Assembly: GCF_024498195.1 (NCBI RefSeq) | Contig: NZ_CP101824.1 | Span: 2,232,001 to 2,296,000, forward strand | From: Halovivax cerinus | GTDB taxonomy: Archaea; Halobacteriota; Halobacteria; Halobacteriales; Natrialbaceae | Reading direction: 5' to 3' | Length of the DNA: 64,000 nucleotides | Shown here: positions 1-64,000 of the stretch, piece by piece | Layout of the letters: each line of letters opens with the position of its first letter | Position numbering within the stretch: position 1 is the first letter of the stretch | Translations under genes and position numbers: made by a program | Notes under the pieces: model-generated | What the model saw: the letters and a program-made list of their open reading frames with translations, nothing else | Told to the model about the DNA's origin: nothing | Database searches by the model: none

Positions 1-1
1 G

Positions 2-394
2 CTGTTTTGTTTTCTGGGGACGGCCTCCCCGGAGGGCTCCCCCAGGGTTTCGCCGCTTTGGTATCTCTGGGAGGACGAGTGCATCTGGATCATCGCCGAC
101 ACCGTCGAGAAATCGTACACGACGCGCGTCGCCCGCCACCCGGAGACTGCCGTCGCCGTCGTCGACTTCGATCCGGGATCGGGGCGCGTCCACCACGTCG
201 GGATGCGAGGCACCGCGACGATCGAACCGCTGGACGATGTGCGCGCCGAGCGATTGCTTCGTCGATATCTCGGCCCCGATCGATCCGAGTGGGACGACCG
301 GTTCGCGTCGCTCGACTCCGACAGGTGGGGGTTGCTCCGTTTCGAACCGGCGACCGTCGTCGCGCGAGACCAGTCGTTCTCGCCGTCGTTGTGA
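2..394 (+). CDS. Pyridoxamine 5'-phosphate oxidase-family protein, 5' end cut by window
   Basis: The frame is open from the left edge to the TGA at 392-394, giving about 130 residues. The start lies outside the window. The visible part has the split-barrel flavin-binding pattern of the PPOX family: G-x-P-R-V-S-P-L-W near the start, then a WIIADT strand, then a run of V-A-V-V-D-F. Members bind FMN, F420 or haem and are often general stress or nitroreductase-like proteins; the substrate cannot be told. A second PPOX protein lies at 12877-13341. It runs convergently to the UspA gene. The family call is fairly safe and the function is open. Confidence 0.75.
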   Translation: MFCFLGTASPEGSPRVSPLWYLWEDECIWIIADTVEKSYTTRVARHPETAVAVVDFDPGSGRVHHVGMRGTATIEPLDDVRAERLLRRYLGPDRSEWDDRFASLDSDRWGLLRFEPATVVARDQSFSPSL

Positions 395-422
395 GCGAGA
401 GTGTGGCTGATGCGTCTACAGG

Positions 423-857
423 TCACCGAACGATCGTCACGGGGACCGGCGAGCGCCGGGTGATCGTCTCGGCGACGCTCCCCAGCAGGATGCGACGGGC
501 GCCGGTCCGACCGTGGCTGCCGATGACGACGTGATCGATGTCGTTGTCCTCGACGTACTCCAGTATCGACCGCGAGACGCTGCCGACGACGTGGTCGGTG
601 TCGATCTCGCGACCGCTCTCGGCGGCTGCCTCTCGCGCCTCGGCGAGGAGGTTCTCGGCGCGTTCGTTCTGGTGTTCCATGATGGCGTCGTAGTTGGCCA
701 TCGCGCCGCCTTCCATCCCGGTCGCGGCGTAGAAGTCGCTCGGATCGATCACGTGGACGACGGTGATCGCTGCGTCAGGGTGTTCGTCGAGGGCGAACGC
801 CAACGCGTCGGTCGATCGTTCCGAATCGTCGTACGGGACGAGGACGTGTTCCGTCAT
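423..857 (-). CDS. Universal stress protein UspA family
   Basis: This 144-residue protein is a single USP domain. It begins with the usual strand H-V-L-V-P-Y-D-D-S and ends with the ATP-binding signature G-S-H-G-R-T-G-A-R-R then L-L-G-S-V-A, matching G-x2-G-x9-G(S/T). It is therefore probably an ATP-binding type. Length is normal for the family. Haloarchaea carry many paralogues, so the particular stress cannot be assigned. The coding region is followed downstream by the convergent PPOX gene. The ATG start fits the domain boundary exactly. Confidence 0.93.
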   Translation of the reverse strand: MTEHVLVPYDDSERSTDALAFALDEHPDAAITVVHVIDPSDFYAATGMEGGAMANYDAIMEHQNERAENLLAEAREAAAESGREIDTDHVVGSVSRSILEYVEDNDIDHVVIGSHGRTGARRILLGSVAETITRRSPVPVTIVR

Positions 858-899
858 GTGCGTACACTCTCTCGCACGCGAGATAAAGACACGGGACGA

Positions 900-1568
900 T
901 TACTGGTCGGTGGGGCCGTTCACACCCTCGACCAGGCGTTCGAGCTGGGCGGGCGGGACCGCACCGCGGGCCGCGTGCTCCCCGGAGACGAACGTCGGCA
1001 CGCCGGTGACGCCGCCCCGCTGGGCCGCCGTGAACAGGTCGGTGATCCGATCGCGACGATCTGCATCTGTCGCGACGTCCCGGATCTCGTCTCCGTGCAG
1101 GGTCTCCGTTCCGTCGAGTTCGACCGCCTCGGCCACGTCGGCCAGAACGTCCGGGTCACCGATGTCGCGACCGTCGATCCAGAGCGCCTCGAGGACGGCG
1201 TCGTCGAAGGTGCGCCAGGCGTCGGGGTACGTCTCGTCGACGTAGTGAGAGGCGATCTGCGCAGGGAGCGAGTCGGTGTCCGGCACGTCGTCCAGATTCA
1301 GCATGTCCTCGACGCCGTACTCCTCCTGGAGGCGTTCGACGTTCTGTCGCGCCTGCTCGTAGTAGGCCTCGTCCTTGCCGTCGTCGACGGTGTGATCGAT
1401 CTCGCCGTCGGGACCGCGCTTCCCGCTGCGCAGATCGAACGGGTGCCACTCGACGTCGAGCGGGTCGTCGCGGGTCCCTTCGTACGTTTCGAGCGATCGC
1501 CGTCCGAGGTAGCAAAACGGACAGACGTGATCGGAGTAGACGGTAAGCTGGTCGGCGTCGTCGGTCAT
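900..1568 (-). CDS. DsbA-family thiol:disulfide oxidoreductase (FrnE-like)
   Basis: Start taken at the ATG ending at 1568 (protein begins M-T-D-D-A-D-Q-L-T-V-Y), because the upstream extension is not protein-like. The 222-residue protein has a thioredoxin-fold active site C16-P-F-C19 followed by Y-L-G-R-R-S-L, then a long helical insert, and the cis-Pro loop G-V-T-G-V-P-T-F-V-S-G near residue 190. This is the FrnE/2-hydroxychromene isomerase-like branch of the DsbA clan. No signal peptide is seen, so it probably acts in the cytoplasm on disulfides under oxidative stress. It sits 42 bp from the UspA gene in the same direction. Confidence 0.9.
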   Translation of the reverse strand: MTDDADQLTVYSDHVCPFCYLGRRSLETYEGTRDDPLDVEWHPFDLRSGKRGPDGEIDHTVDDGKDEAYYEQARQNVERLQEEYGVEDMLNLDDVPDTDSLPAQIASHYVDETYPDAWRTFDDAVLEALWIDGRDIGDPDVLADVAEAVELDGTETLHGDEIRDVATDADRRDRITDLFTAAQRGGVTGVPTFVSGEHAARGAVPPAQLERLVEGVNGPTDQ

Positions 1569-1683
1569 GGATGGATGTGGACCGTCGAGCAGAAAAGGCG
1601 TGGGATCGCGGCAGTTCGGACGGGTCAACCGAATCGGCTGTCGGCCGGGTCCGTTCGGGAGGTGCCCGTTTCAGTCCGGGGAG

Positions 1684-3087
1684 TCAGTCGTCGTCCGCGG
1701 CGATCGGGTCGGCACGATTCTGTGTGTCGTCCGCCGCGCTCGGCTCCGCCTGCGTGCGTGGGAAGTTGCCGATCGTGGCGTCCTCGAAGGCCTCGACGTC
1801 GAATTCGTACTCACCGTCTAAGAATTCGAGGGCCTGCTGGGTGTCGCGTCGGGCGTTCTTCAGGCAGGTCGAGGCGCCCGGTGAGGGGGTGACGTTGAAG
1901 ATGATGTCGTCGCCGGTGATCGTCGCCTCGCCCATGTCGAGGGACTTCGTGCGCGTGTCGACGATTTGCGGTCGGACGCCGCCGTAGCCCTTCGCGCGCT
2001 CGATGTCGTCGAGTTCGACCGTCGGGACGACCTTCTGTACGTGCGGCAGGAAGGCACGCGGGCCGACGGCCGGGACGTCGTACAGCAGGTTCTTGCACAC
2101 GTACGGGAGGAGGATACGATCGGCGAGGATGTTCCCGTAGCTCAGGAACGAACTCGCGCTGAGACCGAAGACGTCGAAGAAGTCGGGGACGGTCGAGAGT
2201 CGCCCGCGTTCGAGTTCGGGGACCACCTTCGCCGTCGGCCCGAACCGGGTGAGGTCTCCGTCGTGGACCTCGGCGTCGCCGTGGACTGCGGCGAAGGGGA
2301 GCTTCTTCATCTGCAGCGTGTATACCTTGCCGTTGAGGAGCCCCTCGTCGGCGACGAAGAAACTGCCGGCGACCGGGAGCAGGGAGAGGTGTTCGCCGTA
2401 GCCCATCTCCTGGGCGATCTGGAGGCTGTGAGAGCCAGCGGCGACGACCGTGGCGTCGGCCTCGAAGTGCCCGTCATCGGTGTCGATGACGAAGCCGTCG
2501 TCCTCGTCCGATATCTCCGTGACTTCCGTGCCGGTGAAGACGTCGACGCCGTCCTCGTCGCGGACCTCGTCGACGAAGGACTTCGCCAGTTTCCCGTAGT
2601 CGACCGTGTAGCCGTCCGGCGTCTGGAGGGCGAGCATCTCCTCGCCGGGATCGCGGCCCTCGACGACCTTCGGCTCGATCTCGGCGATCTCGTCGCGGCC
2701 GATCGCCTCGAGCTTCGGGAAGAGGTCGCCGAACCCCTCCTCGTTGTAGCGCTGTTCGAGCGATTCGACCTCCTCGTCGCCGACTGCGAGCACCATCTTC
2801 GAGCGCTTCGAGTGCATCTCGCGGTCGGGGTCGTTCGATTTGAGATAGCCCGCAACCATCTCCGCACCCTCCTTGACCGATTCGGCCTTCTCCAGGGTGT
2901 AATTGGTCTCGATGTCCCCGAAGTGAAGCGTCTGGGAGTTGTTCGTGTGGTGGGAGTTGACCGCCGCGATCTCGTCTTCCTTCTCGACGAGCGCGACGCG
3001 TTCGACGTCAGTAAACTCCGAGACAGTGTACAACAGCGATGCCCCGCTAATCCCGCCGCCGACGATGACTAAGTCGTATTCCTTCAT
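1684..3087 (-). CDS. FAD-dependent oxidoreductase, malate:quinone oxidoreductase-like
   Basis: Start chosen at the ATG ending at 3087 (M-K-E-Y-D-L-V-I-V-G-G-G-I-S-G), which puts the dinucleotide-binding fold at the N terminus; the upstream extension is not conserved-looking. The 467-residue protein has the FAD motif GGGISGA (10-16), an E at the end of the second strand, and a stretch N-S-Q-T-L-H-F-G-D-I-E-T-N-Y-T typical of the Mqo family. Mqo oxidises malate to oxaloacetate and passes electrons to quinone at the membrane. The substrate is inferred; 2-hydroxyglutarate dehydrogenase relatives have a similar fold. The C-terminal tail is acidic and low complexity. Confidence 0.72.
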   Translation of the reverse strand: MKEYDLVIVGGGISGASLLYTVSEFTDVERVALVEKEDEIAAVNSHHTNNSQTLHFGDIETNYTLEKAESVKEGAEMVAGYLKSNDPDREMHSKRSKMVLAVGDEEVESLEQRYNEEGFGDLFPKLEAIGRDEIAEIEPKVVEGRDPGEEMLALQTPDGYTVDYGKLAKSFVDEVRDEDGVDVFTGTEVTEISDEDDGFVIDTDDGHFEADATVVAAGSHSLQIAQEMGYGEHLSLLPVAGSFFVADEGLLNGKVYTLQMKKLPFAAVHGDAEVHDGDLTRFGPTAKVVPELERGRLSTVPDFFDVFGLSASSFLSYGNILADRILLPYVCKNLLYDVPAVGPRAFLPHVQKVVPTVELDDIERAKGYGGVRPQIVDTRTKSLDMGEATITGDDIIFNVTPSPGASTCLKNARRDTQQALEFLDGEYEFDVEAFEDATIGNFPRTQAEPSAADDTQNRADPIAADDD

Positions 3088-3727
3088 GGTTGATTCGAAC
3101 CGACTCCGTGTACTGTCTTCGTGCGGTGGTCGGTACTCGATGCACAAAATAATGCCTACATTGCCCGAATTGGGCTGGTATGGCATACCACGGGTGGCCG
3201 GTTTATTCGGCACAGTTCGTAGCACCGATCGACTTCGTTCTGACGGGGACGAGGAACGATCGGGACCGGAAGCGACTGGAATCAGGAGACGCCAAACGAA
3301 GGGTGACTTCAGGAATGGGTGCGTCGGCCGTCTCAGCCTCTCTCACACATCCACTTTCTCACTCGCTCACACACTCACACATCCACTTTCTCACTCGCTC
3401 ACACACTCACACATCCACTTTCTCACTCGCTCACACACTCACACATCCACTTTCTCACTCGCTCACACACTCACACATCCACTTTCTCACTCGCTCACAC
3501 ACTCACACATCCACTTTCTCACTCGCTCACACACTCACACATCCACTTTCTCACTCGCTCACACACTCACACATCCACTTTCTCACACACTCTCCCTCTC
3601 TCGAACCGACGGTGGGTGGCCGCGTCGGTGGACACTATGTGCACCCTGTCGTCAGCACCTGCTCTAGATAGGGGACTGGGGCAGTCAGGGACTCCGTTTA
3701 CGTTCGTGACCGACGTGGAGTGTCCCG
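3088..3727. other. Divergent intergenic region with minisatellite
   Basis: This 640-bp space separates the mqo-like gene (minus) from the glycosyltransferase (plus). The part next to the mqo-like gene is AT-rich (around 3139-3153) and could hold its TATA box. The middle is occupied by a 32-bp tandem repeat listed separately. I see no protein gene: all long open frames here read through the repeat with a periodic peptide and are not credible. Confidence 0.8.
3349..3590. repeat. 32-bp perfect tandem repeat, seven copies plus a partial copy
   Basis: Copies begin at 3349, 3381, 3413, 3445, 3477, 3509, 3541 and 3573 (last one truncated). The unit starts atccactttctcactcgctc and ends with alternating CAC/CTC. 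On the plus strand the unit has a single G; it is otherwise only C, T and A. All full copies look identical, which suggests recent amplification by slippage or unequal exchange. 32 is not a multiple of 3, so each frame gives a different periodic peptide; this argues against coding. No unique spacers separate the copies, so it is not CRISPR. Confidence 0.97.
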
Positions 3728-4432
3728 ATGCGCCGGGCTCGCGGTGGCGAGTGGGTTCCCGAAGGGATCGACCGCGACCCGTCGGTGAGCGTCGTCATAC
3801 CCGCCCGGAACGAGAGCGAGTACATCGGAGAGACGCTCGAGAGCCTCGCTGCGGCCGACACCGAACGCCTCGAGGAGGTGCTCGTCGTCGACGGCGATTC
3901 GACCGACGACACGGCGGCGATCGCTCGCGAACGCGGTGCAACCGTACTCTCTCAATCCGGTCGGGGTATCGCGGACGCACGTAACAGGGGGGCAACGATG
4001 GCGACCGGATCCTGGCTCGCGTTCCTCGATGCGGACACGGTCGTCCACCCGTCGTACGTCCCGACGATGCTCGCGTTCGTCGAGCGCTCCGGCCTCGCGG
4101 CCGCGAGTTGCTACTGCCGCATCACCGGACCGGTTCGTGCGCGCGTGATGCAAACGACGATAAACCGGCTCTTCCCCCGACTCGACCGACCCGTCTTGCC
4201 AGGGTTCAACACGTTCGTCCACCGCGAGGCGTTCGACGCGGCCGACGGATTCCCCGACGTTCCCAACGAGGACACGGCGTTCAGTCGACGCCTCGCGGCC
4301 GAGTTTCCGACCGGGTACTGTCCAGTCACGCTGGTCGAGAGTTCCGGTCGTCGGATCGCCTCTGACGGGTTAACCGGTACGCTCTATCACTACGTTCGGC
4401 TCGACGTTGGCCGCGTCTGTGCTGCTCGGTGA
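3728..4432 (+). CDS. Family 2 glycosyltransferase
   Basis: A 234-residue soluble GT-A enzyme. It has the nucleotide-sugar strand S-V-V-I-P-A-R-N-E (21-29), the first acidic site V-V-D-G-D-S-T-D-D-T (53-62) and the metal-binding D-A-D at 101-103. The acceptor half is short, with P-G-F-N-T-F-V-H-R near 150-160 and N-E-D-T-A-F-S-R-R (the usual E-D acid region). It would transfer a sugar to a lipid or protein acceptor in the cytoplasm, but donor and acceptor are unknown. No membrane segment is obvious. It follows the 32-bp repeat region, which is its likely promoter side. Confidence 0.85.
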   Translation: MRRARGGEWVPEGIDRDPSVSVVIPARNESEYIGETLESLAAADTERLEEVLVVDGDSTDDTAAIARERGATVLSQSGRGIADARNRGATMATGSWLAFLDADTVVHPSYVPTMLAFVERSGLAAASCYCRITGPVRARVMQTTINRLFPRLDRPVLPGFNTFVHREAFDAADGFPDVPNEDTAFSRRLAAEFPTGYCPVTLVESSGRRIASDGLTGTLYHYVRLDVGRVCAAR

Positions 4433-4586
4433 CGTGTAGTACGCGGACGCTCCGTCCGTCAGGACGGGGAGGATGCCACGGACCTGCCACCGAGTGTCGG
4501 TCGCCACGTCCCGGATGGTGGCCATCCCGCGGGTGTCGCTCACCACGGTATTTAATACGACTCGGTGTGGCCATCCGGAGTGCTAC

Positions 4587-5060
4587 ATGTCGAACGTATT
4601 TCTCGCGCGGTGTGAGTCGCCGACTTTCGACGAAACGGTCGCATCGTCCGTCGATCTCGCCGACTATCCCGACCACCCGGACGGGCTGGCCGATGGCGGA
4701 GCGGTCCGCTTCTGGGGCGTGAGCGCCGGTTCTCGAAACGAATCGAACTTCGAAAAGCTGGCCGAGGCTGACCTCGTCCTGTTCTACCAGGATGGAGCGT
4801 ACGTCGCAACCGGTCGCGTCGAACGCACGCTCGCGGACGAGGCGGAGTGGGCGAGCGACGCCTTCGATGCCGACGACGCGTTCACCATGCTCTACACCCT
4901 CTCGGACGTCGCGAAGATCCGGGTCCCACGGGAGAAGGTGAACCGCCTGTTCGAGTACTCGTCGTCCTACGAGCCACACGGACTCTTGCGCGTGAACCCG
5001 TCGAACGTGGACGCCTCGCTCGGTGCGATCGAACTCGCCCTCGAACGGGTCAGCGAGTGA
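4587..5060 (+). CDS. Small EVE/PUA-like domain protein, function unknown
   Basis: Start taken at the ATG at 4587 (M-S-N-V-F-L-A-R-C); the 38 residues before it in this frame are Cys/Arg-rich and unlike a haloarchaeal protein. The 157-residue product has R-F-W-G-V-S-A-G-S-R-N, then L-V-L-F-Y-Q-D-G-A-Y-V-A-T-G-R-V, a pattern I associate with EVE/PUA-superfamily beta-barrels found fused to or near modification-dependent restriction enzymes. No nuclease domain is attached here. It may recognise a modified base in DNA or RNA; that is an inference from fold-like pattern only. Confidence 0.55.
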   Translation: MSNVFLARCESPTFDETVASSVDLADYPDHPDGLADGGAVRFWGVSAGSRNESNFEKLAEADLVLFYQDGAYVATGRVERTLADEAEWASDAFDADDAFTMLYTLSDVAKIRVPREKVNRLFEYSSSYEPHGLLRVNPSNVDASLGAIELALERVSE

Positions 5061-5150
5061 GTCGGTTCGCGACTCGATCGCCTCGGACCGTTCGCTGTCG
5101 GCCGGTCGTCGGTGTTCACAGACCGCGCGTCAGAGTCCGCCGAACGCTCG

Positions 5151-5477
5151 TCAGTGTCCACCGACCAGGTGGAGGCCGACGATTCCGACGACGATGAGCC
5201 CGATGAAGCCGGCTCTGGCGAGCGTCGCGGGCTCGTCGAAGAGGACGACGCCGAGCGTCGCGGTCCCGACCGCGCCGATTCCCGTCCAGACCGCGTAAGC
5301 CGTCCCGATCGGGAGTTCGGTCACCGCTCGCGCGAGAAGTACCATACTGATGGCGAGCGCGACGAGGGTTAGGACCGTCGGAACCGGTTTCGTAAACCCC
5401 TCCGTGTACTGGAGACCGATGGCCCAGACGATCTCGAACAGGCCGGCGAGAACGAGTACGTACCACATCGTGTGCAT
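5151..5477 (-). CDS. Small multidrug resistance family exporter, SugE/Gdx (guanidinium) type
   Basis: A 108-residue protein with four predicted membrane helices. The membrane-embedded glutamate is present at position 15 in G-L-F-E-I-V-W-A. The segment [14 protein letters not shown] and the helix-1 end [11 protein letters not shown] follow the SugE/Gdx subgroup more closely than EmrE. Gdx proteins export guanidinium in exchange for protons as dual-topology dimers. I see no guanidine-I, II or III riboswitch motif in front of it. A second start (M4, position 5468) is possible. It is a single gene, as usual for the dual-topology type. Confidence 0.88.
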
Positions 5478-5592
5478 CTCGTTCCGGCCCGTTCGGCCTT
5501 ATGCACCTCGTTTCGTCTGCTTGGGGAGCCGCTAGAGGGTACGGCGACGGACCGAGACGCCGTCGAATCGCCATCGATCGCTCCATCCTCCG

Positions 5593-6447
5593 CTACTGAC
5601 CGCCCGCTGTAGTCGTGTCAGAGCCCCCATCGCCCGAGAATCGGCCGCCGTCCCATCCCAGGAGGGCGGACCGCAGGAGGAATTCCAGGGCGGCGACGGC
5701 CACTGAGACGACGCCGAGCCCGCCGACGACGATGAAGTGAACCCCGCTATCGGGGGACGAAAACACCTCGGCGCGCAGCGCGATCGGCACGTACCACGCG
5801 TAGAGGAGCAGCGGTGCGAGGAGACCCCACTGGAGGAGGGCGCCGAGGGCAACCGCCGTCGCCAGCGCGGTGAATCCGCCGCCGAGCGCCGCGCCGAGAC
5901 CACCCCAGTCGGTGCTCTGGACGAGCAACCCGACCGTCGCCGTTCCGACGAGCCCACTTCCGATGCTCACGAGGATGATGTCGGTAGAGCGGGGAAGCGG
6001 GAAGCGTGGTAACCGCTGGAGCCGAGCGTCGCCGAGTCCGTAGCCGCCTCTGACCGCGAACTCGGCGATGCCAGCGACGACGAGCAGCGAGAGCCAGACG
6101 TGCCACGAGCGAGCGTACGACAGCGCGTGAAACGACCCGTCGAGGATCCGGTGTCCGCCCAGCTCGCCGACCAGTTCGGGCTCTGGCGTGGTCACCTCGA
6201 GGCGGCCAACCGCGGACGCGAGGCCGATCAGGCCGACGCCAGGCGCGATCAGTCGCGTGTAGACCGAAAGCGCGAGCGGAACGAACCCGAGGACGAACGG
6301 TCCGATCAGGACGGCAGGACCGACTGCGTCTGGGACGACGGCGTCGTACTCGTAGCGGGTGAGCAGCGCGTAGACGAGGAGACTATTGGCAACCCCGCCG
6401 ACCAGGCCGCAGGCGCTTGCGATCCGAGTCGGGCGATCGAGGTGCAT
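5593..6447 (-). CDS. Integral membrane protein, function unknown
   Basis: Start chosen at the ATG ending at 6447 (M-H-L-D-R-P-T-R-I-A-S), because the 38 residues upstream are polar and Cys-containing while the first membrane helix follows directly from this start. The 284-residue product has about seven hydrophobic segments with Gly/Leu/Val composition and short loops; the C-terminal 20 residues are a polar Gly/Ser/Thr tail. I do not recognise the family. It lies tail to head with the SMR exporter but 115 bp apart, so co-transcription is possible but unproved. Confidence 0.7.
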   Translation of the reverse strand: MHLDRPTRIASACGLVGGVANSLLVYALLTRYEYDAVVPDAVGPAVLIGPFVLGFVPLALSVYTRLIAPGVGLIGLASAVGRLEVTTPEPELVGELGGHRILDGSFHALSYARSWHVWLSLLVVAGIAEFAVRGGYGLGDARLQRLPRFPLPRSTDIILVSIGSGLVGTATVGLLVQSTDWGGLGAALGGGFTALATAVALGALLQWGLLAPLLLYAWYVPIALRAEVFSSPDSGVHFIVVGGLGVVSVAVAALEFLLRSALLGWDGGRFSGDGGSDTTTAGGQ

Positions 6448-6681
6448 GTACGGTTCGAGTAGTTGACGCGAACAGTAGTAAGTACGTGTCGATCGGTGGG
6501 ACGGACACACCGAGTAGTTGTGGTACTCGTCGGGCGATGGGACGAGTTCGCCGTCGTTCACAGGGACTGTCCTGTGCCACGATCGATGCTGGTCACGAGT
6601 ACGTAAGTGCCGACCCGGCCCGATGTAGCGGATACTTTCATCGTAGAAACAATTACTATCGTGGTCCCACGATTACACGTC

Positions 6682-7452
6682 ATGCGACGACGAGCCGTCC
6701 TGGCGATGGCGGGAACGACCGCGATCGGTTCGACCGCGGGGTGTACGAGTGCGCTCGGAATCGGTGAGTGTACGCCCGGTGACGATCGAATCGCCGAGAT
6801 CGATATGGACCTCTCCGGCTACACGGAGGCCGATCGGGTGACGGACGAGCGCTACCACGTCCGTGGGACCGTCGTCCGGCAGTCGTACTCGACCCGCGTG
6901 GTTATCGACGACGGAACCGGCTTCGCCAGTCTCAGCGTCGGCGACACGCAGTACGTCTTCGACGACGAGGAGATCGACGTCGGGGAGTGTCTGGAGGGGT
7001 CGGGTCCGCTCTCCATCCCGGAGACCGGCGAGCACGAGATTCCACACGTCGCTCTGGATCCGGATACGATCGACGGCGGCTCGTCGGAGAAAGACGCCGG
7101 ACCGGTCCCCGAGGAACCATCTCAGTCCATCTCGTCGGACTACAGCGGCCTGGACGACGAACTCACGCTCACCGTCACCGGCGATCCGGAGATTCGGTCA
7201 GATCGGTTACTCGTCCGGTGGCGCGAACTCGATTCCGGGACGCCCTGGACGCAGGCGGTTCGCACCTGGTGGCACGAACTGACCGACGTCGACCCAGGGG
7301 AGACGATCCCGGACGGCAGCCAGTGCGTCCGCTCGATCGGTAACTTCGACTACAGTGCTCTCTGGGTCAGCGACGAACGTAACTGGTGCGAGCAACTCGA
7401 CCAACTCGAGACCAGCGACGGCTGGTGGTCAGATCCGACCGAACGCGAGTGA
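6682..7452 (+). CDS. Tat-exported lipoprotein, function unknown
   Basis: Start placed at the ATG at 6682: the protein then begins M-R-R-R-A-V-L-A-M-A-G, a Tat signal, followed by the lipobox T-A-G-C at 18-21. The 256-residue mature part is acidic and probably extracellular. It contains an OB-like stretch (Y-H-V-R-G-T-V-V-R then V-V-I-D-D-G-T-G-F-A) and Trp-rich C-terminal part with a Cys pair around 240-262. No catalytic motif is recognisable. The divergent membrane gene at 5593-6447 shares the upstream region of about 230 bp. Confidence 0.78.
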   Translation: MRRRAVLAMAGTTAIGSTAGCTSALGIGECTPGDDRIAEIDMDLSGYTEADRVTDERYHVRGTVVRQSYSTRVVIDDGTGFASLSVGDTQYVFDDEEIDVGECLEGSGPLSIPETGEHEIPHVALDPDTIDGGSSEKDAGPVPEEPSQSISSDYSGLDDELTLTVTGDPEIRSDRLLVRWRELDSGTPWTQAVRTWWHELTDVDPGETIPDGSQCVRSIGNFDYSALWVSDERNWCEQLDQLETSDGWWSDPTERE

Positions 7453-7503
7453 GTCGGGGACCGGTTCGCGCAGCTCTCGCAGTTCACCTGGAGACCGACT
7501 CGT

Positions 7504-7854
7504 TCACACCGGCTCGGTCTCGTGTAAGAACGTCTGGAACTCGACGGTGCGTCCCTCCGGATCCTCGGCGAAGAACTGGTAGATCTCGTAGCGCTCGTTC
7601 TCGACGGGCTCCTCGCGCGCGACGTCGGCGAGTCGGTCGTAGAGCGCGTCGACACCCGCTTTCGAGTCGACGACGAACGTGATGGTCCCACCAGTGTCGG
7701 CCGAATCGCGATCGCAAAAACCGAACAGCATGGTGTCGTAGCGCAGGATCGTACAGTCGGGTTGTTCGAGCCAGCGCTCGGCACCGACGCGTTCGACGTA
7801 GAAGTCGACGACGGTTTCGAGCGATTCGGTGCCGAAGAAGACGATACCGGACAT
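7504..7854 (-). CDS. VOC (glyoxalase/bleomycin-resistance) family protein
   Basis: A 116-residue single-unit VOC protein with two beta-alpha-beta-beta-beta modules. The first has F-Y-V-E-R-V-G-A near residue 18 and the second ends with the usual F-F-A-E-D-P-E-G-R-T-V-E-F-Q, whose E is a metal-ligand position in the family. Members bind a divalent metal and act on small molecules, or only bind them; the substrate is not predictable. Length is usual for the single-domain form, which would dimerise. It is convergent with the lipoprotein gene. Confidence 0.87.
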   Translation of the reverse strand: MSGIVFFGTESLETVVDFYVERVGAERWLEQPDCTILRYDTMLFGFCDRDSADTGGTITFVVDSKAGVDALYDRLADVAREEPVENERYEIYQFFAEDPEGRTVEFQTFLHETEPV

Positions 7855-8012
7855 ACCGCCAGCAATGGATCAGCGCGACTAACCGCTTTGGATGTTGCGT
7901 GCGAAGCGCAACGGGGTGCCGAGTGCGAGCGATACGAATTCCGATCCTGCGATCGACCGCCACGCTCGGCCTCGATCCGAGCCTTGAACACGCACCCTGA
8001 GCGAGAAGCCGT

Positions 8013-8909
8013 ATGGACGAGACGTTCGTTCCCAGCGAAACGGTCCGGACGGATGGCGTCTGCGGGCGGCTCTTTCACGGGCTCGGCGACGGGCCGCACC
8101 CGGGCGTCCTGGTCCTTCACGGGGGCGGCGGGGCGCGCGGCTACGAAGGGACCTACGCAGCCATGCTCGCCGAGCACGGCTACACCGTCTGCTGCGTGGA
8201 GTACTTCGGAGCGCCCGGGACGCGCGACGCCCTGGTCGACGTTCCGCTGGAGGAGTTCCGCGACGCCGCCGACTGGCTGCTGGACCGACCGGACGTCGCC
8301 GGCGATCGGGTCGGCGTCGTCGGCTTCTCACGGGGCGGCGAGGCCTCGCTCGTCGTCGGCGCGCGGTTCGACGCGTTCGGGGCCGTGGTCGCGTACGTCC
8401 CCAGTTGCTTCCGCTGGCAGGGTCCGTCGTGGATGGCGGGCGTGGGACCGAACCAGCCGACGTGGACGCTCGACGGCGACCCCCTTCCGTACCTCCGCAT
8501 CGAGAAACACGTCGCGACGGACGAGATAGACGACCCGCTCGGCAACGTGGGGCCGAATCCGCCCCGACTCGCCCTCGAACGAGCGAGCGCGGCCGAACGC
8601 GACGCGGCCGCGATCCCGGTCGAGCGAATCGAGGGACCGGTACTCCTGGTCTCGGGCGGACGAGACACGCTCTGGCCCTCGGCCGAGATGGCATCCCGTG
8701 CAGCCGCCCGACTCGCGAATCGCGACCATCCCTGGCGGGTCGAACACCTCGAGAATCCCGACGCCGGCCACGCGATCCGCGTCCCCTACCGGTTCGACGG
8801 CACGACGGATCCGACGGCGACCCACGAATTCGGCGGGACGAACGCGGCGAACGCGCGAGCCGCTACGCGTGCCTGGCAGCGCACGCTCTCGACGCTCGCC
8901 CGATTGTAG
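8013..8909 (+). CDS. Alpha/beta hydrolase, BAAT/dienelactone hydrolase-like
   Basis: A 298-residue alpha/beta hydrolase. The oxyanion-hole strand G-V-L-V-L-H-G-G-G-G is at 31-40, the nucleophile elbow G-F-S-R-G-G-E puts Ser at 106, the acid is probably the Asp in S-G-G-R-D-T-L-W-P, and the His is in D-A-G-H-A-I-R-V-P-Y. The wide C-terminal half resembles the acyl-CoA thioester hydrolase/bile-acid-CoA acyltransferase C-terminal family. It probably hydrolyses an ester or thioester in the cytoplasm. No signal peptide is seen. The start at 8013 gives a natural N terminus. Confidence 0.82.
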   Translation: MDETFVPSETVRTDGVCGRLFHGLGDGPHPGVLVLHGGGGARGYEGTYAAMLAEHGYTVCCVEYFGAPGTRDALVDVPLEEFRDAADWLLDRPDVAGDRVGVVGFSRGGEASLVVGARFDAFGAVVAYVPSCFRWQGPSWMAGVGPNQPTWTLDGDPLPYLRIEKHVATDEIDDPLGNVGPNPPRLALERASAAERDAAAIPVERIEGPVLLVSGGRDTLWPSAEMASRAAARLANRDHPWRVEHLENPDAGHAIRVPYRFDGTTDPTATHEFGGTNAANARAATRAWQRTLSTLARL

Positions 8910-9033
8910 CGGTACCGAAGCCCGCGCGGTTTGCCTCGGGCGGGCGATGGACCGTCTCGTGTCCCCTGAGACCTCCTCACACGGGCGCACGCGCCTCGAA
9001 ACCCGTTTAGGCGCCGACTCCCTCGATCCGCCA

Positions 9034-10224
9034 ATGAGTTACCGGATCGGTCTGGTCGGCAAGCCCTCCGTGGGCAAGTCGACGCTGTTCAACGCCGCGA
9101 CGATGAACGACGTGCCCGAAGGGGCCTACCCGTTCACGACGATCGACCCCAGTATCGGCAAGGCGTACGTGCGAACGCCCTGCGCTGCGCCGGAGTTCGA
9201 CGAGTCCTGCCAGCCGTCGGTCGGCGTCTGCGAGGACGGCACCCGGTTCGTCCCGGTCAAACTGGTCGACGTCGCCGGGCTGGTTCCAGGAGCCCACGAG
9301 GGCCGCGGCCTCGGAAACCAGTTCCTCACCGACCTGAACGAGACGGACGTCCTGATCCACGTCGTCGACTTCTCCGGGACGACCGACAGCGAGGGCGAGG
9401 CGACCGAGGACCACGATCCGCGCGAAGACATCGAATTTCTGGAAGACGAACTCGACGCGTGGTACACCGGTATTCTGGAGAAGGGAGTCCAGCGGTACGC
9501 CGACAAACACGTCGATGACATCGACCCCGAGGCGGTCCTCGGCGAACAACTCTCGGCCTTCGGCATCTCGCCGGCCGAGATCAAGCAGACGATCCTCGCG
9601 ATCGACCTGCCCGTCGCCCCGCTGGAGTGGGACGAAGCCGAGCGTGCGGCCCTCGCGACCGAGATCCGAAAGCGAACGAAGCCGATGACCATCGCGGCGA
9701 ACAAGATGGACACCCCGGCCGCCCAGGACAACTGGGACGAGATCACGACCGACCCCGCCTACGACCACCTGGAATTCGTCCCCGTCTCCGCCCACGCCGA
9801 GAAGGCGCTGAAGAACGCGACGGAGCAGGGTGTACTCGAGTACACGCCCGGCGAGGCCGAGTTTACGATCACTGCAGCGGACCTCCCCGCCGAGCAGGAG
9901 GCCGGTCTCGAGCAGATCCGTGAGTTCGTCGACGCCTTCGACGGGATCGGCGTCCAGCAAGCGCTCGAAACCGCCATCTTCGACGTTCTCGACCTGAAGG
10001 CCGTCTTCCCTGGCACGGCCTCGGGCAACTGGACGAAGGGCCCCTTCCGCGACTGCTTCCTCCTGCCCGCGGACGCGACCGCCGAGGACTTCGCCTACCA
10101 CCTCCACTCCGACATCGGCGACGGCTTCCTCCACGGGATCGACTGTCGCGACGACCGCCAGGTCGGCGCCGACACCGTGTTGGATCACCGCGACGTCGTA
10201 GAAATCATCTCGACGGCGCAGTAG
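9034..10224 (+). CDS. Redox-regulated ATPase/GTPase of the YchF/OLA1 subfamily (Obg superfamily)
   Basis: Start set at the ATG at 9034 (M-S-Y-R-I-G-L-V-G); the longer open frame upstream overlaps the hydrolase gene and is Arg-rich. The 396-residue protein has the P-loop G-K-P-S-V-G-K-S-T (9-17), the switch region F-T-T-I-D-P, the G3 motif D-V-A-G-L-V, and N-K-M-D in the place of the G4 motif. The C-terminal TGS-like domain ends in V-L-D-H-R-D-V-V-E-I. This is the archaeal form of a widely conserved translation-associated P-loop NTPase. It follows the hydrolase by 124 bp and may use its own promoter. Confidence 0.95.
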   Translation: MSYRIGLVGKPSVGKSTLFNAATMNDVPEGAYPFTTIDPSIGKAYVRTPCAAPEFDESCQPSVGVCEDGTRFVPVKLVDVAGLVPGAHEGRGLGNQFLTDLNETDVLIHVVDFSGTTDSEGEATEDHDPREDIEFLEDELDAWYTGILEKGVQRYADKHVDDIDPEAVLGEQLSAFGISPAEIKQTILAIDLPVAPLEWDEAERAALATEIRKRTKPMTIAANKMDTPAAQDNWDEITTDPAYDHLEFVPVSAHAEKALKNATEQGVLEYTPGEAEFTITAADLPAEQEAGLEQIREFVDAFDGIGVQQALETAIFDVLDLKAVFPGTASGNWTKGPFRDCFLLPADATAEDFAYHLHSDIGDGFLHGIDCRDDRQVGADTVLDHRDVVEIISTAQ

Positions 10225-10288
10225 GCAGTTGTGTACAGGAGACGCTCGTGTGCGGGATCGTCTCGGACAACTTTCAGACCGCCGTGTC

Positions 10289-10681
10289 TCAGTACCGCTC
10301 GACGTCGACACCCAGCCGCTCGAAATCTCGGACGTTCGCCGTACAGACCGGTTCCTCGTACTGGTCCGCCACGGCAGCCACCATAGGATCGACTTTGCCG
10401 AGGCCGCTTTCCCCACCGGCCTCGATGTCGGCAGTCGCCAGTAATTGCCCCGCCCGTCGGGCGATCTGTTCGTTTTGTTCGACGACGGGGTACATTCGGA
10501 GCGCGTTCTGCAGGTTGCGCCGTTCCGACTCGTCACCGAAACCAGCACCGTACGACAGTTCCATCACTACGGGTGATGGAACGCGCTGGATCGTTCCTGA
10601 TTCCGAGAATTCGAGCCCCTTCTCGAAAGCGTCCTGGCACCCGTCGAACAGATCGATCAGAAACGAGGTGTCGAGAATCAC
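10289..10681 (-). CDS. vapC: VapC-family PIN-domain toxin
   Basis: A 130-residue PIN-domain ribonuclease. The first acidic residue is in M-I-L-D-T-S-F-L-I-D, the glutamate in V-V-M-E-L-S-Y, and the late acidic pair in L-G-K-V-D-P-M-V-A-A and C-T-A-N-V-R-D-F, so the metal site looks complete. VapC toxins cleave RNA, usually tRNA or rRNA. The start overlaps the end of the antitoxin gene by 4 bp (10678-10681, ATGA), the classical vapBC layout. The cellular target is unknown. Confidence 0.93.
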   Translation of the reverse strand: MILDTSFLIDLFDGCQDAFEKGLEFSESGTIQRVPSPVVMELSYGAGFGDESERRNLQNALRMYPVVEQNEQIARRAGQLLATADIEAGGESGLGKVDPMVAAVADQYEEPVCTANVRDFERLGVDVERY

Positions 10682-10908
10682 TCGAATCGCTCCCGCATTT
10701 CGCGTTTCTCGGCGATGTCGGCCTCGCGTTTCGCATCCAGCTTCGATCGCATGGTCTCCGCCGTTTCGCTCGACAGGATCCCCGCGACCGCTTCAGGGTG
10801 TGGACCGCCGATGAGTCGACGAAGCGTGTCCTCCATCGTCTCCTCGTCGCGCTTGTGTGATGCGATGTACTCGTGAAATTCTTCGGAGATCCGCATCGAC
10901 TTGCTCAT
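10678..10908 (-). CDS. vapB: VapB-type antitoxin
   Basis: A 76-residue protein whose first 30 residues fit a ribbon-helix-helix-like DNA-binding N terminus (M-S-K-S-M-R-I-S-E-E-F-H-E-Y-I). The rest is highly charged and helical, as expected for the part that binds and blocks the PIN toxin. Its stop overlaps the VapC start by 4 bp. A pair of GTATAC half-sites just upstream (10913-10928) is a likely operator for autoregulation. Confidence 0.88.
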   Translation of the reverse strand: MSKSMRISEEFHEYIASHKRDEETMEDTLRRLIGGPHPEAVAGILSSETAETMRSKLDAKREADIAEKREMRERFE

Positions 10909-10912
10909 TACT

Positions 10913-10928
10913 GTATACTCTGGTATAC
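10913..10928. promoter_or_regulatory. Candidate operator of vapBC: two GTATAC boxes 4 bp apart
   Basis: GTATAC occurs at 10913-10918 and 10923-10928, so the whole 16 bp forms GTATAC-N4-GTATAC, and each half is itself a palindrome. It begins 5 bp before the vapB start codon on the minus strand. Binding here would block transcription of the toxin-antitoxin pair. The role is inferred from position and from autoregulation being usual for such systems. Confidence 0.55.
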
Positions 10929-11094
10929 GTGCTATTCAATGCTCGGGACCGACGGGATCGGTACAGATGGGCAAAACCCGTCGAGTGCTCCCTACCGGGT
11001 GAAATTGACGCGGACGAAGTTCTATCCGTCCTTCAGGCAGTTCACTCGAGTATCCGCTGCGTATCCAATCGACAGACTGCTATCCGGTCGGAGA

Positions 11095-11100
11095 TATATA
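11095..11100 (+). promoter_or_regulatory. TATA box of the racemase gene
   Basis: The sequence TATATA sits in an otherwise GC-rich region and ends 32 bp before the ATG at 11132. Transcription would start about 25 bp downstream, leaving a leader of under 12 nt, typical of haloarchaeal near-leaderless mRNAs. Confidence 0.6.
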
Positions 11101-11131
11101 GTATCTCGCGAGAAACGAACTGGAGAGAGCA

Positions 11132-11875
11132 ATGAGTCTCGAGACAGGAGATTCCCACGACATCGCGACGGTGGGGATCCTCGGCGGCATGAGCAGCGAG
11201 TCGACGCGGGAGTACTACCGCCAAATCGACGAGGGAATCAACGACGAACTGGGCGGCCACAACGCGGGCGACCTCGTTATTCGTAGCATCAACTTCGCCG
11301 CAATCGAACGCTGCATCCGGACCGAGCGGTGGGACCGGGCTGGCGATATGCTCGTCGACGCCGCGATCGATCTCGAAGCCGCCGGGGCGGACTTCGTCGT
11401 CATGGCGACGAACACGATGCACCGCGTCGCGCCCCGACTGGTCGATGCCCTCTCGATACCGTTCGTCCACATCGTCGACGTCGCGGCCGAGGCGATCCGG
11501 GCCGACGGGCTCCAGACGGTCGGCGTGCTTGGGACCGCAGCCGTAATGGAGGGAGACTTCTACCGGGATCGGTTCGCCGACCACGGCATCGAGACGCTCG
11601 TTCCCGACGCAGACGACCGGGAGGCGGTCGACCGGATCATCTTCGAAGAGTTGACCCACGGCGAGGTGCTGGCCGACTCCAGGGAGCGCTATCTGGAGAT
11701 CGTCGACCGACTGGTCGAGCGTGGGGCTGAGGGGGTCGTCCTTGGCTGCACCGAGATCGAGTTGCTCGTCTCGCAGGCCGATCGCCCCGACGTTCCCCTG
11801 TACGACACCACGGCCTTACACGTCGAGCGTGCGGTCGAACGCAGTCTCGGCGACGGGTCGGTGAACTCCCCGTAA
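11132..11875 (+). CDS. Aspartate/glutamate racemase-superfamily amino acid racemase
   Basis: A 247-residue protein with the Asp/Glu racemase fold. It starts the domain with V-G-I-L-G-G-M-S-S-E-S-T, has M-A-T-N-T-M-H at 91-97 and G-C-T-E-I-E-L-L with Cys 206. The first catalytic cysteine of classical aspartate racemases is replaced by Thr 93, as in the E. coli YgeA type, which is a broad-specificity racemase. It would interconvert L and D forms of an acidic or other amino acid without a cofactor. It stands alone, 78 bp before the heliorhodopsin gene in the same direction. Confidence 0.85.
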   Translation: MSLETGDSHDIATVGILGGMSSESTREYYRQIDEGINDELGGHNAGDLVIRSINFAAIERCIRTERWDRAGDMLVDAAIDLEAAGADFVVMATNTMHRVAPRLVDALSIPFVHIVDVAAEAIRADGLQTVGVLGTAAVMEGDFYRDRFADHGIETLVPDADDREAVDRIIFEELTHGEVLADSRERYLEIVDRLVERGAEGVVLGCTEIELLVSQADRPDVPLYDTTALHVERAVERSLGDGSVNSP

Positions 11876-11916
11876 GGAACACATACAGCCACCGTAGTTC
11901 CGGTACCGTCCCCCCA

Positions 11917-11923
11917 CTATACG
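11917..11923 (+). promoter_or_regulatory. Possible TATA element of the heliorhodopsin gene
   Basis: CTATACG lies about 31 bp before the ATG at 11954 in the short space after the racemase. The position suits a leaderless transcript. The element is weak and co-transcription from the racemase promoter is equally possible. Confidence 0.35.
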
Positions 11924-11953
11924 CCCGCGGGGCTCGTACAGTCTGGCGTCGAG

Positions 11954-12796
11954 ATGTCCTCGTCTACAGCCTCGCCATCCGAATCGACGGACGCTTCGCC
12001 GGAATCGGAGTCGTCGACGCCGCTCCGGGCCCAGCCCCGGTACCGCCGTCTCCGGCGCTGGAACGCCGTGATGGCCGTCCTGCACTTCGTACAGGGCGCA
12101 CTGATGGTCGTCTTTGCCGAATCGATCCAGTGGCCGATCACCCGGACCCGCTACGAGTTCGACGTCGCGACGGAGTCCCTCGCGCCGACGACGGTGCAGT
12201 TGGTCGAAGTCCCGCTCCCGCTGCTCGTCGCCGGCTTTCTCTTCCTCTCGGCGATCGCGCACACGATCGTCGCCACGGTTCGCTACGACGCGTACGTCCG
12301 CTACCTGGAACGAGGGACGAACCCCTACCGGTGGTACGAGTACGCGCTCAGCGCATCGCTGATGATCGTCGTCATCGGGATGCTCGCCGGTATCTGGGAT
12401 CTAGGGACCCTGGTCGCCCTGTTCGGCCTCGTCGCCGTGATGAACCTCTGCGGGCTGGTGATGGAACGGCACAACGAACTGACCGACCGACCCGACTGGA
12501 CGGCGTTCAACGTCGGTGTGGTTGCCGGCGCGGTCCCGTGGGTGGTCATCGCGATCGTCCTCGTCGGCTCCGTCGTCGCCGGCGACGGCGACGTTCCGGA
12601 CTTCGTCATCTACATCTACGTCTCCATTTTCGTGTTCTTCAACCTCTTCGCCATCAACATGATCCTGCAGTACCGGGAGACATGGCGCTGGCGGCGATAC
12701 CTCTTCGGCGAGCGGGTCTACATCCTCCTGAGTCTCGTCGCGAAGTCGGCGCTGGCCTGGCAGGTCTACGTCGGGACGCTGACCTCGCCGATCTGA
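11954..12796 (+). CDS. Heliorhodopsin
   Basis: A 280-residue protein with seven membrane helices after a 34-residue polar N-terminal tail. The first helix has N-A-V-M-A-V-L-H-F-V-Q-G, a heliorhodopsin hallmark. The counter-ion helix has Y-R-W-Y-E-Y-A-L-S-A-S-L-M-I with Glu 129 in the place of the type-1 Asp. The last helix has L-S-L-V-A-K-S-A-L-A-W-Q, where Lys 264 would carry retinal. Heliorhodopsins have inverted membrane topology and no known pump activity; they are thought to be light sensors or regulators of neighbouring proteins. A PPOX gene follows after 80 bp, and a halorhodopsin gene lies about 1.2 kb downstream. The long N-terminal tail is a little unusual. Confidence 0.92.
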   Translation: MSSSTASPSESTDASPESESSTPLRAQPRYRRLRRWNAVMAVLHFVQGALMVVFAESIQWPITRTRYEFDVATESLAPTTVQLVEVPLPLLVAGFLFLSAIAHTIVATVRYDAYVRYLERGTNPYRWYEYALSASLMIVVIGMLAGIWDLGTLVALFGLVAVMNLCGLVMERHNELTDRPDWTAFNVGVVAGAVPWVVIAIVLVGSVVAGDGDVPDFVIYIYVSIFVFFNLFAINMILQYRETWRWRRYLFGERVYILLSLVAKSALAWQVYVGTLTSPI

Positions 12797-12876
12797 GTCG
12801 CCGTGGCTGGCAGCGTCACGTCGCGGCTGGGACACCCGGGAGCGTTTTTTCTGCCTGCTCGGTGTCGGGAGGCCGC

Positions 12877-13341
12877 ATGACCGAATTCCGCGGACCGTGG
12901 ACAGCGGGCGATGTGGAGAACTTCCTGCAGGAGACGACGATCCCGATCCGGCTAGCCACCACCCGGCCGGACGACTCGCTGTGGGTCGTCACGTTGTGGT
13001 ATCGCTACCGCGACGGCGCGTTCGAGTGTGCGACGCAAGCCGACGCGGACGTCGTGGGCTTTCTGCGCAATGAGCCGTCGGTGGCCGTCGACGTCTCGAC
13101 GAATCGGGTTCCGTACCGCGGAATCAGAGGCAACGGAACCGCGACCATCTCGACGGACGGGGCGAGGGAGACGCTTCGTGACCTCGTGGTGCGCTATCTC
13201 GGTGACACCGACTCGTCGCTCGCGAAGCGATTGCTCGACGACGAGCGCGAAGAGGTCCGAATCCAGATCGAGCCGGCGACCGTCTACAGCTGGGACTACG
13301 GTGCGCGGATGCGCGACGTCTCGACCGCCGACGCGGACTGA
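12877..13341 (+). CDS. Pyridoxamine 5'-phosphate oxidase-family protein
   Basis: Start placed at the ATG at 12877 (M-T-E-F-R-G-P-W), since the upstream continuation overlaps the heliorhodopsin gene. The 154-residue protein shows the PPOX split barrel: I-P-I-R-L-A-T-T-R-P-D-D-S-L-W-V-V-T-L-W at 22-41, then a strand pair near residue 60-75, and R-G-N-G-T-A-T-I. It probably binds FMN or F420. It follows heliorhodopsin by 80 bp on the same strand, so it may share its transcript, and a flavin or F420 protein next to a photoreceptor is worth noting, but no link is shown. Confidence 0.82.
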   Translation: MTEFRGPWTAGDVENFLQETTIPIRLATTRPDDSLWVVTLWYRYRDGAFECATQADADVVGFLRNEPSVAVDVSTNRVPYRGIRGNGTATISTDGARETLRDLVVRYLGDTDSSLAKRLLDDEREEVRIQIEPATVYSWDYGARMRDVSTADAD

Positions 13342-13387
13342 CGCCAAGGTGGGAGCGCGAAGTACCGTGTTCGGTAGTAAATCCGGG

Positions 13388-13726
13388 TTACAGGCTTTGG
13401 TCCGGCTCATCGGGCGAACTCGGTCGCCGCGGCCCGTCCGACGCGAGGGTGACCCGTTCGGATTCGGGAACGGGTTCGATTTCCCGCCCCGCCTCGAATC
13501 GGACGAAGTTCAGGTAATACGGCTCACCACAGCCCTCCCCGTCGGTCTGGCTCTCGCCGCAGACGATGCGCACGCCATCGGCCGGCTCGTAGTCCCCGTC
13601 GATATCGGCGTAGGACCATCCCTCAAGGGGAACCGGCGTCACGGATTTGTCCGCGAGCCGGCCGGCGCGCTGTAACGTGACGATCGTCTTGCAGCGGGGG
13701 CAATAGTACCGAACGGGAACACTCAT
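13388..13726 (-). CDS. Small zinc-ribbon-like protein, function unknown
   Basis: Start taken at the ATG ending at 13726 (M-S-V-P-V-R-Y-Y-C-P-R-C). The 112-residue protein has a first Cys pair C-P-R-C at 9-12 followed by a classic zinc-ribbon strand, and a second pair in V-C-G-E and G-E-G-C-G-E around 56-66. The C-terminal third is acidic and probably disordered. Haloarchaea have many such small zinc proteins with unknown jobs. It lies between the two rhodopsin genes on the opposite strand. Confidence 0.72.
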   Translation of the reverse strand: MSVPVRYYCPRCKTIVTLQRAGRLADKSVTPVPLEGWSYADIDGDYEPADGVRIVCGESQTDGEGCGEPYYLNFVRFEAGREIEPVPESERVTLASDGPRRPSSPDEPDQSL

Positions 13727-13919
13727 ATTCGTGATAGGGGCCGGGCGGTCTTGAACCCTTCTCGCGGTGCTGATCCGGCGCGCCCGTCGGAGGACCCCTA
13801 ACTCCAGCAACGGCCCTCGATCGCGGCCTACTCTCGGCAGTCGTACGCCACGCGCTCACTAACGCACTCGCGACCGTCCCAGGTAATTGCCCGTTTCTCC
13901 AGTGGGACGGGGTTCGCCG

Positions 13920-13927
13920 TTTTATAG
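13920..13927 (+). promoter_or_regulatory. TATA box of the halorhodopsin gene
   Basis: TTTTATAG lies 27 bp before the ATG at 13954, so transcription should start just at or before that codon. This decides the start of the halorhodopsin gene: the in-frame ATG at 13930 would lie upstream of the predicted transcript. Confidence 0.65.
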
Positions 13928-13953
13928 CGATGGTCGTGTACGTCCACCGTCAC

Positions 13954-14820
13954 ATGTTCCACTCGACGCTTTCGGCACAACCGGCCCCAGCCGCCGCCGT
14001 CGGCGCGACGACCCAACGGACGCTCTTCGAATACGTCCACGACGACGCCCTGCTGTCGCTATCGTTCGTCCTGAACATCGCTCTCGCGGGGCTGACGATT
14101 CTCGCGATCGTCTTCCTCGCTCGTGGCCTGTCAGATCCCCGGGCCAGGTTGATCACCGTCTCGGTCCTGCTCATCTCCGTCGTGTCGATTTCGAGCTACA
14201 CGGGGCTAACGTCGGGACTGACGCTGAGCATCGTCGAGATGCCGCCCGGCCATCCGGCCGCCGGCCGGACGACGGCCGGCGAAGCCGGCGTGTTGATCAT
14301 GTGGGGGCGCTATCTAACGTGGACGTTCTCAACCCCGTTCATTCTGATCGCGCTCGGGTTGATCGCGGGGTCGGACTGGACGAAGATTCTGACGTCGGTC
14401 GCGCTGACGATCGCCATGTGTCTCACCGGCCTCGCCGCTGCGCTTACGACCTCCGCGCTGTTCCTTCGCTGGTGGTGGTACGCGCTGAGTTCGACGTTCT
14501 TCCTGGTGATCGTCTACATCATTCTGGTCGAGTGGTCGGCAGAGGCCGACCTGACCGGCACCGCGGACATCTTCGATACGTTGAAACTCCTCACCGTCGT
14601 CGGCTGGTTCGGCTATCCGGTCCTGTGGGCGCTCGGCGTTGAAGGGTTCGCCGTCCTCGACGTCGTGGTCACCTCCTGGGGGTATAGCGCCCTCGACGTG
14701 ATTACCAAATACGTCGTGACGATGCTGATCATGTTGTACCTGGCGGACGAACCGAGCGCGATCACTGGTGGTCCCGAATGGGGCCAGAGTACACGTGACA
14801 GCGTGGTGACCGACGACTGA
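13954..14820 (+). CDS. hop: Halorhodopsin, light-driven chloride pump
   Basis: A 288-residue seven-helix retinal protein. Helix C reads R119-Y-L-T-W-T-F-S-T-P, so the proton-pump Asp is replaced by Thr 122, followed by Ser 126 and Ala 133: the T-S-A motif of chloride pumps. The long B-C loop has V-E-M-P-P-G-H-P-A-A-G, characteristic of halorhodopsins, and helix G has L-D-V-I-T-K-Y-V with retinal Lys 252. It would import chloride under light and support osmotic balance. The start was chosen from the TATA position. It lies downstream of the heliorhodopsin gene on the same strand with a separate promoter. Confidence 0.97.
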   Translation: MFHSTLSAQPAPAAAVGATTQRTLFEYVHDDALLSLSFVLNIALAGLTILAIVFLARGLSDPRARLITVSVLLISVVSISSYTGLTSGLTLSIVEMPPGHPAAGRTTAGEAGVLIMWGRYLTWTFSTPFILIALGLIAGSDWTKILTSVALTIAMCLTGLAAALTTSALFLRWWWYALSSTFFLVIVYIILVEWSAEADLTGTADIFDTLKLLTVVGWFGYPVLWALGVEGFAVLDVVVTSWGYSALDVITKYVVTMLIMLYLADEPSAITGGPEWGQSTRDSVVTDD

Positions 14821-14927
14821 GTGGGCGGGAACGACTCTGCGGTCGTCTCTCACCACCATGCCCCGTCGACGTTCGACACGGAATCGGGCCGTGGAGGCTC
14901 TGGCCCCGCCGGACGTCGGCCACAAGC

Positions 14928-15206
14928 TCACCCGCCAGGACGCCTGAACGTGTAGGTCACGCTTCCGGAGTCTATCGTGAGTGATCCCGCTTCGTGGTCC
15001 ACGACGATGTTCACGTCGCCGTCGTACTCGAAGGTGTGAAGAGCCATTCCCGTACTGACGTGCCCACTCCGTTCCAGCGCCACGGACCCGGTTCCGAAAC
15101 TAAGGTGAATCGAATCGTCGTCCGCGGTCACGTCTCCGGTCGCGCCGAACCGGCGGAGTTCCTCGACGAGCGGATCCCAGTCGCCTAGTTGCAACCGTCG
15201 AGCCAT
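14928..15206 (-). CDS. Small conserved-looking haloarchaeal protein, function unknown
   Basis: A 92-residue acidic protein. It starts with a helix (L-G-D-W-D-P-L-V-E-E-L-R-R-F) and continues with short alternating beta strands ending in G-S-V-T-Y-T-F-R-R-P. No motif, signal or membrane segment is seen. Its composition is that of a real halophile protein. It is convergent with the halorhodopsin gene and precedes nothing obvious. Confidence 0.65.
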   Translation of the reverse strand: MARRLQLGDWDPLVEELRRFGATGDVTADDDSIHLSFGTGSVALERSGHVSTGMALHTFEYDGDVNIVVDHEAGSLTIDSGSVTYTFRRPGG

Positions 15207-15264
15207 GCGTTCCGGTACGTCACGCAGGATCGAATAGCGACCGGGCCCGGTTCGGCCGGTCCGG

Positions 15265-15873
15265 CTAGCGTCTCCGGGACGGGCGTCGCGTCGTCCGGTT
15301 CGCCCGTCGCTCGGCGTCGGCTTCGATGCGCGAGAGCGCTCGTCGCATCAGGTAGCCGGCGAAGGGCCCGATGACGCGCCAGTAGCGTCGGAAGTTGCGC
15401 CGCGCGGACGCGCTCGTCGTCGCCGTGCGGGCTTCGTAGGAGAGCAGCGTCCGATGGTCACCGTAGGGCCGCACGGACAGGCCGATCGCCAGTTTCGCGT
15501 ACCCCGGCTCGTCGAACCCCACGAACGCGTCCGCGTCGACGGCCTGCCACTGGATCGACGGTTGCCAGAAGGTCCCGACTGCGCCGAAGACGTACTCCTC
15601 GCCGGGCGATTCGGCGAGCAGCGTCCACTCGTCGGTCTCGGGCACGTCGGCGAACCGCATCCGCTCGGGTGGCGGCGTCCTGGAGCGACCCCGAAATCGG
15701 TCGGCTAGGACCTGTGGCGCGGCCCGCAGCGTCCCGAGGAGCCGGGCGACCGGTCCGAGGTCCAGCAGGTCCGCATCGAGCGTCGCGTCGTAGGTCGTCT
15801 CGGGATCGGCGTCGACGATCCGGTGTTCGACCTGGGTGGCGTCGAAGGCGGGCAGATACTCGTCCAGCAGCAT
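15265..15873 (-). CDS. SRPBCC-like (polyketide cyclase/START fold) protein
   Basis: Start set at the ATG ending at 15873 (M-L-L-D-E-Y-L-P-A-F-D-A-T-Q-V-E); the longer frame upstream adds a Gly/Arg-rich stretch. The 202-residue protein has the usual opening H-R-I-V-D-A-D-P-E-T-T-Y-D-A, a helix-grip beta sheet in the middle (Y-V-F-G-A-V-G-T-F-W) and a late L-L-S-Y-E-A-R-T strand before a long amphipathic helix. The C terminus is Arg-rich. Members bind hydrophobic ligands; the ligand is unknown. It lies 108 bp downstream of the ABC pair on the same strand. Confidence 0.68.
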   Translation of the reverse strand: MLLDEYLPAFDATQVEHRIVDADPETTYDATLDADLLDLGPVARLLGTLRAAPQVLADRFRGRSRTPPPERMRFADVPETDEWTLLAESPGEEYVFGAVGTFWQPSIQWQAVDADAFVGFDEPGYAKLAIGLSVRPYGDHRTLLSYEARTATTSASARRNFRRYWRVIGPFAGYLMRRALSRIEADAERRANRTTRRPSRRR

Positions 15874-15981
15874 CGTCGCATTCGAGTCGGGTCCCGAACC
15901 GTCTTCGAGGCGTTCTCGTCCCATCGGTCTCGGCCCACGTACGATCACGACCGGTATAGAATCCGACGGGCCCCAGACCCG

Positions 15982-16860
15982 TCATCTGACGTCGGAACTC
16001 GTCGCCCGCGAGAGCAGGTAGACCGCGATCCCGCCCAGGAAGACGGCGATGCCGACGAGCACCGCGACGGCGGGGAGGATCGTGTCGAGCGCGCCGCCGA
16101 ACGCAGTGACGTCGAGGACGGTCATCACGTCCTCGTCGAGCATGATCGCGCGCGTCGCGTCGACGCCGTAGGTGACCGGGTTGAGGCGGGCGAAGGCCTG
16201 GATCCAGGTCGGTAACGTCGATAGCGGGAGGAACGCGCTGGAGAGGAACAACAGCGGGAACTGCAACAGGTTCGCGCCGATGATCGTCGACTCCTGATCC
16301 CGCGTCAGGACTGCGAGCGAGTTCGAGAACGCGACGAACCACAGCGAGAAGACGACCCCGACGGCGATGATCCCGACGGCACCCGCGATACCCGTCGTGA
16401 TCTCCGCACCGAGGGCCACGCCCAGTCCGAGGATGATCGTGATCTGAACGGCGATGCGAACCACCTCGGCGGCGGTCTTGCCGACGAAGACGGCCGTCCG
16501 GTTCATCGGCGAGACGAGCACCTTCTCGAACATGCCGTTCTCGATGTCGTTGACCAGGCCAATCCCGGAGGTGACCGCCGACGCGAGGGCGACCTGGATC
16601 GCGATCGCCGGGACGAGGAACGTGGTGTAGGTGACGCCCGGAAGCCCCCGGCTGACGGCGTCGCCGGCGACGTTGCCGAACACCTCCGTGAACAGGACGA
16701 GGAAGATCACGGGCTGGGCCAGCGAGACGACGAGCACGAACGGGTTCCGGACGGCCTTGCGGTTCCAGCGCTTGAAGTTGACCCAGACGTCCCCCGCAAA
16801 CGTGTTCGTCGTCCGCGGGGGCTCTCGAGCGTTCGTCGACTCCGCGGTCGGGGTGCTCAT
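15982..16860 (-). CDS. ABC-2 type permease of a drug/lipid exporter
   Basis: A 292-residue ABC-2 permease with about six helices. The first follows K-A-V-R-N-P-F-V-L-V-V-S-L-A-Q-P; the middle has V-L-V-S-P-M-N-R, the conserved P-M segment of DrrB-like permeases, and the last third has L-P-T-W-I-Q-A-F-A-R-L-N-P-V-T-Y, also typical. The start (ATG ending at 16860) overlaps the ATPase gene by 4 bp (ATGA), so the two subunits are translationally coupled. Together they would export a hydrophobic compound. The substrate is not predictable. Confidence 0.92.
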   Translation of the reverse strand: MSTPTAESTNAREPPRTTNTFAGDVWVNFKRWNRKAVRNPFVLVVSLAQPVIFLVLFTEVFGNVAGDAVSRGLPGVTYTTFLVPAIAIQVALASAVTSGIGLVNDIENGMFEKVLVSPMNRTAVFVGKTAAEVVRIAVQITIILGLGVALGAEITTGIAGAVGIIAVGVVFSLWFVAFSNSLAVLTRDQESTIIGANLLQFPLLFLSSAFLPLSTLPTWIQAFARLNPVTYGVDATRAIMLDEDVMTVLDVTAFGGALDTILPAVAVLVGIAVFLGGIAVYLLSRATSSDVR

Positions 16861-17921
16861 TGCGCGCCATCCCCGTCGCCCGCCGCGTCGGTGGCGACCC
16901 GTTCGCCGGTGATCGCGAGGAACACGTCGTCCAGCGTCGGCGCGCGGACGTTGAATCCGGTGACGGTCAGCCCCGCGTCCCGCAGCGCGACGAGCAGATC
17001 CGTCCCCAACTCGCGAGCCGTTTCCGCGGTGACGCTGATCCCCTCCTCGGTCGTCTCGACGCTCGCGTCGTCGAACGCGTCGAAGTCCCGGGCGATAGCC
17101 CCGGCGCGGCTGCGGGCGTCGGCGCCGCCCCCGACGTCGATGTCGAGCACGTCGCCGCCGACCGCCCGCTTCAGGTCCGCCGGCGATCCGTCGGCGACGA
17201 TCTCGCCGTCCAGGATCACCGCCAGGCGCTCGCAGAGCTGGTCGGCCTCTTCTAAGTACTGCGTGGTCAGGAAGATCGTGGTCCCGCGCTCGTTGATCCG
17301 CTCGAAGTACTCCCACAGCCGATTCCGCGCCGACGGATCGAGGCCGGTCGTGGGTTCGTCGAGAAAGACCAGCGGCGGCCGGTGGACCAGCGCCGTCGCG
17401 GCGTCGAGGCGCTTTTTCATCCCGCCGGAAAATCCCTCGGAACGCTTGTCGGCGACCGATTCGAGGCCGACGAGTTCGAGCAACTCGGCCGTTCGCTCGT
17501 CGCGCTCGCCACGGGCCACGCCGTAGGCTTCGCACGCGAATCGCACGTTCTCCTCCGCGGTGAGCTCGGGATCGATGCTCGTCTCCTGGGCCATGTAGCC
17601 GATCGACTCGCGGATCTTCCGCGACTCCTCGCGGGCGTCGAACCCGTTCACGCGAACCTGCCCGGCGGTCGGCGAGAGCAGCGTCGCGAAGACTTTGATC
17701 GCCGTCGTCTTGCCCGCCCCGTTCGGGCCGAGGAATCCGAAGAACTCACCGCGGCCGACAGTCAGGTCGACGCCCCGTACCGCCTCCGTTCCGTCGCCGT
17801 AGGTCACTTCGAGGCCCTCGATATCGATCGCGGTTTGTTCGGGCTGTTCTGCCCTGTTTTCTGTTTGGTTGCGGGAGTGCCCGTTGGCGCTTTCCCTCGC
17901 CGCGCTCCGATCGTTCGACAT
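16857..17921 (-). CDS. ABC exporter ATP-binding protein, DrrA family
   Basis: A 354-residue ATPase. Walker A is G-P-N-G-A-G-K-T-T near residue 70, the Q-loop follows in M-A-Q-E-T-S, the signature is F-S-G-G-M-K-K-R near 165, and Walker B is L-V-F-L-D-E-P-T-T-G-L-D. The C-terminal region after about 245 matches the DrrA-type extension that ends in T-L-D-D-V-F-L-A-I-T-G. The N-terminal 30 residues are polar and low complexity. It precedes its permease in the operon. Confidence 0.95.
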   Translation of the reverse strand: MSNDRSAARESANGHSRNQTENRAEQPEQTAIDIEGLEVTYGDGTEAVRGVDLTVGRGEFFGFLGPNGAGKTTAIKVFATLLSPTAGQVRVNGFDAREESRKIRESIGYMAQETSIDPELTAEENVRFACEAYGVARGERDERTAELLELVGLESVADKRSEGFSGGMKKRLDAATALVHRPPLVFLDEPTTGLDPSARNRLWEYFERINERGTTIFLTTQYLEEADQLCERLAVILDGEIVADGSPADLKRAVGGDVLDIDVGGGADARSRAGAIARDFDAFDDASVETTEEGISVTAETARELGTDLLVALRDAGLTVTGFNVRAPTLDDVFLAITGERVATDAAGDGDGAQ

Positions 17922-18258
17922 ACCGGCGATAGGTGAGCGAGACGGAAATACGAGGGCCCCTGCACCAGTCAGTCACTTGTACAGTCGACAACCCGGCCCC
18001 GTACGGCGCTGACAGCTGTCCCAACAGCCTTTCCAGATCGGTACATCGATCCCAAGCACTCGTGTCCCGGGCCGCGTCCTTGATCAGATCACGGCAGAAT
18101 AGTACCAACTCGGAAATTTTCTCCGATACATACAAGTCAATCAGGTAGAAACCGTTGTGGCATGGTATATCAACACACAAGTGCCAGGGGGATGGTGCGG
18201 ACGTGAGCGTTCGCCGACATGGCGACGTGGCCCGCAGGCCCCATCGGCCGACCGATCC
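17922..18258. promoter_or_regulatory. Divergent promoter region between the ABC exporter and the FG-GAP gene
   Basis: 337 bp without a credible gene. The half next to the plus-strand gene is AT-richer, with TATA-like GATACATACAAG at 18125-18136 and GGTATATC at 18164-18171. The second would give a leader of about 65 nt for the FG-GAP gene. I see no clear inverted repeat. Confidence 0.5.
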
Positions 18259-19467
18259 ATGATTGACGGGACGGCGGGTCGAAGAACGAATCGACGTGAC
18301 CTCCTGAAACTACTGGGTGTGGCTCCCGTCTTCGGCTACGTCACGAGTGGTGACGTAACGGCCACCTCGCAGGCGGAACTGGACGTGCCTCACTCTCTGG
18401 CCGGAACGTCGGTCAATGTCGCACTGAGAGGCGATGTCGCTCTCGTGGGGTCGCCCGCATCGTGGACGGGCGACGGCACCGAGGTTGGGTCCGTGACAGT
18501 CCATGAACGCACGACAGGCTCGTGGGTGCACCGTGCATCCCTGACCCCGAAATCTGGCGGGACACACTTCGGATCGGCGATCGCCCTCGACGGGTCGACG
18601 GCCCTCGTCGGCGATCCACTACCGACGCGGGCTGGCACGACTCGTTCGGGGCGTGCCGCTGTGTTCAGGGTCCACGGGGGGTCCTGGAAGCGAACGACGA
18701 CAATCACACGCCAGGCCGCAACGGGCGTCGACCAGTTCGGGGACGCAATCGCACTGGACGGGTCGACTGTCCTCGTGGGCGCACCGGCGGCCACAACCGA
18801 CCAGGGGTTCAGATCGGGTGCAGCGTGCATGTTCTCGCAAACCAACGGGTCGTGGGTTCGACGACAGACGCTGCATCCGGACCCGGGTGCAGACCGGTTC
18901 GGGACAGCCGTCGCACTCGACGGTGAGACGGCCGCCGTCGGTGCTCGACGCCGCGGGGAGTCGTCCACAGTACCGGTCGGCGAGGTGACCCTGTTCGAGC
19001 GCAGCGGCGGGGATTGGTCTCGCCAGACCACGCTTCAGTCACCGGCGTCTGAGCCGAGTGACGAGTTCGGGACGACACTCGCCCTCGACGGCGACACGCT
19101 CCTCGTCGGCGCGCCTACGGAGTCGAACGACCGGGGAGACAATGCGGGCGCGGTCCACGTCTTCACTCGGACCCGTGGGCGATGGCGACACCGACAGACG
19201 CTGGTGGCACCCGAACCTGTGGCCGACGACCAGTTCGGCACGACGCTCGCGCTGGACGACGACGTTGCGATGGTGGGCCGGCGGGGACGAGCCAGTCCGG
19301 CCTTCCTCACCCGGACGGACGGCCGGTGGCACGAGCAAGGGACGCCGACGCCTGACGACCACAGGCGAAGCCGGACTGCGGTCGCACTCGACGGTACTCG
19401 CGCGCTCGTCGGTGTCGCTGGCAGTCCGGATTCGGCGAGCGGAGTAGTGACGGTGTTCGACGCATGA
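18259..19467 (+). CDS. Tat-exported FG-GAP seven-bladed beta-propeller protein
   Basis: Start chosen at the ATG at 18259, which gives a Tat signal: R-R-T-N-R-R-D-L-L-K-L-L-G-V-A at about 8-22. There is no lipobox. The 402-residue protein consists of seven repeats, each with F-G-(S/T)-A-I-A-L-D-G-(S/D)-T followed by L-V-G-(A/S/D)-P and then V-T-V-F-(E/T)-R, with a Trp near each blade end. This is the integrin-like FG-GAP propeller; such domains bind calcium and other proteins or sugars. It would be secreted to the cell surface. It opens a four-gene same-strand cluster with the flavoprotein, S74 protein and MurE-like ligase. Confidence 0.85.
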   Translation: MIDGTAGRRTNRRDLLKLLGVAPVFGYVTSGDVTATSQAELDVPHSLAGTSVNVALRGDVALVGSPASWTGDGTEVGSVTVHERTTGSWVHRASLTPKSGGTHFGSAIALDGSTALVGDPLPTRAGTTRSGRAAVFRVHGGSWKRTTTITRQAATGVDQFGDAIALDGSTVLVGAPAATTDQGFRSGAACMFSQTNGSWVRRQTLHPDPGADRFGTAVALDGETAAVGARRRGESSTVPVGEVTLFERSGGDWSRQTTLQSPASEPSDEFGTTLALDGDTLLVGAPTESNDRGDNAGAVHVFTRTRGRWRHRQTLVAPEPVADDQFGTTLALDDDVAMVGRRGRASPAFLTRTDGRWHEQGTPTPDDHRRSRTAVALDGTRALVGVAGSPDSASGVVTVFDA

Positions 19468-19549
19468 GTCGTACAGAGCGAGCGATACGGCCAGCGGTCG
19501 AGGCAGCAGCTCACCGACCGACGACCGACACCTCTCTCTACGGGACGGT

Positions 19550-19558
19550 GAGGTGATC
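19550..19558 (+). promoter_or_regulatory. Strong Shine-Dalgarno that decides a GTG start
   Basis: GAGGTGATC is a nine-base match to the complement of the archaeal 16S rRNA 3' end. It ends 4 nt before the GTG at 19563. The alternative ATG at 19611 has nothing comparable, so the flavoprotein very probably starts at the GTG. Confidence 0.75.
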
Positions 19559-19562
19559 GAGC

Positions 19563-21758
19563 GTGGGAATCTCATTCCGAGACATTACCCCAGGTAGTGG
19601 CTCCGTCTCCATGCGGGACAGCGCAACGGCGTACAACCTGCCCGGCGTGCCCGTTACGTTCCGGGAACTGATCACGCCGCAGTATCAGTCCCACGCCGAG
19701 GATCGGAGGCAGGCCTGGACGAACTGGGTCGGTGATCACGCTGACTACGACGGCAACCGGATCAGACACACCCCGACGACCAAAGAGGAGGTCGTCGGTG
19801 CGGTGGTGAGTATGGCCGAGGACGGCGGCGAAATCCGTGCCGTCGGATCCGGACACTCCCACTCGAACGCCCCGGCACCGAAGTATCACTTTATCGACCT
19901 CAACCCGGGGTTCAATTCGGGGGACGTCGAATTCACGACGCCGAAGGGACTCAACGACGTCCTCGATCACGGCGGATGGCTGCGCGACGACCTGGATCGA
20001 TCCGAGCGACGCCACCTCAAGCGGGTCGAGGCAGGTATCCTCTTGCGTCGGCTCAACCGGTACGTCCTGCACGAGAACGGCCTGGGGTTGAAGAACATGG
20101 GCTCGTTCGACGGCCAGACTCTCGCTGGCGCAGTCAACACCTCCACGCACGGGACCGGCATCGATCTCAAGGCCGTTTCTGACGCTGTTCGCTCCGTCGA
20201 AATCGCGGTCGTCCCCGAGTCGGCAAGCGGTGATCCAGTCGTCCGTCTGTACCGGATCGAACCGGACGAGGAGGACGCGATCACGGACCGGGAGAAGTTC
20301 GAGGCGGACACCGGCGATCATCGGATGGAACTCATCCAGAACGACGACATCTTCCACTCGGTGGTGGTCGGATACGGCTGTATGGGCGTCGTGTACGGCT
20401 ATACGCTAGAGGTTCGGGACGACTACTGGCTCCGCGAGGAGTCGGACCTCGTCGACTGGAGCACGCTGAAAGACCAGTTGGGACGGACTGCGTCGAGCGT
20501 CGAGCAGTTCGCCGGGCAGAGCCGACACACGCAGATCCTGTTAAATACGGCTGCGGTCCAGTCAGAGCCGAAGAATACGATCGACTACCACGAGGTCGAT
20601 CAAGACCCGCTCTGTCTGGTGCGTCGACACGGCTACCTCGGCCAACCAGGGTACATCCCGCCAACCACTCACGACGGTCGGTGGCCGCCGGAACGGAAGG
20701 GGACGGGCGGGCAGGACGCCCTCAGAAGTCTCCTGAACAAGCCCCACCCGCTCAAGCCGAACAGGGACCGGGCGATGCAGGTCCACCGACGGTTCTTCCA
20801 TCCCGAAGCCGAGAAGAAACCGTTCGTGGGCGACCGTACGGATTCAGCGTGGTACGTGGCGCTCCGGCGACTCCCCGACGAGGGCGACGGCGGGAACGAG
20901 TACTACGAGCCGGAAGCACCCCTCCCGACGCCCACGACGGAAGTGGCCGTCCCGCTCGAGAATCTGGTCGACGCGGTCGATGCGGTCCTCGAGAAAGTCG
21001 TCGAGATCGAACAGGAGCGACCGATCCCCGGCAAGAACGCCGACGGTGAAGGCCTGAACGTCTACTTCCCGGTCCCGATCGGGATCCGGTTCACCGCGGG
21101 GACCGACCACTTCCTCTCGCCGGAGTTCGACCGGAAGTCGGCGATGATCGAACTGCCGATGCCTGTCAACGACGGCAAGACGAAAGCGGCACTCTCGCCG
21201 AATATTCCGTCACTGACCAAGGAGGAACTGCGAGAGTACGTCGTGGAACCAGCGCTCAACCAGATAGAACGACTCCTCGTCACCGAGTTCGACGGCCGCC
21301 CGCACATGGGCAAACACAACGCGATGCGATCCAGTGAGCTCGACACGAAGTACCCCTACTTCGACGCGTCGGGGACGACGGGACCAGACGAACCCGATCT
21401 CGGCTGGTACCAGCTGTACGAACACTTCAACGCGTTCGGAACGTTCGACAACAAGTTCACCGACCAACTCAACCTCGATGGCTTCACCCCCGACGAACCG
21501 ACCCCGCGGGATCCAATCGGGGCGTACAATCCGCCCAAGCCGGCCGGTCCGCCCGAAAACAGTGGTGGGTCGGAAAGCGGGGACGCGTCTGCCGGGGACG
21601 GAACCCCCGGATTCGGGGCGCTGGCCGGCGCTGCGGGAGTCGGAGCGGCGGCGTGGTGGCTCAACGAGCGAGCGACCGGCGGTGCGGGACCGAGTGACGA
21701 ACGAGACGAGACGGACGACGAACAGCACGCGATGGTCGATCCGGAGGAGCGCGAATGA
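19563..21758 (+). CDS. FAD-linked oxidase of the aldonolactone oxidase (VAO/ALO) type
   Basis: A 731-residue flavoprotein starting at GTG. The FAD-binding PP-loop has V-G-S-G-H-S-H-S at 94-101, where His 98 is the position of covalent FAD attachment in L-gulonolactone/arabinonolactone oxidases. Before it comes N-W-V-G at 54-57, and after it L-A-G-A-V-N-T-S-T-H-G-T-G, a typical second flavin loop. It is much longer than usual (about 450), with a large substrate domain and a C-terminal tail: G-T-P-G-F-G-A-L then a hydrophobic stretch A-A-G-V-G-A-A-A-W-W-L, then an acidic end. The tail resembles a PGF-CTERM anchor but no N-terminal signal is visible. Substrate is probably a sugar lactone or polyol. 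Confidence 0.8.
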   Translation: MGISFRDITPGSGSVSMRDSATAYNLPGVPVTFRELITPQYQSHAEDRRQAWTNWVGDHADYDGNRIRHTPTTKEEVVGAVVSMAEDGGEIRAVGSGHSHSNAPAPKYHFIDLNPGFNSGDVEFTTPKGLNDVLDHGGWLRDDLDRSERRHLKRVEAGILLRRLNRYVLHENGLGLKNMGSFDGQTLAGAVNTSTHGTGIDLKAVSDAVRSVEIAVVPESASGDPVVRLYRIEPDEEDAITDREKFEADTGDHRMELIQNDDIFHSVVVGYGCMGVVYGYTLEVRDDYWLREESDLVDWSTLKDQLGRTASSVEQFAGQSRHTQILLNTAAVQSEPKNTIDYHEVDQDPLCLVRRHGYLGQPGYIPPTTHDGRWPPERKGTGGQDALRSLLNKPHPLKPNRDRAMQVHRRFFHPEAEKKPFVGDRTDSAWYVALRRLPDEGDGGNEYYEPEAPLPTPTTEVAVPLENLVDAVDAVLEKVVEIEQERPIPGKNADGEGLNVYFPVPIGIRFTAGTDHFLSPEFDRKSAMIELPMPVNDGKTKAALSPNIPSLTKEELREYVVEPALNQIERLLVTEFDGRPHMGKHNAMRSSELDTKYPYFDASGTTGPDEPDLGWYQLYEHFNAFGTFDNKFTDQLNLDGFTPDEPTPRDPIGAYNPPKPAGPPENSGGSESGDASAGDGTPGFGALAGAAGVGAAAWWLNERATGGAGPSDERDETDDEQHAMVDPEERE

Positions 21759-21854
21759 TCCGCTCACTCGCGTGCCCGAACCAGCGCGAACCGAACCGGC
21801 CGGCCTGCCGGACGAGCGCTCGACCGATCGGTGCGACTACGACGATACATACCC

Positions 21855-22895
21855 ATGCCAGACGCTGACATCATCCTCGAGAAAGACTGGACGAACGTGA
21901 TCAGAGATCTCCGACTGGGGACCGAAGACGGTGCGTTAGCCGACCTCAGAATGTACAATCAGGACGGCGACGACGTTATTCACCTATCGGCGGTGCAACG
22001 CCCCGGGTTCGACGCGAGCATCACCGCAGTGGGCGAGGCTGGGTTGTTGACTCTCGGCGGCGCGGGCACGGCCGGCGTGTTGCGGTTCCTCGATCCGGAC
22101 GGAGACGAAGCGATCGAAATACACGCGGGGCCCAAGATCAGCCTCTCGTCGGACCAGGGGAACACCACGCTTTCCGGGAAGTTGGTCAGCACGAACCTGA
22201 TTACTGCCGATCGGGTGTCCTCGGGAGAGATGGCGGCGACGAGGGGTCGAATCCGGGACCTCGATGTCGGTGGCGAAGACGGGTCCGAGGACCCACAGCC
22301 CGGCACGGTGACAGTACACGACGATCAAAATGAAGTGACGGTTGAGGTAGACGGCCAGACTGGGTCGATTCGACACCAGGGCAACATCTCGGCGCTGTCG
22401 GACGCCCGCGTCAAGCACGGGGTCGAACCGCTCGATGGAGCACTCGAGACAGTCACGCAACTACGAGGCGTCCGCTACGAGTGGGACGACGACATCGACG
22501 CGGACCTGTCACTCGACGACGACAGTCACGTGGGCTTTCTCGCACAGGACGTCGAACGGGTGTTCCCCGAAGCGGTCGACGAGGACGGCAAGGGTTGGAT
22601 GGGAACCGTGGACGACGCCTTCACACCGATTCTCGTTGAGGCGATCAAAGAGCAGCAAGCGATGCTCGCCGAGCAGTCAGAAACGATCGCGGCCCAGGCC
22701 GAGACGATCGAATCACACGAAGAAACCATCGAATCGCACGCCGAAACCGTCGATGCACAGGCGGAGAGGGTCGAAGCGCAACGAGAGACGCTTGCGGCGC
22801 AGTCCCGGACGCTCGACGCTCAGGCGGATCGGATCGAGACGCTCGAATCCCGGCTCGAAGCGCTCGAGCGGGCGGTCGAGACGGATGCGTCGTAA
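21855..22895 (+). CDS. Peptidase S74 / intramolecular chaperone domain protein with coiled-coil tail
   Basis: Start taken at the ATG at 21855 (M-P-D-A-D-I-I-L-E-K); a GTG 24 bp earlier is less likely. Residues 1-175 are repetitive short beta strands suggesting a trimeric beta-structure. Residues 180-265 match the S74 domain of endosialidase-type tail spikes: L-S-D-A-R-V-K-H-G-V with the Ser 182/Lys 187 dyad, then L-R-G-V-R-Y-E-W, V-G-F-L-A-Q-D-V, and F-T-P-I-L-V-E-A-I-K-E-Q. Such domains trimerise, guide folding, then cut themselves off. Residues 266-341 are a long coiled coil with repeats of A-Q-A-E-T-I-E-S-H. It lies 96 bp after the flavoprotein and 15 bp before the ligase. Confidence 0.85.
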   Translation: MPDADIILEKDWTNVIRDLRLGTEDGALADLRMYNQDGDDVIHLSAVQRPGFDASITAVGEAGLLTLGGAGTAGVLRFLDPDGDEAIEIHAGPKISLSSDQGNTTLSGKLVSTNLITADRVSSGEMAATRGRIRDLDVGGEDGSEDPQPGTVTVHDDQNEVTVEVDGQTGSIRHQGNISALSDARVKHGVEPLDGALETVTQLRGVRYEWDDDIDADLSLDDDSHVGFLAQDVERVFPEAVDEDGKGWMGTVDDAFTPILVEAIKEQQAMLAEQSETIAAQAETIESHEETIESHAETVDAQAERVEAQRETLAAQSRTLDAQADRIETLESRLEALERAVETDAS

Positions 22896-22910
22896 ATCGA
22901 TCGTGTACCG

Positions 22911-24077
22911 ATGAGGTGCATCGCCGTCACCGGCACGAACGGGAAAACGACGACGACAACGTTCTGCCGTCAGTTGCTCACCCGCGACGACCATCGGGCC
23001 GCGAGTTTCGGCAGTCTCGGCCTCGTTCGGCCGTCGGGCCGCCAGGCAGATCCATCCGTCGCGGTCGGCCCACGGGCGCTTTCAGATTTTCTGACACGCC
23101 TCACCGCGGAGGGCATGGACACCGTGGCGCTGGAGGCCCACAGCAGGGCACTCTCCGGCGTGACGTACGACCACGTCGACGTGGACGTGGCCGTCTTCAC
23201 GAATCTCGCTCGCGATCACCTCGACGTTCACGATGATATGGCGACGTACTTCGAGGCGAAACGCTCACTGTTTACCGAGTCCCTCGTCGACGACGGTACT
23301 GCCGTCATCAACGTCGACGACGATCGGGCACCGCAACTCCTCGACTGTTGTCGGGACCGTGGCGTCGACGTGATGACCTACGGGCGGGACGCCGATGCCG
23401 ATGTCTCGATTCGCGGGACAGCCCCTTCGTCGAGGGGTGTCACCGTAGACCTATCGGTCGACGGGCAACAGTGCTCCGTCGCGCTTGACGTGGTGGGGGA
23501 CGTCATGGTCGAGAACGCGTGTGCTGCGGTCGCAGCCGTACGCGCGACCGGCCGGGAGGTCACGGAGATACTCGACGACCTCGGCGACCTGCAGCCACCA
23601 CCTGGCCGCCTCGAGCGCGTCGGGATGCATCGGGGCGTCGAACTGTTCGTCGACTACGCCCACACGCCCGCCGCGCTCCGGGCCGTTCTCGAGAGCTTCG
23701 AGGCGCGATCGACGGGTGATCTCGTCGTCGTCTTCGGGTGTGGTGGGAACCGTGACAGGGGCAAACGGCGTGAGATGGGCGCAGTCGCGGCCGAGTGTGC
23801 TGACCGCGCGGTCGTGACCGACGACAATCCGCGGTCGGAGGATCCCGCGACGATACGACAAGCAATTCTCACCGGCTGTCCGGACGCTCGGGAGTGTGGC
23901 TCGCGCAAGCGAGCGATCGAACTGGCCGTCTCGGCGGCGACGGCGGGAGATATCATCGTCGTCGCTGGGAAGGGCCACGAGCGCCAGCAGGTCTGCGGAA
24001 CCGAGACCGTGGCGTTCTCGGACCACGACGTGCTTCGGGAGGTGATGGAGTCGCGTCCTGACCGAGTAGGAGAGTAA
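22911..24077 (+). CDS. MurE-type Mur ligase lacking the N-terminal UDP-substrate domain
   Basis: A 388-residue ATP-dependent amide ligase. It begins directly with the ATP loop V-T-G-T-N-G-K-T-T (6-14), then N-L-A-R-D-H-L-D-V-H-D-D-M (98-110) with E-A-K at 115-117, the Lys position that is carbamylated in MurE, V-D-Y-A-H-T-P-A-A-L, F-G-C-G-G-N-R-D-R-G-K-R (275-286), D-N-P-R at 305-308 (the diaminopimelate-type motif) and G-K-G-H-E at 353-357. Bacterial MurE is about 490 residues because of an N-terminal domain holding UDP-MurNAc; that is absent here. Haloarchaea have no peptidoglycan, so the acceptor must differ. Probable bacterial origin. Confidence 0.88.
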   Translation: MRCIAVTGTNGKTTTTTFCRQLLTRDDHRAASFGSLGLVRPSGRQADPSVAVGPRALSDFLTRLTAEGMDTVALEAHSRALSGVTYDHVDVDVAVFTNLARDHLDVHDDMATYFEAKRSLFTESLVDDGTAVINVDDDRAPQLLDCCRDRGVDVMTYGRDADADVSIRGTAPSSRGVTVDLSVDGQQCSVALDVVGDVMVENACAAVAAVRATGREVTEILDDLGDLQPPPGRLERVGMHRGVELFVDYAHTPAALRAVLESFEARSTGDLVVVFGCGGNRDRGKRREMGAVAAECADRAVVTDDNPRSEDPATIRQAILTGCPDARECGSRKRAIELAVSAATAGDIIVVAGKGHERQQVCGTETVAFSDHDVLREVMESRPDRVGE

Positions 24078-24170
24078 ATTCACGGATAGCGAGCGACTGG
24101 GGTGGCTCATCATCCGGGTACAGACAACCGCTCACTCGCGACCGACTCTGCACGGAACCCCCACAGATTT

Positions 24171-24196
24171 GACAATCCCTGGGCCCAGGGACTGTC
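24171..24196. terminator. Strong inverted repeat between convergent genes
   Basis: TCCCTGGGCCCAGGGA (24176-24191) is a perfect 16-bp palindrome, extended by GACA on the left and TGTC on the right after one mismatch. It lies in the 258-bp gap between the MurE-like gene and the convergent ABC importer, where a two-way terminator would be expected, but there is no T-tract. The rest of the gap holds nothing I can name. Confidence 0.4.
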
Positions 24197-24335
24197 CTGC
24201 CACCACGCCCCCGTCTCGGTTGCTCTGTCGTGTGCAGAACCCGGAACTGCCCGCGGCGGGCGCCGGCGCTCGACCCTGATCGATCGTTCGACAGGTAGTA
24301 GAAAGGGTGAGGAGACGGTGCTGTGACAGCCCCCG

Positions 24336-25529
24336 TCAGCTGTCAGCCTGCGTTCCCGCCCGGCCCGTATCGCCGCCCCCCGAATCGAACTCGGTGAGGC
24401 CGTGGACAAGCGCGTCGCCGGACGCGGCGTCGAACAGGTGGATCTGTGACCGGTCGAGCACTACGTCGACCGACTGGTCCGCCGCCAGTTCGGTGTCGGG
24501 GGTGACGCTCATCAGCAACTGATCCGGCGAGGACGTGGCGTCCCCGGCCATGGTCCCCGTGACGTCCTCGGCGAGCAGGAGGTAGACGAAGATCTCGTCG
24601 CCCATCGGCTCGATCACGTCGGTCCGGGCGTCGATCCCGTCGGTCGGGTCGGCCAGCGCGTCGGCCTCGCCCGACAGGTGGACGTCTTCCGGGCGAACGC
24701 CCATCGTGACGGTGTCGCCCACACTCACTCCGGGAATCGTCTCGGGATCGAAGCGGACGTCGAAGTTCTTCGTCTCGAGTCCGTCGGCGACGACCGTCCC
24801 CTCGACGAAGTTCATCGAGGGCGAGCCGATGAAGCCCGCGACGAACAGGTTCGTCGGCTCGTTGTAGCAGGTGAGTGGCGCGGCGATCTGCTGGAGTTTG
24901 CCCTCGTTCAGTACCGCGATCCGGTTCGACATCGTCATCGCCTCGGCCTGGTCGTGCGTGACGTAGATGATCGTCGCGTCGAGCTCGCGGTGGAGCCGCT
25001 GGAGTTCCGTTCGCATGTGGACCCGGAGTTTCGCGTCGAGATTGGCCAGCGGCTCGTCCATCAGGAAGACATCCGGGTTGCGCACGAGCGCCCGGGCGAT
25101 GGCCACCCGCTGGCGCTGGCCACCCGAGAGTTCGTCCGGCATCCGCTCTAGCATCCCCTCGAGTTCGACGATCTCTGCGGCCCGCTCGACGCGGCGGTCG
25201 ATCTCCTCGTCGTCGTACTTTCTGAGCCGGAGGCCGAAGGAGATGTTCTCGAAGACGTTCATGTGCGGGAACAGGGCGATGTTCTGAAAGACCATCGCGA
25301 CGCCACGGTCTTTGGGTGCGAGGGTCGTCACCTCGCGGTCGCCGATGTAGACGCTGCCCTCGGTCGGCTGGGTCAGTCCGGCGACCGTCTCCATCGTCGT
25401 CGACTTGCCACAGCCCGACGGCCCGACGAACGTGACGAATTCGCCGTCCTCGACCGCCAGGCTGACGTCGTCGACGGCGGTGACGTCCTCGTAGCGTTTC
25501 GTGACGTTCTCGAGTCGTACGCGTGCCAT
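24336..25529 (-). CDS. Carbohydrate ABC importer ATP-binding protein (MalK/UgpC type)
   Basis: A 397-residue ATPase starting at the ATG ending at 25529. Walker A G-P-S-G-C-G-K-S-T, Q-loop V-F-Q-N-I-A-L-F-P-H, signature L-S-G-G-Q-R-Q-R, Walker B V-F-L-M-D-E-P-L-A-N-L-D and H-loop Y-V-T-H-D-Q-A-E-A are all intact. The C-terminal TOBE-like regulatory region has G-V-R-P-E-D-V-H-L as in sugar and glycerol-phosphate importers. The tail is acidic and Gly-rich. It lies 5 bp after the second permease and is the last gene of a four-gene operon. Confidence 0.95.
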   Translation of the reverse strand: MARVRLENVTKRYEDVTAVDDVSLAVEDGEFVTFVGPSGCGKSTTMETVAGLTQPTEGSVYIGDREVTTLAPKDRGVAMVFQNIALFPHMNVFENISFGLRLRKYDDEEIDRRVERAAEIVELEGMLERMPDELSGGQRQRVAIARALVRNPDVFLMDEPLANLDAKLRVHMRTELQRLHRELDATIIYVTHDQAEAMTMSNRIAVLNEGKLQQIAAPLTCYNEPTNLFVAGFIGSPSMNFVEGTVVADGLETKNFDVRFDPETIPGVSVGDTVTMGVRPEDVHLSGEADALADPTDGIDARTDVIEPMGDEIFVYLLLAEDVTGTMAGDATSSPDQLLMSVTPDTELAADQSVDVVLDRSQIHLFDAASGDALVHGLTEFDSGGGDTGRAGTQADS

Positions 25530-25534
25530 GTTGA

Positions 25535-26542
25535 TTACTCCTTGAGTGCACCGGCGGTGAGTCCGCTGACGATCTTCTCCTGAGCGACGATCACGAGGAT
25601 CGCGACGGGGATCACCCCGATGATGCTCGCGGCCGCCATCAGGTGGTACAGTACCTGGTACTGGCCCTGGTAGGCGAGGATCCCGTCGAGGATCGGCGCC
25701 CAGTTCTCGGGCTGGCCGTCCGTCATCAGGAACGAGAAGAAGAACTCGTTGTAGACGGCGATGAACGTCAATACACCCGCAGTCGCGACGCCGGGCGCCG
25801 ACAGTGGGATGATGACCCGGAACAGCGCGCCGAGCCGGGTCGTCCCCTCGACGCGGGCGGCGTCCTCCAGCCCGTCGGGGATCTGCGCGTAGAAGGTCGT
25901 GAGGATGAAGATCGCGAGCGGCATGAAGATCGCCGACAGCGGCGTCACGAGGGCGAAGGGCGTGTTGTAGAGCGTGCCGTCGCCCGTGATCGGCTCCAGG
26001 ATCGCGAAGTGCGTGTTGAAGAGGTCGTTCAGCGGGATGAAAAAGGCGGCCGGCGGGAAGAACGAGATGACCAGGACGAGCAACAGCAGGGGCGTCCGCC
26101 CGGGGAACTCGAGGCGGCCGAAGGCGTAGCCCGCGAGACTCGCGACCACGAGGACGACGGCCGTCGACCCGAGCGCGATCACGAAGCTGTTGAACATGTA
26201 GACGTGAAACGGGATGACCTCGAATACCTCGACGAACGCACCCGGATCGAACCCGTTCGGCGTAAAGACGATGTTCTGGAGCCGTCCTTCGGGTGTCAGC
26301 GCGACCATCAACAGCCAGTAGAACGGGAAGAGCGTCGTGACCAGGAAGAAGATCGCCGCGACGTAGAACAGCGCCCGGTAGACGCGCTCCGGATTCTTGA
26401 TCGCGTCGGCGGCCCACCGCTGGAACGGGCCCCGATCGAGGTCCGCGTCGCGGTCGTCCTCGAATATCGCGCCCCCGTCGGGGTCTGGAGAGCCCGATCC
26501 GCGATCGTTCGCCGGGTCGGTGGGGTCGTTCGGATCGGACAT
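25535..26542 (-). CDS. Carbohydrate ABC importer permease (MalG/UgpE type)
   Basis: A 335-residue permease with a long polar N-terminal segment of about 60 residues, then six helices. The cytoplasmic EAA loop is L-E-D-A-A-R-V-E-G-T-T-R and P-L-S-A-P-G, the contact site for the ATPase. It overlaps the other permease gene by one base (26542) and precedes the ATPase gene by 5 bp. The sugar carried is unknown. Confidence 0.94.
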   Translation of the reverse strand: MSDPNDPTDPANDRGSGSPDPDGGAIFEDDRDADLDRGPFQRWAADAIKNPERVYRALFYVAAIFFLVTTLFPFYWLLMVALTPEGRLQNIVFTPNGFDPGAFVEVFEVIPFHVYMFNSFVIALGSTAVVLVVASLAGYAFGRLEFPGRTPLLLLVLVISFFPPAAFFIPLNDLFNTHFAILEPITGDGTLYNTPFALVTPLSAIFMPLAIFILTTFYAQIPDGLEDAARVEGTTRLGALFRVIIPLSAPGVATAGVLTFIAVYNEFFFSFLMTDGQPENWAPILDGILAYQGQYQVLYHLMAAASIIGVIPVAILVIVAQEKIVSGLTAGALKE

Positions 26543-27582
26543 CAGTACAGATCACCGCCGGTGTCGCGGAACAGGAGGACGTAGCCGCCGATTATCAGAC
26601 CGATCACGAGCGCCGTCGAGAAGGCGACGGCGGCGGCCGTCGCGTAGATGCGCGTGCCGCCGAACATCGCCTCCACCACGAGACAGGACAGTGACGGCAC
26701 CGTCGAACAGCCGGCGGTCGACTCGATCAGGCCGAAGACGCGCATCGCGTCCATCGTCCGGAACAGCATCGCGACCAGCAGCGCCGGCATCACGAGCGGG
26801 AGCGTGATGAGCTTGAACCGCTGCCAGGGCGAGGCGCCCGCGACGCGGGCGACGTCGTAGAGGCTCCGGTCGACGCTCTGGAGGCCCGCCAGGATCAGCA
26901 GCGCCATGAACGCCGAGGACTTCCAGATGTCGGCGATGAGGATGATGACGAACGCGTCCTGGCTGTTGGCGAGTGGCGCCGAGCTGAAGAGCCCGAGGCT
27001 CTGCATGAGGTCGGAGCCGAACCCGACCGTCGGCTGGAACAGCAGGTAGAAGATCATCCCCTGGATGACGATCGGCACCGCCCACGGGAGGATGATCGCG
27101 ACGCGGACCCATCGCCGGCCCCGGAAGTCCTGATCGAGGACGTAGGCCTGGCCGAACCCGATCACCGTCTCGAAGAGGACGCTGACGAGCGCGAAGGCGA
27201 GCGTGACGAACAGCGCCTGCTGGAAGAACGGAGTGCCGAGTTCGAGGAAGGGAACCGACGAGGAGAACGAGACGTCGAGGAACTGCCGAGCCAGCCGCGC
27301 GTTCCCGGTGAGGATGTCGACGTAGTTCTCCGCGGCGACGAACTCGCCGAGGGGCTCCATTCCCCGCGTCTCGTTCTCGCGCAGGGAGATGACGAACGTT
27401 CGAAGCAGCGGGTAGAACGCGATCAGCGATAGCAGGGCGAACGCCGGGAGCAAGAGCAGGTAGGCGTACGCCGCTTCGCTCAGGTTCTCCATCCAGTTGA
27501 CGACGGCGTTGCCGGTCCGTTGTCTCCCTTCCGTCTCGGTGCTCCGTTCGGAGACGATGTCCTCGTCGGTCTCAGCTGCCAT
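26542..27582 (-). CDS. Carbohydrate ABC importer permease (MalF/UgpA type)
   Basis: A 346-residue permease. The first helix follows N-L-S-E-A-A-Y-A-Y-L-L-L-L-P-A. The EAA loop reads Y-D-V-A-R-V-A-G-A-S-P-W-Q-R-F and ends in T-L-P-L-V-M-P. A periplasmic-side Cys pair (G-C-S-T-V-P-S-L-S-C) between late helices is slightly unusual. It overlaps the binding-protein gene by 11 bp, indicating coupled translation. Confidence 0.94.
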   Translation of the reverse strand: MAAETDEDIVSERSTETEGRQRTGNAVVNWMENLSEAAYAYLLLLPAFALLSLIAFYPLLRTFVISLRENETRGMEPLGEFVAAENYVDILTGNARLARQFLDVSFSSSVPFLELGTPFFQQALFVTLAFALVSVLFETVIGFGQAYVLDQDFRGRRWVRVAIILPWAVPIVIQGMIFYLLFQPTVGFGSDLMQSLGLFSSAPLANSQDAFVIILIADIWKSSAFMALLILAGLQSVDRSLYDVARVAGASPWQRFKLITLPLVMPALLVAMLFRTMDAMRVFGLIESTAGCSTVPSLSCLVVEAMFGGTRIYATAAAVAFSTALVIGLIIGGYVLLFRDTGGDLY

Positions 27583-29020
27583 CCACTTCCACCTCCGCTT
27601 CGCTCTGTTCGAGTTCCTCCGCGAGATCGTTCATCGCCGCCTGGGGTGCGCTCGCGCCACGATAGGCCGCGTTGACCGCCTGGTAGATCAGCGCCGACTG
27701 CTCGGGCCAGAGGTCCGTCGCCGGCCGCGGGACCGCGTTCTCGCTCGCGACCTGGACCGCGTCGGCGTAGCGGGCGACGGGCCCGACGTCCTCGGGGTCG
27801 GCCTCGGCCACCAGGTCGAGGTTCGGCGGGAGGAAGCCGCCGAGTTCGAACACGGTCAGCATGACCTCCTCGGTGGCGAAGGCTTCGAGGACCTGGAGCG
27901 CCTCCTCGCGCCGTTCGGTGAACGGGCTCACGGCGAGGTTCCAGCCGCCCAGGGCCGCGGCGGTACCACCGACGCCCTCGTACGCCGCCTCCCCGGGAGA
28001 CACCGCGTACGGCCGCGTCATGACACCGAGGTCCTCGCCGAAGGCCTCCTCCGTGCCGGTGGCGGCGATGGCGAACGACCAGTTCCGGTTCGCGACCGCC
28101 TCGCCGGCGGCGAACGGGTCGAGCGACTCCTGCTCCGTCCACTGGACGATCGCCGACGGACAGATCTGCGGGTAGCCGTCGAGGGTGTTCTCGGTCTCCC
28201 CCGCGATGAACGACCGCATCATCCGGATCGCGTCGACGACCCGCTCGTCGTCGACGGTGATCGGCCGGTCGCCGGCGGCGAACAGGGTGTCCGTCCCGCC
28301 GTAGTACGCGCCGCCCCAGGTCGTCATCACCTCGTTGAACGTACAGCAGGACAGTCCCTCGTAGGCGGCCGCCTGCGTCGTGAAGCCGTAGTCGAGGTCG
28401 GCCCCGTCCCGCGCGTCGCGGACAGCGGTCGCGAACGTCTCCCAGGTCGGCGGTTCGGTCTCCCAGCCGCTCGTGTCCTGGCCCGCGTCCTCGATCAGGT
28501 CCCGGCGGTACAACGTGAACCCGAGGTCCGGGAACAGGGGTAGCGCGTGGAGGTCGCCGGTCTCGGGGTGGCGTGCGGTCTCCAGGATCGCGTCGAGGTA
28601 CGTATCGTCCACCCGCTCTACGACGTCGGACGGGAACGCCTCGGTTAGATTGACCGTCTGGTCGCGGAGGATGAACGGGACGGTCCATCCGCTGTCCATC
28701 ATGTGGATGTCGGGCGGGACGCGGCCCGCTTCGAGCGCCGATTGCGTGGTCTGCATCCGCGAGGCGGAGTCGCTGACGACCGTCTGGATCTCGACGCTGA
28801 TGTCCTCGTCCAGGCCGGCGTCCCAGAGGGCCTGCTGAACCGATGGCCCGTCCCCGTCAGCGTACATGATCCCCTCGACGTCGGTCGCGGCGGTCATCAC
28901 GATGGTGTTCGGTTCCCTTGCCTGCCCGAGGCAGCCGGCTAGGGCGAGCGCTCCGACCGACGCCGTCACGGCCGACGATGTGGCCAGGAGCGCTCTCCGC
29001 GACGGACCGGTTCGGCCCAT
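27572..29020 (-). CDS. Solute-binding lipoprotein of the carbohydrate ABC importer
   Basis: Start chosen at the ATG ending at 29020 (M-G-R-T-G-P-S-R-R-A-L-L-A-T-S), which gives a Tat signal with the twin Arg at 8-9 and a lipobox L-A-G-C ending near residue 29; upstream residues are not signal-like. The 482-residue family-1 extracellular binding protein has Asp/Glu-rich surface, Trp-rich ligand cleft segments (W-G-G-A-Y-Y-G-G) and the late A-V-N-A-A-Y-R-G-A helix. It captures a sugar or polyol outside the cell. It is the first gene of the importer operon. Confidence 0.93.
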   Translation of the reverse strand: MGRTGPSRRALLATSSAVTASVGALALAGCLGQAREPNTIVMTAATDVEGIMYADGDGPSVQQALWDAGLDEDISVEIQTVVSDSASRMQTTQSALEAGRVPPDIHMMDSGWTVPFILRDQTVNLTEAFPSDVVERVDDTYLDAILETARHPETGDLHALPLFPDLGFTLYRRDLIEDAGQDTSGWETEPPTWETFATAVRDARDGADLDYGFTTQAAAYEGLSCCTFNEVMTTWGGAYYGGTDTLFAAGDRPITVDDERVVDAIRMMRSFIAGETENTLDGYPQICPSAIVQWTEQESLDPFAAGEAVANRNWSFAIAATGTEEAFGEDLGVMTRPYAVSPGEAAYEGVGGTAAALGGWNLAVSPFTERREEALQVLEAFATEEVMLTVFELGGFLPPNLDLVAEADPEDVGPVARYADAVQVASENAVPRPATDLWPEQSALIYQAVNAAYRGASAPQAAMNDLAEELEQSEAEVEVDGS

Positions 29021-29433
29021 GTCCTGTCCCCTGACGACGGCCACCCTCTTAGTTCGTTTCGGGTGTAGGCGTAATCTATCGTGACCGTAGGCGCCGGTTT
29101 CTACGGTGTGGGTCGGGTCTCTGTCCGGTAGGTATCCGTCGATCGAAGCAGGGGCCAACGGCGACCGCCACTGTGTCTACCCCGACCGGGACTGTATCAG
29201 CGACCGGCACTGTATCTGCCACCGACCGGGACTGTATCAGCGATCGGCATTGGGTCTACCTCGACCGGGACTGTATCCGCGACCGCCACTGTGTCTGCCC
29301 CCGACCGGGACCGTGACCGCCATCGTCGGGGGAGCGCCAACACGGCCTCACCGTCGACGGTCTGCGGACCGACCGGGCCGGTCACCGGGTACGCGCCACC
29401 GGTCGTGGCGTTGATTCCGGGCCTCCATCGGTA
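29021..29433. repeat. Intergenic region with four imperfect 39-bp repeats
   Basis: No convincing gene in 413 bp. Copies start at 29161, 29200, 29240 and 29279 and end near 29321. Each has gcgaccg(g/c)cactgt(a/g)tct followed by a more constant gaccgggactgtatc half. They are diverged, so older than the 32-bp repeat at 3349. The side next to the ABC operon must hold that operon's promoter; I cannot point to a clear TATA box. Confidence 0.7.
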
Positions 29434-29442
29434 ATTATATTA
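29434..29442 (+). promoter_or_regulatory. TATA box of the leader RNA
   Basis: ATTATATTA stands out in GC-rich surroundings. Counting about 25 bp downstream puts the transcription start at about 29462-29468, exactly where the long stem of the structured RNA begins (29466). This agreement supports both the promoter and the RNA. Confidence 0.6.
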
Positions 29443-29465
29443 TCCGTCACGTCAATCACCCACAC

Positions 29466-29564
29466 GGAAGCCAGCGTCTCCATCTGTCGCAGGGGACAGC
29501 GCTGAGAAAGTCCCGGGTGCTGTAACCACCCGAGACGTCTGGCTTCCAAACCCGAGGAGGGTTT
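29466..29564 (+). ncRNA. Candidate structured leader RNA: three-way junction plus hairpin
   Basis: Closing stem: 29466-29480 pairs with 29532-29547 (nine plus six base pairs with one bulged T at 29538). Inside are two hairpins: CTGTC/GACAG (29484-29488 with 29495-29499) and GGGTG/CACCC (29515-29519 with 29527-29531), joined by the strand cgctgagaaagtc. A further perfect hairpin AAACCC-GAGGA-GGGTTT follows at 29548-29564, and its loop and 3' arm hold GGAGG, a ribosome binding site for the small ORF that starts at 29572. I do not recognise a known riboswitch class. The sequence could also be read as a small inverted-repeat element, but the nested hairpins and the TATA position favour RNA. Confidence 0.55.
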
Positions 29565-29571
29565 AGTCGCC

Positions 29572-29724
29572 ATGATTGCGTACACACCACCACGACAAAA
29601 AGGTCTCGCCCGCTCTCGGTCTAGAGAGTCGAAACGCTGTCCGCCGCTCACGTTCGATTTCCGGGATTGGGGGCCGAGATCACCTGGGTGGTCAGGTCGA
29701 CTGTTCCGTGGTGATCTCGGATGA
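29572..29724 (+). CDS. Upstream ORF of 50 codons in the leader, possible leader peptide
   Basis: The ATG is 7 nt after the leader hairpin, 11 nt after GGAGG (29556-29560). The 50-residue product (M-I-A-Y-T-P-P-R-Q-K-G then Arg/Ser-rich) is basic, unlike ordinary haloarchaeal proteins, so the peptide itself may not matter. Its TGA at 29722-29724 overlaps the ATG of the next gene by ATGA. Ribosomes translating it would run through and open the hairpin at 29674-29720 that covers the next gene's binding site. Role inferred; it could be a chance ORF. Confidence 0.4.
   Translation: MIAYTPPRQKGLARSRSRESKRCPPLTFDFRDWGPRSPGWSGRLFRGDLG
29674..29720 (+). promoter_or_regulatory. Hairpin that sequesters a Shine-Dalgarno sequence
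   Basis: CCGAGATCACC (29674-29684) is perfectly complementary to GGTGATCTCGG (29710-29720), with a 25-nt loop. The 3' arm contains GGTGATC, the Shine-Dalgarno of the gene at 29721, 4 nt before its ATG. The 5' arm contains GATCACCT, which copies the 16S rRNA 3' end. When folded, the start site would be closed. Confidence 0.6.
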
Positions 29725-29975
29725 CATCCGTCGACGGTTCGAGCGGCGTGGCTGGCGAGCCGCCTCGCACGCACGAGTGCTATCGGTGTGACCGTGACGT
29801 GGCGCCGGCGCTCCTCTTTCGGGTCACCGTCGAGGCGCCCGGGATGCTATCGGGAAAGTACGCCGACTCCGAACGGTACTGCTGTGAGCACTGCGCGGCC
29901 GCGATGAACCTGTCCGAATTCTCCTGGCAGGTGAAGACGCACGCTCGACGAGGTGACGATCGGACGGACGGGTGA
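29721..29975 (+). CDS. Small double-CxxC zinc-finger protein, function unknown
   Basis: An 84-residue protein with two Cys pairs: E-C-Y-R-C at 19-23 and Y-C-C-E-H-C at 52-57, likely to bind one zinc. Between them is F-R-V-T-V-E-A-P-G-M-L-S-G-K-Y. It resembles the many haloarchaeal zinc-finger microproteins, some of which affect stress response or biofilm. The gene is preceded by an elaborate leader (structured RNA, upstream ORF, SD-closing hairpin), so its translation is probably regulated, perhaps by metal or redox state; that last point is a guess. Confidence 0.75.
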   Translation: MTSVDGSSGVAGEPPRTHECYRCDRDVAPALLFRVTVEAPGMLSGKYADSERYCCEHCAAAMNLSEFSWQVKTHARRGDDRTDG

Positions 29976-30101
29976 GGCGTTGCTCCCTCGTAGCCACAGC
30001 TTCCCGAGAAGGCCGTATGTGGCGGTTATCGTGTTTTCACGGCCAATCACCGGCTGCATTGGACCAGACCCTCGATCAACAGTGAAAGCACTCGTTCGTC
30101 G

Positions 30102-30524
30102 CTACGTCGATGCGATGCGTGGTGTAACTTGCAGGGTCACGGCGGTATCACAGGTGTCGGCGACAGTTCGAATGCTGGCCGTAGAGTGGGCGGTCGTCTC
30201 ATCGCCATCAAGCACAGCTCGTGACGCCTCTGCGAGCCACTCCGTCTCGTCCAGACTGAGTGTAGACCCGTCATCGGTCAGGGTACATGCCGCACTGAGC
30301 TCCATTTCGGTTGCTGGCCACGAGTCAATTTCGTACCCGAGGATGCGACAGAACTGAAGTGGATCGAATCCGGCCGACGCCGTTGTGTATGCTACCTGCC
30401 TGATGGTTGGTTCGTACAGTTCGACGAAGTGATCGACGTCGATACCGACTCGCGTCGCCGCCCGTCGTCGCTTGTACTCCGCGAGCCCAAAATCGGCAGT
30501 CGCAAGCGAGATGATCGCTCCCAT
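30102..30524 (-). CDS. Hypothetical protein, accessory region
   Basis: Start taken at the ATG ending at 30524 (M-G-A-I-I-S-L-A-T-A-D-F); the frame upstream is Arg/Ser-rich and not protein-like. The 140-residue product is acidic, with a helical first half (V-D-H-F-V-E-L-Y-E-P-T-I-R-Q-V-A) and no known motif. A single Cys is near residue 64 in F-C-R-I-L-G-Y-E. It is co-directional with the Cys-rich gene at 30631-31095, 106 bp away, and may be co-transcribed. Confidence 0.6.
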   Translation of the reverse strand: MGAIISLATADFGLAEYKRRRAATRVGIDVDHFVELYEPTIRQVAYTTASAGFDPLQFCRILGYEIDSWPATEMELSAACTLTDDGSTLSLDETEWLAEASRAVLDGDETTAHSTASIRTVADTCDTAVTLQVTPRIAST

Positions 30525-30630
30525 CCTGCTGATCGTTGGTCCCGCTCCGTCTTGATTCTCCCGTTGATGACTGTCCCGAACCGAACCCCGCCAGGGAAGC
30601 ATTTCGGCTTGCGGTAGTACAGGAACCCGG

Positions 30631-31095
30631 TTATTGGTGGCACGGGCAACACTCGCGCGAGGCGTGGACGGCGTTGAAGCACCGGTCGTGATCGCAGAAT
30701 TTCGTGTCGCGTCCCTCGTACACCGCCACGATGTTGGGTCGCTCCGTGTCGGCGCAATCGACGCAGTACCGAGCCGTGAACCAGGCGCGCTCCGAATCGA
30801 ACTCGGCCGTGTGCGTCGCCGCTGCGTCACAGTCGTACACGGTACAGGTGCTCCTGGCGGGTGAGTCGTCTTCGAGAACCGCATTGAGCACCAGTCGGAG
30901 GCTCTCGTGCCCCTCGGCGATCGTCTCGCGGTCCGTCGTTTCGATTATCGGACCCCACATTCCGCAGAATTCGAACGCGTCGGAGCCGTCGATCCGGTCT
31001 CGAAACTCCGGACACGGATCGCTACAGCGTTCGTGCGTCATGAATCGGAGCGGACCGTCGAACTTGGTCCCGTCGATTGCCACGTCGGACTCCAT
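30631..31095 (-). CDS. Cysteine-rich orphan protein, function unknown
   Basis: A 154-residue acidic protein with about fifteen cysteines and several histidines, many in C-x(2-4)-C spacing: R-C-S-D-P-C-P near 24, T-C-T-V-Y-D-C near 85, Y-C-V-D-C near 112, and C-D-H-D-R-C-F then E-C-C-P-C-H at the end. This suggests two or more bound metals. No DNA-binding helix is evident. It neighbours another orphan and a beta-helix lipoprotein in a variable region. Confidence 0.65.
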   Translation of the reverse strand: MESDVAIDGTKFDGPLRFMTHERCSDPCPEFRDRIDGSDAFEFCGMWGPIIETTDRETIAEGHESLRLVLNAVLEDDSPARSTCTVYDCDAAATHTAEFDSERAWFTARYCVDCADTERPNIVAVYEGRDTKFCDHDRCFNAVHASRECCPCHQ

Positions 31096-31275
31096 GAGTC
31101 ACATTCATCGACTGTCGTTGTATATGTATGGAGTAGTCGACAGGTGTCCGGCGAGTGGTCGGTCAGTAACAGTCGATCCTATCGCCGTTTCTGTACCCAG
31201 ATAGGTGTCTCTACTACCGGATAAGTAGGGATGCGTTCGGAGTGTGTATCACGGTCGGAAACCGAGACATCGTAC

Positions 31276-32502
31276 TCACTCGCCGCTAGCGTGTCCGATT
31301 CCGCTGCCGGATGGGACATCTGTGGGACACGTAGTCGTCGACGACCCGTCCGCTTCTCCTGTGATTTTGTTCCCACAGAGTATGCGCTGGTCCGCCACGG
31401 GGGCAGTGAACTGTATTGCCTTCTCCCCGAAGTCCACGATCCGATTCGTGTAGATTGAATGACCTGTGCCGGCCTGATCAGGATCCATTACCGGATCATC
31501 TCGGTCTCTAAGCCAGTCACGCTGCCCCACAACCTCGACACCATACCCCTCCCCGTTTCGAAGATCTGACCACCGTAGCGTGGCGTTGTGGCTCTCAAAT
31601 CTGACTGCTGCAGAGGGGTGCGAACCGTTGTTCTGGGTGCCCCCACCGTTCGTGCAGTATTCAATGAGAATATTTCGGGTCCCGAGTTTCGTATTTACAA
31701 GTTCTGAGTGAGGATGTCCTGCACTATTGTCGATGTGGTGAACGTGTACGTTTCTCGTCTGGTCAAGCGTCTCCCACGGATATGAATCGCGCTCGACAGT
31801 GGTTGTCGGTTGGCCTATATAGATAACTTCGCCTGCTTGCGATTGGCTCTCCTCATTGAGGATGAACTCAGCACCAGCCATCCCAATTACCTCCAGCGGT
31901 CCGATCTCGAGGTTCTTGGTCCGCTCGAACAACATCAGCGGTCGCCGTGAGTTACCAACACCTGCCGGTGCACAGACAATATTCTCGAGATATGTCTCCC
32001 TGTTTTCGGGAGGGGTACAGTGAACGAGAACGGTCTCGTACGAAGATGGGTCATCCGGCGAATCCGGATTTCTGAGACCATTGAATGTTATCCCTTTGAT
32101 GTGAATGTGACTATGGTTGACTATGCCGATTCGCCGTTGAACTGCATCGGCGGGACCAGTAATTGTTATCGGTGCACCCTGTTCTCCTGATCGAACTGTT
32201 CTGAATGGGTCCGTGTACTCCCCGGACGTAACACGTACCTCGTCGCCAGGCTCTGCCACCTCTAATGCCCGCTGTATAGATCCAAATGGCCGGTCAGCCG
32301 TTCCTTCAGTAGAGCGGTGGCCGTCTGGAGAGACGTAATAGACTGACTGGTCGGCTTCCGTCGTGTTTGACTCCGGGTCGGGTGTCGAAGATTCCGTTTG
32401 CGAACCTGATTTGCTACATCCCGAGAGGGCCGCGACGCTGGCAGTTCCTGTTGCTGCTAATAACTGCCGCCGAGAACTCGTCGTGAGGAGCTTGTATGTC
32501 AT
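31276..32502 (-). CDS. Right-handed beta-helix lipoprotein
   Basis: A 408-residue protein starting with a Tat signal (S-S-R-R-Q-L-L-A-A-T-G) and lipobox L-S-G-C ending at about 29. A Thr/Ser/Asp-rich linker follows, then Y-Y-V-S-P-D-G-H and P-F-G-S-I-Q-R-A-L-E-V-A-E-P-G-D-E-V, the standard opening of pectate-lyase-like beta-helix proteins. Later coils have H-I-H-I-K-G-I-T-F-N-G and N-I-L-I-E-Y-C. It would sit on the cell surface and bind or cleave a polysaccharide; no catalytic triad is certain. The local GC content is visibly lower than in neighbours, suggesting transfer. Confidence 0.8.
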   Translation of the reverse strand: MTYKLLTTSSRRQLLAATGTASVAALSGCSKSGSQTESSTPDPESNTTEADQSVYYVSPDGHRSTEGTADRPFGSIQRALEVAEPGDEVRVTSGEYTDPFRTVRSGEQGAPITITGPADAVQRRIGIVNHSHIHIKGITFNGLRNPDSPDDPSSYETVLVHCTPPENRETYLENIVCAPAGVGNSRRPLMLFERTKNLEIGPLEVIGMAGAEFILNEESQSQAGEVIYIGQPTTTVERDSYPWETLDQTRNVHVHHIDNSAGHPHSELVNTKLGTRNILIEYCTNGGGTQNNGSHPSAAVRFESHNATLRWSDLRNGEGYGVEVVGQRDWLRDRDDPVMDPDQAGTGHSIYTNRIVDFGEKAIQFTAPVADQRILCGNKITGEADGSSTTTCPTDVPSGSGIGHASGE

Positions 32503-33184
32503 GCCTGGTATCGAGGTACATCGTATTTTCGAGCAGCTATACTACCATCTCCCGTTTACAGAGAACGGATAGAAAAAAGAATGGGTACGTACCGGATAGT
32601 CACCCGTCTTGGCACCTGCTGAGGGCTTTATTACCGTTTCTACTCGGGCGTTGTTCACCCCTCCAAGATCGCCACGGAAGAGCCGTCACTAGGACGTTCT
32701 ACGGTGCTAGCAAAACCTGATACTTGTCATACGTGTTATATCCTGAAGCGGGAATTTTCGGGTGTGACCGCGACAAGTGTCTGCTTCACGCGACGACACA
32801 TATCGAATCGGCGTGTATCGCGCTTCGGCGAACCTACGGCGAGATTGTGCGCGCTCGAAACCGGTTCGGCCAGTTCCGCGAACTCGGTACCCAGTGTGGC
32901 GTACGGAATATCGAACGAGTGCTTGGCGCCGCTACCGAGGGATTATAGGTGTTTGAATACGGCAGGGTATAGACACTCAACACACGCCGAGCTATGAAAG
33001 AAAGGATGGTGGATCCGAATTGAAGGCCTCGGCACTCATAGGGCTCGTCGTCACCGGTTGCCGAGACCGGTTCGGCCCGGGTGCATCGTCATCGGCCACG
33101 CGGGGATAGTTGACGCCGGCACAAACCCGTTGCCCATCGGGTGTGCTTTGAGCCCGACATCCACTGGATGCACTCCTGATTCCG
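32503..33184. other. Gene-poor accessory stretch with a transposase remnant
   Basis: About 680 bp with lower GC than the flanks. The only recognisable content is a transposase C-terminal fragment near 32790-32948. I see no intact terminal inverted repeats or target duplications. The AT-rich start (32503-32600) probably contains the promoter of the beta-helix gene. Confidence 0.6.
32790..32948 (+). pseudogene. C-terminal remnant of an IS5-type (ISH) transposase
   Basis: The plus frame ending at the TAG at 32946-32948 encodes A-L-R-R-T-Y-G-E-I-V-R-A-R-N-R-F-G-Q-F-R-E-L followed by N-I-E-R-V-L. This matches my memory of the end of haloarchaeal IS5-family transposases (L-K-R-x-Y-G then W-x-x-Q-F-R-E-L, then H-N-I). 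Everything before it is missing, so it is dead. The match is from memory, not from a search. Confidence 0.5.
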
Positions 33185-33772
33185 TCACCCCTCCAGCGAC
33201 CGCTCGGACCCCGTCAAACTGTCCACGATAACGTCACCACCTTCCCGTTCGGCCAGCCAGAACAGTTTGTAGCCCGTGACGACGCGGTCGAACGCGATCC
33301 CGGGCGCGCGATTCAGCGAGTATCGCCGGAGGGTCCACTTGAAGACGGATTTCCGGGCGCGCTCGTCGGCGCCCTCGGGCGTGAGTTCCGCGGGGAGGAC
33401 GAGTGCGTCCGTCACGGTTCGTGATTCGGTCTCCGGGAACGTGTCCGCGCGGACGGCAAGTCGACGCGAGCGGTCGACGCTGACGACGAAGGAATCTTCA
33501 CGGTCGTCCATCAGCGGTCGGGACATGCTGACCGCGGCGTCGTAGATCCGGTAGGGGTAGGCCACACAGCCGACGCGACCGGTCGCCTCGACTTCGTCAC
33601 GCTCGATCGACGGGGGGACGACCGACAGTTCGACGTAATCCCGGGCGCGTGTGTCTGTTTCGTCGCGAACGCGCAGATTCGCGTTCCCGACGGACTGCAT
33701 CGCTGCCTCGTCATTGCCCGCCGTTCCCGTCCCGTCGCTGGCTCCCTCGTCCGTCCACTCGTCGGTGCTCAT
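33185..33772 (-). CDS. Hypothetical protein in the Na+ symporter operon
   Basis: A 195-residue acidic protein. The first 40 residues are low complexity (Asp/Gly/Thr). The rest is beta-rich (Y-V-E-L-S-V-V-P-P then V-G-C-V-A-Y-P-Y-R-I-Y-D) and ends with R-Y-S-L-N-R-A-P-G-I-A-F-D-R-V-V. No motif is known to me. It overlaps the symporter stop by one base (33772), so it is translated with it and may serve the same transport process. Confidence 0.65.
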   Translation of the reverse strand: MSTDEWTDEGASDGTGTAGNDEAAMQSVGNANLRVRDETDTRARDYVELSVVPPSIERDEVEATGRVGCVAYPYRIYDAAVSMSRPLMDDREDSFVVSVDRSRRLAVRADTFPETESRTVTDALVLPAELTPEGADERARKSVFKWTLRRYSLNRAPGIAFDRVVTGYKLFWLAEREGGDVIVDSLTGSERSLEG

Positions 33773-35490
33773 TAGTCCACCTCGCCGTCGCCTGGGGCCC
33801 CGTTACGCGTTCCGTCCGTCCAGTAGTCGCTGTCGCGGACGTGATCGCGGATGGCGTCGGCCTCGGTGATCGCCTTCGGCCGGGGGAGGCCGCCGTCGGT
33901 CGCCATCGGTGGCGAGTCGCCTGTCGAGTCCCGGTCGCCGAGCACCGCCGAGAGGGGCTTGTGCATCACCGCGAAGTGTTCGTCCAGGTGTTCGTCGCCG
34001 GGCGGCGTGGTGCGCAGCGAGACGACGATCAGCGTCAGGGCCGAGAGGATGAACGCCGGGAACAGGCCGTAGACGGTGAGCAGCCCGTGGAGGAACGGCG
34101 AGGACGTTTCGAGCGAGGCCAGCGTCGCCTCGCCGAGGATACGTTCCCACTGTGGCCACAGGAGCATCGTCCCGGCGCCGACGACCATACTCGAAACGGC
34201 GCCTGCACTGGTGAGTCGGCGCCACCAGAGGGTGGCGATGAGGGTCGGACCGATCGCGGCGCCCAGCCCGCCCCACGCGTAGTTGAGAACGAGATCGTAG
34301 ATGGGTGTGTTTCGAGCGACGTACGCGAAGGCGATGCTGGCCCCGCCGAGGCCGAGCGTGACGTACCTGGAGTAGCGCACGAGCTGGGTCTCGGTGGCCT
34401 GCCGGTCGAAGAAGCCGTGGTAGACGTCCTCGACGACGGCGCTGGTCGCGACCAGGAGTTGCGAGTCGGCGCTCGACATCATCGCCGCGAGCGCGGCCGC
34501 GAGGATAATCCCGGCGATGGCGCTCGGGAAGAGGTCGAGGGTGAGCAATGGCATCGCGTTCTCCGCATCCGAGAGCCCGCCACTTCCGAACACCACCAGC
34601 GCGTACAATCCGACGAGTGCAGCGCCGATGTAAGCGACGAACATGAACAGCTGAGCGACCAGCGCCGCGAGCCTGATATTACGCACGCGGTCGATCCCCA
34701 TGAACCGGACCATAACGTGGGGATTGCCCGGGATACCCAACCCGATAGCCGCGTAGCTGATGATCCCGAAGACCGCGGCCCAGCCGGTCATGCCGCCCGT
34801 AATACTCGTTAGCGACCCGTCGATCGCGCCGGCACCCTCGAAGGGCGACCCGTACGAGCTAAACGCCAGGATCGGCAGGATGGCGAAGGCGATGAGGATG
34901 ATCGCGCCCTGGAAGTAGTCGGACCAGGCGACCGCGAAGTAGCCGCCGAGGACGGTGTAGCCGACGACGATGATCCCCCCGACCACGATTCCGATCCACA
35001 GATCGGCCCCGGTAAGGACCCGGAGGAGCGTCCCGGCGGCGACGATCTGGGCGCCCACGTACCCGCCCTCGAAGATGATGAGGACGGCCGCCGAGACGCC
35101 CTTCACGAGGCCGGTGTCGTCCCGGAGGCGCGTCTCGAAGAACGTGGGCAGGGTGACCGCTCGGACGATCTCGCTGTACTTGCGCAGCCGCTTGGCGATT
35201 CCGGCCCATGCCGCGAGGTCGGCCGGGATCATCCCCAGTCCGTTGAAGAAGGCCATGATCCCCGCACTGTACGCGTCTCCGGGGACGCCCAGTGTCAACC
35301 AGCCGCTCATCTCGGAGGCCCGTTCCGAGAAGCCGGTCACCACCGGCCCGACGCGCCGGCCGCCGATGACGTAATCACCGACCGTGTCGAGCAGGCGCGA
35401 GGACCAGAGCCCGATCCCGACGAGGACGACCAGGTAGAGGCCGAAGGTGACGAGTACGGCGTCGCTCGCGCCACCCGCGATCCCCGTCAC
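33772..35490 (-). CDS. Sodium:solute symporter (SSS/PutP-like)
   Basis: A 572-residue protein starting with GTG at 35490. About thirteen helices are present. It has the SSS hallmarks: an early S-E-R-A-S-E-M-S-G-W-L-T-L-G-V-P-G near 55-71 that forms part of the Na+ and substrate sites, and A-A-L-A-A-M-M-S-S-A-D-S-Q-L-L-V-A-T-S in helix 8. These fit proline/pantothenate-type carriers; a proline or other osmolyte substrate is plausible. The C-terminal 90 residues are cytoplasmic, acidic and disordered. Its start overlaps the small upstream gene by 4 bp. Confidence 0.93.
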   Translation of the reverse strand: MTGIAGGASDAVLVTFGLYLVVLVGIGLWSSRLLDTVGDYVIGGRRVGPVVTGFSERASEMSGWLTLGVPGDAYSAGIMAFFNGLGMIPADLAAWAGIAKRLRKYSEIVRAVTLPTFFETRLRDDTGLVKGVSAAVLIIFEGGYVGAQIVAAGTLLRVLTGADLWIGIVVGGIIVVGYTVLGGYFAVAWSDYFQGAIILIAFAILPILAFSSYGSPFEGAGAIDGSLTSITGGMTGWAAVFGIISYAAIGLGIPGNPHVMVRFMGIDRVRNIRLAALVAQLFMFVAYIGAALVGLYALVVFGSGGLSDAENAMPLLTLDLFPSAIAGIILAAALAAMMSSADSQLLVATSAVVEDVYHGFFDRQATETQLVRYSRYVTLGLGGASIAFAYVARNTPIYDLVLNYAWGGLGAAIGPTLIATLWWRRLTSAGAVSSMVVGAGTMLLWPQWERILGEATLASLETSSPFLHGLLTVYGLFPAFILSALTLIVVSLRTTPPGDEHLDEHFAVMHKPLSAVLGDRDSTGDSPPMATDGGLPRPKAITEADAIRDHVRDSDYWTDGTRNGAPGDGEVD

Positions 35491-35666
35491 GGTCGGTCAC
35501 CGGGGGCGGTCCCCGTCTCGTTGCGGTATCCCGTCTCGTCCGCGTACTCCTCGCGGAGCCGTTCCTCGCGCCGTCCCTCCCAGACGTAGTAGACGACCAG
35601 GGCCAGCAGGTAGACCGTGAACGGCCCGACCACGCCGATCCAGTCGAGCGTGCCCATCGCTGCCAT
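35487..35666 (-). CDS. 59-residue single-span membrane protein coupled to the symporter
   Basis: Easily missed because of its size. From the ATG ending at 35666 it encodes M-A-A-M-G-T-L-D-W-I-G-V-V-G-P-F, one hydrophobic helix (T-V-Y-L-L-A-L-V-V-Y-Y-V-W) and a charged cytoplasmic tail (G-R-R-E-E-R-L-R-E-E-Y-A-D-E-T). Its TGA overlaps the GTG of the symporter (GTGA, 35487-35490). This is the layout of small accessory subunits found with SSS carriers. Function as a subunit is inferred from position and size. Confidence 0.8.
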   Translation of the reverse strand: MAAMGTLDWIGVVGPFTVYLLALVVYYVWEGRREERLREEYADETGYRNETGTAPGDRP

Positions 35667-35777
35667 ACAACGGGGTTATTTCCACTCACTATAATAGTAT
35701 CGGTAATTCCCCATTTGCCTACAAATTCGGCGGTACCGTCCCCGTCTGGGCATGGTCGACTGCGAACCTCCCCGATG

Positions 35778-36545
35778 CTACAACCCGGTCGGAACTTCGA
35801 TATACGTCGTCTCGACGCCCCAGCCGTCGACGAGATCGTGCAGCGCCCGGACGCCGAACGTCTCGGTCGCGTAGTGGCCCGCCAGGACGACGGTGATCTC
35901 GGCCTCCTTCGCCTCGTGGTAGGCCTTCCCCTTCCCCTCGCCCGTCACCAACGCGTCGACGTCCGCCGCGACGGCCTCGTCGAGCCAGTCGGTCCCGCTA
36001 CCGGTCAGTACCGCCACGGTCTCGATCCGCTCGGGGCCGAAGTCGAGCAGGCGCACGTCTCCTGCACCGGTGTCGAGCTCGGCGGCGAGCGTCTCTCGGA
36101 GTTCATCGGGGGCGACGGGTTCCGTCGCACGTCCCCGCTGGCCAACGTACTCCGGCCCCAGCTCGCCGAAGGGTTCGCGGTCGGTCAGTCCCAGGACGTC
36201 GGCCACGCCGGCGGCGTTGCCCAGTTCCTGGTGGCCGTCCAGCGGGAGGTGCGAGACGTACAGAGCCAGGTCGTGCTCGATCAGCGGGGCGATCCGCCCG
36301 TACTGCCTGCCGGTCACCCGCTCGATGCCGCCCCAGGAGAGCCCGTGGTGGGTGACGAGCAGGTCCGCGCCCGCATCGGCCGCCGCGTCGATCGTCTCGC
36401 GGACGCCGTCGACGGCGAACGCGACGTGGTCGACCTCGGCCTCGGGTGGTCCGACCTGCAGCCCGTTCGCACTCGCGTCCAGGTCGGCGTAGTCGTCCGT
36501 TCGCAGTTCCTCGTCGAGTCGGTCGACGAGTTCGGTGAGGTGCAT
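35778..36545 (-). CDS. Nif3-like dinuclear metal protein (DUF34/NIF3 family)
   Basis: A 255-residue member of the Nif3/YbgI family. The metal-binding His pair is in L-L-V-T-H-H-G-L-S-W near residue 63-72, and the later ligands are in G-H-Y-A-T-E-T-F-G near 229. The glycine-rich G-E-G-K-G-K-A-Y-H-E-A-K precedes it. The family forms hexameric rings with two metals per subunit and is often named GTP cyclohydrolase I type 2, although its true role is unsettled. It is monocistronic here. Confidence 0.92.
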   Translation of the reverse strand: MHLTELVDRLDEELRTDDYADLDASANGLQVGPPEAEVDHVAFAVDGVRETIDAAADAGADLLVTHHGLSWGGIERVTGRQYGRIAPLIEHDLALYVSHLPLDGHQELGNAAGVADVLGLTDREPFGELGPEYVGQRGRATEPVAPDELRETLAAELDTGAGDVRLLDFGPERIETVAVLTGSGTDWLDEAVAADVDALVTGEGKGKAYHEAKEAEITVVLAGHYATETFGVRALHDLVDGWGVETTYIEVPTGL

Positions 36546-36624
36546 ATCGGCTCGTTGGGCGGCGGGCGTGTAAGCGGTTTGGGTCCGTTTGGATGCCTGT
36601 CTTCTATCCGCTCGAACGAGCCCC

Positions 36625-37137
36625 CTATTCGATCTGGTCCCCCTGATCGTCTTCCAGCAGCGTTCGTGCTCGACGGTAGATCGGTCTTCCGAGCCAATCG
36701 CGGTCCTCGGCGATTCGGTCCAGCCGTCTGTCTGCCTCGTCGGCTCGCAGTCGGCCCCGTTTGACCAGTGCGGAGAGGACGATCGGCGAGATCGCGACCC
36801 GTGCCTCGGTTAGTCGTTCGAGTTCCGGCAACGCACGGAAATCGTCGGTGACGAGAAACGAGGCGTCGAGTGCGTTACAGAGGGCGATGCAGGTACCTTC
36901 TCCCCGGTCGATTCGTGACGTCTCGACGACAGTACCCGTGGTTTCGTGGACCGTGATGTGTTCGACATTTTCGGTGACAGCTGCCGCCGCTCGTCCGTGG
37001 GTATCGTCGTATGCCGCTGTCGATTCGAGTTCTTCGAGGACGCGTTGACTCGTGTGGACGTCGAATTCGTCGAGCCAAATTGCGAGCACGTCACCACAGG
37101 ACGGTGAGACGAGTGCGCTGGTGTCGGCGACGATCAT
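36625..37137 (-). CDS. PIN-domain protein, toxin-like partner of an RHH protein
   Basis: A 170-residue PIN-fold protein. M-I-V-A-D-T-S-A-L-V gives the first acidic residue; R-V-L-E-E-L-E the second; G-E-G-T-C-I-A-L-C and L-V-T-D-D-F-R-A-L the later acidic sites. The last 40 residues form a charged helical extension (L-R-A-D-E-A-D-R-R-L-D-R-I-A-E). It follows the RHH gene with a 1-bp gap, the arrangement of a toxin-antitoxin pair. The extra length and unusual spacing make it a divergent type rather than standard VapC. Confidence 0.8.
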   Translation of the reverse strand: MIVADTSALVSPSCGDVLAIWLDEFDVHTSQRVLEELESTAAYDDTHGRAAAAVTENVEHITVHETTGTVVETSRIDRGEGTCIALCNALDASFLVTDDFRALPELERLTEARVAISPIVLSALVKRGRLRADEADRRLDRIAEDRDWLGRPIYRRARTLLEDDQGDQIE

Positions 37138-37138
37138 T

Positions 37139-37441
37139 CTACAACGATGCCATCTCGTCAGCCAACTCGTCGCCCTGGTCGAGAATGGCCTTCGAAGAGC
37201 GGACGGATTCGGCGTCCTGACGGCCGATGAACGCGCTCAAGGTGTCGAATTCGATCTCCTCGTCCAGATAGAGTTCCACGACGGCCTCGGTGAACGATTC
37301 GTCGTCCTCGATGTCCGAGAGATACTCACGAAGCGCCTCTGTGACGATTTCCGTCCGGTTCCGGTGGGTTATCTCTGCGGCGATATCGGCTTTTTCGAGG
37401 AGTTCCTCCGGAAGTCGGAAGTTGGCTCGTGTCGTCCCCAT
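37139..37441 (-). CDS. Ribbon-helix-helix antitoxin-like protein
   Basis: Start set at the ATG ending at 37441 (M-G-T-T-R-A-N-F-R-L-P-E-E-L-L-E-K); an ATG six codons upstream lies inside the palindrome at 37454-37464 and is less likely. The 100-residue protein has a CopG/MetJ-like N terminus: beta strand R-A-N-F-R-L-P, helix L-L-E-K-A-D-I-A-A-E, N-R-T-E-I-V-T-E-A-L-R-E-Y-L. The acidic C-terminal half would bind the PIN protein. Confidence 0.85.
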   Translation of the reverse strand: MGTTRANFRLPEELLEKADIAAEITHRNRTEIVTEALREYLSDIEDDESFTEAVVELYLDEEIEFDTLSAFIGRQDAESVRSSKAILDQGDELADEMASL

Positions 37442-37453
37442 GGGTTGATGTGG

Positions 37454-37464
37454 GTACATTGTAC
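37454..37464. promoter_or_regulatory. Palindrome GTACATTGTAC upstream of the RHH/PIN pair
   Basis: Two five-base arms around one central base, 13 bp before the RHH start codon and overlapping the expected TATA/BRE position. RHH proteins bind such short palindromes, so autorepression is likely. It differs in sequence from the vapBC boxes at 10913. Confidence 0.5.
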
Positions 37465-37634
37465 ATACACGGGCAAAAAGCTAGGGTCGTTTGCGCCCGT
37501 CCACTTCAAAACTCAGCCGTTCGATCGTCGGCCGACACAGCGGCTGACCAGCTGGTGCCAGTAACGGTCCAACACTGGCCGCTTCGACCACCGAGAGACC
37601 ACCACTTTTGTCAGATCCCGACGAACGATCGTCC

Positions 37635-38600
37635 ATGCCACGACAGACCGTCTCACACGAGGAGGGGGCGATCTACGAGTTCACCCCGGCGCTCGACCCC
37701 ATCGCGACCGTCGAATCCGGCGCCGAACTCACGATCGAGACACGCGACAGCTTAGACGGGGCGGTCCAGACGGACGACGATCTGATCGAATCGGTTCCGG
37801 AGGAGGTCAACGCCGCGACGGGGCCGATCGAGGTTGCGGACGCCGAACCGGGAGACGTCCTCGCCGTCGAAATCGAGGACGTCCGTCTCGCCGAAGATCG
37901 CGGTCGGGTGGTCACGATCGAGGGCTTCGGCCTGCTGGACGGTCACGAGGACATCGAGGCGCCGCGGACGACCGTCACGCCGGTCGCGGACGATACGTCC
38001 CCCGACGCCGACGGGACGGCAGCAGACGCCGACGCGAACACGGACGCCGTGATCGAGTTCGGCGACCACGAGGTCGCCGTCGACCCCTGTATCGGAACGA
38101 TCGGCGTCGCGCCGGCCGAGGAATCGTTCACCACGCTCGTCCCGCACGATCACGGCGGTAATCTCGACACGACAGATGTCTCGGCGGGTAACACGATCTA
38201 CTTCCCCGTCTTCCAGGCGGGTGCGATGCTCGCGATGGGAGACAGCAAGGCCGCGATGGCCGACGGCGAGATGTGCGGCACGGGCGCCGAGATCGCGACC
38301 GATATCGACGTCACCGTCTCCGTGATCGACGGCGACGACGTCGCGATCGAGCTCGATCGACCGCTGATCGAGACGCCCGACGCGTGGAAGACGGTCGCGA
38401 GTGCCGAGTCGATGGAGGAGGCGTGCGAGCTGGCGAACATGGACGCGATTTCCCTCCTCGTCGCCGAGCACGGCTTCGACCCCACCGAGGCCTACATGTT
38501 CTCGAGCCTCGTCGGCGGCCTGGAGATCAGTCAGGTGGTCGATCCGCTGGTGACCGTACGGAACGCGCTCCCGAAGACACACTGCGACGGGCCGTTCTGA
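37635..38600 (+). CDS. Acetamidase/formamidase family protein
   Basis: Start at the ATG at 37635 (M-P-R-Q-T-V-S-H-E-E-G); a TTG nine codons earlier is unlikely. The 321-residue protein has the family's beta-rich fold: G-D-V-L-A-V-E-I-E-D-V near 74-84, D-P-C-I-G-T-I-G-V-A-P near 148, the H-D-H-G-G-N-L-D motif, and M-G-D-S-K-A-A-M-A-D-G-E-M-C-G-T-G with the conserved Glu and Cys. It hydrolyses formamide or short amides to ammonia and the acid. No partner genes are adjacent. Confidence 0.93.
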   Translation: MPRQTVSHEEGAIYEFTPALDPIATVESGAELTIETRDSLDGAVQTDDDLIESVPEEVNAATGPIEVADAEPGDVLAVEIEDVRLAEDRGRVVTIEGFGLLDGHEDIEAPRTTVTPVADDTSPDADGTAADADANTDAVIEFGDHEVAVDPCIGTIGVAPAEESFTTLVPHDHGGNLDTTDVSAGNTIYFPVFQAGAMLAMGDSKAAMADGEMCGTGAEIATDIDVTVSVIDGDDVAIELDRPLIETPDAWKTVASAESMEEACELANMDAISLLVAEHGFDPTEAYMFSSLVGGLEISQVVDPLVTVRNALPKTHCDGPF

Positions 38601-38694
38601 CTGTCGGAGGGCGAATGGAGCGCCCGTCGGTAGGTCGCTGACCCGCACCGAGTCGACCATCACCGCTATTAGTCCACCCTGTAAAGACGTCCCC

Positions 38695-39135
38695 ATGAAC
38701 GCGAGCCGGTTTCGTCGGCCGCCGGAGTTCAAGCTGACCGACGTCGCCCAGCAGCTCGTCGGCGGCTTCCTCCTTGCCGGCCCGTTCGTCGTCACCGAGG
38801 AGGTCTGGAGCCTCGCCGAGAGTATGCACGCGATCCAGGCACTGCTGACTGTCACCGTCGTCTTCGCCATCGGCTACGCTAGCTTGTACAAGGCCAACGA
38901 CGATCGGGACGTCGACGCCGAGCAGGAAGTCGTCGGTATCCCGCTCCGGTTCATCTCGCTCATGCTGGTCTCGTTCGGCTCGGTGGCGATCCTGGCGCTC
39001 CTGTTCGACGCGCCGGATGTGTTCGTCGACGGGTCACTCCTGTCGCGTCCGACCATCGAGATCACACTCAAAGCCGTCAGCGTTGGCTCGATCTTCAGCG
39101 TCGTCGGTGCCTCGACGGCCGACACGCTGTTCTGA
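38695..39135 (+). CDS. DUF2391-like four-helix membrane protein
   Basis: A 146-residue membrane protein with four helices: one after Q-Q-L-V-G-G-F-L-L-A-G-P, then A-L-L-T-V-T-V-V-F-A-I-G-Y, R-F-I-S-L-M-L-V-S-F-G-S-V-A, and A-V-S-V-G-S-I-F-S-V-V-G-A at the end. A conserved acidic patch E-E-V-W-S lies between the first two. It resembles the DUF2391 family of putative integral membrane proteins. Function unknown. It is convergent with agmatinase. Confidence 0.7.
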   Translation: MNASRFRRPPEFKLTDVAQQLVGGFLLAGPFVVTEEVWSLAESMHAIQALLTVTVVFAIGYASLYKANDDRDVDAEQEVVGIPLRFISLMLVSFGSVAILALLFDAPDVFVDGSLLSRPTIEITLKAVSVGSIFSVVGASTADTLF

Positions 39136-39167
39136 GGCTGTAGCGGAGTCCAGCGGCCGTCGGCGCC

Positions 39168-40022
39168 TTACCGGGTCGACGCGATCGGCCCGTCGCTCGC
39201 CGCGTGCGTGTACACGAACTCCTTCAGCAACTTGCCGGCGAGCGACGCCGCCTGCCCGTCGTCGCGGTCGTTGACCTCGACGACGTCGAAGCCCGTCGCG
39301 GACGGTGCCACGGCGCGAACCGCATCCCGCATCTCGCGCGGTTCGAGTCCGAAGGGCTCCATCGTCCCCGTCCCAGGCGCGTAGGCCGGGTCTGCGCCGT
39401 CGATATCCACGCTGAGGTAGGTCTCACGACCGCCGAGCAGGGCGTCGACGTCGGTCTCGTCGAGCCACGCACGCACCGACTCCGGCGGGACGATGGTGAC
39501 GTCGTCGGCCTCGGCCCGCTCCCACTCGGCCTCGCTTCCGGTCCGCGAGCCCAGGATGATCGCCTCCTCGACGTCGAGGTCCTCGTCCTCGAGGATCCGC
39601 CGCGTTACGCAGGCGTGATTGAGCCGGTTGCCGTCGTAGGCCTCGCGCAGGTCGAGGTGGGCGTCGAGGCAGACGAAGACGTCGGGCTCGGTCGCACGCG
39701 CGCCGGCCAGCGAGATCGTATGTTCGCCGCCGATCGTGAGCGGTACAGCCTCGTCCCAGGTGACGTCCCGAAGCGTCCCCTCGAGGTACTCGAGGTAGGC
39801 CGGCACGTCGCCCCAGGCGTGGACGTCGCCGTCGTCTGCGACGCCGAGGGTCGAAACGTGCTGGTCCGTCCGGTGATCGTAGTCGTCGAACGGCTCCGCA
39901 AAATGGCGCACGCGCCGGGGGCCGAATCGGGTCCCCGGTTCGAAGGTCGTCGACGCGTCCAGGGGCGCGCCGACGATCACGAAGTTCGCGTCTCCGCGCT
40001 CGGCGGTCGCCCCGGGAAACAT
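39168..40022 (-). CDS. speB: Agmatinase (ureohydrolase family)
   Basis: A 284-residue ureohydrolase. The manganese ligands are all present: H101 in G-G-E-H, D120-A-H122-L-D124, and S-V-D206-I-D208-G-A-D-P-A-Y-A-P-G-T-G. It hydrolyses agmatine to putrescine and urea. It overlaps the IF-5A gene by one base. Agmatine or a derived polyamine is used for deoxyhypusine formation on IF-5A in archaea, so the pairing makes biochemical sense. Confidence 0.93.
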   Translation of the reverse strand: MFPGATAERGDANFVIVGAPLDASTTFEPGTRFGPRRVRHFAEPFDDYDHRTDQHVSTLGVADDGDVHAWGDVPAYLEYLEGTLRDVTWDEAVPLTIGGEHTISLAGARATEPDVFVCLDAHLDLREAYDGNRLNHACVTRRILEDEDLDVEEAIILGSRTGSEAEWERAEADDVTIVPPESVRAWLDETDVDALLGGRETYLSVDIDGADPAYAPGTGTMEPFGLEPREMRDAVRAVAPSATGFDVVEVNDRDDGQAASLAGKLLKEFVYTHAASDGPIASTR

Positions 40023-40396
40023 CAGACGATCTTGCGCTGTCCTTCCATCTCGAGGAATTCGATCTCGTCGTCGGGCGTGGCGTCGACGTCCTCGGGGATG
40101 CGCATCGTGAACGTCTCGTAGCTCTCTAGGTCCATGACCTGCATGTCGGCGCCGTCGACGGAGACGATCTGGCCCTGCTTTCGCTCGATGATCGGGACGC
40201 GAATCTTCGCGTCGACCGGCTGAGACAGCGAGCGTTTCTTCTCGTCGAAGACGCCCTTGGCCTCGATGCGAGCCTTGGCGCTGCCGTGTTTGCCCGGTTT
40301 CGCGGTCGAGTAGGCGTTAATCTTGCACGCCGCCTCGTCGATCATGACGTAGCCACCTTCCTGGAGGTCGCGAACTTCCTGCTGCTGTGTCGCCAT
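40022..40396 (-). CDS. eif5A: Translation initiation factor IF-5A
   Basis: Start at the ATG ending at 40396 ([10 protein letters not shown]). The 124-residue protein has the modification loop P-G-K-H-G-S-A-K with Lys 36 as the deoxyhypusine site, followed by the KOW-like barrel and an OB domain ending in D-E-I-E-F-L-E-M-E. It helps peptide-bond formation at difficult sequences. It is first in the two-gene operon with agmatinase. Confidence 0.97.
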
Positions 40397-40505
40397 ACCC
40401 GCCCGTATCCAACCGAGCGGCATAAACGGTTTGAATCCGACCGGCGGGTCGTGGTGCCGGCGTGCCGTCGTCTCGCGTTGGTGGCGTGCAGGGTTTCACT
40501 GACCG

Positions 40506-41639
40506 TCAGGACGAGAAGTCCGTGACGACTTCGATCCCGCTGGTCCCGTACTCGCTCATCGCCCTCAACCGGTCGGACACCGCCGATAGCGACACCCGGT
40601 TCGTCACCAGCCGGCCCGGATCGAGCGCGCCGGACTCGATCGTGGTCAGGAGTTCGCCGTACCGCGTCGGTGGCATCCCCCGTGATCCGAGTACGGACAC
40701 GTCCCAGCGCGTGATCGCGTCCATCGGGAGCGAGATCTCCCCGCGCTCGGCGTCGGTCGTGAGACCGAGCTGGACGTGGGTTCCGCGCGGTTGCAGACAG
40801 CGGATACTGTTCCGGCACGTCTCGGCCCGTCCGAGCGCGTCGATCGAGACGTCGACGCTGCCGTCGGGTCCCGGTCCCGTTCCGTGTCGGGTCGAATCCT
40901 CGTTCTCGGTCCGTTCGGATGCTCCGTCCCCAACACGCGCCGCGACCGCTTCGGGCACGCCTTCGACCTCGCCTGCGTTCACGGTCGCGTCCGCGCCCAG
41001 CGATTCCGCCATCCCGAGGGGTTCGTCCCGGACGTCCACGGTGACGACGCTCGCGCCGAGCGCGTCGGCGATCTGGACGGCTGCCAGGCCGAGACCGCCG
41101 CAGCCGTGGACGGCGACCCGATCACCACCGCCGACGTCGGCGCGGTGAGCCAGCGCGTGGAACGCGGTCACGTACCGACAGCCGAGCGCGGCCGCCGACT
41201 CGGTCGAGACGTCGTCCGGCAGCGAGACGGCGTTGTACTCCGCATGGGGGACGTGCAACTGCTCTGCGAACGCGCCCGGTACCTCGGGTTCGAACCCCAG
41301 TGCGGCGCCGTCCGCACAGACGTTTCCGTGTCCATTTAGACAGTATCGACAGGTTCCGTCGCCGAGGTTGAACGGGATCACGACCCGATCGCCGACCGCC
41401 AGCGAGTCGACCCCCGAGCCGACCTCGAGTACACGGCCCGCGGGCTCGTGGCCCAGAATCTGACCCCTGGATACCCGATCGTCGGCCCACTCGCCGTGGC
41501 CCATCCAGGCGTGCCAGTCGCTCCGGCAGATGCCGCACGCTTCGACCGCGACCACGACGCCGTGGGGCGCCGGATCGGGCGGGTCGACGTCTCGGATCTC
41601 GAGCGGTTCACCGTAGTCTTCGAGCACCGCTGCGCGCAT
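40506..41639 (-). CDS. Zinc-dependent alcohol dehydrogenase (MDR family)
   Basis: A 377-residue medium-chain dehydrogenase. Catalytic zinc ligands: C35 in E-A-C-G-I-C-R-S-D and G-H-E near 63-65. The structural-zinc loop is G-T-C-R-Y-C-L-N-G-H-G-N-V-C. The Rossmann motif is V-H-G-C-G-G-L-G-L-A-A near 172-182. A 30-residue polar insert (R-T-E-N-E-D-S-T-R-H) near residue 240 is unusual and likely a surface loop. It oxidises a primary or secondary alcohol with NAD(P). It stands alone. Confidence 0.9.
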   Translation of the reverse strand: MRAAVLEDYGEPLEIRDVDPPDPAPHGVVVAVEACGICRSDWHAWMGHGEWADDRVSRGQILGHEPAGRVLEVGSGVDSLAVGDRVVIPFNLGDGTCRYCLNGHGNVCADGAALGFEPEVPGAFAEQLHVPHAEYNAVSLPDDVSTESAAALGCRYVTAFHALAHRADVGGGDRVAVHGCGGLGLAAVQIADALGASVVTVDVRDEPLGMAESLGADATVNAGEVEGVPEAVAARVGDGASERTENEDSTRHGTGPGPDGSVDVSIDALGRAETCRNSIRCLQPRGTHVQLGLTTDAERGEISLPMDAITRWDVSVLGSRGMPPTRYGELLTTIESGALDPGRLVTNRVSLSAVSDRLRAMSEYGTSGIEVVTDFSS

Positions 41640-41735
41640 ACGCTCGCATCGGTGTCGGGCGAGTAAATGGGTTCGCCAATCGTGGTTCGGTTCGCACCCG
41701 ATCGGCCGATACCGCGTCCGCCGTTCGGGTCCGTC

Positions 41736-42812
41736 TCACCCGATCACGCGGGCGACGCGCTCCAGTCCGTCCTCGAGTTCGGCGGTCGGTAACCCGAACC
41801 CGATCCGGACGTAGTCCGGATGACCGAAGTACTCGCCGGGGGCGAGGACGACGCCCTCGTCCTCCACGACGGCCCTGCAGAAGTCTCTCCCGTCCTCGAA
41901 GCCGTCGGGGACGGTCACGAACCCGTTGACGCCGACCGGGTCGTACCACTCCAGGCCGTGTTCGTCGAGGAACGTCCGGACGATATCCCGGTGTTCGCTC
42001 GCGAGATCGCGGTTCGTCTCCAGGATGTCGTCCTCCTGCTCACCGAGAGCCTGCTTCGCGACGTGCTGGCCGAAGATGCTCGGCGAGATGGTCGTGTAGT
42101 CCTTCCACCGGACGGCCGCCTCGACGACGGGATCCGGGCCGACGAGCCAGCCAAAGCGCGTGCCTGCGAGGCCGTATGCCTTCGTCAGACTCGTCGTCGA
42201 GATGCCGTGGTCGTACCGCGCCGCGACGGGTTCCAGCGGGTCGTCGGCCAGGAGGCGGTAGACCTCGTCGCACAGCAGGTAGGCGTCGTGGTCGGCCGCG
42301 ATCTCGGCGACGGCGTCGACGACCGACTGCGGGTGATACCGCCCGGTCGGGTTGTTCGGGTTGTTGAGTACGACGACGGCGGTCTCGTCGGAGATCGCCT
42401 CGGCGACCGCGTCGACGTCGAGTTCCCACGTCGGCGGCTCGAGTTCGACCCGGGTGACCGATCCGACCGCGTCCGGGACCGCGTGGAGGGCCTGGTAGGT
42501 CGGCGTGACGACGACGGCGTGGGTTCCGCCGCCCGGGCTCCCCTCGTCCAGCAGCCCCAGGAATGCGAGGAAGTTCGCCTCTTGCGTCCCGCAGGTGAAA
42601 CAGATCTCGTCTGCAGACCGGTCGTATCGGGCGGCGACCTCGGCCCGGAATTCGGGATCGCCGTCGGTCGGAATCACGTAGCCGAGCTCGCCCGGATCGG
42701 TGTCGAACCGATCGGCCGAGAGGCTGCGAATTCCGCTCTCGGCGAGCATCACGTCCGCATCGTGTTCGTACTCGTCGAACCAGCGTTCGAGGCCGAAGGG
42801 CGCGATCTGCAT
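41736..42812 (-). CDS. PLP-dependent aminotransferase, class I/II
   Basis: Start at the ATG ending at 42812 (M-Q-I-A-P-F-G-L-E-R-W-F). The 358-residue protein has the fold-type-I pattern: T-C-G-T-Q-E-A-N for phosphate binding, N-N-P-N-N-P-T-G near 149, C-D-E-V-Y-R-L with the pyridine-N Asp, and S-L-T-K-A-Y-G-L-A-G-T-R with the PLP lysine. The Arg for the substrate carboxylate is near the end (Y-V-R-I-G-F-G). The amino donor is unknown. It lies upstream of no clear partner; the broken enolase-like gene is next on the same strand. Confidence 0.92.
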   Translation of the reverse strand: MQIAPFGLERWFDEYEHDADVMLAESGIRSLSADRFDTDPGELGYVIPTDGDPEFRAEVAARYDRSADEICFTCGTQEANFLAFLGLLDEGSPGGGTHAVVVTPTYQALHAVPDAVGSVTRVELEPPTWELDVDAVAEAISDETAVVVLNNPNNPTGRYHPQSVVDAVAEIAADHDAYLLCDEVYRLLADDPLEPVAARYDHGISTTSLTKAYGLAGTRFGWLVGPDPVVEAAVRWKDYTTISPSIFGQHVAKQALGEQEDDILETNRDLASEHRDIVRTFLDEHGLEWYDPVGVNGFVTVPDGFEDGRDFCRAVVEDEGVVLAPGEYFGHPDYVRIGFGLPTAELEDGLERVARVIG

Positions 42813-42903
42813 ACGCCGTCTACGGCGTCCGACCGGCAAGTAGGTACGGTCGGCGGCAGGATTGTGACGGGCGGCGGTCGCGTTCGGATCGCGCCCGTCG
42901 AAC

Positions 42904-43971
42904 TCACGCCCAGCGGAACCCGGTCACGTCGCTCGGCGGCGACAGGGGTGGCGCCGGCACCTCGTCGGGCACCGTCGGCAGGTTGTACGCGCGCGGAGCG
43001 ATGTCGTTCGGCCCGTCGGGGTAGAAGAGCGACGCGAGCAATTGCAGTTGGCCGCGGCCCACGCCGAGTTCGAACTGCCCGCCGCCGTACATCGAAATCC
43101 CGTTCTCCAGGCCTTACTCGATCGTCTCGAACAGCGACGCGAGCGAGCCGAACCGGGAGGGTTTGACGTTGAGCCAGCTCGGCTCCCACGGCAGGTCCTG
43201 GACGTCGTCGAGGCCGTGGATCGGCGCGTCCCAGGAGACGCGTCTGCGGACGTCGGGATCGTCGAACAGCGCCCGCGTCTCGTCGGTCAGGGCGGGATCT
43301 TCGATCACGGCCCTGGGAAACGCGTCCAGGAGGCGCCGGTACAGGTCGTGATCGCCCGGCTCATCGACGTCCGTCCCCTCGTACTGTCCCTTGAGATCGA
43401 GGATTCTGACGGCGCCGGTATCGACGAGCGCGTCGATCACCTCGTCGGTCCACTCGGCCGTGGGATCGAGCTTGAACTGCAGGTCGGGCACCCGTTCGCG
43501 GAGCGCCTCGACGCGATCCGTCGTCGGCGGGTCGCCGAGTCGCGTGCTGGCGACGAATCGGACGGGTTCGCGGTCGCGGTCGAGGACGCTCGCGAGGTCC
43601 GATTCAGCCTGCCGTAGCGCCAGGTCGAGCGCGGCGCTCTCGATTCCCCACCGCCGGTAGTTGCGAAACACCGCCCGGTCCGGCGCACCCGCGGGGAAGC
43701 AATCGAGTTCGTCCACCCGACTCGAGACGGAGTCGATCGTGTATTCGCCCGTGAGGTCCGGCAGCCCCGTTCGCGCCAGCGCGTCGTGCTCCGCCGCGTC
43801 GTAGGTGACGTCCTCGCCGCGGCCGACGACCCGGTCGCCGTTGGGACCCGGTCCCGACAGCGAGACGGTCGTCGTCACCCGGGTGAAGTCACTCGACGTC
43901 TCACGCTCGCGTCTGTCGAGGGAGACGTCGTCGATCCGGACCGGGAGTGCCGCGAGGCGGTCGTAGTCCAT
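42904..43971 (-). pseudogene. Enolase-superfamily gene interrupted by an in-frame TAA
   Basis: From the ATG ending at 43971 (M-D-Y-D-R-L-A-A-L-P) the frame runs 285 codons to TAA (43114-43116), then continues in the same frame to a TGA at 42904-42906. The part before the stop has the barrel motif F-K-L-D-P-T-A-E-W and V-I-E-D-P-A-L-T and ends P-S-R-F-G-S-L-A-S-L-F-E-T-I-E. After the stop come G-L-E-N-G-I-S-M-Y-G-G-G-Q-F-E-L-G and R-G-Q-L-Q-L-L-A-S-L, which complete the family's usual C terminus. Without the stop the protein would be 355 residues. One base change (TAC or TAT to TAA) explains it. Function was probably an enolase-type racemase or dehydratase. Confidence 0.8.
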
Positions 43972-44042
43972 AGGGAGACTGGGGGTGCGACCCTGAAAGG
44001 CGTTCTCACCGTTTCGCCGTCCGGTAGGCGACCATCCACCAG

Positions 44043-45710
44043 TCACTCCTCCTCTCGCTCGCGCCGTCTGAGTCGCTGGCGCGTAAACTGCGGGCGGGCG
44101 CTGATACCCTCGCGGGTGCGAAAGGACCGGCGGAGGGTGACCGCGGCCCCTGCGACGAGCAGGCCGGCGGCACCGGTGACGATCGGGGTTTCGAGCGCGA
44201 TCCCGACCCCGGCAGCGACGATGCCGGCAGCGAGCACCTGCCCGTAGACGACCCGCTTCGCCAGTTGGTCCAGGAGGTCGTCCGGATCCTCGATGCCGGC
44301 CCTGACGGAGAGGTCGCCGCGTTCGAGCCGATCGAGCGCGCGCTCTGTCTTCGGGAGCACGCGAACGGCGGACGAAGCAGACTCGCGGAGGTGCTCTCCC
44401 GTCTCCTCGACGAACGCACGGGCGGTCTCTTCCCGATAGCCGCGCTCGGTGAGAAACGCCGTCGCCGTGGTGATGAAGTCGAAGTCGGGGTCGAGCGTGA
44501 CGCAGACGCCCTCGACGACGGTTGCCACGCGGAGGACGAGCGCGAGGTTGCGCGGGAGTCGAAACGGGAACTCGTAGATCGAGCCTTCGATCTGTTCGAC
44601 GATCCCCTGTACACGGCGCTGTTCGACGTCCTCGCCCCGGGCGTCCTGGATCGCGAGTTCGAGCACGTCCGCCATCACCGCCCGATCGGCTTCGGGGCTC
44701 AGTGTCCCGATCTCGATCAGGGCGTCGAGGACGGCGTCGGTGTCACCGGCGGCGATCGCGACGTAGAAGTCGACGATCTTCTCCTGTATGTACGGGTCGA
44801 CGCGGCCGGACATGCCGAAGTCGTAGAAGATGATGCGGCCCTCGTCGTCGACCGAGAGGTTGCCGGGGTGCGGATCGGCGTGGAACACCCCGTCTTCGAT
44901 GATCATCTGCATGTACGCGCGCTGGAGCCGCTCTGCGAGCTCGACGCGATCGACGCCTCGTTCGTCCAGTGCGTCGACGTCGGTGATCTTCGTGCCCGCC
45001 AGGTACTCCATCGTGAGGACGGTCGGCCCGGAGTGACTCTCGACGACGTCCGGATGGACGGTTCCCGGGTCGTCGTCGAAGTTCGCGGCGATCTCCGTCA
45101 ACATCCGCGCCTCGCGTTCGTAGTCCATCTCCTGTCTGATCGTCCGGTCGAACTCTTCGGCGAGCGTCTCGAGCGAGTAGGCCCGCGACTCGTCGACGAA
45201 GCGACGCAGGATCGGAACCGTCCAGTGGACGACGTGCAGGTCGGCCTCGACGAGCGACTCCACGCCGGGTCTGCGAACCTTCACCGCGACGTCCCGTCCG
45301 TCGAGGCGTGCTCGGTAGACCTGGCCCAGGCTCGCCCCGCTGATCGGGTCGCGGTCGAAGTCGTCGAACCGATCGTCGACGGGGCCGAGCTCCGACTCGA
45401 TCACGCGCCGCGCGTCGTCCCAGTCTGCGGGCGGGACGTCGTCCTGTAACGCCGAGAGGACGTCGAGGTACGTCGGCGGGAGGACGTCCGGCCGACTCGA
45501 GAGCAACTGTCCGAGCTTGACGAACGTGGGTCCGAGCGCGAACAGGATCGACAGCAGCCGCTCGGCTCGCTCGCGCCGAACGGCGGGTTCGACCCGGCGA
45601 GAGCGGCCGAACAGGACGAACCGGTGGCGGTCGCGCGCGTACGCCCAGAGGAGCGGCAGGAATCGCCACACGACGAGGACGAATCGGCCGTACGCGCGGA
45701 GTCGAACCAC
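44043..45710 (-). CDS. ABC1/UbiB (ADCK-type) atypical kinase
   Basis: A 555-residue ABC1-family protein. The KxGQ helix is F-V-K-L-G-Q-L-L-S-S-R-P-D near 63-75, the Ala-rich P-loop is I-S-G-A-S-L-G-Q-V-Y, the ATP lysine is in D-V-A-V-K-V-R-R-P-G, the E-M-D-Y motif follows, and the catalytic and metal segments are H-A-D-P-H-P-G-N-L and Y-D-F-G-M. Two C-terminal helices (V-L-A-A-G-I-V-A-A and T-G-A-A-G-L-L-V-A) anchor it in the membrane. Such proteins support isoprenoid-quinone metabolism. It lies 13 bp after the Hsp20 gene, so they are probably one operon. Confidence 0.94.
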   Translation of the reverse strand: MVRLRAYGRFVLVVWRFLPLLWAYARDRHRFVLFGRSRRVEPAVRRERAERLLSILFALGPTFVKLGQLLSSRPDVLPPTYLDVLSALQDDVPPADWDDARRVIESELGPVDDRFDDFDRDPISGASLGQVYRARLDGRDVAVKVRRPGVESLVEADLHVVHWTVPILRRFVDESRAYSLETLAEEFDRTIRQEMDYEREARMLTEIAANFDDDPGTVHPDVVESHSGPTVLTMEYLAGTKITDVDALDERGVDRVELAERLQRAYMQMIIEDGVFHADPHPGNLSVDDEGRIIFYDFGMSGRVDPYIQEKIVDFYVAIAAGDTDAVLDALIEIGTLSPEADRAVMADVLELAIQDARGEDVEQRRVQGIVEQIEGSIYEFPFRLPRNLALVLRVATVVEGVCVTLDPDFDFITTATAFLTERGYREETARAFVEETGEHLRESASSAVRVLPKTERALDRLERGDLSVRAGIEDPDDLLDQLAKRVVYGQVLAAGIVAAGVGIALETPIVTGAAGLLVAGAAVTLRRSFRTREGISARPQFTRQRLRRREREEE

Positions 45711-45723
45711 GATCTCACCCGGG

Positions 45724-46080
45724 TCAGGGTGCCCCCTCGTCGACGACGTCTATCTCCGTCGCGTCGACCGTCCCGATCGTCACCGTGAGGACGCCGCGGT
45801 CGATCTCGGTGTCGACGCGCTCGTCGTCGGCGTCGTCGGGGAGCGCGATGGTGAACTCGCGGCGAGCCGGACGGTTCTCCTCGACGTACTGGTAGTCGTC
45901 CGGGTGGATCGGTTCGCGCGCGGCGTCGACCCGGAGGACGTCGCCGTCGACGGCGACGTCGAGCGTGGCCGCGGAGACCCCCGGGAGGTCGACGACGAGC
46001 AGGTACGCCTCGTCGTCCTCGAGTAGATCGTAATAGACGTCGCTCGGGAGTTTCCGCACGGCGTCGCGAATCCCAGCCAT
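45724..46080 (-). CDS. Hsp20/alpha-crystallin small heat-shock protein
   Basis: Start at the ATG ending at 46080 (M-A-G-I-R-D-A-V-R-K-L-P); an ATG two codons upstream is also possible. The 118-residue protein has the alpha-crystallin core: Y-L-L-V-V-D-L-P-G-V-S near 27-37 and R-G-V-L-T-V-T-I with the G-x-L motif near the end. It lacks a clear C-terminal I-x-I tail, so oligomer assembly may differ. It would hold unfolding proteins. Confidence 0.88.
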   Translation of the reverse strand: MAGIRDAVRKLPSDVYYDLLEDDEAYLLVVDLPGVSAATLDVAVDGDVLRVDAAREPIHPDDYQYVEENRPARREFTIALPDDADDERVDTEIDRGVLTVTIGTVDATEIDVVDEGAP

Positions 46081-46221
46081 TGTCACCCATTCGGACCCCG
46101 GTACGAAAAACCCCGCGATGGGGTCACCGCTGTCAGCCGAATATTACCCTCTCTTATACACTGGCCGGTGATCGGGCATCCGATCCGTGGATCGTCGTCG
46201 GTCCGTCGTCACGCGCACCGA

Positions 46222-47121
46222 TCAGATCGGCCCGAACACGATCCCTGCCACGCCGATGGCGCCCAGGAGTCCGCCCACAATCCCGAGCCCGATGGCGCCG
46301 GCGGTGAGCGCGAGTCGGCGTTCGCTCCGGTCGGAGAGCACGAACGGGAGGCCGAACAGCCGATGGCGGAGCCGGCGCCACCGGCCGGGTGCCCTGGCGG
46401 CGTCCGCAACCCCGACGACGGCGTTGACGTGTCCGGCCCCGGTCGCGGCGGTCGTGTCGTAGCGCGCCGTACCGAGGACGTGCGCCGTCGCGCCGACGTC
46501 GAGGCGCTTCTCGATGTACCGACGGTTCGCGCCCGTCCTGAGTTCGATTACTCGCAGGTCGAGCGTCTCGTTCTCGTCGTCGACGCTCTCGGTCTGGTCG
46601 ATGTACGCCTGGATGCGTGGTGGCGGCACCGTCCCGCCGTCGACGCGGATGCGGTCGTCGCGGTCGAGCCGCAGATCGCAGCCGGCCGGGTCGACGAGGA
46701 CGCTTCCCGTTCCGTCGTCGAGCCGGAAGGAGACGACGCGGCTCCCGGACTCGATGGTCGCCCAGTGGGTCCCATTCTGGGTCGACCGTTCCTCCTCGAC
46801 GGCGTACTCGCAGGCGACGCAGGCGGCGCCGGAAAACGGTGCCTCGAGTGGCGTGTCGACGGCGTCGACCGTTCCCCGCAACTCGACGTAGCCCCCGTCG
46901 GGCGTCTCGAGGACCGATTCCGTGCCCGACCGGAGGATACGGTGGGCCAGTCGGAGCTCTCTGACGGCGTACCCGACGGCGACGGCAGCGACCGTGCCGA
47001 GACCGACGATGCCCGCGACGAGAACCCCGACGACCACGATCGTACCTGGAGAAGTGACTGCGTCGACAGTCGTGACCGGATCGGAGCCGCTGGACGCGAT
47101 GACCGAGCGTGGCTCTTCCAT
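46222..47121 (-). CDS. GIDE-domain membrane protein (E3 ubiquitin ligase-like family)
   Basis: Start at the ATG ending at 47121 (M-E-E-P-R-S-V-I-A-S-S). The 299-residue protein has one N-terminal helix (I-V-V-V-G-V-L-V-A-G-I-V-G), the extracytosolic GIDE-type domain (Y-V-E-L-R-G-T-V-D-A, then A-P-F-S-G-A-A-C-V-A-C-E-Y and W-A-T-I-E-S-G), and two C-terminal helices. In eukaryotes the domain occurs in MULAN-type ligases, but the RING finger is absent here. Its archaeal role is unknown. A (CT)8 run lies directly before the start. Confidence 0.78.
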   Translation of the reverse strand: MEEPRSVIASSGSDPVTTVDAVTSPGTIVVVGVLVAGIVGLGTVAAVAVGYAVRELRLAHRILRSGTESVLETPDGGYVELRGTVDAVDTPLEAPFSGAACVACEYAVEEERSTQNGTHWATIESGSRVVSFRLDDGTGSVLVDPAGCDLRLDRDDRIRVDGGTVPPPRIQAYIDQTESVDDENETLDLRVIELRTGANRRYIEKRLDVGATAHVLGTARYDTTAATGAGHVNAVVGVADAARAPGRWRRLRHRLFGLPFVLSDRSERRLALTAGAIGLGIVGGLLGAIGVAGIVFGPI

Positions 47122-47122
47122 G

Positions 47123-47138
47123 CTCTCTCTCTCTCTCT
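47123..47138. repeat. (CT)8 microsatellite at the start of the GIDE gene
   Basis: Eight CT units immediately upstream of the start codon on the coding strand (read as GA repeats there). The purine-rich run could act as a ribosome binding region, and slippage would change its length without shifting a frame. Confidence 0.9.
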
Positions 47139-47276
47139 CGATCGAATACGCATAGCCGTTCCGACACGACTGTGACGACCGGCGCCGGGACGGAGGTTCG
47201 CCGGAGTGGCGTTTCGCAGCCCTGCTCGGGGAGTGACCGTCCACACACTTTTTGCGATTCCCGGACGAGACCCGGC

Positions 47277-48587
47277 ATGGACGGACTCGACCGCGACCGA
47301 CGGCGCGCCGGATTCAGGAGACTGACGCGGCTCGCGTCGGCGCGGAGGGTCCTTCGCGAGGCGATCGTCGACGGGTGCTCCACGGGGTTCGAGTCGACAG
47401 GGGTCGAGTCGATTCCACTCGCCGAGGCGACCGGTCGCGTCCTCGCGGACGCCGTCGCGGCGCGATGGTCCGTACCAGGGCAAGCGCGTGCGGCGGCGGA
47501 CGGCTACGCGGTGCGAGCGGCTGAGACGCACGGGGCGTCGAGTCACTCGCCGGCCGCCCTCTCGATGGTCGGTGTGGAGGGTTCGACGGTGACGGACAGT
47601 CTCGACGCGGGGACGGCTGTCGAGGTCAGTGCCGGTGACGTGCTCCCCGACGGAGCCGACGCCGTCGTGCCCATCGAACGGTCGACCGAGCTCCCAGAGG
47701 CCGGTGAACTGGAAGTCAGCGCAGCCGTCACCACCGGGGAGAACGTCGCGTCCGCCGGCGCGGACGTCGACGCCGGGACGACCCTCTACGACCGCGGTCA
47801 CCGGCTCCGCCCGTCGGACCTCGGCCTGTTGCACTCGACGGGGATCGAATCCGTTTCGGTCGCCTTCGAGCCCGAGGTGGCCGTGATCCCGACCGGCGAC
47901 GACCTCGTCGAGCCCGGAACGAACCCCGACCCCGGTCAGGTCGTCGAGACGGACGGGCGTACGGTCGCGTCGCTCGCCGATCGGTGGGGCGGAACCGTGA
48001 CGCGCCACGACCTCGTCCCGACCGAGGAAGTGGTGCTCACGTCGGCGATCGAAGACGCGCTCGATCACGACGTCGTGGTGACCACCGGCGCCACCGCAGT
48101 CGGTGACCGCGACCGGCTCCCCGAGGTCGTAGACGCCCTCGGCCAGGTGCGCGTCCACGGCGTGGCGGTGTCGCCGGGCCGCACCGCCTGTTTCGGGACG
48201 GTCGCCGGGACGCCGGTGATCGGGCTCCCCGGCCCAGCGGTCGCGTGCATCGTCGCCGCCGTCCAGTTTCTCCGTCCGGCACTCTCGTGGCTCGTCGGCG
48301 AGTCGGTCCCCGACCACCCGACGATCTCGGCGACCCTGGATCGAAAGATCCCGAGCGAGCCGGGGATTCGGACGTTCGCCAGGGTGTCCCTGGAGCCGAC
48401 CGTCGACGGCGACGCCCCGGGCGGCGACGCATCGATCGATCGTAGGTACCGGGCGGTCCCGACGCGAGTCGGCGGGCCCGGCGTTCTCTCGAGCGTCGCG
48501 CTCGCGGACGGCTGGGTCGTCGTCGAGGAATCGCTGGAAGGCATTCCCGCCGGCGAGCAAGTGGCCGTGGAGCTGTGGGAACGGTGA
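47277..48587 (+). CDS. moeA: MoeA-family molybdopterin molybdotransferase (first copy)
   Basis: Start at the ATG at 47277 (M-D-G-L-D-R-D-R-R-R-A). The 436-residue protein has MoeA domain order: I-P-L-A-E-A-T-G-R-V-L-A near 46-57, A-D-G-Y-A-V-R, S-A-G-D-V-L-P-D-G-A-D-A-V-V-P, the MPT-binding V-I-P-T-G-D-D-L-V, T-T-G-A-T-A-V-G-D-R-D (the usual SGG is replaced), and V-S-P-G-R-T-A-C-F-G. MoeA inserts molybdate into adenylated molybdopterin. Departures from the S-G-G-x-S motif suggest this copy is divergent, perhaps tuned to tungsten or another role. The second copy follows on the same strand. Confidence 0.88.
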   Translation: MDGLDRDRRRAGFRRLTRLASARRVLREAIVDGCSTGFESTGVESIPLAEATGRVLADAVAARWSVPGQARAAADGYAVRAAETHGASSHSPAALSMVGVEGSTVTDSLDAGTAVEVSAGDVLPDGADAVVPIERSTELPEAGELEVSAAVTTGENVASAGADVDAGTTLYDRGHRLRPSDLGLLHSTGIESVSVAFEPEVAVIPTGDDLVEPGTNPDPGQVVETDGRTVASLADRWGGTVTRHDLVPTEEVVLTSAIEDALDHDVVVTTGATAVGDRDRLPEVVDALGQVRVHGVAVSPGRTACFGTVAGTPVIGLPGPAVACIVAAVQFLRPALSWLVGESVPDHPTISATLDRKIPSEPGIRTFARVSLEPTVDGDAPGGDASIDRRYRAVPTRVGGPGVLSSVALADGWVVVEESLEGIPAGEQVAVELWER

Positions 48588-48905
48588 CCGATACACCACC
48601 GTCTCGTGTGACATCCGATTACGTGTACCCGCTACGAGTGAGCCGTCGACCGACCCGCCGCCGTCCGCGACCGACGCGTCGATCGCCTCTCCGGAGTCGG
48701 CCACTGGATCACGCACGATCGCGCGGCGGCCGTTGCCGATCGCCTGATCGCCCACCTCACCGACGACTCCGGGTGAGACGACTACAGAGACCGGTCGTCC
48801 GGTATCGGGTGCGTATCCGGGCTCGGGTGCGTATCCGGGCTCGGGTGTGTATCTGGGCTCGTCACAGTCGGGACACCCTTTAGGCGCCTCGTCGTATCCC
48901 GCGGT
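48588..48905. repeat. Intergenic region with three 18-bp tandem repeats
   Basis: 318 bp between the two moeA genes without a credible gene. GTGCGTATCCGGGCTCGG repeats at 48809, 48827 and, with changes, 48845. No strong TATA box is visible; the second moeA may depend on readthrough or a weak promoter after the repeat. Confidence 0.75.
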
Positions 48906-50831
48906 ATGCCTCACAAGGAGTTTCGCGACCTGGTCGATCCGGAGACCGCGCGCGAGGCCGTGTTCGACCTTCCGATCCCGGCCGGAACCGATCGCGTCTC
49001 CCTCCAGGATGCGGCCGGTCGGGTGCTGGCCGAGCGCGTCGACGCGACGATCGACGTGCCCGGGTTCGATCGCGCCAGCCTGGACGGCTACGCGCTCCGG
49101 TCGGCGGACACCGTCGGTGCGGACGAGGCGAATCCCGCGCACCTCTCCGTCGTCGGGACGGTCCACGCGGGCGAGGAACCGGGGGTGACGGTCGGCGACG
49201 GCGAGGCCGTCGAGATCTCGACTGGAGCCGTCATGCCCGACGGCGCGGACGCGATGGTCCCCGTCGAGCGAACGGATCGTGCGTCGGCCGAGGACGACGA
49301 GTCCGCCGCAGGCGGCGGATCGCTGCTCGTCAGGACGAGCGTCGCCCCGGGTGCTAACGTGGCCGTCGCCGGGTCAGACGTCGCGGCCGGCGAGCGAGCG
49401 CTGGGACCGGGAACGCACCTCACGCCGCGGGAGATCGGCCTCCTGTCGGCGCTCGGCGTCGAGACCGTGCCAGTTCGCGCGCGACCGCGAGTCGGGATCG
49501 TCTCGACTGGCGACGAACTCGTGCCGCCGGGCGGAGCCGTCGACAGCGGTCGTGGCGAAATCTACGACGTCAACAGCTACTCGATCGCGGCGGCGGTCGA
49601 GGATGCTGGCGGCGAGGCCATCCGCTATCCGCACGTGGGCGACGACTGGGACGCGATGGAGTCGGTACTCAGAGAGGCCGCCGCCGAGTGCGATCTCGTT
49701 CTCTCGTCGGGGTCGACGAGTGCGGGGGCGATCGACGTCGTCTACCGCGTGATCGAGGAGCTCGGCGAACTCGTCTTCCACGGTGTCAGTGTCAAGCCGG
49801 GGAAACCGATGCTCGTCGGGCGGCTCGGGGGCGTCGGCTACGTCGGCCTGCCGGGGTACCCGGTCTCCGCGATGATGACGTTCCGTACGTTCGTCGCGCC
49901 GGCGATTCGCGAAGCGGCCGGTCTGACCGTCGCGGAGACGGCGACCGTCGAGGGGGTGATGGCCGTCGACGAACGGTATCCCGAGGGTCGACATCGCCTA
50001 TTGCCGGTCGGTCTCGTCGAGCCGGGTCCCGACGAACTGAACGGCGACGTGACCGTCGAGCAGCCTGCGACCGCCGTCGACGACCCACTGGTGTACCCGG
50101 TCGATCGGGGAAGCGGAGCGACGACGAGTCTGACTCGCGCCGACGGAATCGTCGAGTTTTCGGCCGACCGCACGTCCCTCGCGGCCGGCGAGCGGGTGAC
50201 GGTCTCGCTTTTCTCGGCGGCGGGTGGACCGCCGTCGCTGTTCGGCGTCGGTGAGGACGACCCGACGGTCAGCCGGGCGCTGGACGCACTCGAGAGCCCG
50301 CGGTACCTCGCCGACGGCTCCCGACCGGCACTGCGGTCGCTTCGAATCGGCCTGCCCGACGTCGCGGTCGTCGCCGGGCCGATCGAGAGCGGCTACGACG
50401 GTGTGGAACTCACACGCTTCTCTCGCGAGTGGGGACTGCTCGTTCCCGACGGCGATCCCGACGGCGTTTCGGGTCTCGCGGCCGTCGTCGACCGGGATCT
50501 TCGGTTCGCGAATCGGACTGCCGCCTCGGGCGTACGCAGGAGTTTCGACGCGGCACTCGACGACCTCGCGTCGTCGACGGATCGAGATCCGGACGCCCTC
50601 GCGTCCGCCATCGACGGCTACGACGTGGCGGTGCGGGCCCACGACGGTCCCGCGCGTCGGGTCGTCGCGGGCGAGGCCGACGTCGGTCTCGGCCTCCGTG
50701 CGTCGGCCGATCGACACGCTCTCGGGTTCGTGCCGCTCGGCGACCAACCGGTTCGCCTGCTCGCGAACCCGGACCGCGTCGAGAAACCGGCGGTCGATCG
50801 GCTGCACCGTGCGGTCGACGACCTGTCGTAG
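48906..50831 (+). CDS. moeA: MoeA with C-terminal periplasmic-binding-protein-like domain
   Basis: A 641-residue two-domain protein. Residues 1-430 are a canonical MoeA: G-R-V-L-A-E-R-V, A-S-L-D-G-Y-A-L-R, T-G-A-V-M-P-D-G-A-D, V-S-T-G-D-E-L-V and S-S-G-S-T-S-A-G, then V-K-P-G-K-P and G-L-P-G-Y-P-V-S. Residues about 440-641 match the LysR-substrate-like domain fused to MoeA in many archaea, which may sense molybdate or the cofactor. It probably does the main molybdenum insertion, beside the shorter divergent copy. Confidence 0.93.
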   Translation: MPHKEFRDLVDPETAREAVFDLPIPAGTDRVSLQDAAGRVLAERVDATIDVPGFDRASLDGYALRSADTVGADEANPAHLSVVGTVHAGEEPGVTVGDGEAVEISTGAVMPDGADAMVPVERTDRASAEDDESAAGGGSLLVRTSVAPGANVAVAGSDVAAGERALGPGTHLTPREIGLLSALGVETVPVRARPRVGIVSTGDELVPPGGAVDSGRGEIYDVNSYSIAAAVEDAGGEAIRYPHVGDDWDAMESVLREAAAECDLVLSSGSTSAGAIDVVYRVIEELGELVFHGVSVKPGKPMLVGRLGGVGYVGLPGYPVSAMMTFRTFVAPAIREAAGLTVAETATVEGVMAVDERYPEGRHRLLPVGLVEPGPDELNGDVTVEQPATAVDDPLVYPVDRGSGATTSLTRADGIVEFSADRTSLAAGERVTVSLFSAAGGPPSLFGVGEDDPTVSRALDALESPRYLADGSRPALRSLRIGLPDVAVVAGPIESGYDGVELTRFSREWGLLVPDGDPDGVSGLAAVVDRDLRFANRTAASGVRRSFDAALDDLASSTDRDPDALASAIDGYDVAVRAHDGPARRVVAGEADVGLGLRASADRHALGFVPLGDQPVRLLANPDRVEKPAVDRLHRAVDDLS

Positions 50832-51061
50832 CTCCCAGTCTCTGCCCCGTCCGGACGGACACGTGCGCGATCGTCTGAGAACTGCCTCCTCGCCGGGACG
50901 ACTGTCCACGTGAGTCCGCCGCGGTCCGTCCACCACTTCGTTGGCCCGACGGCGCGGTGTCTCGTCGGTGGACCGGTCATTCGGAGTGACTGTCACCCTA
51001 TTTCGACGGTCAGGGAAGCTGAGTATGGCGTTTTTAGGCACGAACGATGTACGTGCTTGCA

Positions 51062-51709
51062 ATGTCGACGCTCGCAGAGTTTCGGATCCCGGCCGACGAC
51101 CTGGTACTCGCGGACTCGTTCGATCGCCACGGCGACCTCGTGGTACAGCTGGAGTCGTCTATCTCTCGAACCGTCCCGTCACTGTGGATCGCCGGGGCGG
51201 AGTCGTCGGTCGTCACCGAGACGCTCGCGACCGACTCGTCGGTCGCCGACGCGAACCTCCTGATCGAGACGCCAGACAGGCTGCTGTACGACGTCGAACC
51301 GTCGCAGGGGACGCGACGGCGGTTCGATAGGCTCTTAGAGGCAGACGCGACGGTTCTCGACGCGACCGGACGCTCGGGCTGGTGGCAACTCGAGATGCGT
51401 TTTCCCGACCGGAACGCGCTCGCGGACACGCACGACCGGCTCGACGAGGCGGGCGCGGCCATCGAGATCGTCCGCGTCTCCCAGCTCGGCGGCAATCCGA
51501 CGGCGCACCCCCGGCTGACGCCCGAGCAACGCGAGGCCCTCGTGGCCGCGTTCGAGCACGGCTACTTCGAAATTCCGAGGCGCACGTCGATGGAAGAGCT
51601 AGCTGCGGAGCTTGGAATCTCTCACCAGGCGCTCTCCGAGCGACTTCGCCGCGCGTACGAGACGCTGGTCGACGCCGAACTGCAACCCGCAGGCGAACAC
51701 GCGCCCTGA
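51062..51709 (+). CDS. Bat-type HTH-10 transcription regulator
   Basis: Start at the ATG at 51062 (M-S-T-L-A-E-F-R-I-P), favoured over the ATG five codons earlier because a TTTTTA element about 28 bp upstream predicts transcription starting here. The 215-residue protein has a beta-rich N-terminal sensing part and the bacterio-opsin-activator HTH: L-T-P-E-Q-R-E-A-L-V-A-A-F-E-H-G-Y-F then L-A-A-E-L-G-I-S-H-Q-A-L-S-E-R-L. Target genes are unknown; it is about 36 kb from the halorhodopsin gene. Confidence 0.9.
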   Translation: MSTLAEFRIPADDLVLADSFDRHGDLVVQLESSISRTVPSLWIAGAESSVVTETLATDSSVADANLLIETPDRLLYDVEPSQGTRRRFDRLLEADATVLDATGRSGWWQLEMRFPDRNALADTHDRLDEAGAAIEIVRVSQLGGNPTAHPRLTPEQREALVAAFEHGYFEIPRRTSMEELAAELGISHQALSERLRRAYETLVDAELQPAGEHAP

Positions 51710-51768
51710 CTCTCGCCCGGACGCGTTCACCGACCGGTACACGCCCTGTCGCCCACGAAGACACTATT

Positions 51769-52404
51769 TTACGGGAGATCGAGTTCGTCGAACGAGTCCA
51801 CGCGATAGTCGCCACGGACGCAGTGCCCGCGCTGGTGGGGACCGTGTCGGTCGACGTGGATGGCGTCCAGTCCGGCGTTCCACGCCGCACCGACGTCGCA
51901 CGCGCCGTCGCCCGCGAGTACGCCGGTGCCTTCGGTCGTCTCGACGTCGAGGTCGGTTATCACCCCTTCGACCGGCTCCGGATCGGGTTTCCACCCCGTC
52001 TCGTCGGTACAGCAGCAGACTGCGTCGAACCAGTCACGAATGTCGAGGTGGTCGAGGATGGGCTCGGTCAGGAACGACTGGCAGTGTGTGACGAGACCGA
52101 CGGGCTCGTCGAGGCCGGCGACGAACGCCGCGTCGTCGTAGAGGTAGGTCGACTCGGCTCTGGTCTGTGGGTCTTCCACGTCGTGAAACGTCGTCCAGAA
52201 CCGTTCCGGGTCGACGTTCCACGCGTCGAGCTGGCGATTTCGCGAGCCAGTCAGGCCGTGCCAGAGCGTCTCGGCCTCCGCGTCCGTAAAGGGGCGGTCC
52301 AGTCGGTCCCCGACCGTGTCGAAGACGTCGCGGACGTAGTCCCACTCCACGTCGACGAGCGTCCCGTCGAGATCGAGTAGCCAGTACTCGTATGGCTCGC
52401 TCAT
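51769..52404 (-). CDS. HAD-superfamily hydrolase
   Basis: Start at the ATG ending at 52404 (M-S-E-P-Y-E-Y-W-L). The 211-residue protein has motif I L-D11-L-D13-G-T-L-V, motif II L-V-T-H-C, motif III Lys in G-W-K-P-D-P-E-P, and motif IV G-D-G-A-C-D. The cap is helical, inserted after motif I, as in phosphoglycolate-phosphatase-like members. It is convergent with the Bat-type gene. Substrate unknown. Confidence 0.9.
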   Translation of the reverse strand: MSEPYEYWLLDLDGTLVDVEWDYVRDVFDTVGDRLDRPFTDAEAETLWHGLTGSRNRQLDAWNVDPERFWTTFHDVEDPQTRAESTYLYDDAAFVAGLDEPVGLVTHCQSFLTEPILDHLDIRDWFDAVCCCTDETGWKPDPEPVEGVITDLDVETTEGTGVLAGDGACDVGAAWNAGLDAIHVDRHGPHQRGHCVRGDYRVDSFDELDLP

Positions 52405-52481
52405 CCGGCCGTTACGTAGGGAACGCGCCACTATGGGCGTTGCGGTCGACCGTCCACGGGGGTCGGTGTCGGTACACGGCC

Positions 52482-52566
52482 ATTCGGCCGCGGTGCTGCT
52501 GCGGGACGCTATTCGGCCGCCGCGCTACAGCGGAACGTCATTCGGCCCCGTGCTGCAACGGGAGGT
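52482..52566. repeat. Three imperfect 29-bp tandem repeats
   Basis: Copies start at 52482, 52511 and 52540, each beginning ATTCGGCC(G/C)C and continuing with a diverged GC-rich half. They lie between the HAD gene and the small gene at 52609. Confidence 0.7.
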
Positions 52567-52608
52567 ATCTCGACCGCGAAGTGTTCGTCAGACTCGTCAG
52601 TAGGTTCG

Positions 52609-52824
52609 TCACGATCGTGATCGGTCACCGTCGTCGGTCAGTACGATTTCGAGTCGACCCGCGTCGAGGAGCCGGTCGATCTGTCTGGTGGTGAATCGGG
52701 CGTCGCAGTTCTCGCCGACGAACGTCACGAACGTCCCGTCGGTTTCGGTGATCGTGGCCCGGTCGCACCCGTGGCGATGGTGGTAGATCACGGTCGTTCC
52801 GGGCAGGAGGGCAGCAGCGGTCAT
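52609..52824 (-). CDS. Small hypothetical protein
   Basis: Start taken at the ATG ending at 52824 (M-T-A-A-A-L-L-P-G-T-T-V); an ATG ten codons upstream is possible. The 71-residue product looks like a short beta barrel (T-V-I-Y-H-H-R-H-G-C-D-R-A-T-I then G-T-F-V-T-F-V-G-E-N-C) followed by a helix (T-R-Q-I-D-R-L-L-D-A). Composition is normal for this genome. No function can be proposed. Confidence 0.6.
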   Translation of the reverse strand: MTAAALLPGTTVIYHHRHGCDRATITETDGTFVTFVGENCDARFTTRQIDRLLDAGRLEIVLTDDGDRSRS

Positions 52825-52974
52825 CCGTCGAGGTTCCGGCGTCGCTTCCGGCATACCCTGACCGGATTACTCACGGTCCGAAGCCGTTCGCCTGTTCAGG
52901 TTCAGTCGTTTTCCGGGGGTCGTAGAATGCGCCGTCGCTCGACGGGACGGACGCGACAGGTCGTGTCTGTCGGA

Positions 52975-53286
52975 TTAGAGGTCGACGTCGTCCAGGGAGT
53001 CTGCCGTCGCCGTCTTCTCGGATTCGATGAACTCCGCCATCTCGATGTCGGCATCCGTGATGCCGCCTTCGTCGTGGGTGGTCAGTCGAATCTCGACCTC
53101 CTTGAACCGGATGACCATCTCGGGATGGTGGTACTGCGCCTCGGCGATCTCGCCGACCATTTGCGCGAAGTTGACGCCGTGGAGGTAGTCGGTAAACTCG
53201 TAGACGCGGACGATCTCGTCACCCTCTCGTTCCCAGCTACCCGGCAACTGTTCTGCGATTTCGTCGTCGGAGAGTCGGTCGGCCAT
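52975..53286 (-). CDS. Pterin-4a-carbinolamine dehydratase
   Basis: Start at the ATG ending at 53286 (M-A-D-R-L-S-D-D-E-I-A). The 103-residue protein has the family motif Y-H-H-P-E then V-E-I-R-L-T-T-H and G-G-I-T-D-A-D-I-E-M-A, with the catalytic His pair and third His present. It dehydrates hydroxylated pterin cofactor, and in some prokaryotes supports molybdopterin use, which is of interest with two moeA genes nearby. It lies downstream of hemA on the same strand. Confidence 0.93.
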   Translation of the reverse strand: MADRLSDDEIAEQLPGSWEREGDEIVRVYEFTDYLHGVNFAQMVGEIAEAQYHHPEMVIRFKEVEIRLTTHDEGGITDADIEMAEFIESEKTATADSLDDVDL

Positions 53287-53345
53287 GGGGTTCCCGAGGG
53301 AGGCCACAGAAATAATTATTCGGGTGTCCGCGCGCCGGCCCGGTC

Positions 53346-54647
53346 TCAGTCGTCTTCGACGGTTCCGTACGAGGCCGCCGTCCCGTCACGGGCGGGCGCG
53401 TCGGTCTCGGTGTCGGCGGGATCGAACAGCCTGAGTGCCGTGTCGATCGTCTCCCAGTCGTCCGCGACCGCGGCGTCGCGCAGGCTCTTCGTGGGTGCGG
53501 CGAGCAGTTGATTGACGAGCGCGTCTGCCATCGACTCGACGATCTCTCGCTGGTCTTCGGTGACCTCGTCGCGGTCGTCGAGGCGGCTCAGCGCCGTCTT
53601 CACCTCGCGTTCTTTGATTCGGGCGGCACTCTCGTACATGGCGGCGATGGCCTGGTCGGCCCGCTGGCGTTTCAGTTGCGTCCGGAGGTTTTCGAGCTCC
53701 CGGTCGACCAGCGACGCGACCTCGTTCGCGGCTGACCGGCGCTGTTTCCGGGTTCGGTTCGTAACGGATTCGAGGTCGTCGAGGTCGTATACGGTCGTGT
53801 TCGGTGTCTCACCCGCGGCCGGGTCGACGTCGCGAGGCTGCCCCAGATCGACGATAACCTGTTCGCCGTTGCCGAGATCGTCCGCGGCGAGGATCGGTTC
53901 GGTGCTGGCGGTGGCCGTCACGATCACGTCCGCCTCTATCGCGTCCGCGGTCAGGGCCGACAGGGCAACGGAATCGCCCGGTTTCTCGATCGTCTCGCGG
54001 ACGGACTCGGCCCGCTCGATCGTCCGGTTGGCGATCGAAATGCGCCCGACGTCGGTCGATTCGAGGGCTCTCGCCGCGAGCCGTCCCATCTCGCCCGCGC
54101 CGACGACGAGCGCGTCCGCGTCGTCTAGGTCGATCCTCTCTGCGGCGAGCGTGACGGCCGCCGAGCCGAGCGAGACGATCCCCTCGTTGATCGTCGTCTC
54201 GGTTCTCGCGCGTTCGCCGACGTGTATCGCCTTGGTCACGGCCGGGTCGAGCAAGTCTCCGATGCCACCGGCGGTTCGAGCGTCCTGGTAGGCCGTCTTG
54301 ACCTGTCCGAGGATCTGGTCCTCGCCGATGACGACCGATTCGAGCCCGCTGGCCACCCGGAGCAGGTGCGAGAGGCTGTCCTCGTGGTTCGCCGTCTCGA
54401 CGACGTCGTCGGGCGCGTCGTCGAAGAACGCCGCGAGCGCCTCCCAGCCGGCCCGGGCATCTCCCGTGACGACGTACGCTTCGACGCGATTGCACGTCGA
54501 CAGGACGAACGCCTCACGACACCCCGGCGCGGCGCGCAACTGGGCGACTGCATCGGACTGGCTCTCCGGGGTCGCGAGCGCCAGTTCGTCGACGGCGGCC
54601 GTGGCGTGGGTGACCCGCGCACTCGTGATACCGCCTTGCAACGTCAC
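53346..54647 (-). CDS. hemA: Glutamyl-tRNA reductase
   Basis: A 433-residue enzyme starting at GTG (54647), overlapping the preceding ORF by 4 bp. The catalytic Cys is in L-S-T-C-N-R-V-E-A-Y near 49-58; E-D-Q-I-L-G-Q-V-K follows, and the NADPH fold has V-V-G-A-G-E-M-G-R near 178. The dimerisation helices form the C-terminal third; the last 40 residues are acidic. It makes glutamate-1-semialdehyde, the first step of tetrapyrrole synthesis. In relatives it follows a siroheme synthase gene, which here is reduced to a fragment. Confidence 0.96.
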   Translation of the reverse strand: MTLQGGITSARVTHATAAVDELALATPESQSDAVAQLRAAPGCREAFVLSTCNRVEAYVVTGDARAGWEALAAFFDDAPDDVVETANHEDSLSHLLRVASGLESVVIGEDQILGQVKTAYQDARTAGGIGDLLDPAVTKAIHVGERARTETTINEGIVSLGSAAVTLAAERIDLDDADALVVGAGEMGRLAARALESTDVGRISIANRTIERAESVRETIEKPGDSVALSALTADAIEADVIVTATASTEPILAADDLGNGEQVIVDLGQPRDVDPAAGETPNTTVYDLDDLESVTNRTRKQRRSAANEVASLVDRELENLRTQLKRQRADQAIAAMYESAARIKEREVKTALSRLDDRDEVTEDQREIVESMADALVNQLLAAPTKSLRDAAVADDWETIDTALRLFDPADTETDAPARDGTAASYGTVEDD

Positions 54648-54883
54648 GACGGATCACCGGCGCCGCCGAGTTCGTCGAATCCGTCCTCGATCACGTCTCT
54701 TTGCTTGCCTTCGCCGATACGTAAAGCTGTCCAAACCGGCGGCGCGCTTCGCCCATTTTCGGATGGACGGCGACGCCTCGCAGACAGTCCCCGTCGGACG
54801 GGCAGTCGGTGTTCGTCGAGCCGAAGGCCGGTAGCCGCCGCGTCCCGGCCGTTTCGCCGTCTCGAATCAGTTCGATCGGTCAC
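54644..54883 (-). pseudogene. Probable remnant of siroheme synthase (precorrin-2 dehydrogenase) C terminus
   Basis: A 79-codon frame starts at GTG (54883), overlapping the previous gene's TGA, and ends overlapping the hemA GTG. Its last third reads P-P-V-W-T-A-L-R-I-G-E-G-K-Q-R-D-V-I, which resembles the end of haloarchaeal precorrin-2 dehydrogenases (P-V-W-T-A-L-R-T-G). The first two thirds are Arg-rich and not protein-like. I read it as the scar of a deletion that joined the upstream gene to the tail. The tight overlaps suggest it may still be translated as a coupling ORF. The match is from memory. Confidence 0.45.
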
Positions 54884-55290
54884 GCGTCCGATCCGTAGAC
54901 GCTCGACACCTCGAACCCGAGGTCGCGAACGCCCGCCTCGATCGCGTCCTGGTCAGCGCTCGCCTCGTAGTAGAACACGAGGTCGAAACTCCCCTGTCTG
55001 AGCAACTGCTGGCACTCCCAGACGAACTCCTCGCCGTCGATAGTCAGTCCCTGGTGCTGGTTCGAGGCGAAGTCGGTGTCGTCGTTCCCGGAGTAGATGT
55101 AGCAGTCGGCGGGGTCGAAGCCGGCCGCCTCGGCGATGACGTCGCCGGCGTCTATCGTTGCCTGCATCATCTGTACGTCTTCCTGTCCGTCGAACTCGGT
55201 GTGGACGATCGCGCCGTTCAACTCGATCTCGCCTGGTTCGAGCAAGGCCTTCGTCCGCCGATAGAGATCCTCGTCGATGACTCCGTCCAT
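54880..55290 (-). CDS. Conserved-looking haloarchaeal protein, function unknown
   Basis: Start at the ATG ending at 55290 (M-D-G-V-I-D-E-D-L-Y-R-R-T). The 136-residue acidic protein has L-E-P-G-E-I-E-L-N-G-A-I-V-H-T near 17-31, then D-C-Y-I-Y-S-G-N-D-D-T-D-F and D-G-E-E-F-V-W-E-C-Q-Q-L-L-R-Q, and ends with alternating strands. It is first in the hemA-containing operon by overlap. I know no function for it. Confidence 0.75.
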   Translation of the reverse strand: MDGVIDEDLYRRTKALLEPGEIELNGAIVHTEFDGQEDVQMMQATIDAGDVIAEAAGFDPADCYIYSGNDDTDFASNQHQGLTIDGEEFVWECQQLLRQGSFDLVFYYEASADQDAIEAGVRDLGFEVSSVYGSDA

Positions 55291-55369
55291 GGTGATCGAA
55301 TTCGGCGTCCTCACGGATAGCGGTCACGATTCGGCCGTCACCGACGGCCGCGCGAACGGATCTCCGTCC

Positions 55370-55436
55370 GTCGACGCGACGGTGATCCCCGTCTGTCGAC
55401 GCGACGGTGATCGCTTCCGTCGACGCGACAGTGACC
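55370..55436. repeat. Three short repeats of GTCGACGCGAC
   Basis: Copies of GTCGACGCGAC(A/G)GTGA start at 55370, 55395 and 55419, spaced 25 and 24 bp, in the 231-bp gap before the cis-prenyltransferase gene. No TATA box is obvious near them. Confidence 0.65.
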
Positions 55437-55521
55437 GGCTTTCGTTGTCACGACGGGGATCGCCTCGATGCCGTTCGGTCACTCGAAAGGCACATGAGGA
55501 TCGCCGTCGTCGTGCTCCGTA

Positions 55522-56460
55522 ATGCGCGGCTGGTTCCGTCGACGATTCGGTGCGAGTTACGAGCGACTGCTCAGCAGGGAAGTCGCGGACGCAGACCGTG
55601 CGCCCGAGCACGTCGCCGTCATCCAGGACGGGAACCGACGCTACGCACGACGGCAGGGCGAATCGCCGACGACCGGTCACAGGGAGGGAGCGAAGACCAC
55701 CGAACGTGTCCTCGAGTGGTGCCAGGACGTGGGTGTCCGGGAACTCACCCTCTATACGTTCTCGACGGAGAACTTCGACAGACCGCCCGAGCAGCGCGAA
55801 TCGCTGTTCGACCTCATCTGCGAGAAGCTCTACGAGTTCGCCGACGCCGATCGCGTTCACGACGAGGAGGTCTGCATCCGAGCGATCGGGGACGTCGCAC
55901 GCCTCCCAGAGCGCGTTCAGGAGGCCGTCTCGTACGCGGAATCCCGCACAGATGGGTACGACGCGTTCGTCCTCAACATCGCGCTGGCCTACGGCGGTCG
56001 GAACGAGCTGCTGGCGGCCGCACGAAGTGTCGCCCGCGAGGTCGAGCGCAGCGAGCTGCGACCCGACGACATCGACGTTAGCACGATCGATTCACGCCTG
56101 TACGGGCGACCCGTTCGCGACGTCGATCTCATCATCCGGACCGGTGGAGACGAACGAACCTCCAACTTCCTCCCGTGGCACGCGAACGGCAACGAGGCCG
56201 CCGTCTACTTCTGTACGCCGTACTGGCCCGCCTTCTCGCGGACCGACTTTCTGCGCGCCGTTCGGACCTACGAACACCGCGAACGCTCCTGGCGGCGAAC
56301 ACGTGCGCGCAGAGCGCTCGCCCTCCTGCGAGCGATGGGGGAAACCGAACTCGCCGACGCGAGGGCCGTACTCGGTCGGTTTCGCGACTCGTTGCCCTCG
56401 ACCGAGCGGGAGGCCATCGACGATCTGGAGGTCGACTCCCAGGAAACCTCTCTCGACTGA
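55522..56460 (+). CDS. uppS: cis-Prenyltransferase (UppS/DHDDS family), catalytic-type subunit
   Basis: A 312-residue cis-prenyltransferase. The catalytic motif is V-I-Q-D-G-N-R-R-Y-A with Asp 36; T-L-Y-T-F-S-T-E-N-F follows near 77-85, and L-I-I-R-T-G-G-D-E-R-T-S-N-F at 203-216 binds the diphosphate. The usual late Y-x-E-L-Y-F-T-D is changed to N-E-A-A-V-Y-F-C-T, and the C-terminal R-R-F-G motif is missing (R-E-R-S-W-R-R-T). It would make the C55-C60 polyprenol used for N-glycosylation. The missing RxG motif is what catalytic subunits of two-part enzymes show; the candidate partner is at 56841-57533. Confidence 0.9.
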   Translation: MRGWFRRRFGASYERLLSREVADADRAPEHVAVIQDGNRRYARRQGESPTTGHREGAKTTERVLEWCQDVGVRELTLYTFSTENFDRPPEQRESLFDLICEKLYEFADADRVHDEEVCIRAIGDVARLPERVQEAVSYAESRTDGYDAFVLNIALAYGGRNELLAAARSVAREVERSELRPDDIDVSTIDSRLYGRPVRDVDLIIRTGGDERTSNFLPWHANGNEAAVYFCTPYWPAFSRTDFLRAVRTYEHRERSWRRTRARRALALLRAMGETELADARAVLGRFRDSLPSTEREAIDDLEVDSQETSLD

Positions 56461-56590
56461 AGGGGGAAATTCCCGGTCAAACACACACTCTCTCGACCGA
56501 GTCAGGCCGACTACCGGTGCGTTCGACCGATATCGGGAGGTGGCCGGTACGTACCGAGGGGTTTACGACGGTCAGATGGGAAGCGTGTGC

Positions 56591-56794
56591 ATGGATCGCC
56601 ACCGCACGCTCGGTCTCTCGCTGGCCGTCGGTGGGTTCGTTCTGTTCGCCTCGCTGGTCATCGCTGGATCGATCAGAACACCGATTGCCGCCGTCTCGGG
56701 GACGTCTCCGCTCGAGTACGCGGCGATCGGAACGTCGTTCGCACTGGTGATGATCGGGATCGTTCTGGTCATGAGCTCGGGCCTGCCCGAGTGA
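56591..56794 (+). CDS. 67-residue two-helix membrane protein
   Basis: From the ATG at 56591 (an ATG at 56576 is an alternative) it encodes two hydrophobic helices: G-L-S-L-A-V-G-G-F-V-L-F-A-S-L-V-I-A-G and Y-A-A-I-G-T-S-F-A-L-V-M-I-G-I-V-L-V. The short loop between is S-I-R-T-P-I-A-A-V-S. It lies 130 bp after the cis-prenyltransferase and is convergent with its paralogue. Function unknown. Confidence 0.6.
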   Translation: MDRHRTLGLSLAVGGFVLFASLVIAGSIRTPIAAVSGTSPLEYAAIGTSFALVMIGIVLVMSSGLPE

Positions 56795-56840
56795 GTTCTG
56801 CCACCGGCCGAGTGTGTTCTGGGACGATTCGAGCGCCCGC

Positions 56841-57533
56841 TCACCGCCCGAACCGGCGGGATCGGTTGCAGAACTCGAGGAGCGCTCTGAGGAAGTCTCG
56901 TTTACGGAAGTCGCGCCAGTTGACGTCGGTGAAGTACAGCTCGGAGTAGACCGACTGCCAGATCATGAAGTCGGAGAGGCGTTCGGCACCCGTCTTGATG
57001 ACGAGGTCTGGTTCGCTGGGGAAGACGAGGTGATCTTCGACGCGGTCGTCGTCGATCTCGTCTGCGGCGAGCTCGCCGTCGTCGACAGCAGTCGCGAGCG
57101 TCTTCACGGCGCTCGTGAACTCGTGCTTTCCGCCGAGTCCGATACCGATCTGGACTGGCGCGTCCGCCGGCTGTCGGTCGTCTGGCCCCCGAACGGCCAC
57201 GTCGACTGGCGTGTCAAGGTGCCGCAGTTCCCGACGGAGCGTCGGGATCGCGTCCTCGTCGAGGACGCTCACGTAGACGGTGACGCGTTCCGCCGAGTCG
57301 AGCGCCCACTCGACGAACGTCGCGAGCGTGTCGTAGGCACCCTGTTCCAGCAGGTCGCGTTCGGTGATGATGAGCGCGACGTGGTCCGGCCCGTCACACT
57401 CGTGTCGCCCGAGGCGCGTTTTCAGGTACCACTCGTAGAGGCCCACGAGTAGACGAACGGAGCGGCCCGGCCTTACAATTACGGTTTCGCCGCTTCGATA
57501 CGTGGGGACAGACCGTGGGCGAGCACCGGTCAA
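56841..57533 (-). CDS. Degenerate cis-prenyltransferase homologue, likely NgBR-like partner subunit
   Basis: A 230-residue cis-prenyltransferase homologue. The strand H-V-A-L-I-I-T-E-R-D aligns with H-V-A-V-I-Q-D-G-N of the other copy, so the catalytic Asp is Thr 57, and F-S-T-E-N is lost. In contrast the C-terminal half is kept: V-I-K-T-G-A-E-R-L-S-D-F, Y-S-E-L-Y-F-T-D-V-N-W and the terminal R-R-F-G-R. In DHDDS-NgBR enzymes the non-catalytic NgBR supplies the R-x-G residues to the active site of DHDDS. The same division is visible here. It is convergent with the small membrane gene and divergent from the DUF92 gene. Confidence 0.82.
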   Translation of the reverse strand: MTGARPRSVPTYRSGETVIVRPGRSVRLLVGLYEWYLKTRLGRHECDGPDHVALIITERDLLEQGAYDTLATFVEWALDSAERVTVYVSVLDEDAIPTLRRELRHLDTPVDVAVRGPDDRQPADAPVQIGIGLGGKHEFTSAVKTLATAVDDGELAADEIDDDRVEDHLVFPSEPDLVIKTGAERLSDFMIWQSVYSELYFTDVNWRDFRKRDFLRALLEFCNRSRRFGR

Positions 57534-57571
57534 GAACCGTTAAGTAACCCCCACAGAAAGGGTCGGCTATC

Positions 57572-58897
57572 GTGACATCGACCGTCCGACGGGCGGGCGT
57601 CCTGGCTGCGCTCTGTACCCTTTCGCTCTCGGTTCCGGTAGCTGGGATCCGCGTCGCCGTGGCGATCGCAGCGGCGGTGGCGGTCGTCGGATTCGTCGTC
57701 CGCGGTGGGTGGCTGTTCGACGTCCTCGCTTTGGCCCCCGATCGGGACGACGGTCGACTCAACTCGCTCCTGCTCTTCGTACTCGCCGTCCTGATTCTCG
57801 GCGCGCTGGTCGGTGGGACGTCGCTCACGTGGTCACTCGTGATCGGTGTCGTACTCCTCCTCGGATACGGGGAGTTCGCCGCCGCACTGGTCGGTCGCTA
57901 CACGACCGACCGAGCGATTGCGGCGGCTGCCTTCTGCGCCGTCGGTGGCCTCGCAGCGAGCGTCGGGCAGTTGGTCACGCGAGCGTTGCTCGACGGATCG
58001 ATCACCGGGTTCGTACCGATAGCGATCTTTCTGTCGGCCAGCGGCGCCCTCGCGGCGGCGATCCTTCGCGACAGGCTCCCGCGATACGACGATCCGATCG
58101 TCGTCGTCCTGACTGGCGGGTTGTTGTGGCTCCTCTGGCGGCTCGATCCGTCGATCGCGTCGGCCCAACTCGTCCTGGCGCTCGTCGTGATGATCGCACT
58201 CGGATACGCCTCCTACGCACTCGAAACCGCGTCCGTCGCTGGGATGCTCGCGGGTGTTCTCCTCGGCCTGTTGACCATCGTCCTCGGTGGCTGGAGCTGG
58301 TTCGTCGTCCTCATCTCGTTCTTCGTCATCGGTGGTCTCTCGACGAAGTATCGGTACGAAGACAAACGCGTCCGCGGCGTGGCCGAAGGGAACGACGGTG
58401 CTCGCGGCAGTGCGAACGTATTCAGTAACTCGGCTATCGCACTCGTCGCCGTCCTCGGCTACGCGGCAGGCGACGCGTCACTCCTCGCTACCGACCCGCT
58501 CTACTTCCAGTACGCCTTCGCCGGCGCTGTCGCGACGGCTCTCGGCGACACGCTGTCGTCCGAAATCGGTGGCGTGTACCCCTCGCCGCGCCTGATTACC
58601 ACGCTCGAGCCGGTCCCACCGGGAACGGACGGCGCGGTCACCTGGCAGGGACTGCTCGCCGGCCTGGTCGGAATTACGATCGTCGCCACGAGTACGTATG
58701 CGCTCTTCTCGACCGTGACGGTGGTGGGTGCTGGTATCGTCGTTCTGGCCGGCTTGGCTGGCATCCTCGTCGACAGTGCCCTCGGTGCGACCCTCGAGGG
58801 ATCGACGCTCGACAACGGGGGCGTCAACTTCTGTGCGACGCTCGCCGGCGCGCTCGTCGCCGCCATCGTACTCGCTCCCGCCGGCGTCGTTCCATGA
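57572..58897 (+). CDS. DUF92 (TMEM19/VTE6-like) membrane protein, possible prenyl-phosphate kinase
   Basis: A 441-residue protein starting at GTG, with about eleven helices. The second half is the DUF92 domain: G-G-L-S-T-K-Y-R-Y-E-D-K, then R-G-S-A-N-V-F-S-N-S, A-T-A-L-G-D-T-L-S-S-E-I-G and a final L-E-G-S-T-L-D-N-G-G-V-N-F. Plant VTE6 of this family phosphorylates phytyl phosphate. The first half is a dolichol-kinase-like helical bundle. Its position beside two polyprenyl synthase homologues supports work on a polyprenyl phosphate. Confidence 0.85.
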   Translation: MTSTVRRAGVLAALCTLSLSVPVAGIRVAVAIAAAVAVVGFVVRGGWLFDVLALAPDRDDGRLNSLLLFVLAVLILGALVGGTSLTWSLVIGVVLLLGYGEFAAALVGRYTTDRAIAAAAFCAVGGLAASVGQLVTRALLDGSITGFVPIAIFLSASGALAAAILRDRLPRYDDPIVVVLTGGLLWLLWRLDPSIASAQLVLALVVMIALGYASYALETASVAGMLAGVLLGLLTIVLGGWSWFVVLISFFVIGGLSTKYRYEDKRVRGVAEGNDGARGSANVFSNSAIALVAVLGYAAGDASLLATDPLYFQYAFAGAVATALGDTLSSEIGGVYPSPRLITTLEPVPPGTDGAVTWQGLLAGLVGITIVATSTYALFSTVTVVGAGIVVLAGLAGILVDSALGATLEGSTLDNGGVNFCATLAGALVAAIVLAPAGVVP

Positions 58898-59137
58898 GCC
58901 GGTGGACCCGATACTGTTCGTCCCCCGGGCGGATCACGTTGCCCGCCGACACAATCGGCGTGCACCGACCGCTGTTCGGCACGCAGTATCCGATCGGCGT
59001 GCACGACCCGTGGTCTGTTGACGCCGTCACGAAATCGCGTCCTACCCGGCCGTTCCCCTGCGAGCACCCGATCGCCGTTCGAGGGATAGAGAGGACTCTA
59101 GACGTCGTATCCGGTCGATGCCGACGTCGGGGGTCGA

Positions 59138-60712
59138 CTACGCTTCGCGTTCGTCTCCGGGTGGGTCCCGGGCGACGGACTCGGCGTCGTGGACCCGGAC
59201 CGAGACGGGCCGTTTGACGAACTGGCCGAGCGTCCTCGCGACGATCGTCGACACGCCGCGGGACGCGGCGACATCGAGCAGGTCCTGACTGAGGATGTCG
59301 TCCAGCACGATCGCGGACGGAACACGCTCGGTAGCCTCCAGTCTCGATTTCGCCTCGTTCGCGGGGTGATCGTCCAGGATCGACCGGTCCTCGTCGAGGA
59401 ACCGGGCCGTCCCGATGGTCCCGTCGATCACCTCGTCGACGTGGTCGTAGAGCGTCGACGACGGGGTGTCTGCTGCCGCTCCGTCCGCGGTGGACGACGC
59501 TCCGCTCGCATCGAGTGACGGCCCGTCTGCACCGGCCGGATCGTCGATCGACGCGGCTCCGTTCACGTCCGCCGATTGCCCACCGGTCGCCGAACGGGAG
59601 TCACGCCGATCGGTCGTTTCGGTGGCAGAGGCGTCGACAGTCCCGGTCGATCCGTCGTCAGCCGATACTCCGTCGGACGAAGCGGACGCGTCTCTCGTGG
59701 CTGGGCTCGGCGATGGGGCGTCTTCGCCCGCGGCACCCTCGGTATCACGAGGGACCGCGTCCGAACGGGGACCGTCGGATGACGCGTCCCGGTCGATAGT
59801 CGCTGTGCCACCATCCGTGCTAGAGGCGGGTCGCGCCGGGTACTCGTCGGCGGCGGAATCGGCGACTCCAGTGTCGGCCACCGGTTTGTCGTCGGCTGCG
59901 TGCGTCCCGGAACGGCCAGGTCCGATCGGCTCTTTCTCCTTCAGAGCGGTGAACACCTCGTGGTGGTCGAGGTCCTCGACTGACGACCCCGTCGGCGGTC
60001 GGGCGACGTAATCGACGTCGCCGACCTGCCGGAGTTCTTCGAGGATCAACTCGCCGCCGCGATCCGCGTCGAGAAACGCAGTGACCGTTCGATTCCGGGT
60101 GAGCGAGGCGACGTCCTCTGGGACGTTCGTTCCTTCGACGCCGATCGCGTTCTTGATCCCGTACCGAAGGAGGGTGAGGACGTCCGATCGGCCCTCGACG
60201 ACGATTATGGCGTCGCTGTCGACCACGTTGGGACCAGCCGGGAGTTCCTCGTACTCGGTGATGTCGGCGACGCGAACGTGCTCTCGTACGGCCGAGAGGA
60301 TCTCGGCGGAGGACATGACGCTATCGTCGAACCCTGACCGGAGTAGCTCCGTCGCCCGGTCGACGACGGCCCGACGTTTCGCCGCCCGGACGTCCTCGAT
60401 CTCGTCGATCGAGAACGTCGCGTGACAGGGGCCGACGCGATCGATCGTTTCGAGTGCCGCCGCCAGCGTCGCGGTCTCTACCTTGTCGAGACTCGTCGCG
60501 ATCGTGATCTCGCCGCGCGATTCGCCGCCGTGACTCGCGACGGAGACGTCGATGCGACCGAGCTTTCCCGTCCGTCGCAGTTCGGGGAGGTCGAGTTCGT
60601 CTCCCAGGAGCCCTTCCGTCTGGCCGAAGATCGCGCCGACGACGTCGCTCCGCTCGACGACCCCGTCTGCGGTCACGAACGCGTGGATCAGGTACTTCTC
60701 GGTGTCATCCAT
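59138..60712 (-). CDS. dnaG: Archaeal DnaG primase-like protein
   Basis: Start at the ATG ending at 60712 (M-D-D-T-E-K-Y-L-I-H). The 524-residue protein has the archaeal DnaG N-terminal region, then the Toprim domain I-I-V-V-E-G-R-S-D-V near 167-176 and F-L-D-A-D-R-G-G. Between about residue 285 and 435 is a long Ala/Asp/Ser/Thr-rich linker, followed by the conserved end L-Y-D-H-V-D-E-V-I and R-F-L-D-E-D. Archaeal DnaG associates with the exosome and with RNA, and can make primers. The linker is much longer than in non-halophiles. Confidence 0.94.
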   Translation of the reverse strand: MDDTEKYLIHAFVTADGVVERSDVVGAIFGQTEGLLGDELDLPELRRTGKLGRIDVSVASHGGESRGEITIATSLDKVETATLAAALETIDRVGPCHATFSIDEIEDVRAAKRRAVVDRATELLRSGFDDSVMSSAEILSAVREHVRVADITEYEELPAGPNVVDSDAIIVVEGRSDVLTLLRYGIKNAIGVEGTNVPEDVASLTRNRTVTAFLDADRGGELILEELRQVGDVDYVARPPTGSSVEDLDHHEVFTALKEKEPIGPGRSGTHAADDKPVADTGVADSAADEYPARPASSTDGGTATIDRDASSDGPRSDAVPRDTEGAAGEDAPSPSPATRDASASSDGVSADDGSTGTVDASATETTDRRDSRSATGGQSADVNGAASIDDPAGADGPSLDASGASSTADGAAADTPSSTLYDHVDEVIDGTIGTARFLDEDRSILDDHPANEAKSRLEATERVPSAIVLDDILSQDLLDVAASRGVSTIVARTLGQFVKRPVSVRVHDAESVARDPPGDEREA

Positions 60713-60829
60713 AGGCGGGCTCCGGAACAGGCTGTCCGTTGCCAACGGTACGGCGAGCAGCGCCTAATACCTGTTGACTGATGCGTTCGTCGTCGTTCGA
60801 CCGAGGCGGAGGCGGCGGTCGATCACCGA

Positions 60830-61609
60830 CTATCGAGCGGGTCGGGACCCGTTGTACGTCTCAACGTACCAGACGGCGACCAGCGCCGTGAGCACCACGA
60901 CGCCGCCGAGGAAGAACAGTAGTCCGGGCGAATCGAGCGCCGCGAAGGCCTCTATGGTCGAGACGAAGAAGTCGACGCCCGTATCCAGGAGGCCGTCGGA
61001 CTCGCTCGCTCCGCCGCCGTCAGCCACCACCTGATCGCTTCCGTCGCCGGCGTCGAGGCTCCCCTCGTTCGACGCGATGGTCATGTCGTCTCCGATCTCC
61101 GCGTCCGAGCCACCGGCGCCACCGTCACCTGCGGAGTACTCGCCCACTCCGTCGGCTCCGGACTCCTCGCCACCGAACCGCAGGGCGGCCGCCTGGAGGG
61201 CGAAACTCGCCGCCGCGAGGACGCCGATGCCGCCGACGTACCGCGATACGGCCCGTTTCAACTGGGCGGCCCGTGACTCGTCGCTCGTGACGATGAGCGG
61301 TCCGTTCGCCGTCGCGTAGACGCTCATCTCGTTGCCGCGCGAGGAGTACCAGGTGTCGACCACCTCGACCAGGCCGGCGTCTTCGAGTTTGTCCAGGTGA
61401 TATCGGACGTTCTGGATGGACGAGTCGATCGCTTCGGCGACGTCGCTCGGCGTTCCGGGGTCGGCGTCGAGGGTAGCGTAGATCCGTCGTGCGGTCGTCG
61501 ACGAGAGCGCGCTGAAGACGTCGTCGGCGTCTTCGTCGTCCAGATCGACGACCCGGGGTGTACCGTCGGTCGTCGGTGCGTCGGAACGCAGCGGGAACAG
61601 CCGGGCCAT
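60830..61609 (-). CDS. Winged-helix regulator with two membrane anchors
   Basis: A 259-residue protein. Residues 30-110 are an ArsR-like winged helix: D-D-V-F-S-A-L-S-S-T-T-A-R-R-I-Y, then S-I-Q-N-V-R-Y-H-L-D-K-L-E-D-A-G-L-V. A first hydrophobic segment (G-G-I-G-V-L-A-A-A-S-F-A-L-Q-A) follows near 126-145, then a long acidic linker and a second helix (L-L-F-F-L-G-G-V-V-V-L-T-A-L-V-A-V) at the C terminus. It is therefore probably a membrane-tethered DNA-binding protein. An inverted repeat CCGATT-N11-AATCGG lies upstream at 61664-61686. Confidence 0.85.
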   Translation of the reverse strand: MARLFPLRSDAPTTDGTPRVVDLDDEDADDVFSALSSTTARRIYATLDADPGTPSDVAEAIDSSIQNVRYHLDKLEDAGLVEVVDTWYSSRGNEMSVYATANGPLIVTSDESRAAQLKRAVSRYVGGIGVLAAASFALQAAALRFGGEESGADGVGEYSAGDGGAGGSDAEIGDDMTIASNEGSLDAGDGSDQVVADGGGASESDGLLDTGVDFFVSTIEAFAALDSPGLLFFLGGVVVLTALVAVWYVETYNGSRPAR

Positions 61610-62115
61610 GAGTTACGCGACCGTTCGATGCCCGCCCCCTATACCCTTTCCCTACCTGAAATACCGATTTTACCTACTGTAATCGGCTATTTGAACCGCT
61701 GATGGGCGAGATTACGTACTGACGTCGCTGGACACTCTCGGCGGTGGTGTCCCCGTGGGATAGCACCGATAGAACGCACGTTCGTATAATATGTACAACT
61801 AAAATCGGAACTTTGCCGGCTACTCTATCCGGGACTCGGTCACTCCGCTCGGAGTCGCGATCGTCCTCACGATCCGGTCCACCCGGGGTCGATCGACGAA
61901 CCGAGGACCAGTCACCGGAACGATCTACCGACCAGTGTGTATCGATCAGTACCCGATCGTGAGTGATCAGTTCCCGACCGTGGGTGAGCAGTCCTCGATC
62001 GTGAGTGATCAGTCCCCGACCGTGAGTGCTCAGTTGCTGCCCGCAGTGGGTGATCGGGCGCGGACCACCGGTTTGTCTCGCCGGGTTTGAGTACCCCGTC
62101 CCCGAACGGACGGGT
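61610..62115. repeat. Intergenic region with four imperfect 21-bp tandem repeats
   Basis: 506 bp without a credible gene. The first part (61640-61820) is AT-rich, including CGTATAATATG near 61784. Four copies of GA(T/C)CGTG(A/G)GTG(A/C)TCAGT follow at 61955, 61976, 61997 and 62018, each about 21 bp; the reverse strand would read a seven-residue peptide repeat, but no start or domain supports coding. The promoter of the gene at 62116 must lie after the repeats. Confidence 0.7.
61664..61686. promoter_or_regulatory. Inverted repeat in the promoter of the membrane-anchored regulator
   Basis: CCGATT (61664-61669) and AATCGG (61681-61686) are separated by 11 bp in an AT-rich stretch about 55 bp before the start codon. 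It is a candidate operator for autoregulation; no other support. Confidence 0.4.
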
Positions 62116-63033
62116 ATGCAAACGCACGTCGTCCCGGTCGGCTTCGACTACGATCGGTTGATCGCCCCGCTGGTCCGCGATCAACGAGTCGTCGATCGCG
62201 CGATCCTCCTCGAAGGCGCCGTCGGAAGCGAGGCGAACGTCGAGTACTCACGGAACCTCGCTCGCAAACTCGAGACGGACTTCGAGAACCTCCTCGGGGC
62301 CGAGACGGACCGATTCGTGCTGGAAGACGTCTACGACTACGACGGGGCGTTCGAGCAGGCGTACGATCTCATCACGGCCGAACTCGACGCCGGCAACGAG
62401 GTCTGGGTGAACGTCGCGGCCATGCCCCGAACGGTGAGCTTCGCGTTCGCGAACGCTGCCCACTCGCTCATCGTCGAACGGGAGGACCAGCGCGACCGGA
62501 TCCACGCGTACTACACCGCGCCCGAGAAGTACCTGGAGACGGAGCTTGCGGAGGAGTTGCGCGCCCAGCGCGCGTTGCTCGAGACCCTGCGCGAGGAGGG
62601 TGCCTCGAGCGCGACCGCACTCGACCAGAATCGGATCACCGAGCGGTTAGAGAGCGCTCGCGACCTCCTCACGGAGTTCGACGAGCGCGGCACCACGATC
62701 GGTGCGAAGGAGATCGACGGCAGTCACGTCGTCGAACTGCCTGTCGCCACCTTCACGAACGTCAAACCCTTCGAGGAACTCATCCTCTTCAAACTTGGCG
62801 AGGACGGCGAGTTCGAGTCCGTCTCCGAACTCGCCGGCGCGCTCGCCCGAGAGCTGAACGAGGAGTACACCGACAGTTTCCGATCGAAAGTCATCTACAC
62901 CGTCGATCGCCTCGGTCCCGGCGGAAAAGGTCTCATCGAACGGGAGAAACGGGGTAACTCCCACCGAACGCGGCTCTCGCCGATCGGCGAACTCTGGGTC
63001 AGAACCCACGCCGATCGGGACTTGGAGTCGTGA
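62116..63033 (+). CDS. DUF6293/HFX_2341-type regulator, CARF-like plus winged helix
   Basis: Start at the ATG at 62116 (M-Q-T-H-V-V-P-V-G-F-D-Y-D-R-L). The 305-residue protein has an alpha/beta N-terminal half that opens V-V-P-V-G-F-D-Y and has V-W-V-N-V-A-A-M-P-R-T-V near 95-107, similar in outline to CARF sensor domains. The C-terminal half is a winged helix (E-S-V-S-E-L-A-G-A-L-A then S-K-V-I-Y-T-V-D-R-L) followed by a positively charged wing. It resembles haloarchaeal regulators called HFX_2341 family. There is no CRISPR locus in the window. Ligand unknown. Confidence 0.75.
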   Translation: MQTHVVPVGFDYDRLIAPLVRDQRVVDRAILLEGAVGSEANVEYSRNLARKLETDFENLLGAETDRFVLEDVYDYDGAFEQAYDLITAELDAGNEVWVNVAAMPRTVSFAFANAAHSLIVEREDQRDRIHAYYTAPEKYLETELAEELRAQRALLETLREEGASSATALDQNRITERLESARDLLTEFDERGTTIGAKEIDGSHVVELPVATFTNVKPFEELILFKLGEDGEFESVSELAGALARELNEEYTDSFRSKVIYTVDRLGPGGKGLIEREKRGNSHRTRLSPIGELWVRTHADRDLES

Positions 63034-63065
63034 GGCCGTCGGACGATCACGTCTGACCATGGAAC

Positions 63066-63172
63066 GCTGCTCCGTCGCTCTCTCACGTCCGACGCTCGAA
63101 GGCTGCCTCGTCGCTCTCTCACGGCCGACACTCGATCGCTGCCTCGTCGCTCGCTCACGCCCGATCGAGTCG
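63066..63172. repeat. Three imperfect 36-bp tandem repeats at the end of the RND gene
   Basis: Copies start at 63066, 63102 and 63138 with the core GCTGC(C/T)(C/-)CGTCGCT(C/-)TCTCAC. The third copy runs into the 3' end of the RND gene (its stop is at 63155), so the repeat may have extended or shortened that reading frame. Confidence 0.65.
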
Positions 63173-64000
63173 AACCATGGTTCGCTCCCGGATCACCAGC
63201 AGGCTCGGCAACACCAGCAGACACGAGACGAACGCGAACCCGATCGCCAGCCCGGTGACGATCCCGAACCGACGAAGCGGCGGTGCCAGCGCGAGCGCGA
63301 GCACGGCGAACCCGGCCGCCGTGGTCATCGCACTCCCCAGCAACGCCCCGCCCGTTCCGGTGACCGTCGAGCGAAGTGCTGCGTCGACGTCGTCTGACTT
63401 CGTCCCGTCGGTCGCTTCGGTCCCCTCTCGGTGATCCGAGACGCCGTCGGCGTCTCGCCGCTCGCTCACGAACCGTTCACCGAGGTGGATGCTGTAGTCG
63501 ACGCCGAGGCCGATGGCGAGGCTCGTGATGACCGCCGTCTCGCTGTTGAACGGCAGGTCGAGGGCTGCCATCACCCCGAGGAGTAACGCGAGCGCGACGA
63601 CGACGGGCGCCATCGTGATCGGGCCGAGCGAGGGTGCGCCGTGGCGGATCCAGTAGAGGACGGTGAGGAAGACGAGTATGACGACTAGCGTGATCGCCAA
63701 CGCCTGGACCAACGTCTCGAGGAGTGCGTCCTGGACGACGGCCGTCTGGATGGGGCCGCCGGTCGGCGTCGCGCGGACATCCGCCTCGGACTCGATGGCG
63801 GTGGCGAGGGTGTCGACGTCGTCGGCGACGTCCTGTGCGCTCGCATCCCCGCGCACGCTCACGAGCAGGCGGATGGATTCGTACGTCCCGTCGTCCCGTT
63901 CGATCACCGTCTCCGCCCGGTCGGCGTCCGCCTCGTAGAGCGCGTCGTACAGGCCCGCGACGTCCCGGTCCGGAACGCCGTCGCCGTCGGTATCGCGCTC
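63155..64000 (-). CDS. RND/MMPL-type membrane transporter, N-terminal part outside the window
   Basis: The frame is open to the right edge, giving 281 residues of the C-terminal half. The first visible part is extracytosolic and has an Asp-rich calcium-like loop D-T-D-G-D-G. Then come the RND helices: L-V-V-I-L-V-F-L-T-V-L-Y-W and the family motif G-L-G-V-D-Y-S-I-H-L-G-E-R near 140, followed by G-T-G-G-A-L-L-G-S-A-M-T-T-A-A-G-F. Members move lipids or other hydrophobic compounds, or act as protein-translocation aids. The 36-aa Asp/Ser insert between helices is typical of halophiles. Confidence 0.9.
   Translation of the reverse strand, partial: ERDTDGDGVPDRDVAGLYDALYEADADRAETVIERDDGTYESIRLLVSVRGDASAQDVADDVDTLATAIESEADVRATPTGGPIQTAVVQDALLETLVQALAITLVVILVFLTVLYWIRHGAPSLGPITMAPVVVALALLLGVMAALDLPFNSETAVITSLAIGLGVDYSIHLGERFVSERRDADGVSDHREGTEATDGTKSDDVDAALRSTVTGTGGALLGSAMTTAAGFAVLALALAPPLRRFGIVTGLAIGFAFVSCLLVLPSLLVIRERTMVRLDRA

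Follow-up and report, generated by a model that had tools for sequence, protein, structure and literature searches.

A covarying haloarchaeal leader RNA that appears to gate translation of a short reading frame and a coupled, predicted zinc-protein gene

Analysis of a 64-kb stretch of the Halovivax cerinus genome (hereafter 'the window', that is, the whole of the DNA examined) points to a haloarchaeal family of leader RNAs that appears to be undescribed, and that probably acts in cis to control the initiation of translation, in this instance together with that of a translationally coupled gene for a predicted zinc protein. The best reading of the element from its sequence is that of an orphan riboswitch-like translational switch combined with translational coupling. 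An initial annotation of the same DNA had proposed an aptamer followed by two steps of translational control; that outline is supported by the comparisons described below, with the ligand and the direction of control being deduced parts of it and the second step (at hairpin P6) being confined to units of the Halovivax type. The elements of the window copy are the following.

Plus strand, approximately 29433-29445: TATA box, AATTATATTATCC, identified from sequence and lying approximately 24-30 nt 5' of P1
Plus strand, approximately 29466-29574: leader RNA, a member of the covariance-model family
Plus strand, 29466-29480: 5' strand of P1, GGAAGCCAGCGTCTC, supported by folding and covariation
Plus strand, 29532-29547: 3' strand of P1, GAGACGTCTGGCTTCC, common to both putative switch states, with either the P1 5' strand or the pre-AUG bases as its partner
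Plus strand, 29493-29497: 5' strand of P2, supported by covariation
Plus strand, 29510-29514: 3' strand of P2, supported by covariation
Plus strand, 29515-29519: 5' strand of P3, GGGTG, supported by covariation
Plus strand, 29527-29531: 3' strand of P3, CACCC, supported by covariation
Plus strand, 29548-29564: hairpin P4, AAACCC-GAGGA-GGGTTT, which half-hides GGAGG; identified from sequence and from arms that change together by inspection
Plus strand, 29565-29574: start region including the AUG, the anti-P1 partner (TGGC:GCCA, only 4 bp in this copy)
Plus strand, 29572-29724: ORF1, 50 codons, beginning MIAYTPPRQKGLARSR, its frame kept
Plus strand, 29590-29608: coding-region box (+29 A, +33 T, +36 C, +37 G), identified by conservation and lying within hairpin P5 in Natrialbaceae
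Plus strand, 29674-29684: 5' arm of P6, CCGAGATCACC, which pairs with the arm that holds the Shine-Dalgarno sequence
Plus strand, 29710-29720: 3' arm of P6, GGTGATCTCGG, which holds the Shine-Dalgarno sequence of ORF2 and pairs with the 5' arm
Plus strand, 29721-29975: ORF2, a small predicted zinc protein of 84 amino acids (CxxC...CxxC), with homologues behind the same leader

A check of the window's sequence located every element of the initial annotation where it had been placed. The TATA box and the 15-bp stem are both present, the former approximately 24-30 nt 5' of the latter, and the 5' end of the RNA would very probably fall at, or within a few nucleotides of, position 29466 at the base of P1, a helix of 15 bp with one bulged T. 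The predicted three-way junction is likewise formed in the window leader by P1, P2 and P3, and a 121-nt piece of the leader folds with an energy of -50.8 kcal/mol, versus -39.1 kcal/mol for shuffled sequences (z of -3.3; 0 of 200 shuffles). ORF1 begins with the ATG at 29572, 7 nt past the P4 hairpin, as had been noted. The P4 hairpin is also present, and its arms co-vary among copies by inspection (for example, AAATCC/GGATTT and AAAGCG/CGCTTT); the suggestion that its partial masking of GGAGG forms a conserved switch was rejected, because the loop of P4 and the GGAGG itself vary among copies, and the switch appears to lie instead in the mutually exclusive pairing between the bases preceding the AUG and the 3' strand of P1.

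The fold is supported by the manner in which its pairs change among relatives. In alignments of 35 and 82 leaders, which were fitted to the covariance model so that their pair counts lean towards the model structure, 91.9% and 92.2% of cells were paired, versus 76.6% and 67.9% after shuffling; both sides had changed in 21 of 25 pairs in the smaller set, and cells with changes on both sides numbered 475 (versus 160 when shuffled) in the larger. Sliding the partners by 1-3 columns in the 82 leaders reduced pairing to 36-46%. Changes on both sides were found at all 14 pairs of P1 in each alignment and, among the 82 leaders, in 5 of 6 pairs of P2 (93.5% of cells paired); in P3 the apical GUG...CAC pairs are near-invariant (81-82 of 82), the lower pairs covary and the loop is variable. 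Since the tip of P3 and the outer part of P1 are near-invariant within the Natrialbaceae, the covariation at those positions derives from other families. A plausible H-type pseudoknot (CGC/GCG), also near-invariant, was noted as a candidate around P2 in long forms, and two leaders enlarged by insertions (L011:3003-3165 and L225:1501-1663) measure 135 nt up to where P1 ends, versus 60-87 in others, with the core kept. Three features that lie outside the model's pairs support the matches independently: the anti-P1 complementarity and the coding-region box, both described below, and a TATA-like block that recurs in diverged relatives approximately 28-31 nt 5' of P1 although the covariance model does not include it. 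A conserved, structured domain with covariation, such as is sought in a riboswitch, is therefore found in the 5' leader.

In the diverged leaders, the bases immediately preceding the AUG duplicate the 5' strand of P1, so that the P1 3' strand could pair with either. Such start-side sequences, each of which fits its own P1 3' strand, include GAAGCC, GAAGACC, GAACCC, GCAGCC, AACAGCC, AAACCC and ACGACCC. The complementarity score of this anti-P1 pairing was 15.9, versus 11.7 when start regions were exchanged between sequences (0 of 2000), and 16.4 versus 11.8 when one sequence was retained for each distinct pairing (0 of 2000). In constrained folds the anti-P1 state lies above the P1 state by a median of 3.05 kcal/mol, with P2 and P3 mostly kept in both, and exchange of start regions raises that gap to 6.4-7.4 kcal/mol. 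Anatomically, this arrangement appears to be that of a translational switch working by strand exchange. The anti-P1 pairing of the window copy amounts to UGGC:GCCA (4 bp) and gives a state 7.4 kcal/mol less stable than the P1 state; the first step of that copy may therefore be weaker, or may use other pairings, and in Halovivax copies that step may have been lost or may count for less than P4-P6.

Two other readings bear upon these observations. The first, which we regard as distinctly unlikely, is that the switch has no ligand, and that two nearly equal folds would respond to temperature, internal potassium, transcription rate or 5'-strand trimming; the closeness of the two states (a median of approximately 3 kcal/mol) is what such a device would have, and loss of the P1 5' strand alone would suffice to close the start, but the sequences of the P3 tip and of the coding-region box are kept across families beyond any purely energetic need. 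The second, to which we assign the least probability, is that the element is a trans-acting small RNA or functions at the level of DNA, its nearness to a start codon being incidental: a stable fold in many copies would be consistent with that idea, which predicts neither the covariation of the base pairs nor that of the pre-AUG segment with P1.

The RNA element does not end at the start codon of ORF1, and takes in approximately the first 13 codons of the frame. Numbering from the A of the AUG, the nucleotides A at +29, T at +33, C at +36 and G at +37 are present in 68, 53, 59 and 60 of 69 diverged leaders, and in 126, 117, 125 and 125 of 133 Natrialbaceae leaders, respectively, and this box is kept ahead of unrelated proteins, partly at silent positions. 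Since +33 and +36 each occupy the third position of a codon ahead of differing amino acids, the constraint most likely acts on the RNA. Within the Natrialbaceae the box resides in hairpin P5, in which codons change together (AGA with CTC, GGA with CCC), and its lysine codon is AAA in 141 of 142 cases, versus 95 AAA and 115 AAG codons in predicted neighbouring genes. A pairing between CGAGAC of the leader and GUCUCG of the coding region was considered and dropped, since, unlike the local hairpin P5, it does not follow the leader's own variation.

The overlap of the upstream frame and the zinc gene by ATGA, as described in the initial annotation, was confirmed in the window and recurs widely. 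Within the Natrialbaceae, the order is that of a TATA box, the RNA, a short ORF (for example, M-I-A-Y-I-L-P-G-Y-K-R-P-A-R) and, mostly, a small protein with paired cysteines; ORF1 and ORF2 overlap by -4 nt in 79 units, by -8 in 17 and by -11 in 7, that is, in 103 of 128 units, so that the conserved overlap of a leader-ORF stop with a gene start that is expected of translational coupling is observed. The maintenance of this overlap despite the varying length of ORF1 is strong evidence that ORF1 is a real, translated frame. One unit (L021) has an ORF1 stop at codon 9 (CAA to TAA) and an intact zinc frame, and represents a natural test of coupling; three further loci (L024, with two tandem copies, L037 and L053) carry the leader and a longer ORF1 (beginning MIAYLPTRHKRLAN or MIAYPLPRHKRLAR) with no recognisable zinc ORF. 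In 102 of 114 units a GGTG, GGAG or GAGG motif lies no more than 18 nt upstream of ORF2, and P6 in the window copy is a perfect 11-bp hairpin over that Shine-Dalgarno sequence. The claim that such a hairpin covers the zinc gene's ribosome-binding site holds for the 29 type A (Halovivax-type) units, in which complementarity to the Shine-Dalgarno sequence exceeds that found upon exchange (0 of 1000 permutations), and is limited to those units; as a general feature P6 was rejected, given that 85 type B units displayed no such signal (509 of 1000 permutations).

From this anatomy and covariation we infer a mechanism, including its direction of control. When the two strands of P1 pair and close the junction, the start codon would be free and ORF1 translated; when the P1 3' strand pairs instead with the start region, initiation would be blocked. 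A ligand, ion or protein that recognizes the junction would shift the balance between the P1 and anti-P1 states. In the Natrialbaceae, ORF1 would serve as a short leader cistron, and ribosomes terminating at the ATGA would reach the zinc gene. In Halovivax units, ribosomes on ORF1 would first melt P6 and thereby expose the zinc gene's Shine-Dalgarno sequence, such that the zinc protein would be made only if ORF1 is translated. A more specific proposal, that the family constitutes the first widespread class of riboswitch specific to haloarchaea (binding a small molecule or ion, acting by strand exchange at the start codon, extending into the coding region and exceeding 30 copies per genome), is offered tentatively, as a possibility somewhat short of even.

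The proteins encoded behind the leader provide some indication of what such a signal might be. A total of 128 distinct predicted zinc ORFs were collected behind Natrialbaceae leaders, and are of two kinds: one (CYRCD...CCEHC) in Halovivax and some Natrialba, and another (CPxCG...PCGC) in other genera as well as in some Halovivax copies. Pfam and NCBIfam gave no family match above cut-off for either kind (the best Pfam match for the window ORF2 is DUF7836, at 17 bits versus a cut-off of 26.7), AlphaFold models of the zinc proteins were of moderate confidence (mean pLDDT of 71 and 73), and fold searches with those models returned no significant match to a solved structure (best E of 0.16 and 0.62); the description of ORF2 as a putative zinc protein is read from the spacing of its cysteines. 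Outside the Natrialbaceae, the frames behind the switch encode SWIM-like zinc fingers (so named from weak Pfam matches just under cut-off), small CxxC proteins, and others with no obvious zinc motif. That a single RNA precedes unrelated proteins speaks for a signal common to all of them, probably a small molecule, an ion or a shared factor, and against autoregulation by each product; a metal, such as zinc, is a reasonable first candidate because so many of the products are small predicted zinc proteins.

The same proteins bear upon the idea that the leader is a protein operator, in which the junction would be bound, and the balance between P1 and anti-P1 set, by the zinc protein itself or by a conserved RNA-binding protein acting in trans. 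Near-invariant paired bases at the tip of P3 beneath a variable loop would suit recognition by a protein, and many of the products are indeed small predicted zinc proteins; one RNA shape is unlikely, however, to bind each of a set of products as unrelated as SWIM-like proteins, CxxC ribbons and others, an objection that applies to binding by the RNA's own product and leaves a single common protein unaffected. We judge this explanation to be unlikely overall. Under the favoured reading of a translational switch with a shared signal, a large group of uncharacterised small predicted zinc proteins is tied to a common control, and identification of the signal could reveal their role.

The distribution of the element was traced with a covariance model of the leader (R1) and a broader one (R2), for which E-values are rough owing to shortened calibration and copy numbers from large searches are lower bounds. 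The leader occurs once in the window. Its own 3.9-Mb Halovivax genome contains 14 further full-length paralogues of the 542-bp stretch (70-80% identity), and at least 32 clear copies by R1 and 34 matches by R2. Relatives are present on named contigs of Natrialba, Natrinema, Halostagnicola, Halopiger, Natronorubrum and other genera, and the Natrialbaceae set comprises 163 distinct leader loci. Weak R1 matches in other families turned out to be real relatives: their P1, P2 and P3 sequences differ, and their fold and their place before a start codon are identical. With R2, matches were found in 152 of 392 Halobacteria genomes, in 57 of 86 genera and in eight families. Among 295 genomes sampled across the whole phylum, matches were confined to the same order; one genus of another family has at least 11-33 copies in 4 of 5 genomes searched, and a third family mostly at least one or two. 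The covariance search suggested in the initial annotation thus yielded covarying relatives in 57 of the 86 genera, with zinc proteins behind most Natrialbaceae copies. A search over genome contigs with the zinc protein alone returned no relatives, the leader being the better probe. Present in most sampled genera, with as many as 34 copies in a genome, and described by a proposed model of gating at the level of base pairs, the family provides a handle on the regulation of translation in archaea.

Homology among the full-length copies begins at the TATA box and stops near the zinc gene's stop codon. Such abrupt ends on copies of 70-80% identity, some of which adjoin transposase genes, raise the question of whether this is a dispersed repeat or mobile cassette whose RNA is kept for movement and not for regulation. 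Most characterised neighbours of the own-genome copies are nonetheless ordinary chromosomal genes (a helicase, an M24 peptidase, a tRNA splicing endonuclease and a solute-binding protein, along with some transposases), covarying start-codon pairing and ATGA overlaps are features of translation, and other families share the RNA alone, with different proteins; we therefore consider a mobile cassette highly improbable. Comparison with a second Halovivax genome provided one clear case of synteny (L025/L256), the other matches being mostly to a neighbouring paralogous family. Zinc-gene homology without a leader was found at L023:3001-3211 and L014:4786-4934, which are partial or decaying copies, and an IMG/VR viral contig (L242:8514-8604) contains a copy of the switch RNA with a downstream frame; no phage relatives of a SWIM-like product were matched.

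The statement in the initial annotation that the leader belongs to no known class agrees with Rfam scans, in which no family reached its gathering score for the element in the window or in 16 relatives; none of these scans matched crcB, a permissive scan of the locus returned only a chance-level match, and literature searches found no description of this leader RNA. (Elsewhere in the window, on the minus strand at 33025-33097, lies a C/D box RNA, sR-tMet (RF02163, 71.5 bits), which is unrelated to the leader.) As a candidate, the leader would work like a translational riboswitch. It resembles those of bacteria in being a junction RNA of the 5' leader with two nearly isoenergetic states, in which one strand of the closing stem can also enter a helix that masks the start region; unlike them, it hides bases close to the AUG and not the Shine-Dalgarno sequence, runs into the coding region, has no Rfam class and, among the genomes sampled, is found in Halobacteria only. 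In work on haloarchaeal riboswitches, the fluoride (crcB) riboswitch of Thermococcus kodakarensis was described as the sole natural one in archaea that had been determined by experiment when the paper was written, and many haloarchaeal messages as being without a leader (PMC8241225). The fluoride riboswitch and the present element are both archaeal leader RNAs for which translational control is presumed, but the haloarchaeal element has another fold, other genes and dozens of copies per genome.

ORF2 is similar to the haloarchaeal CPxCG-related zinc finger (mu-) proteins in its small size, paired cysteine motifs and many paralogues; one source gives 43 proteins of fewer than 70 amino acids with two C(P)XCG motifs in Haloferax volcanii (PMC10716476). 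It differs from them in matching no Pfam or NCBIfam family above cut-off and in its shared leader, which was not found described in the searches conducted. The short ORF with an ATGA overlap, and the hairpin over a second Shine-Dalgarno sequence, recall attenuators that employ leader peptides and translational coupling, although here ORF1 itself would be gated by a three-way-junction RNA and carries a conserved RNA box in its first codons.

Two further observations concern the surroundings of the units. At L302, L304, L315 and L321, the interval from the TATA box to the predicted start contains DNA palindromes (for example, TTGCTACGTAGCAA), which could possibly represent the operator of a transcription factor. 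In the Halovivax genome, 6 of 9 clusters of eCIS_core (PF13699) genes have an RNA/zinc unit within 3 kb, versus a random mean of 0.56 (0 of 100,000), and loci such as L013, L016, L019, L020 and L028 are the zinc units associated with that observation.
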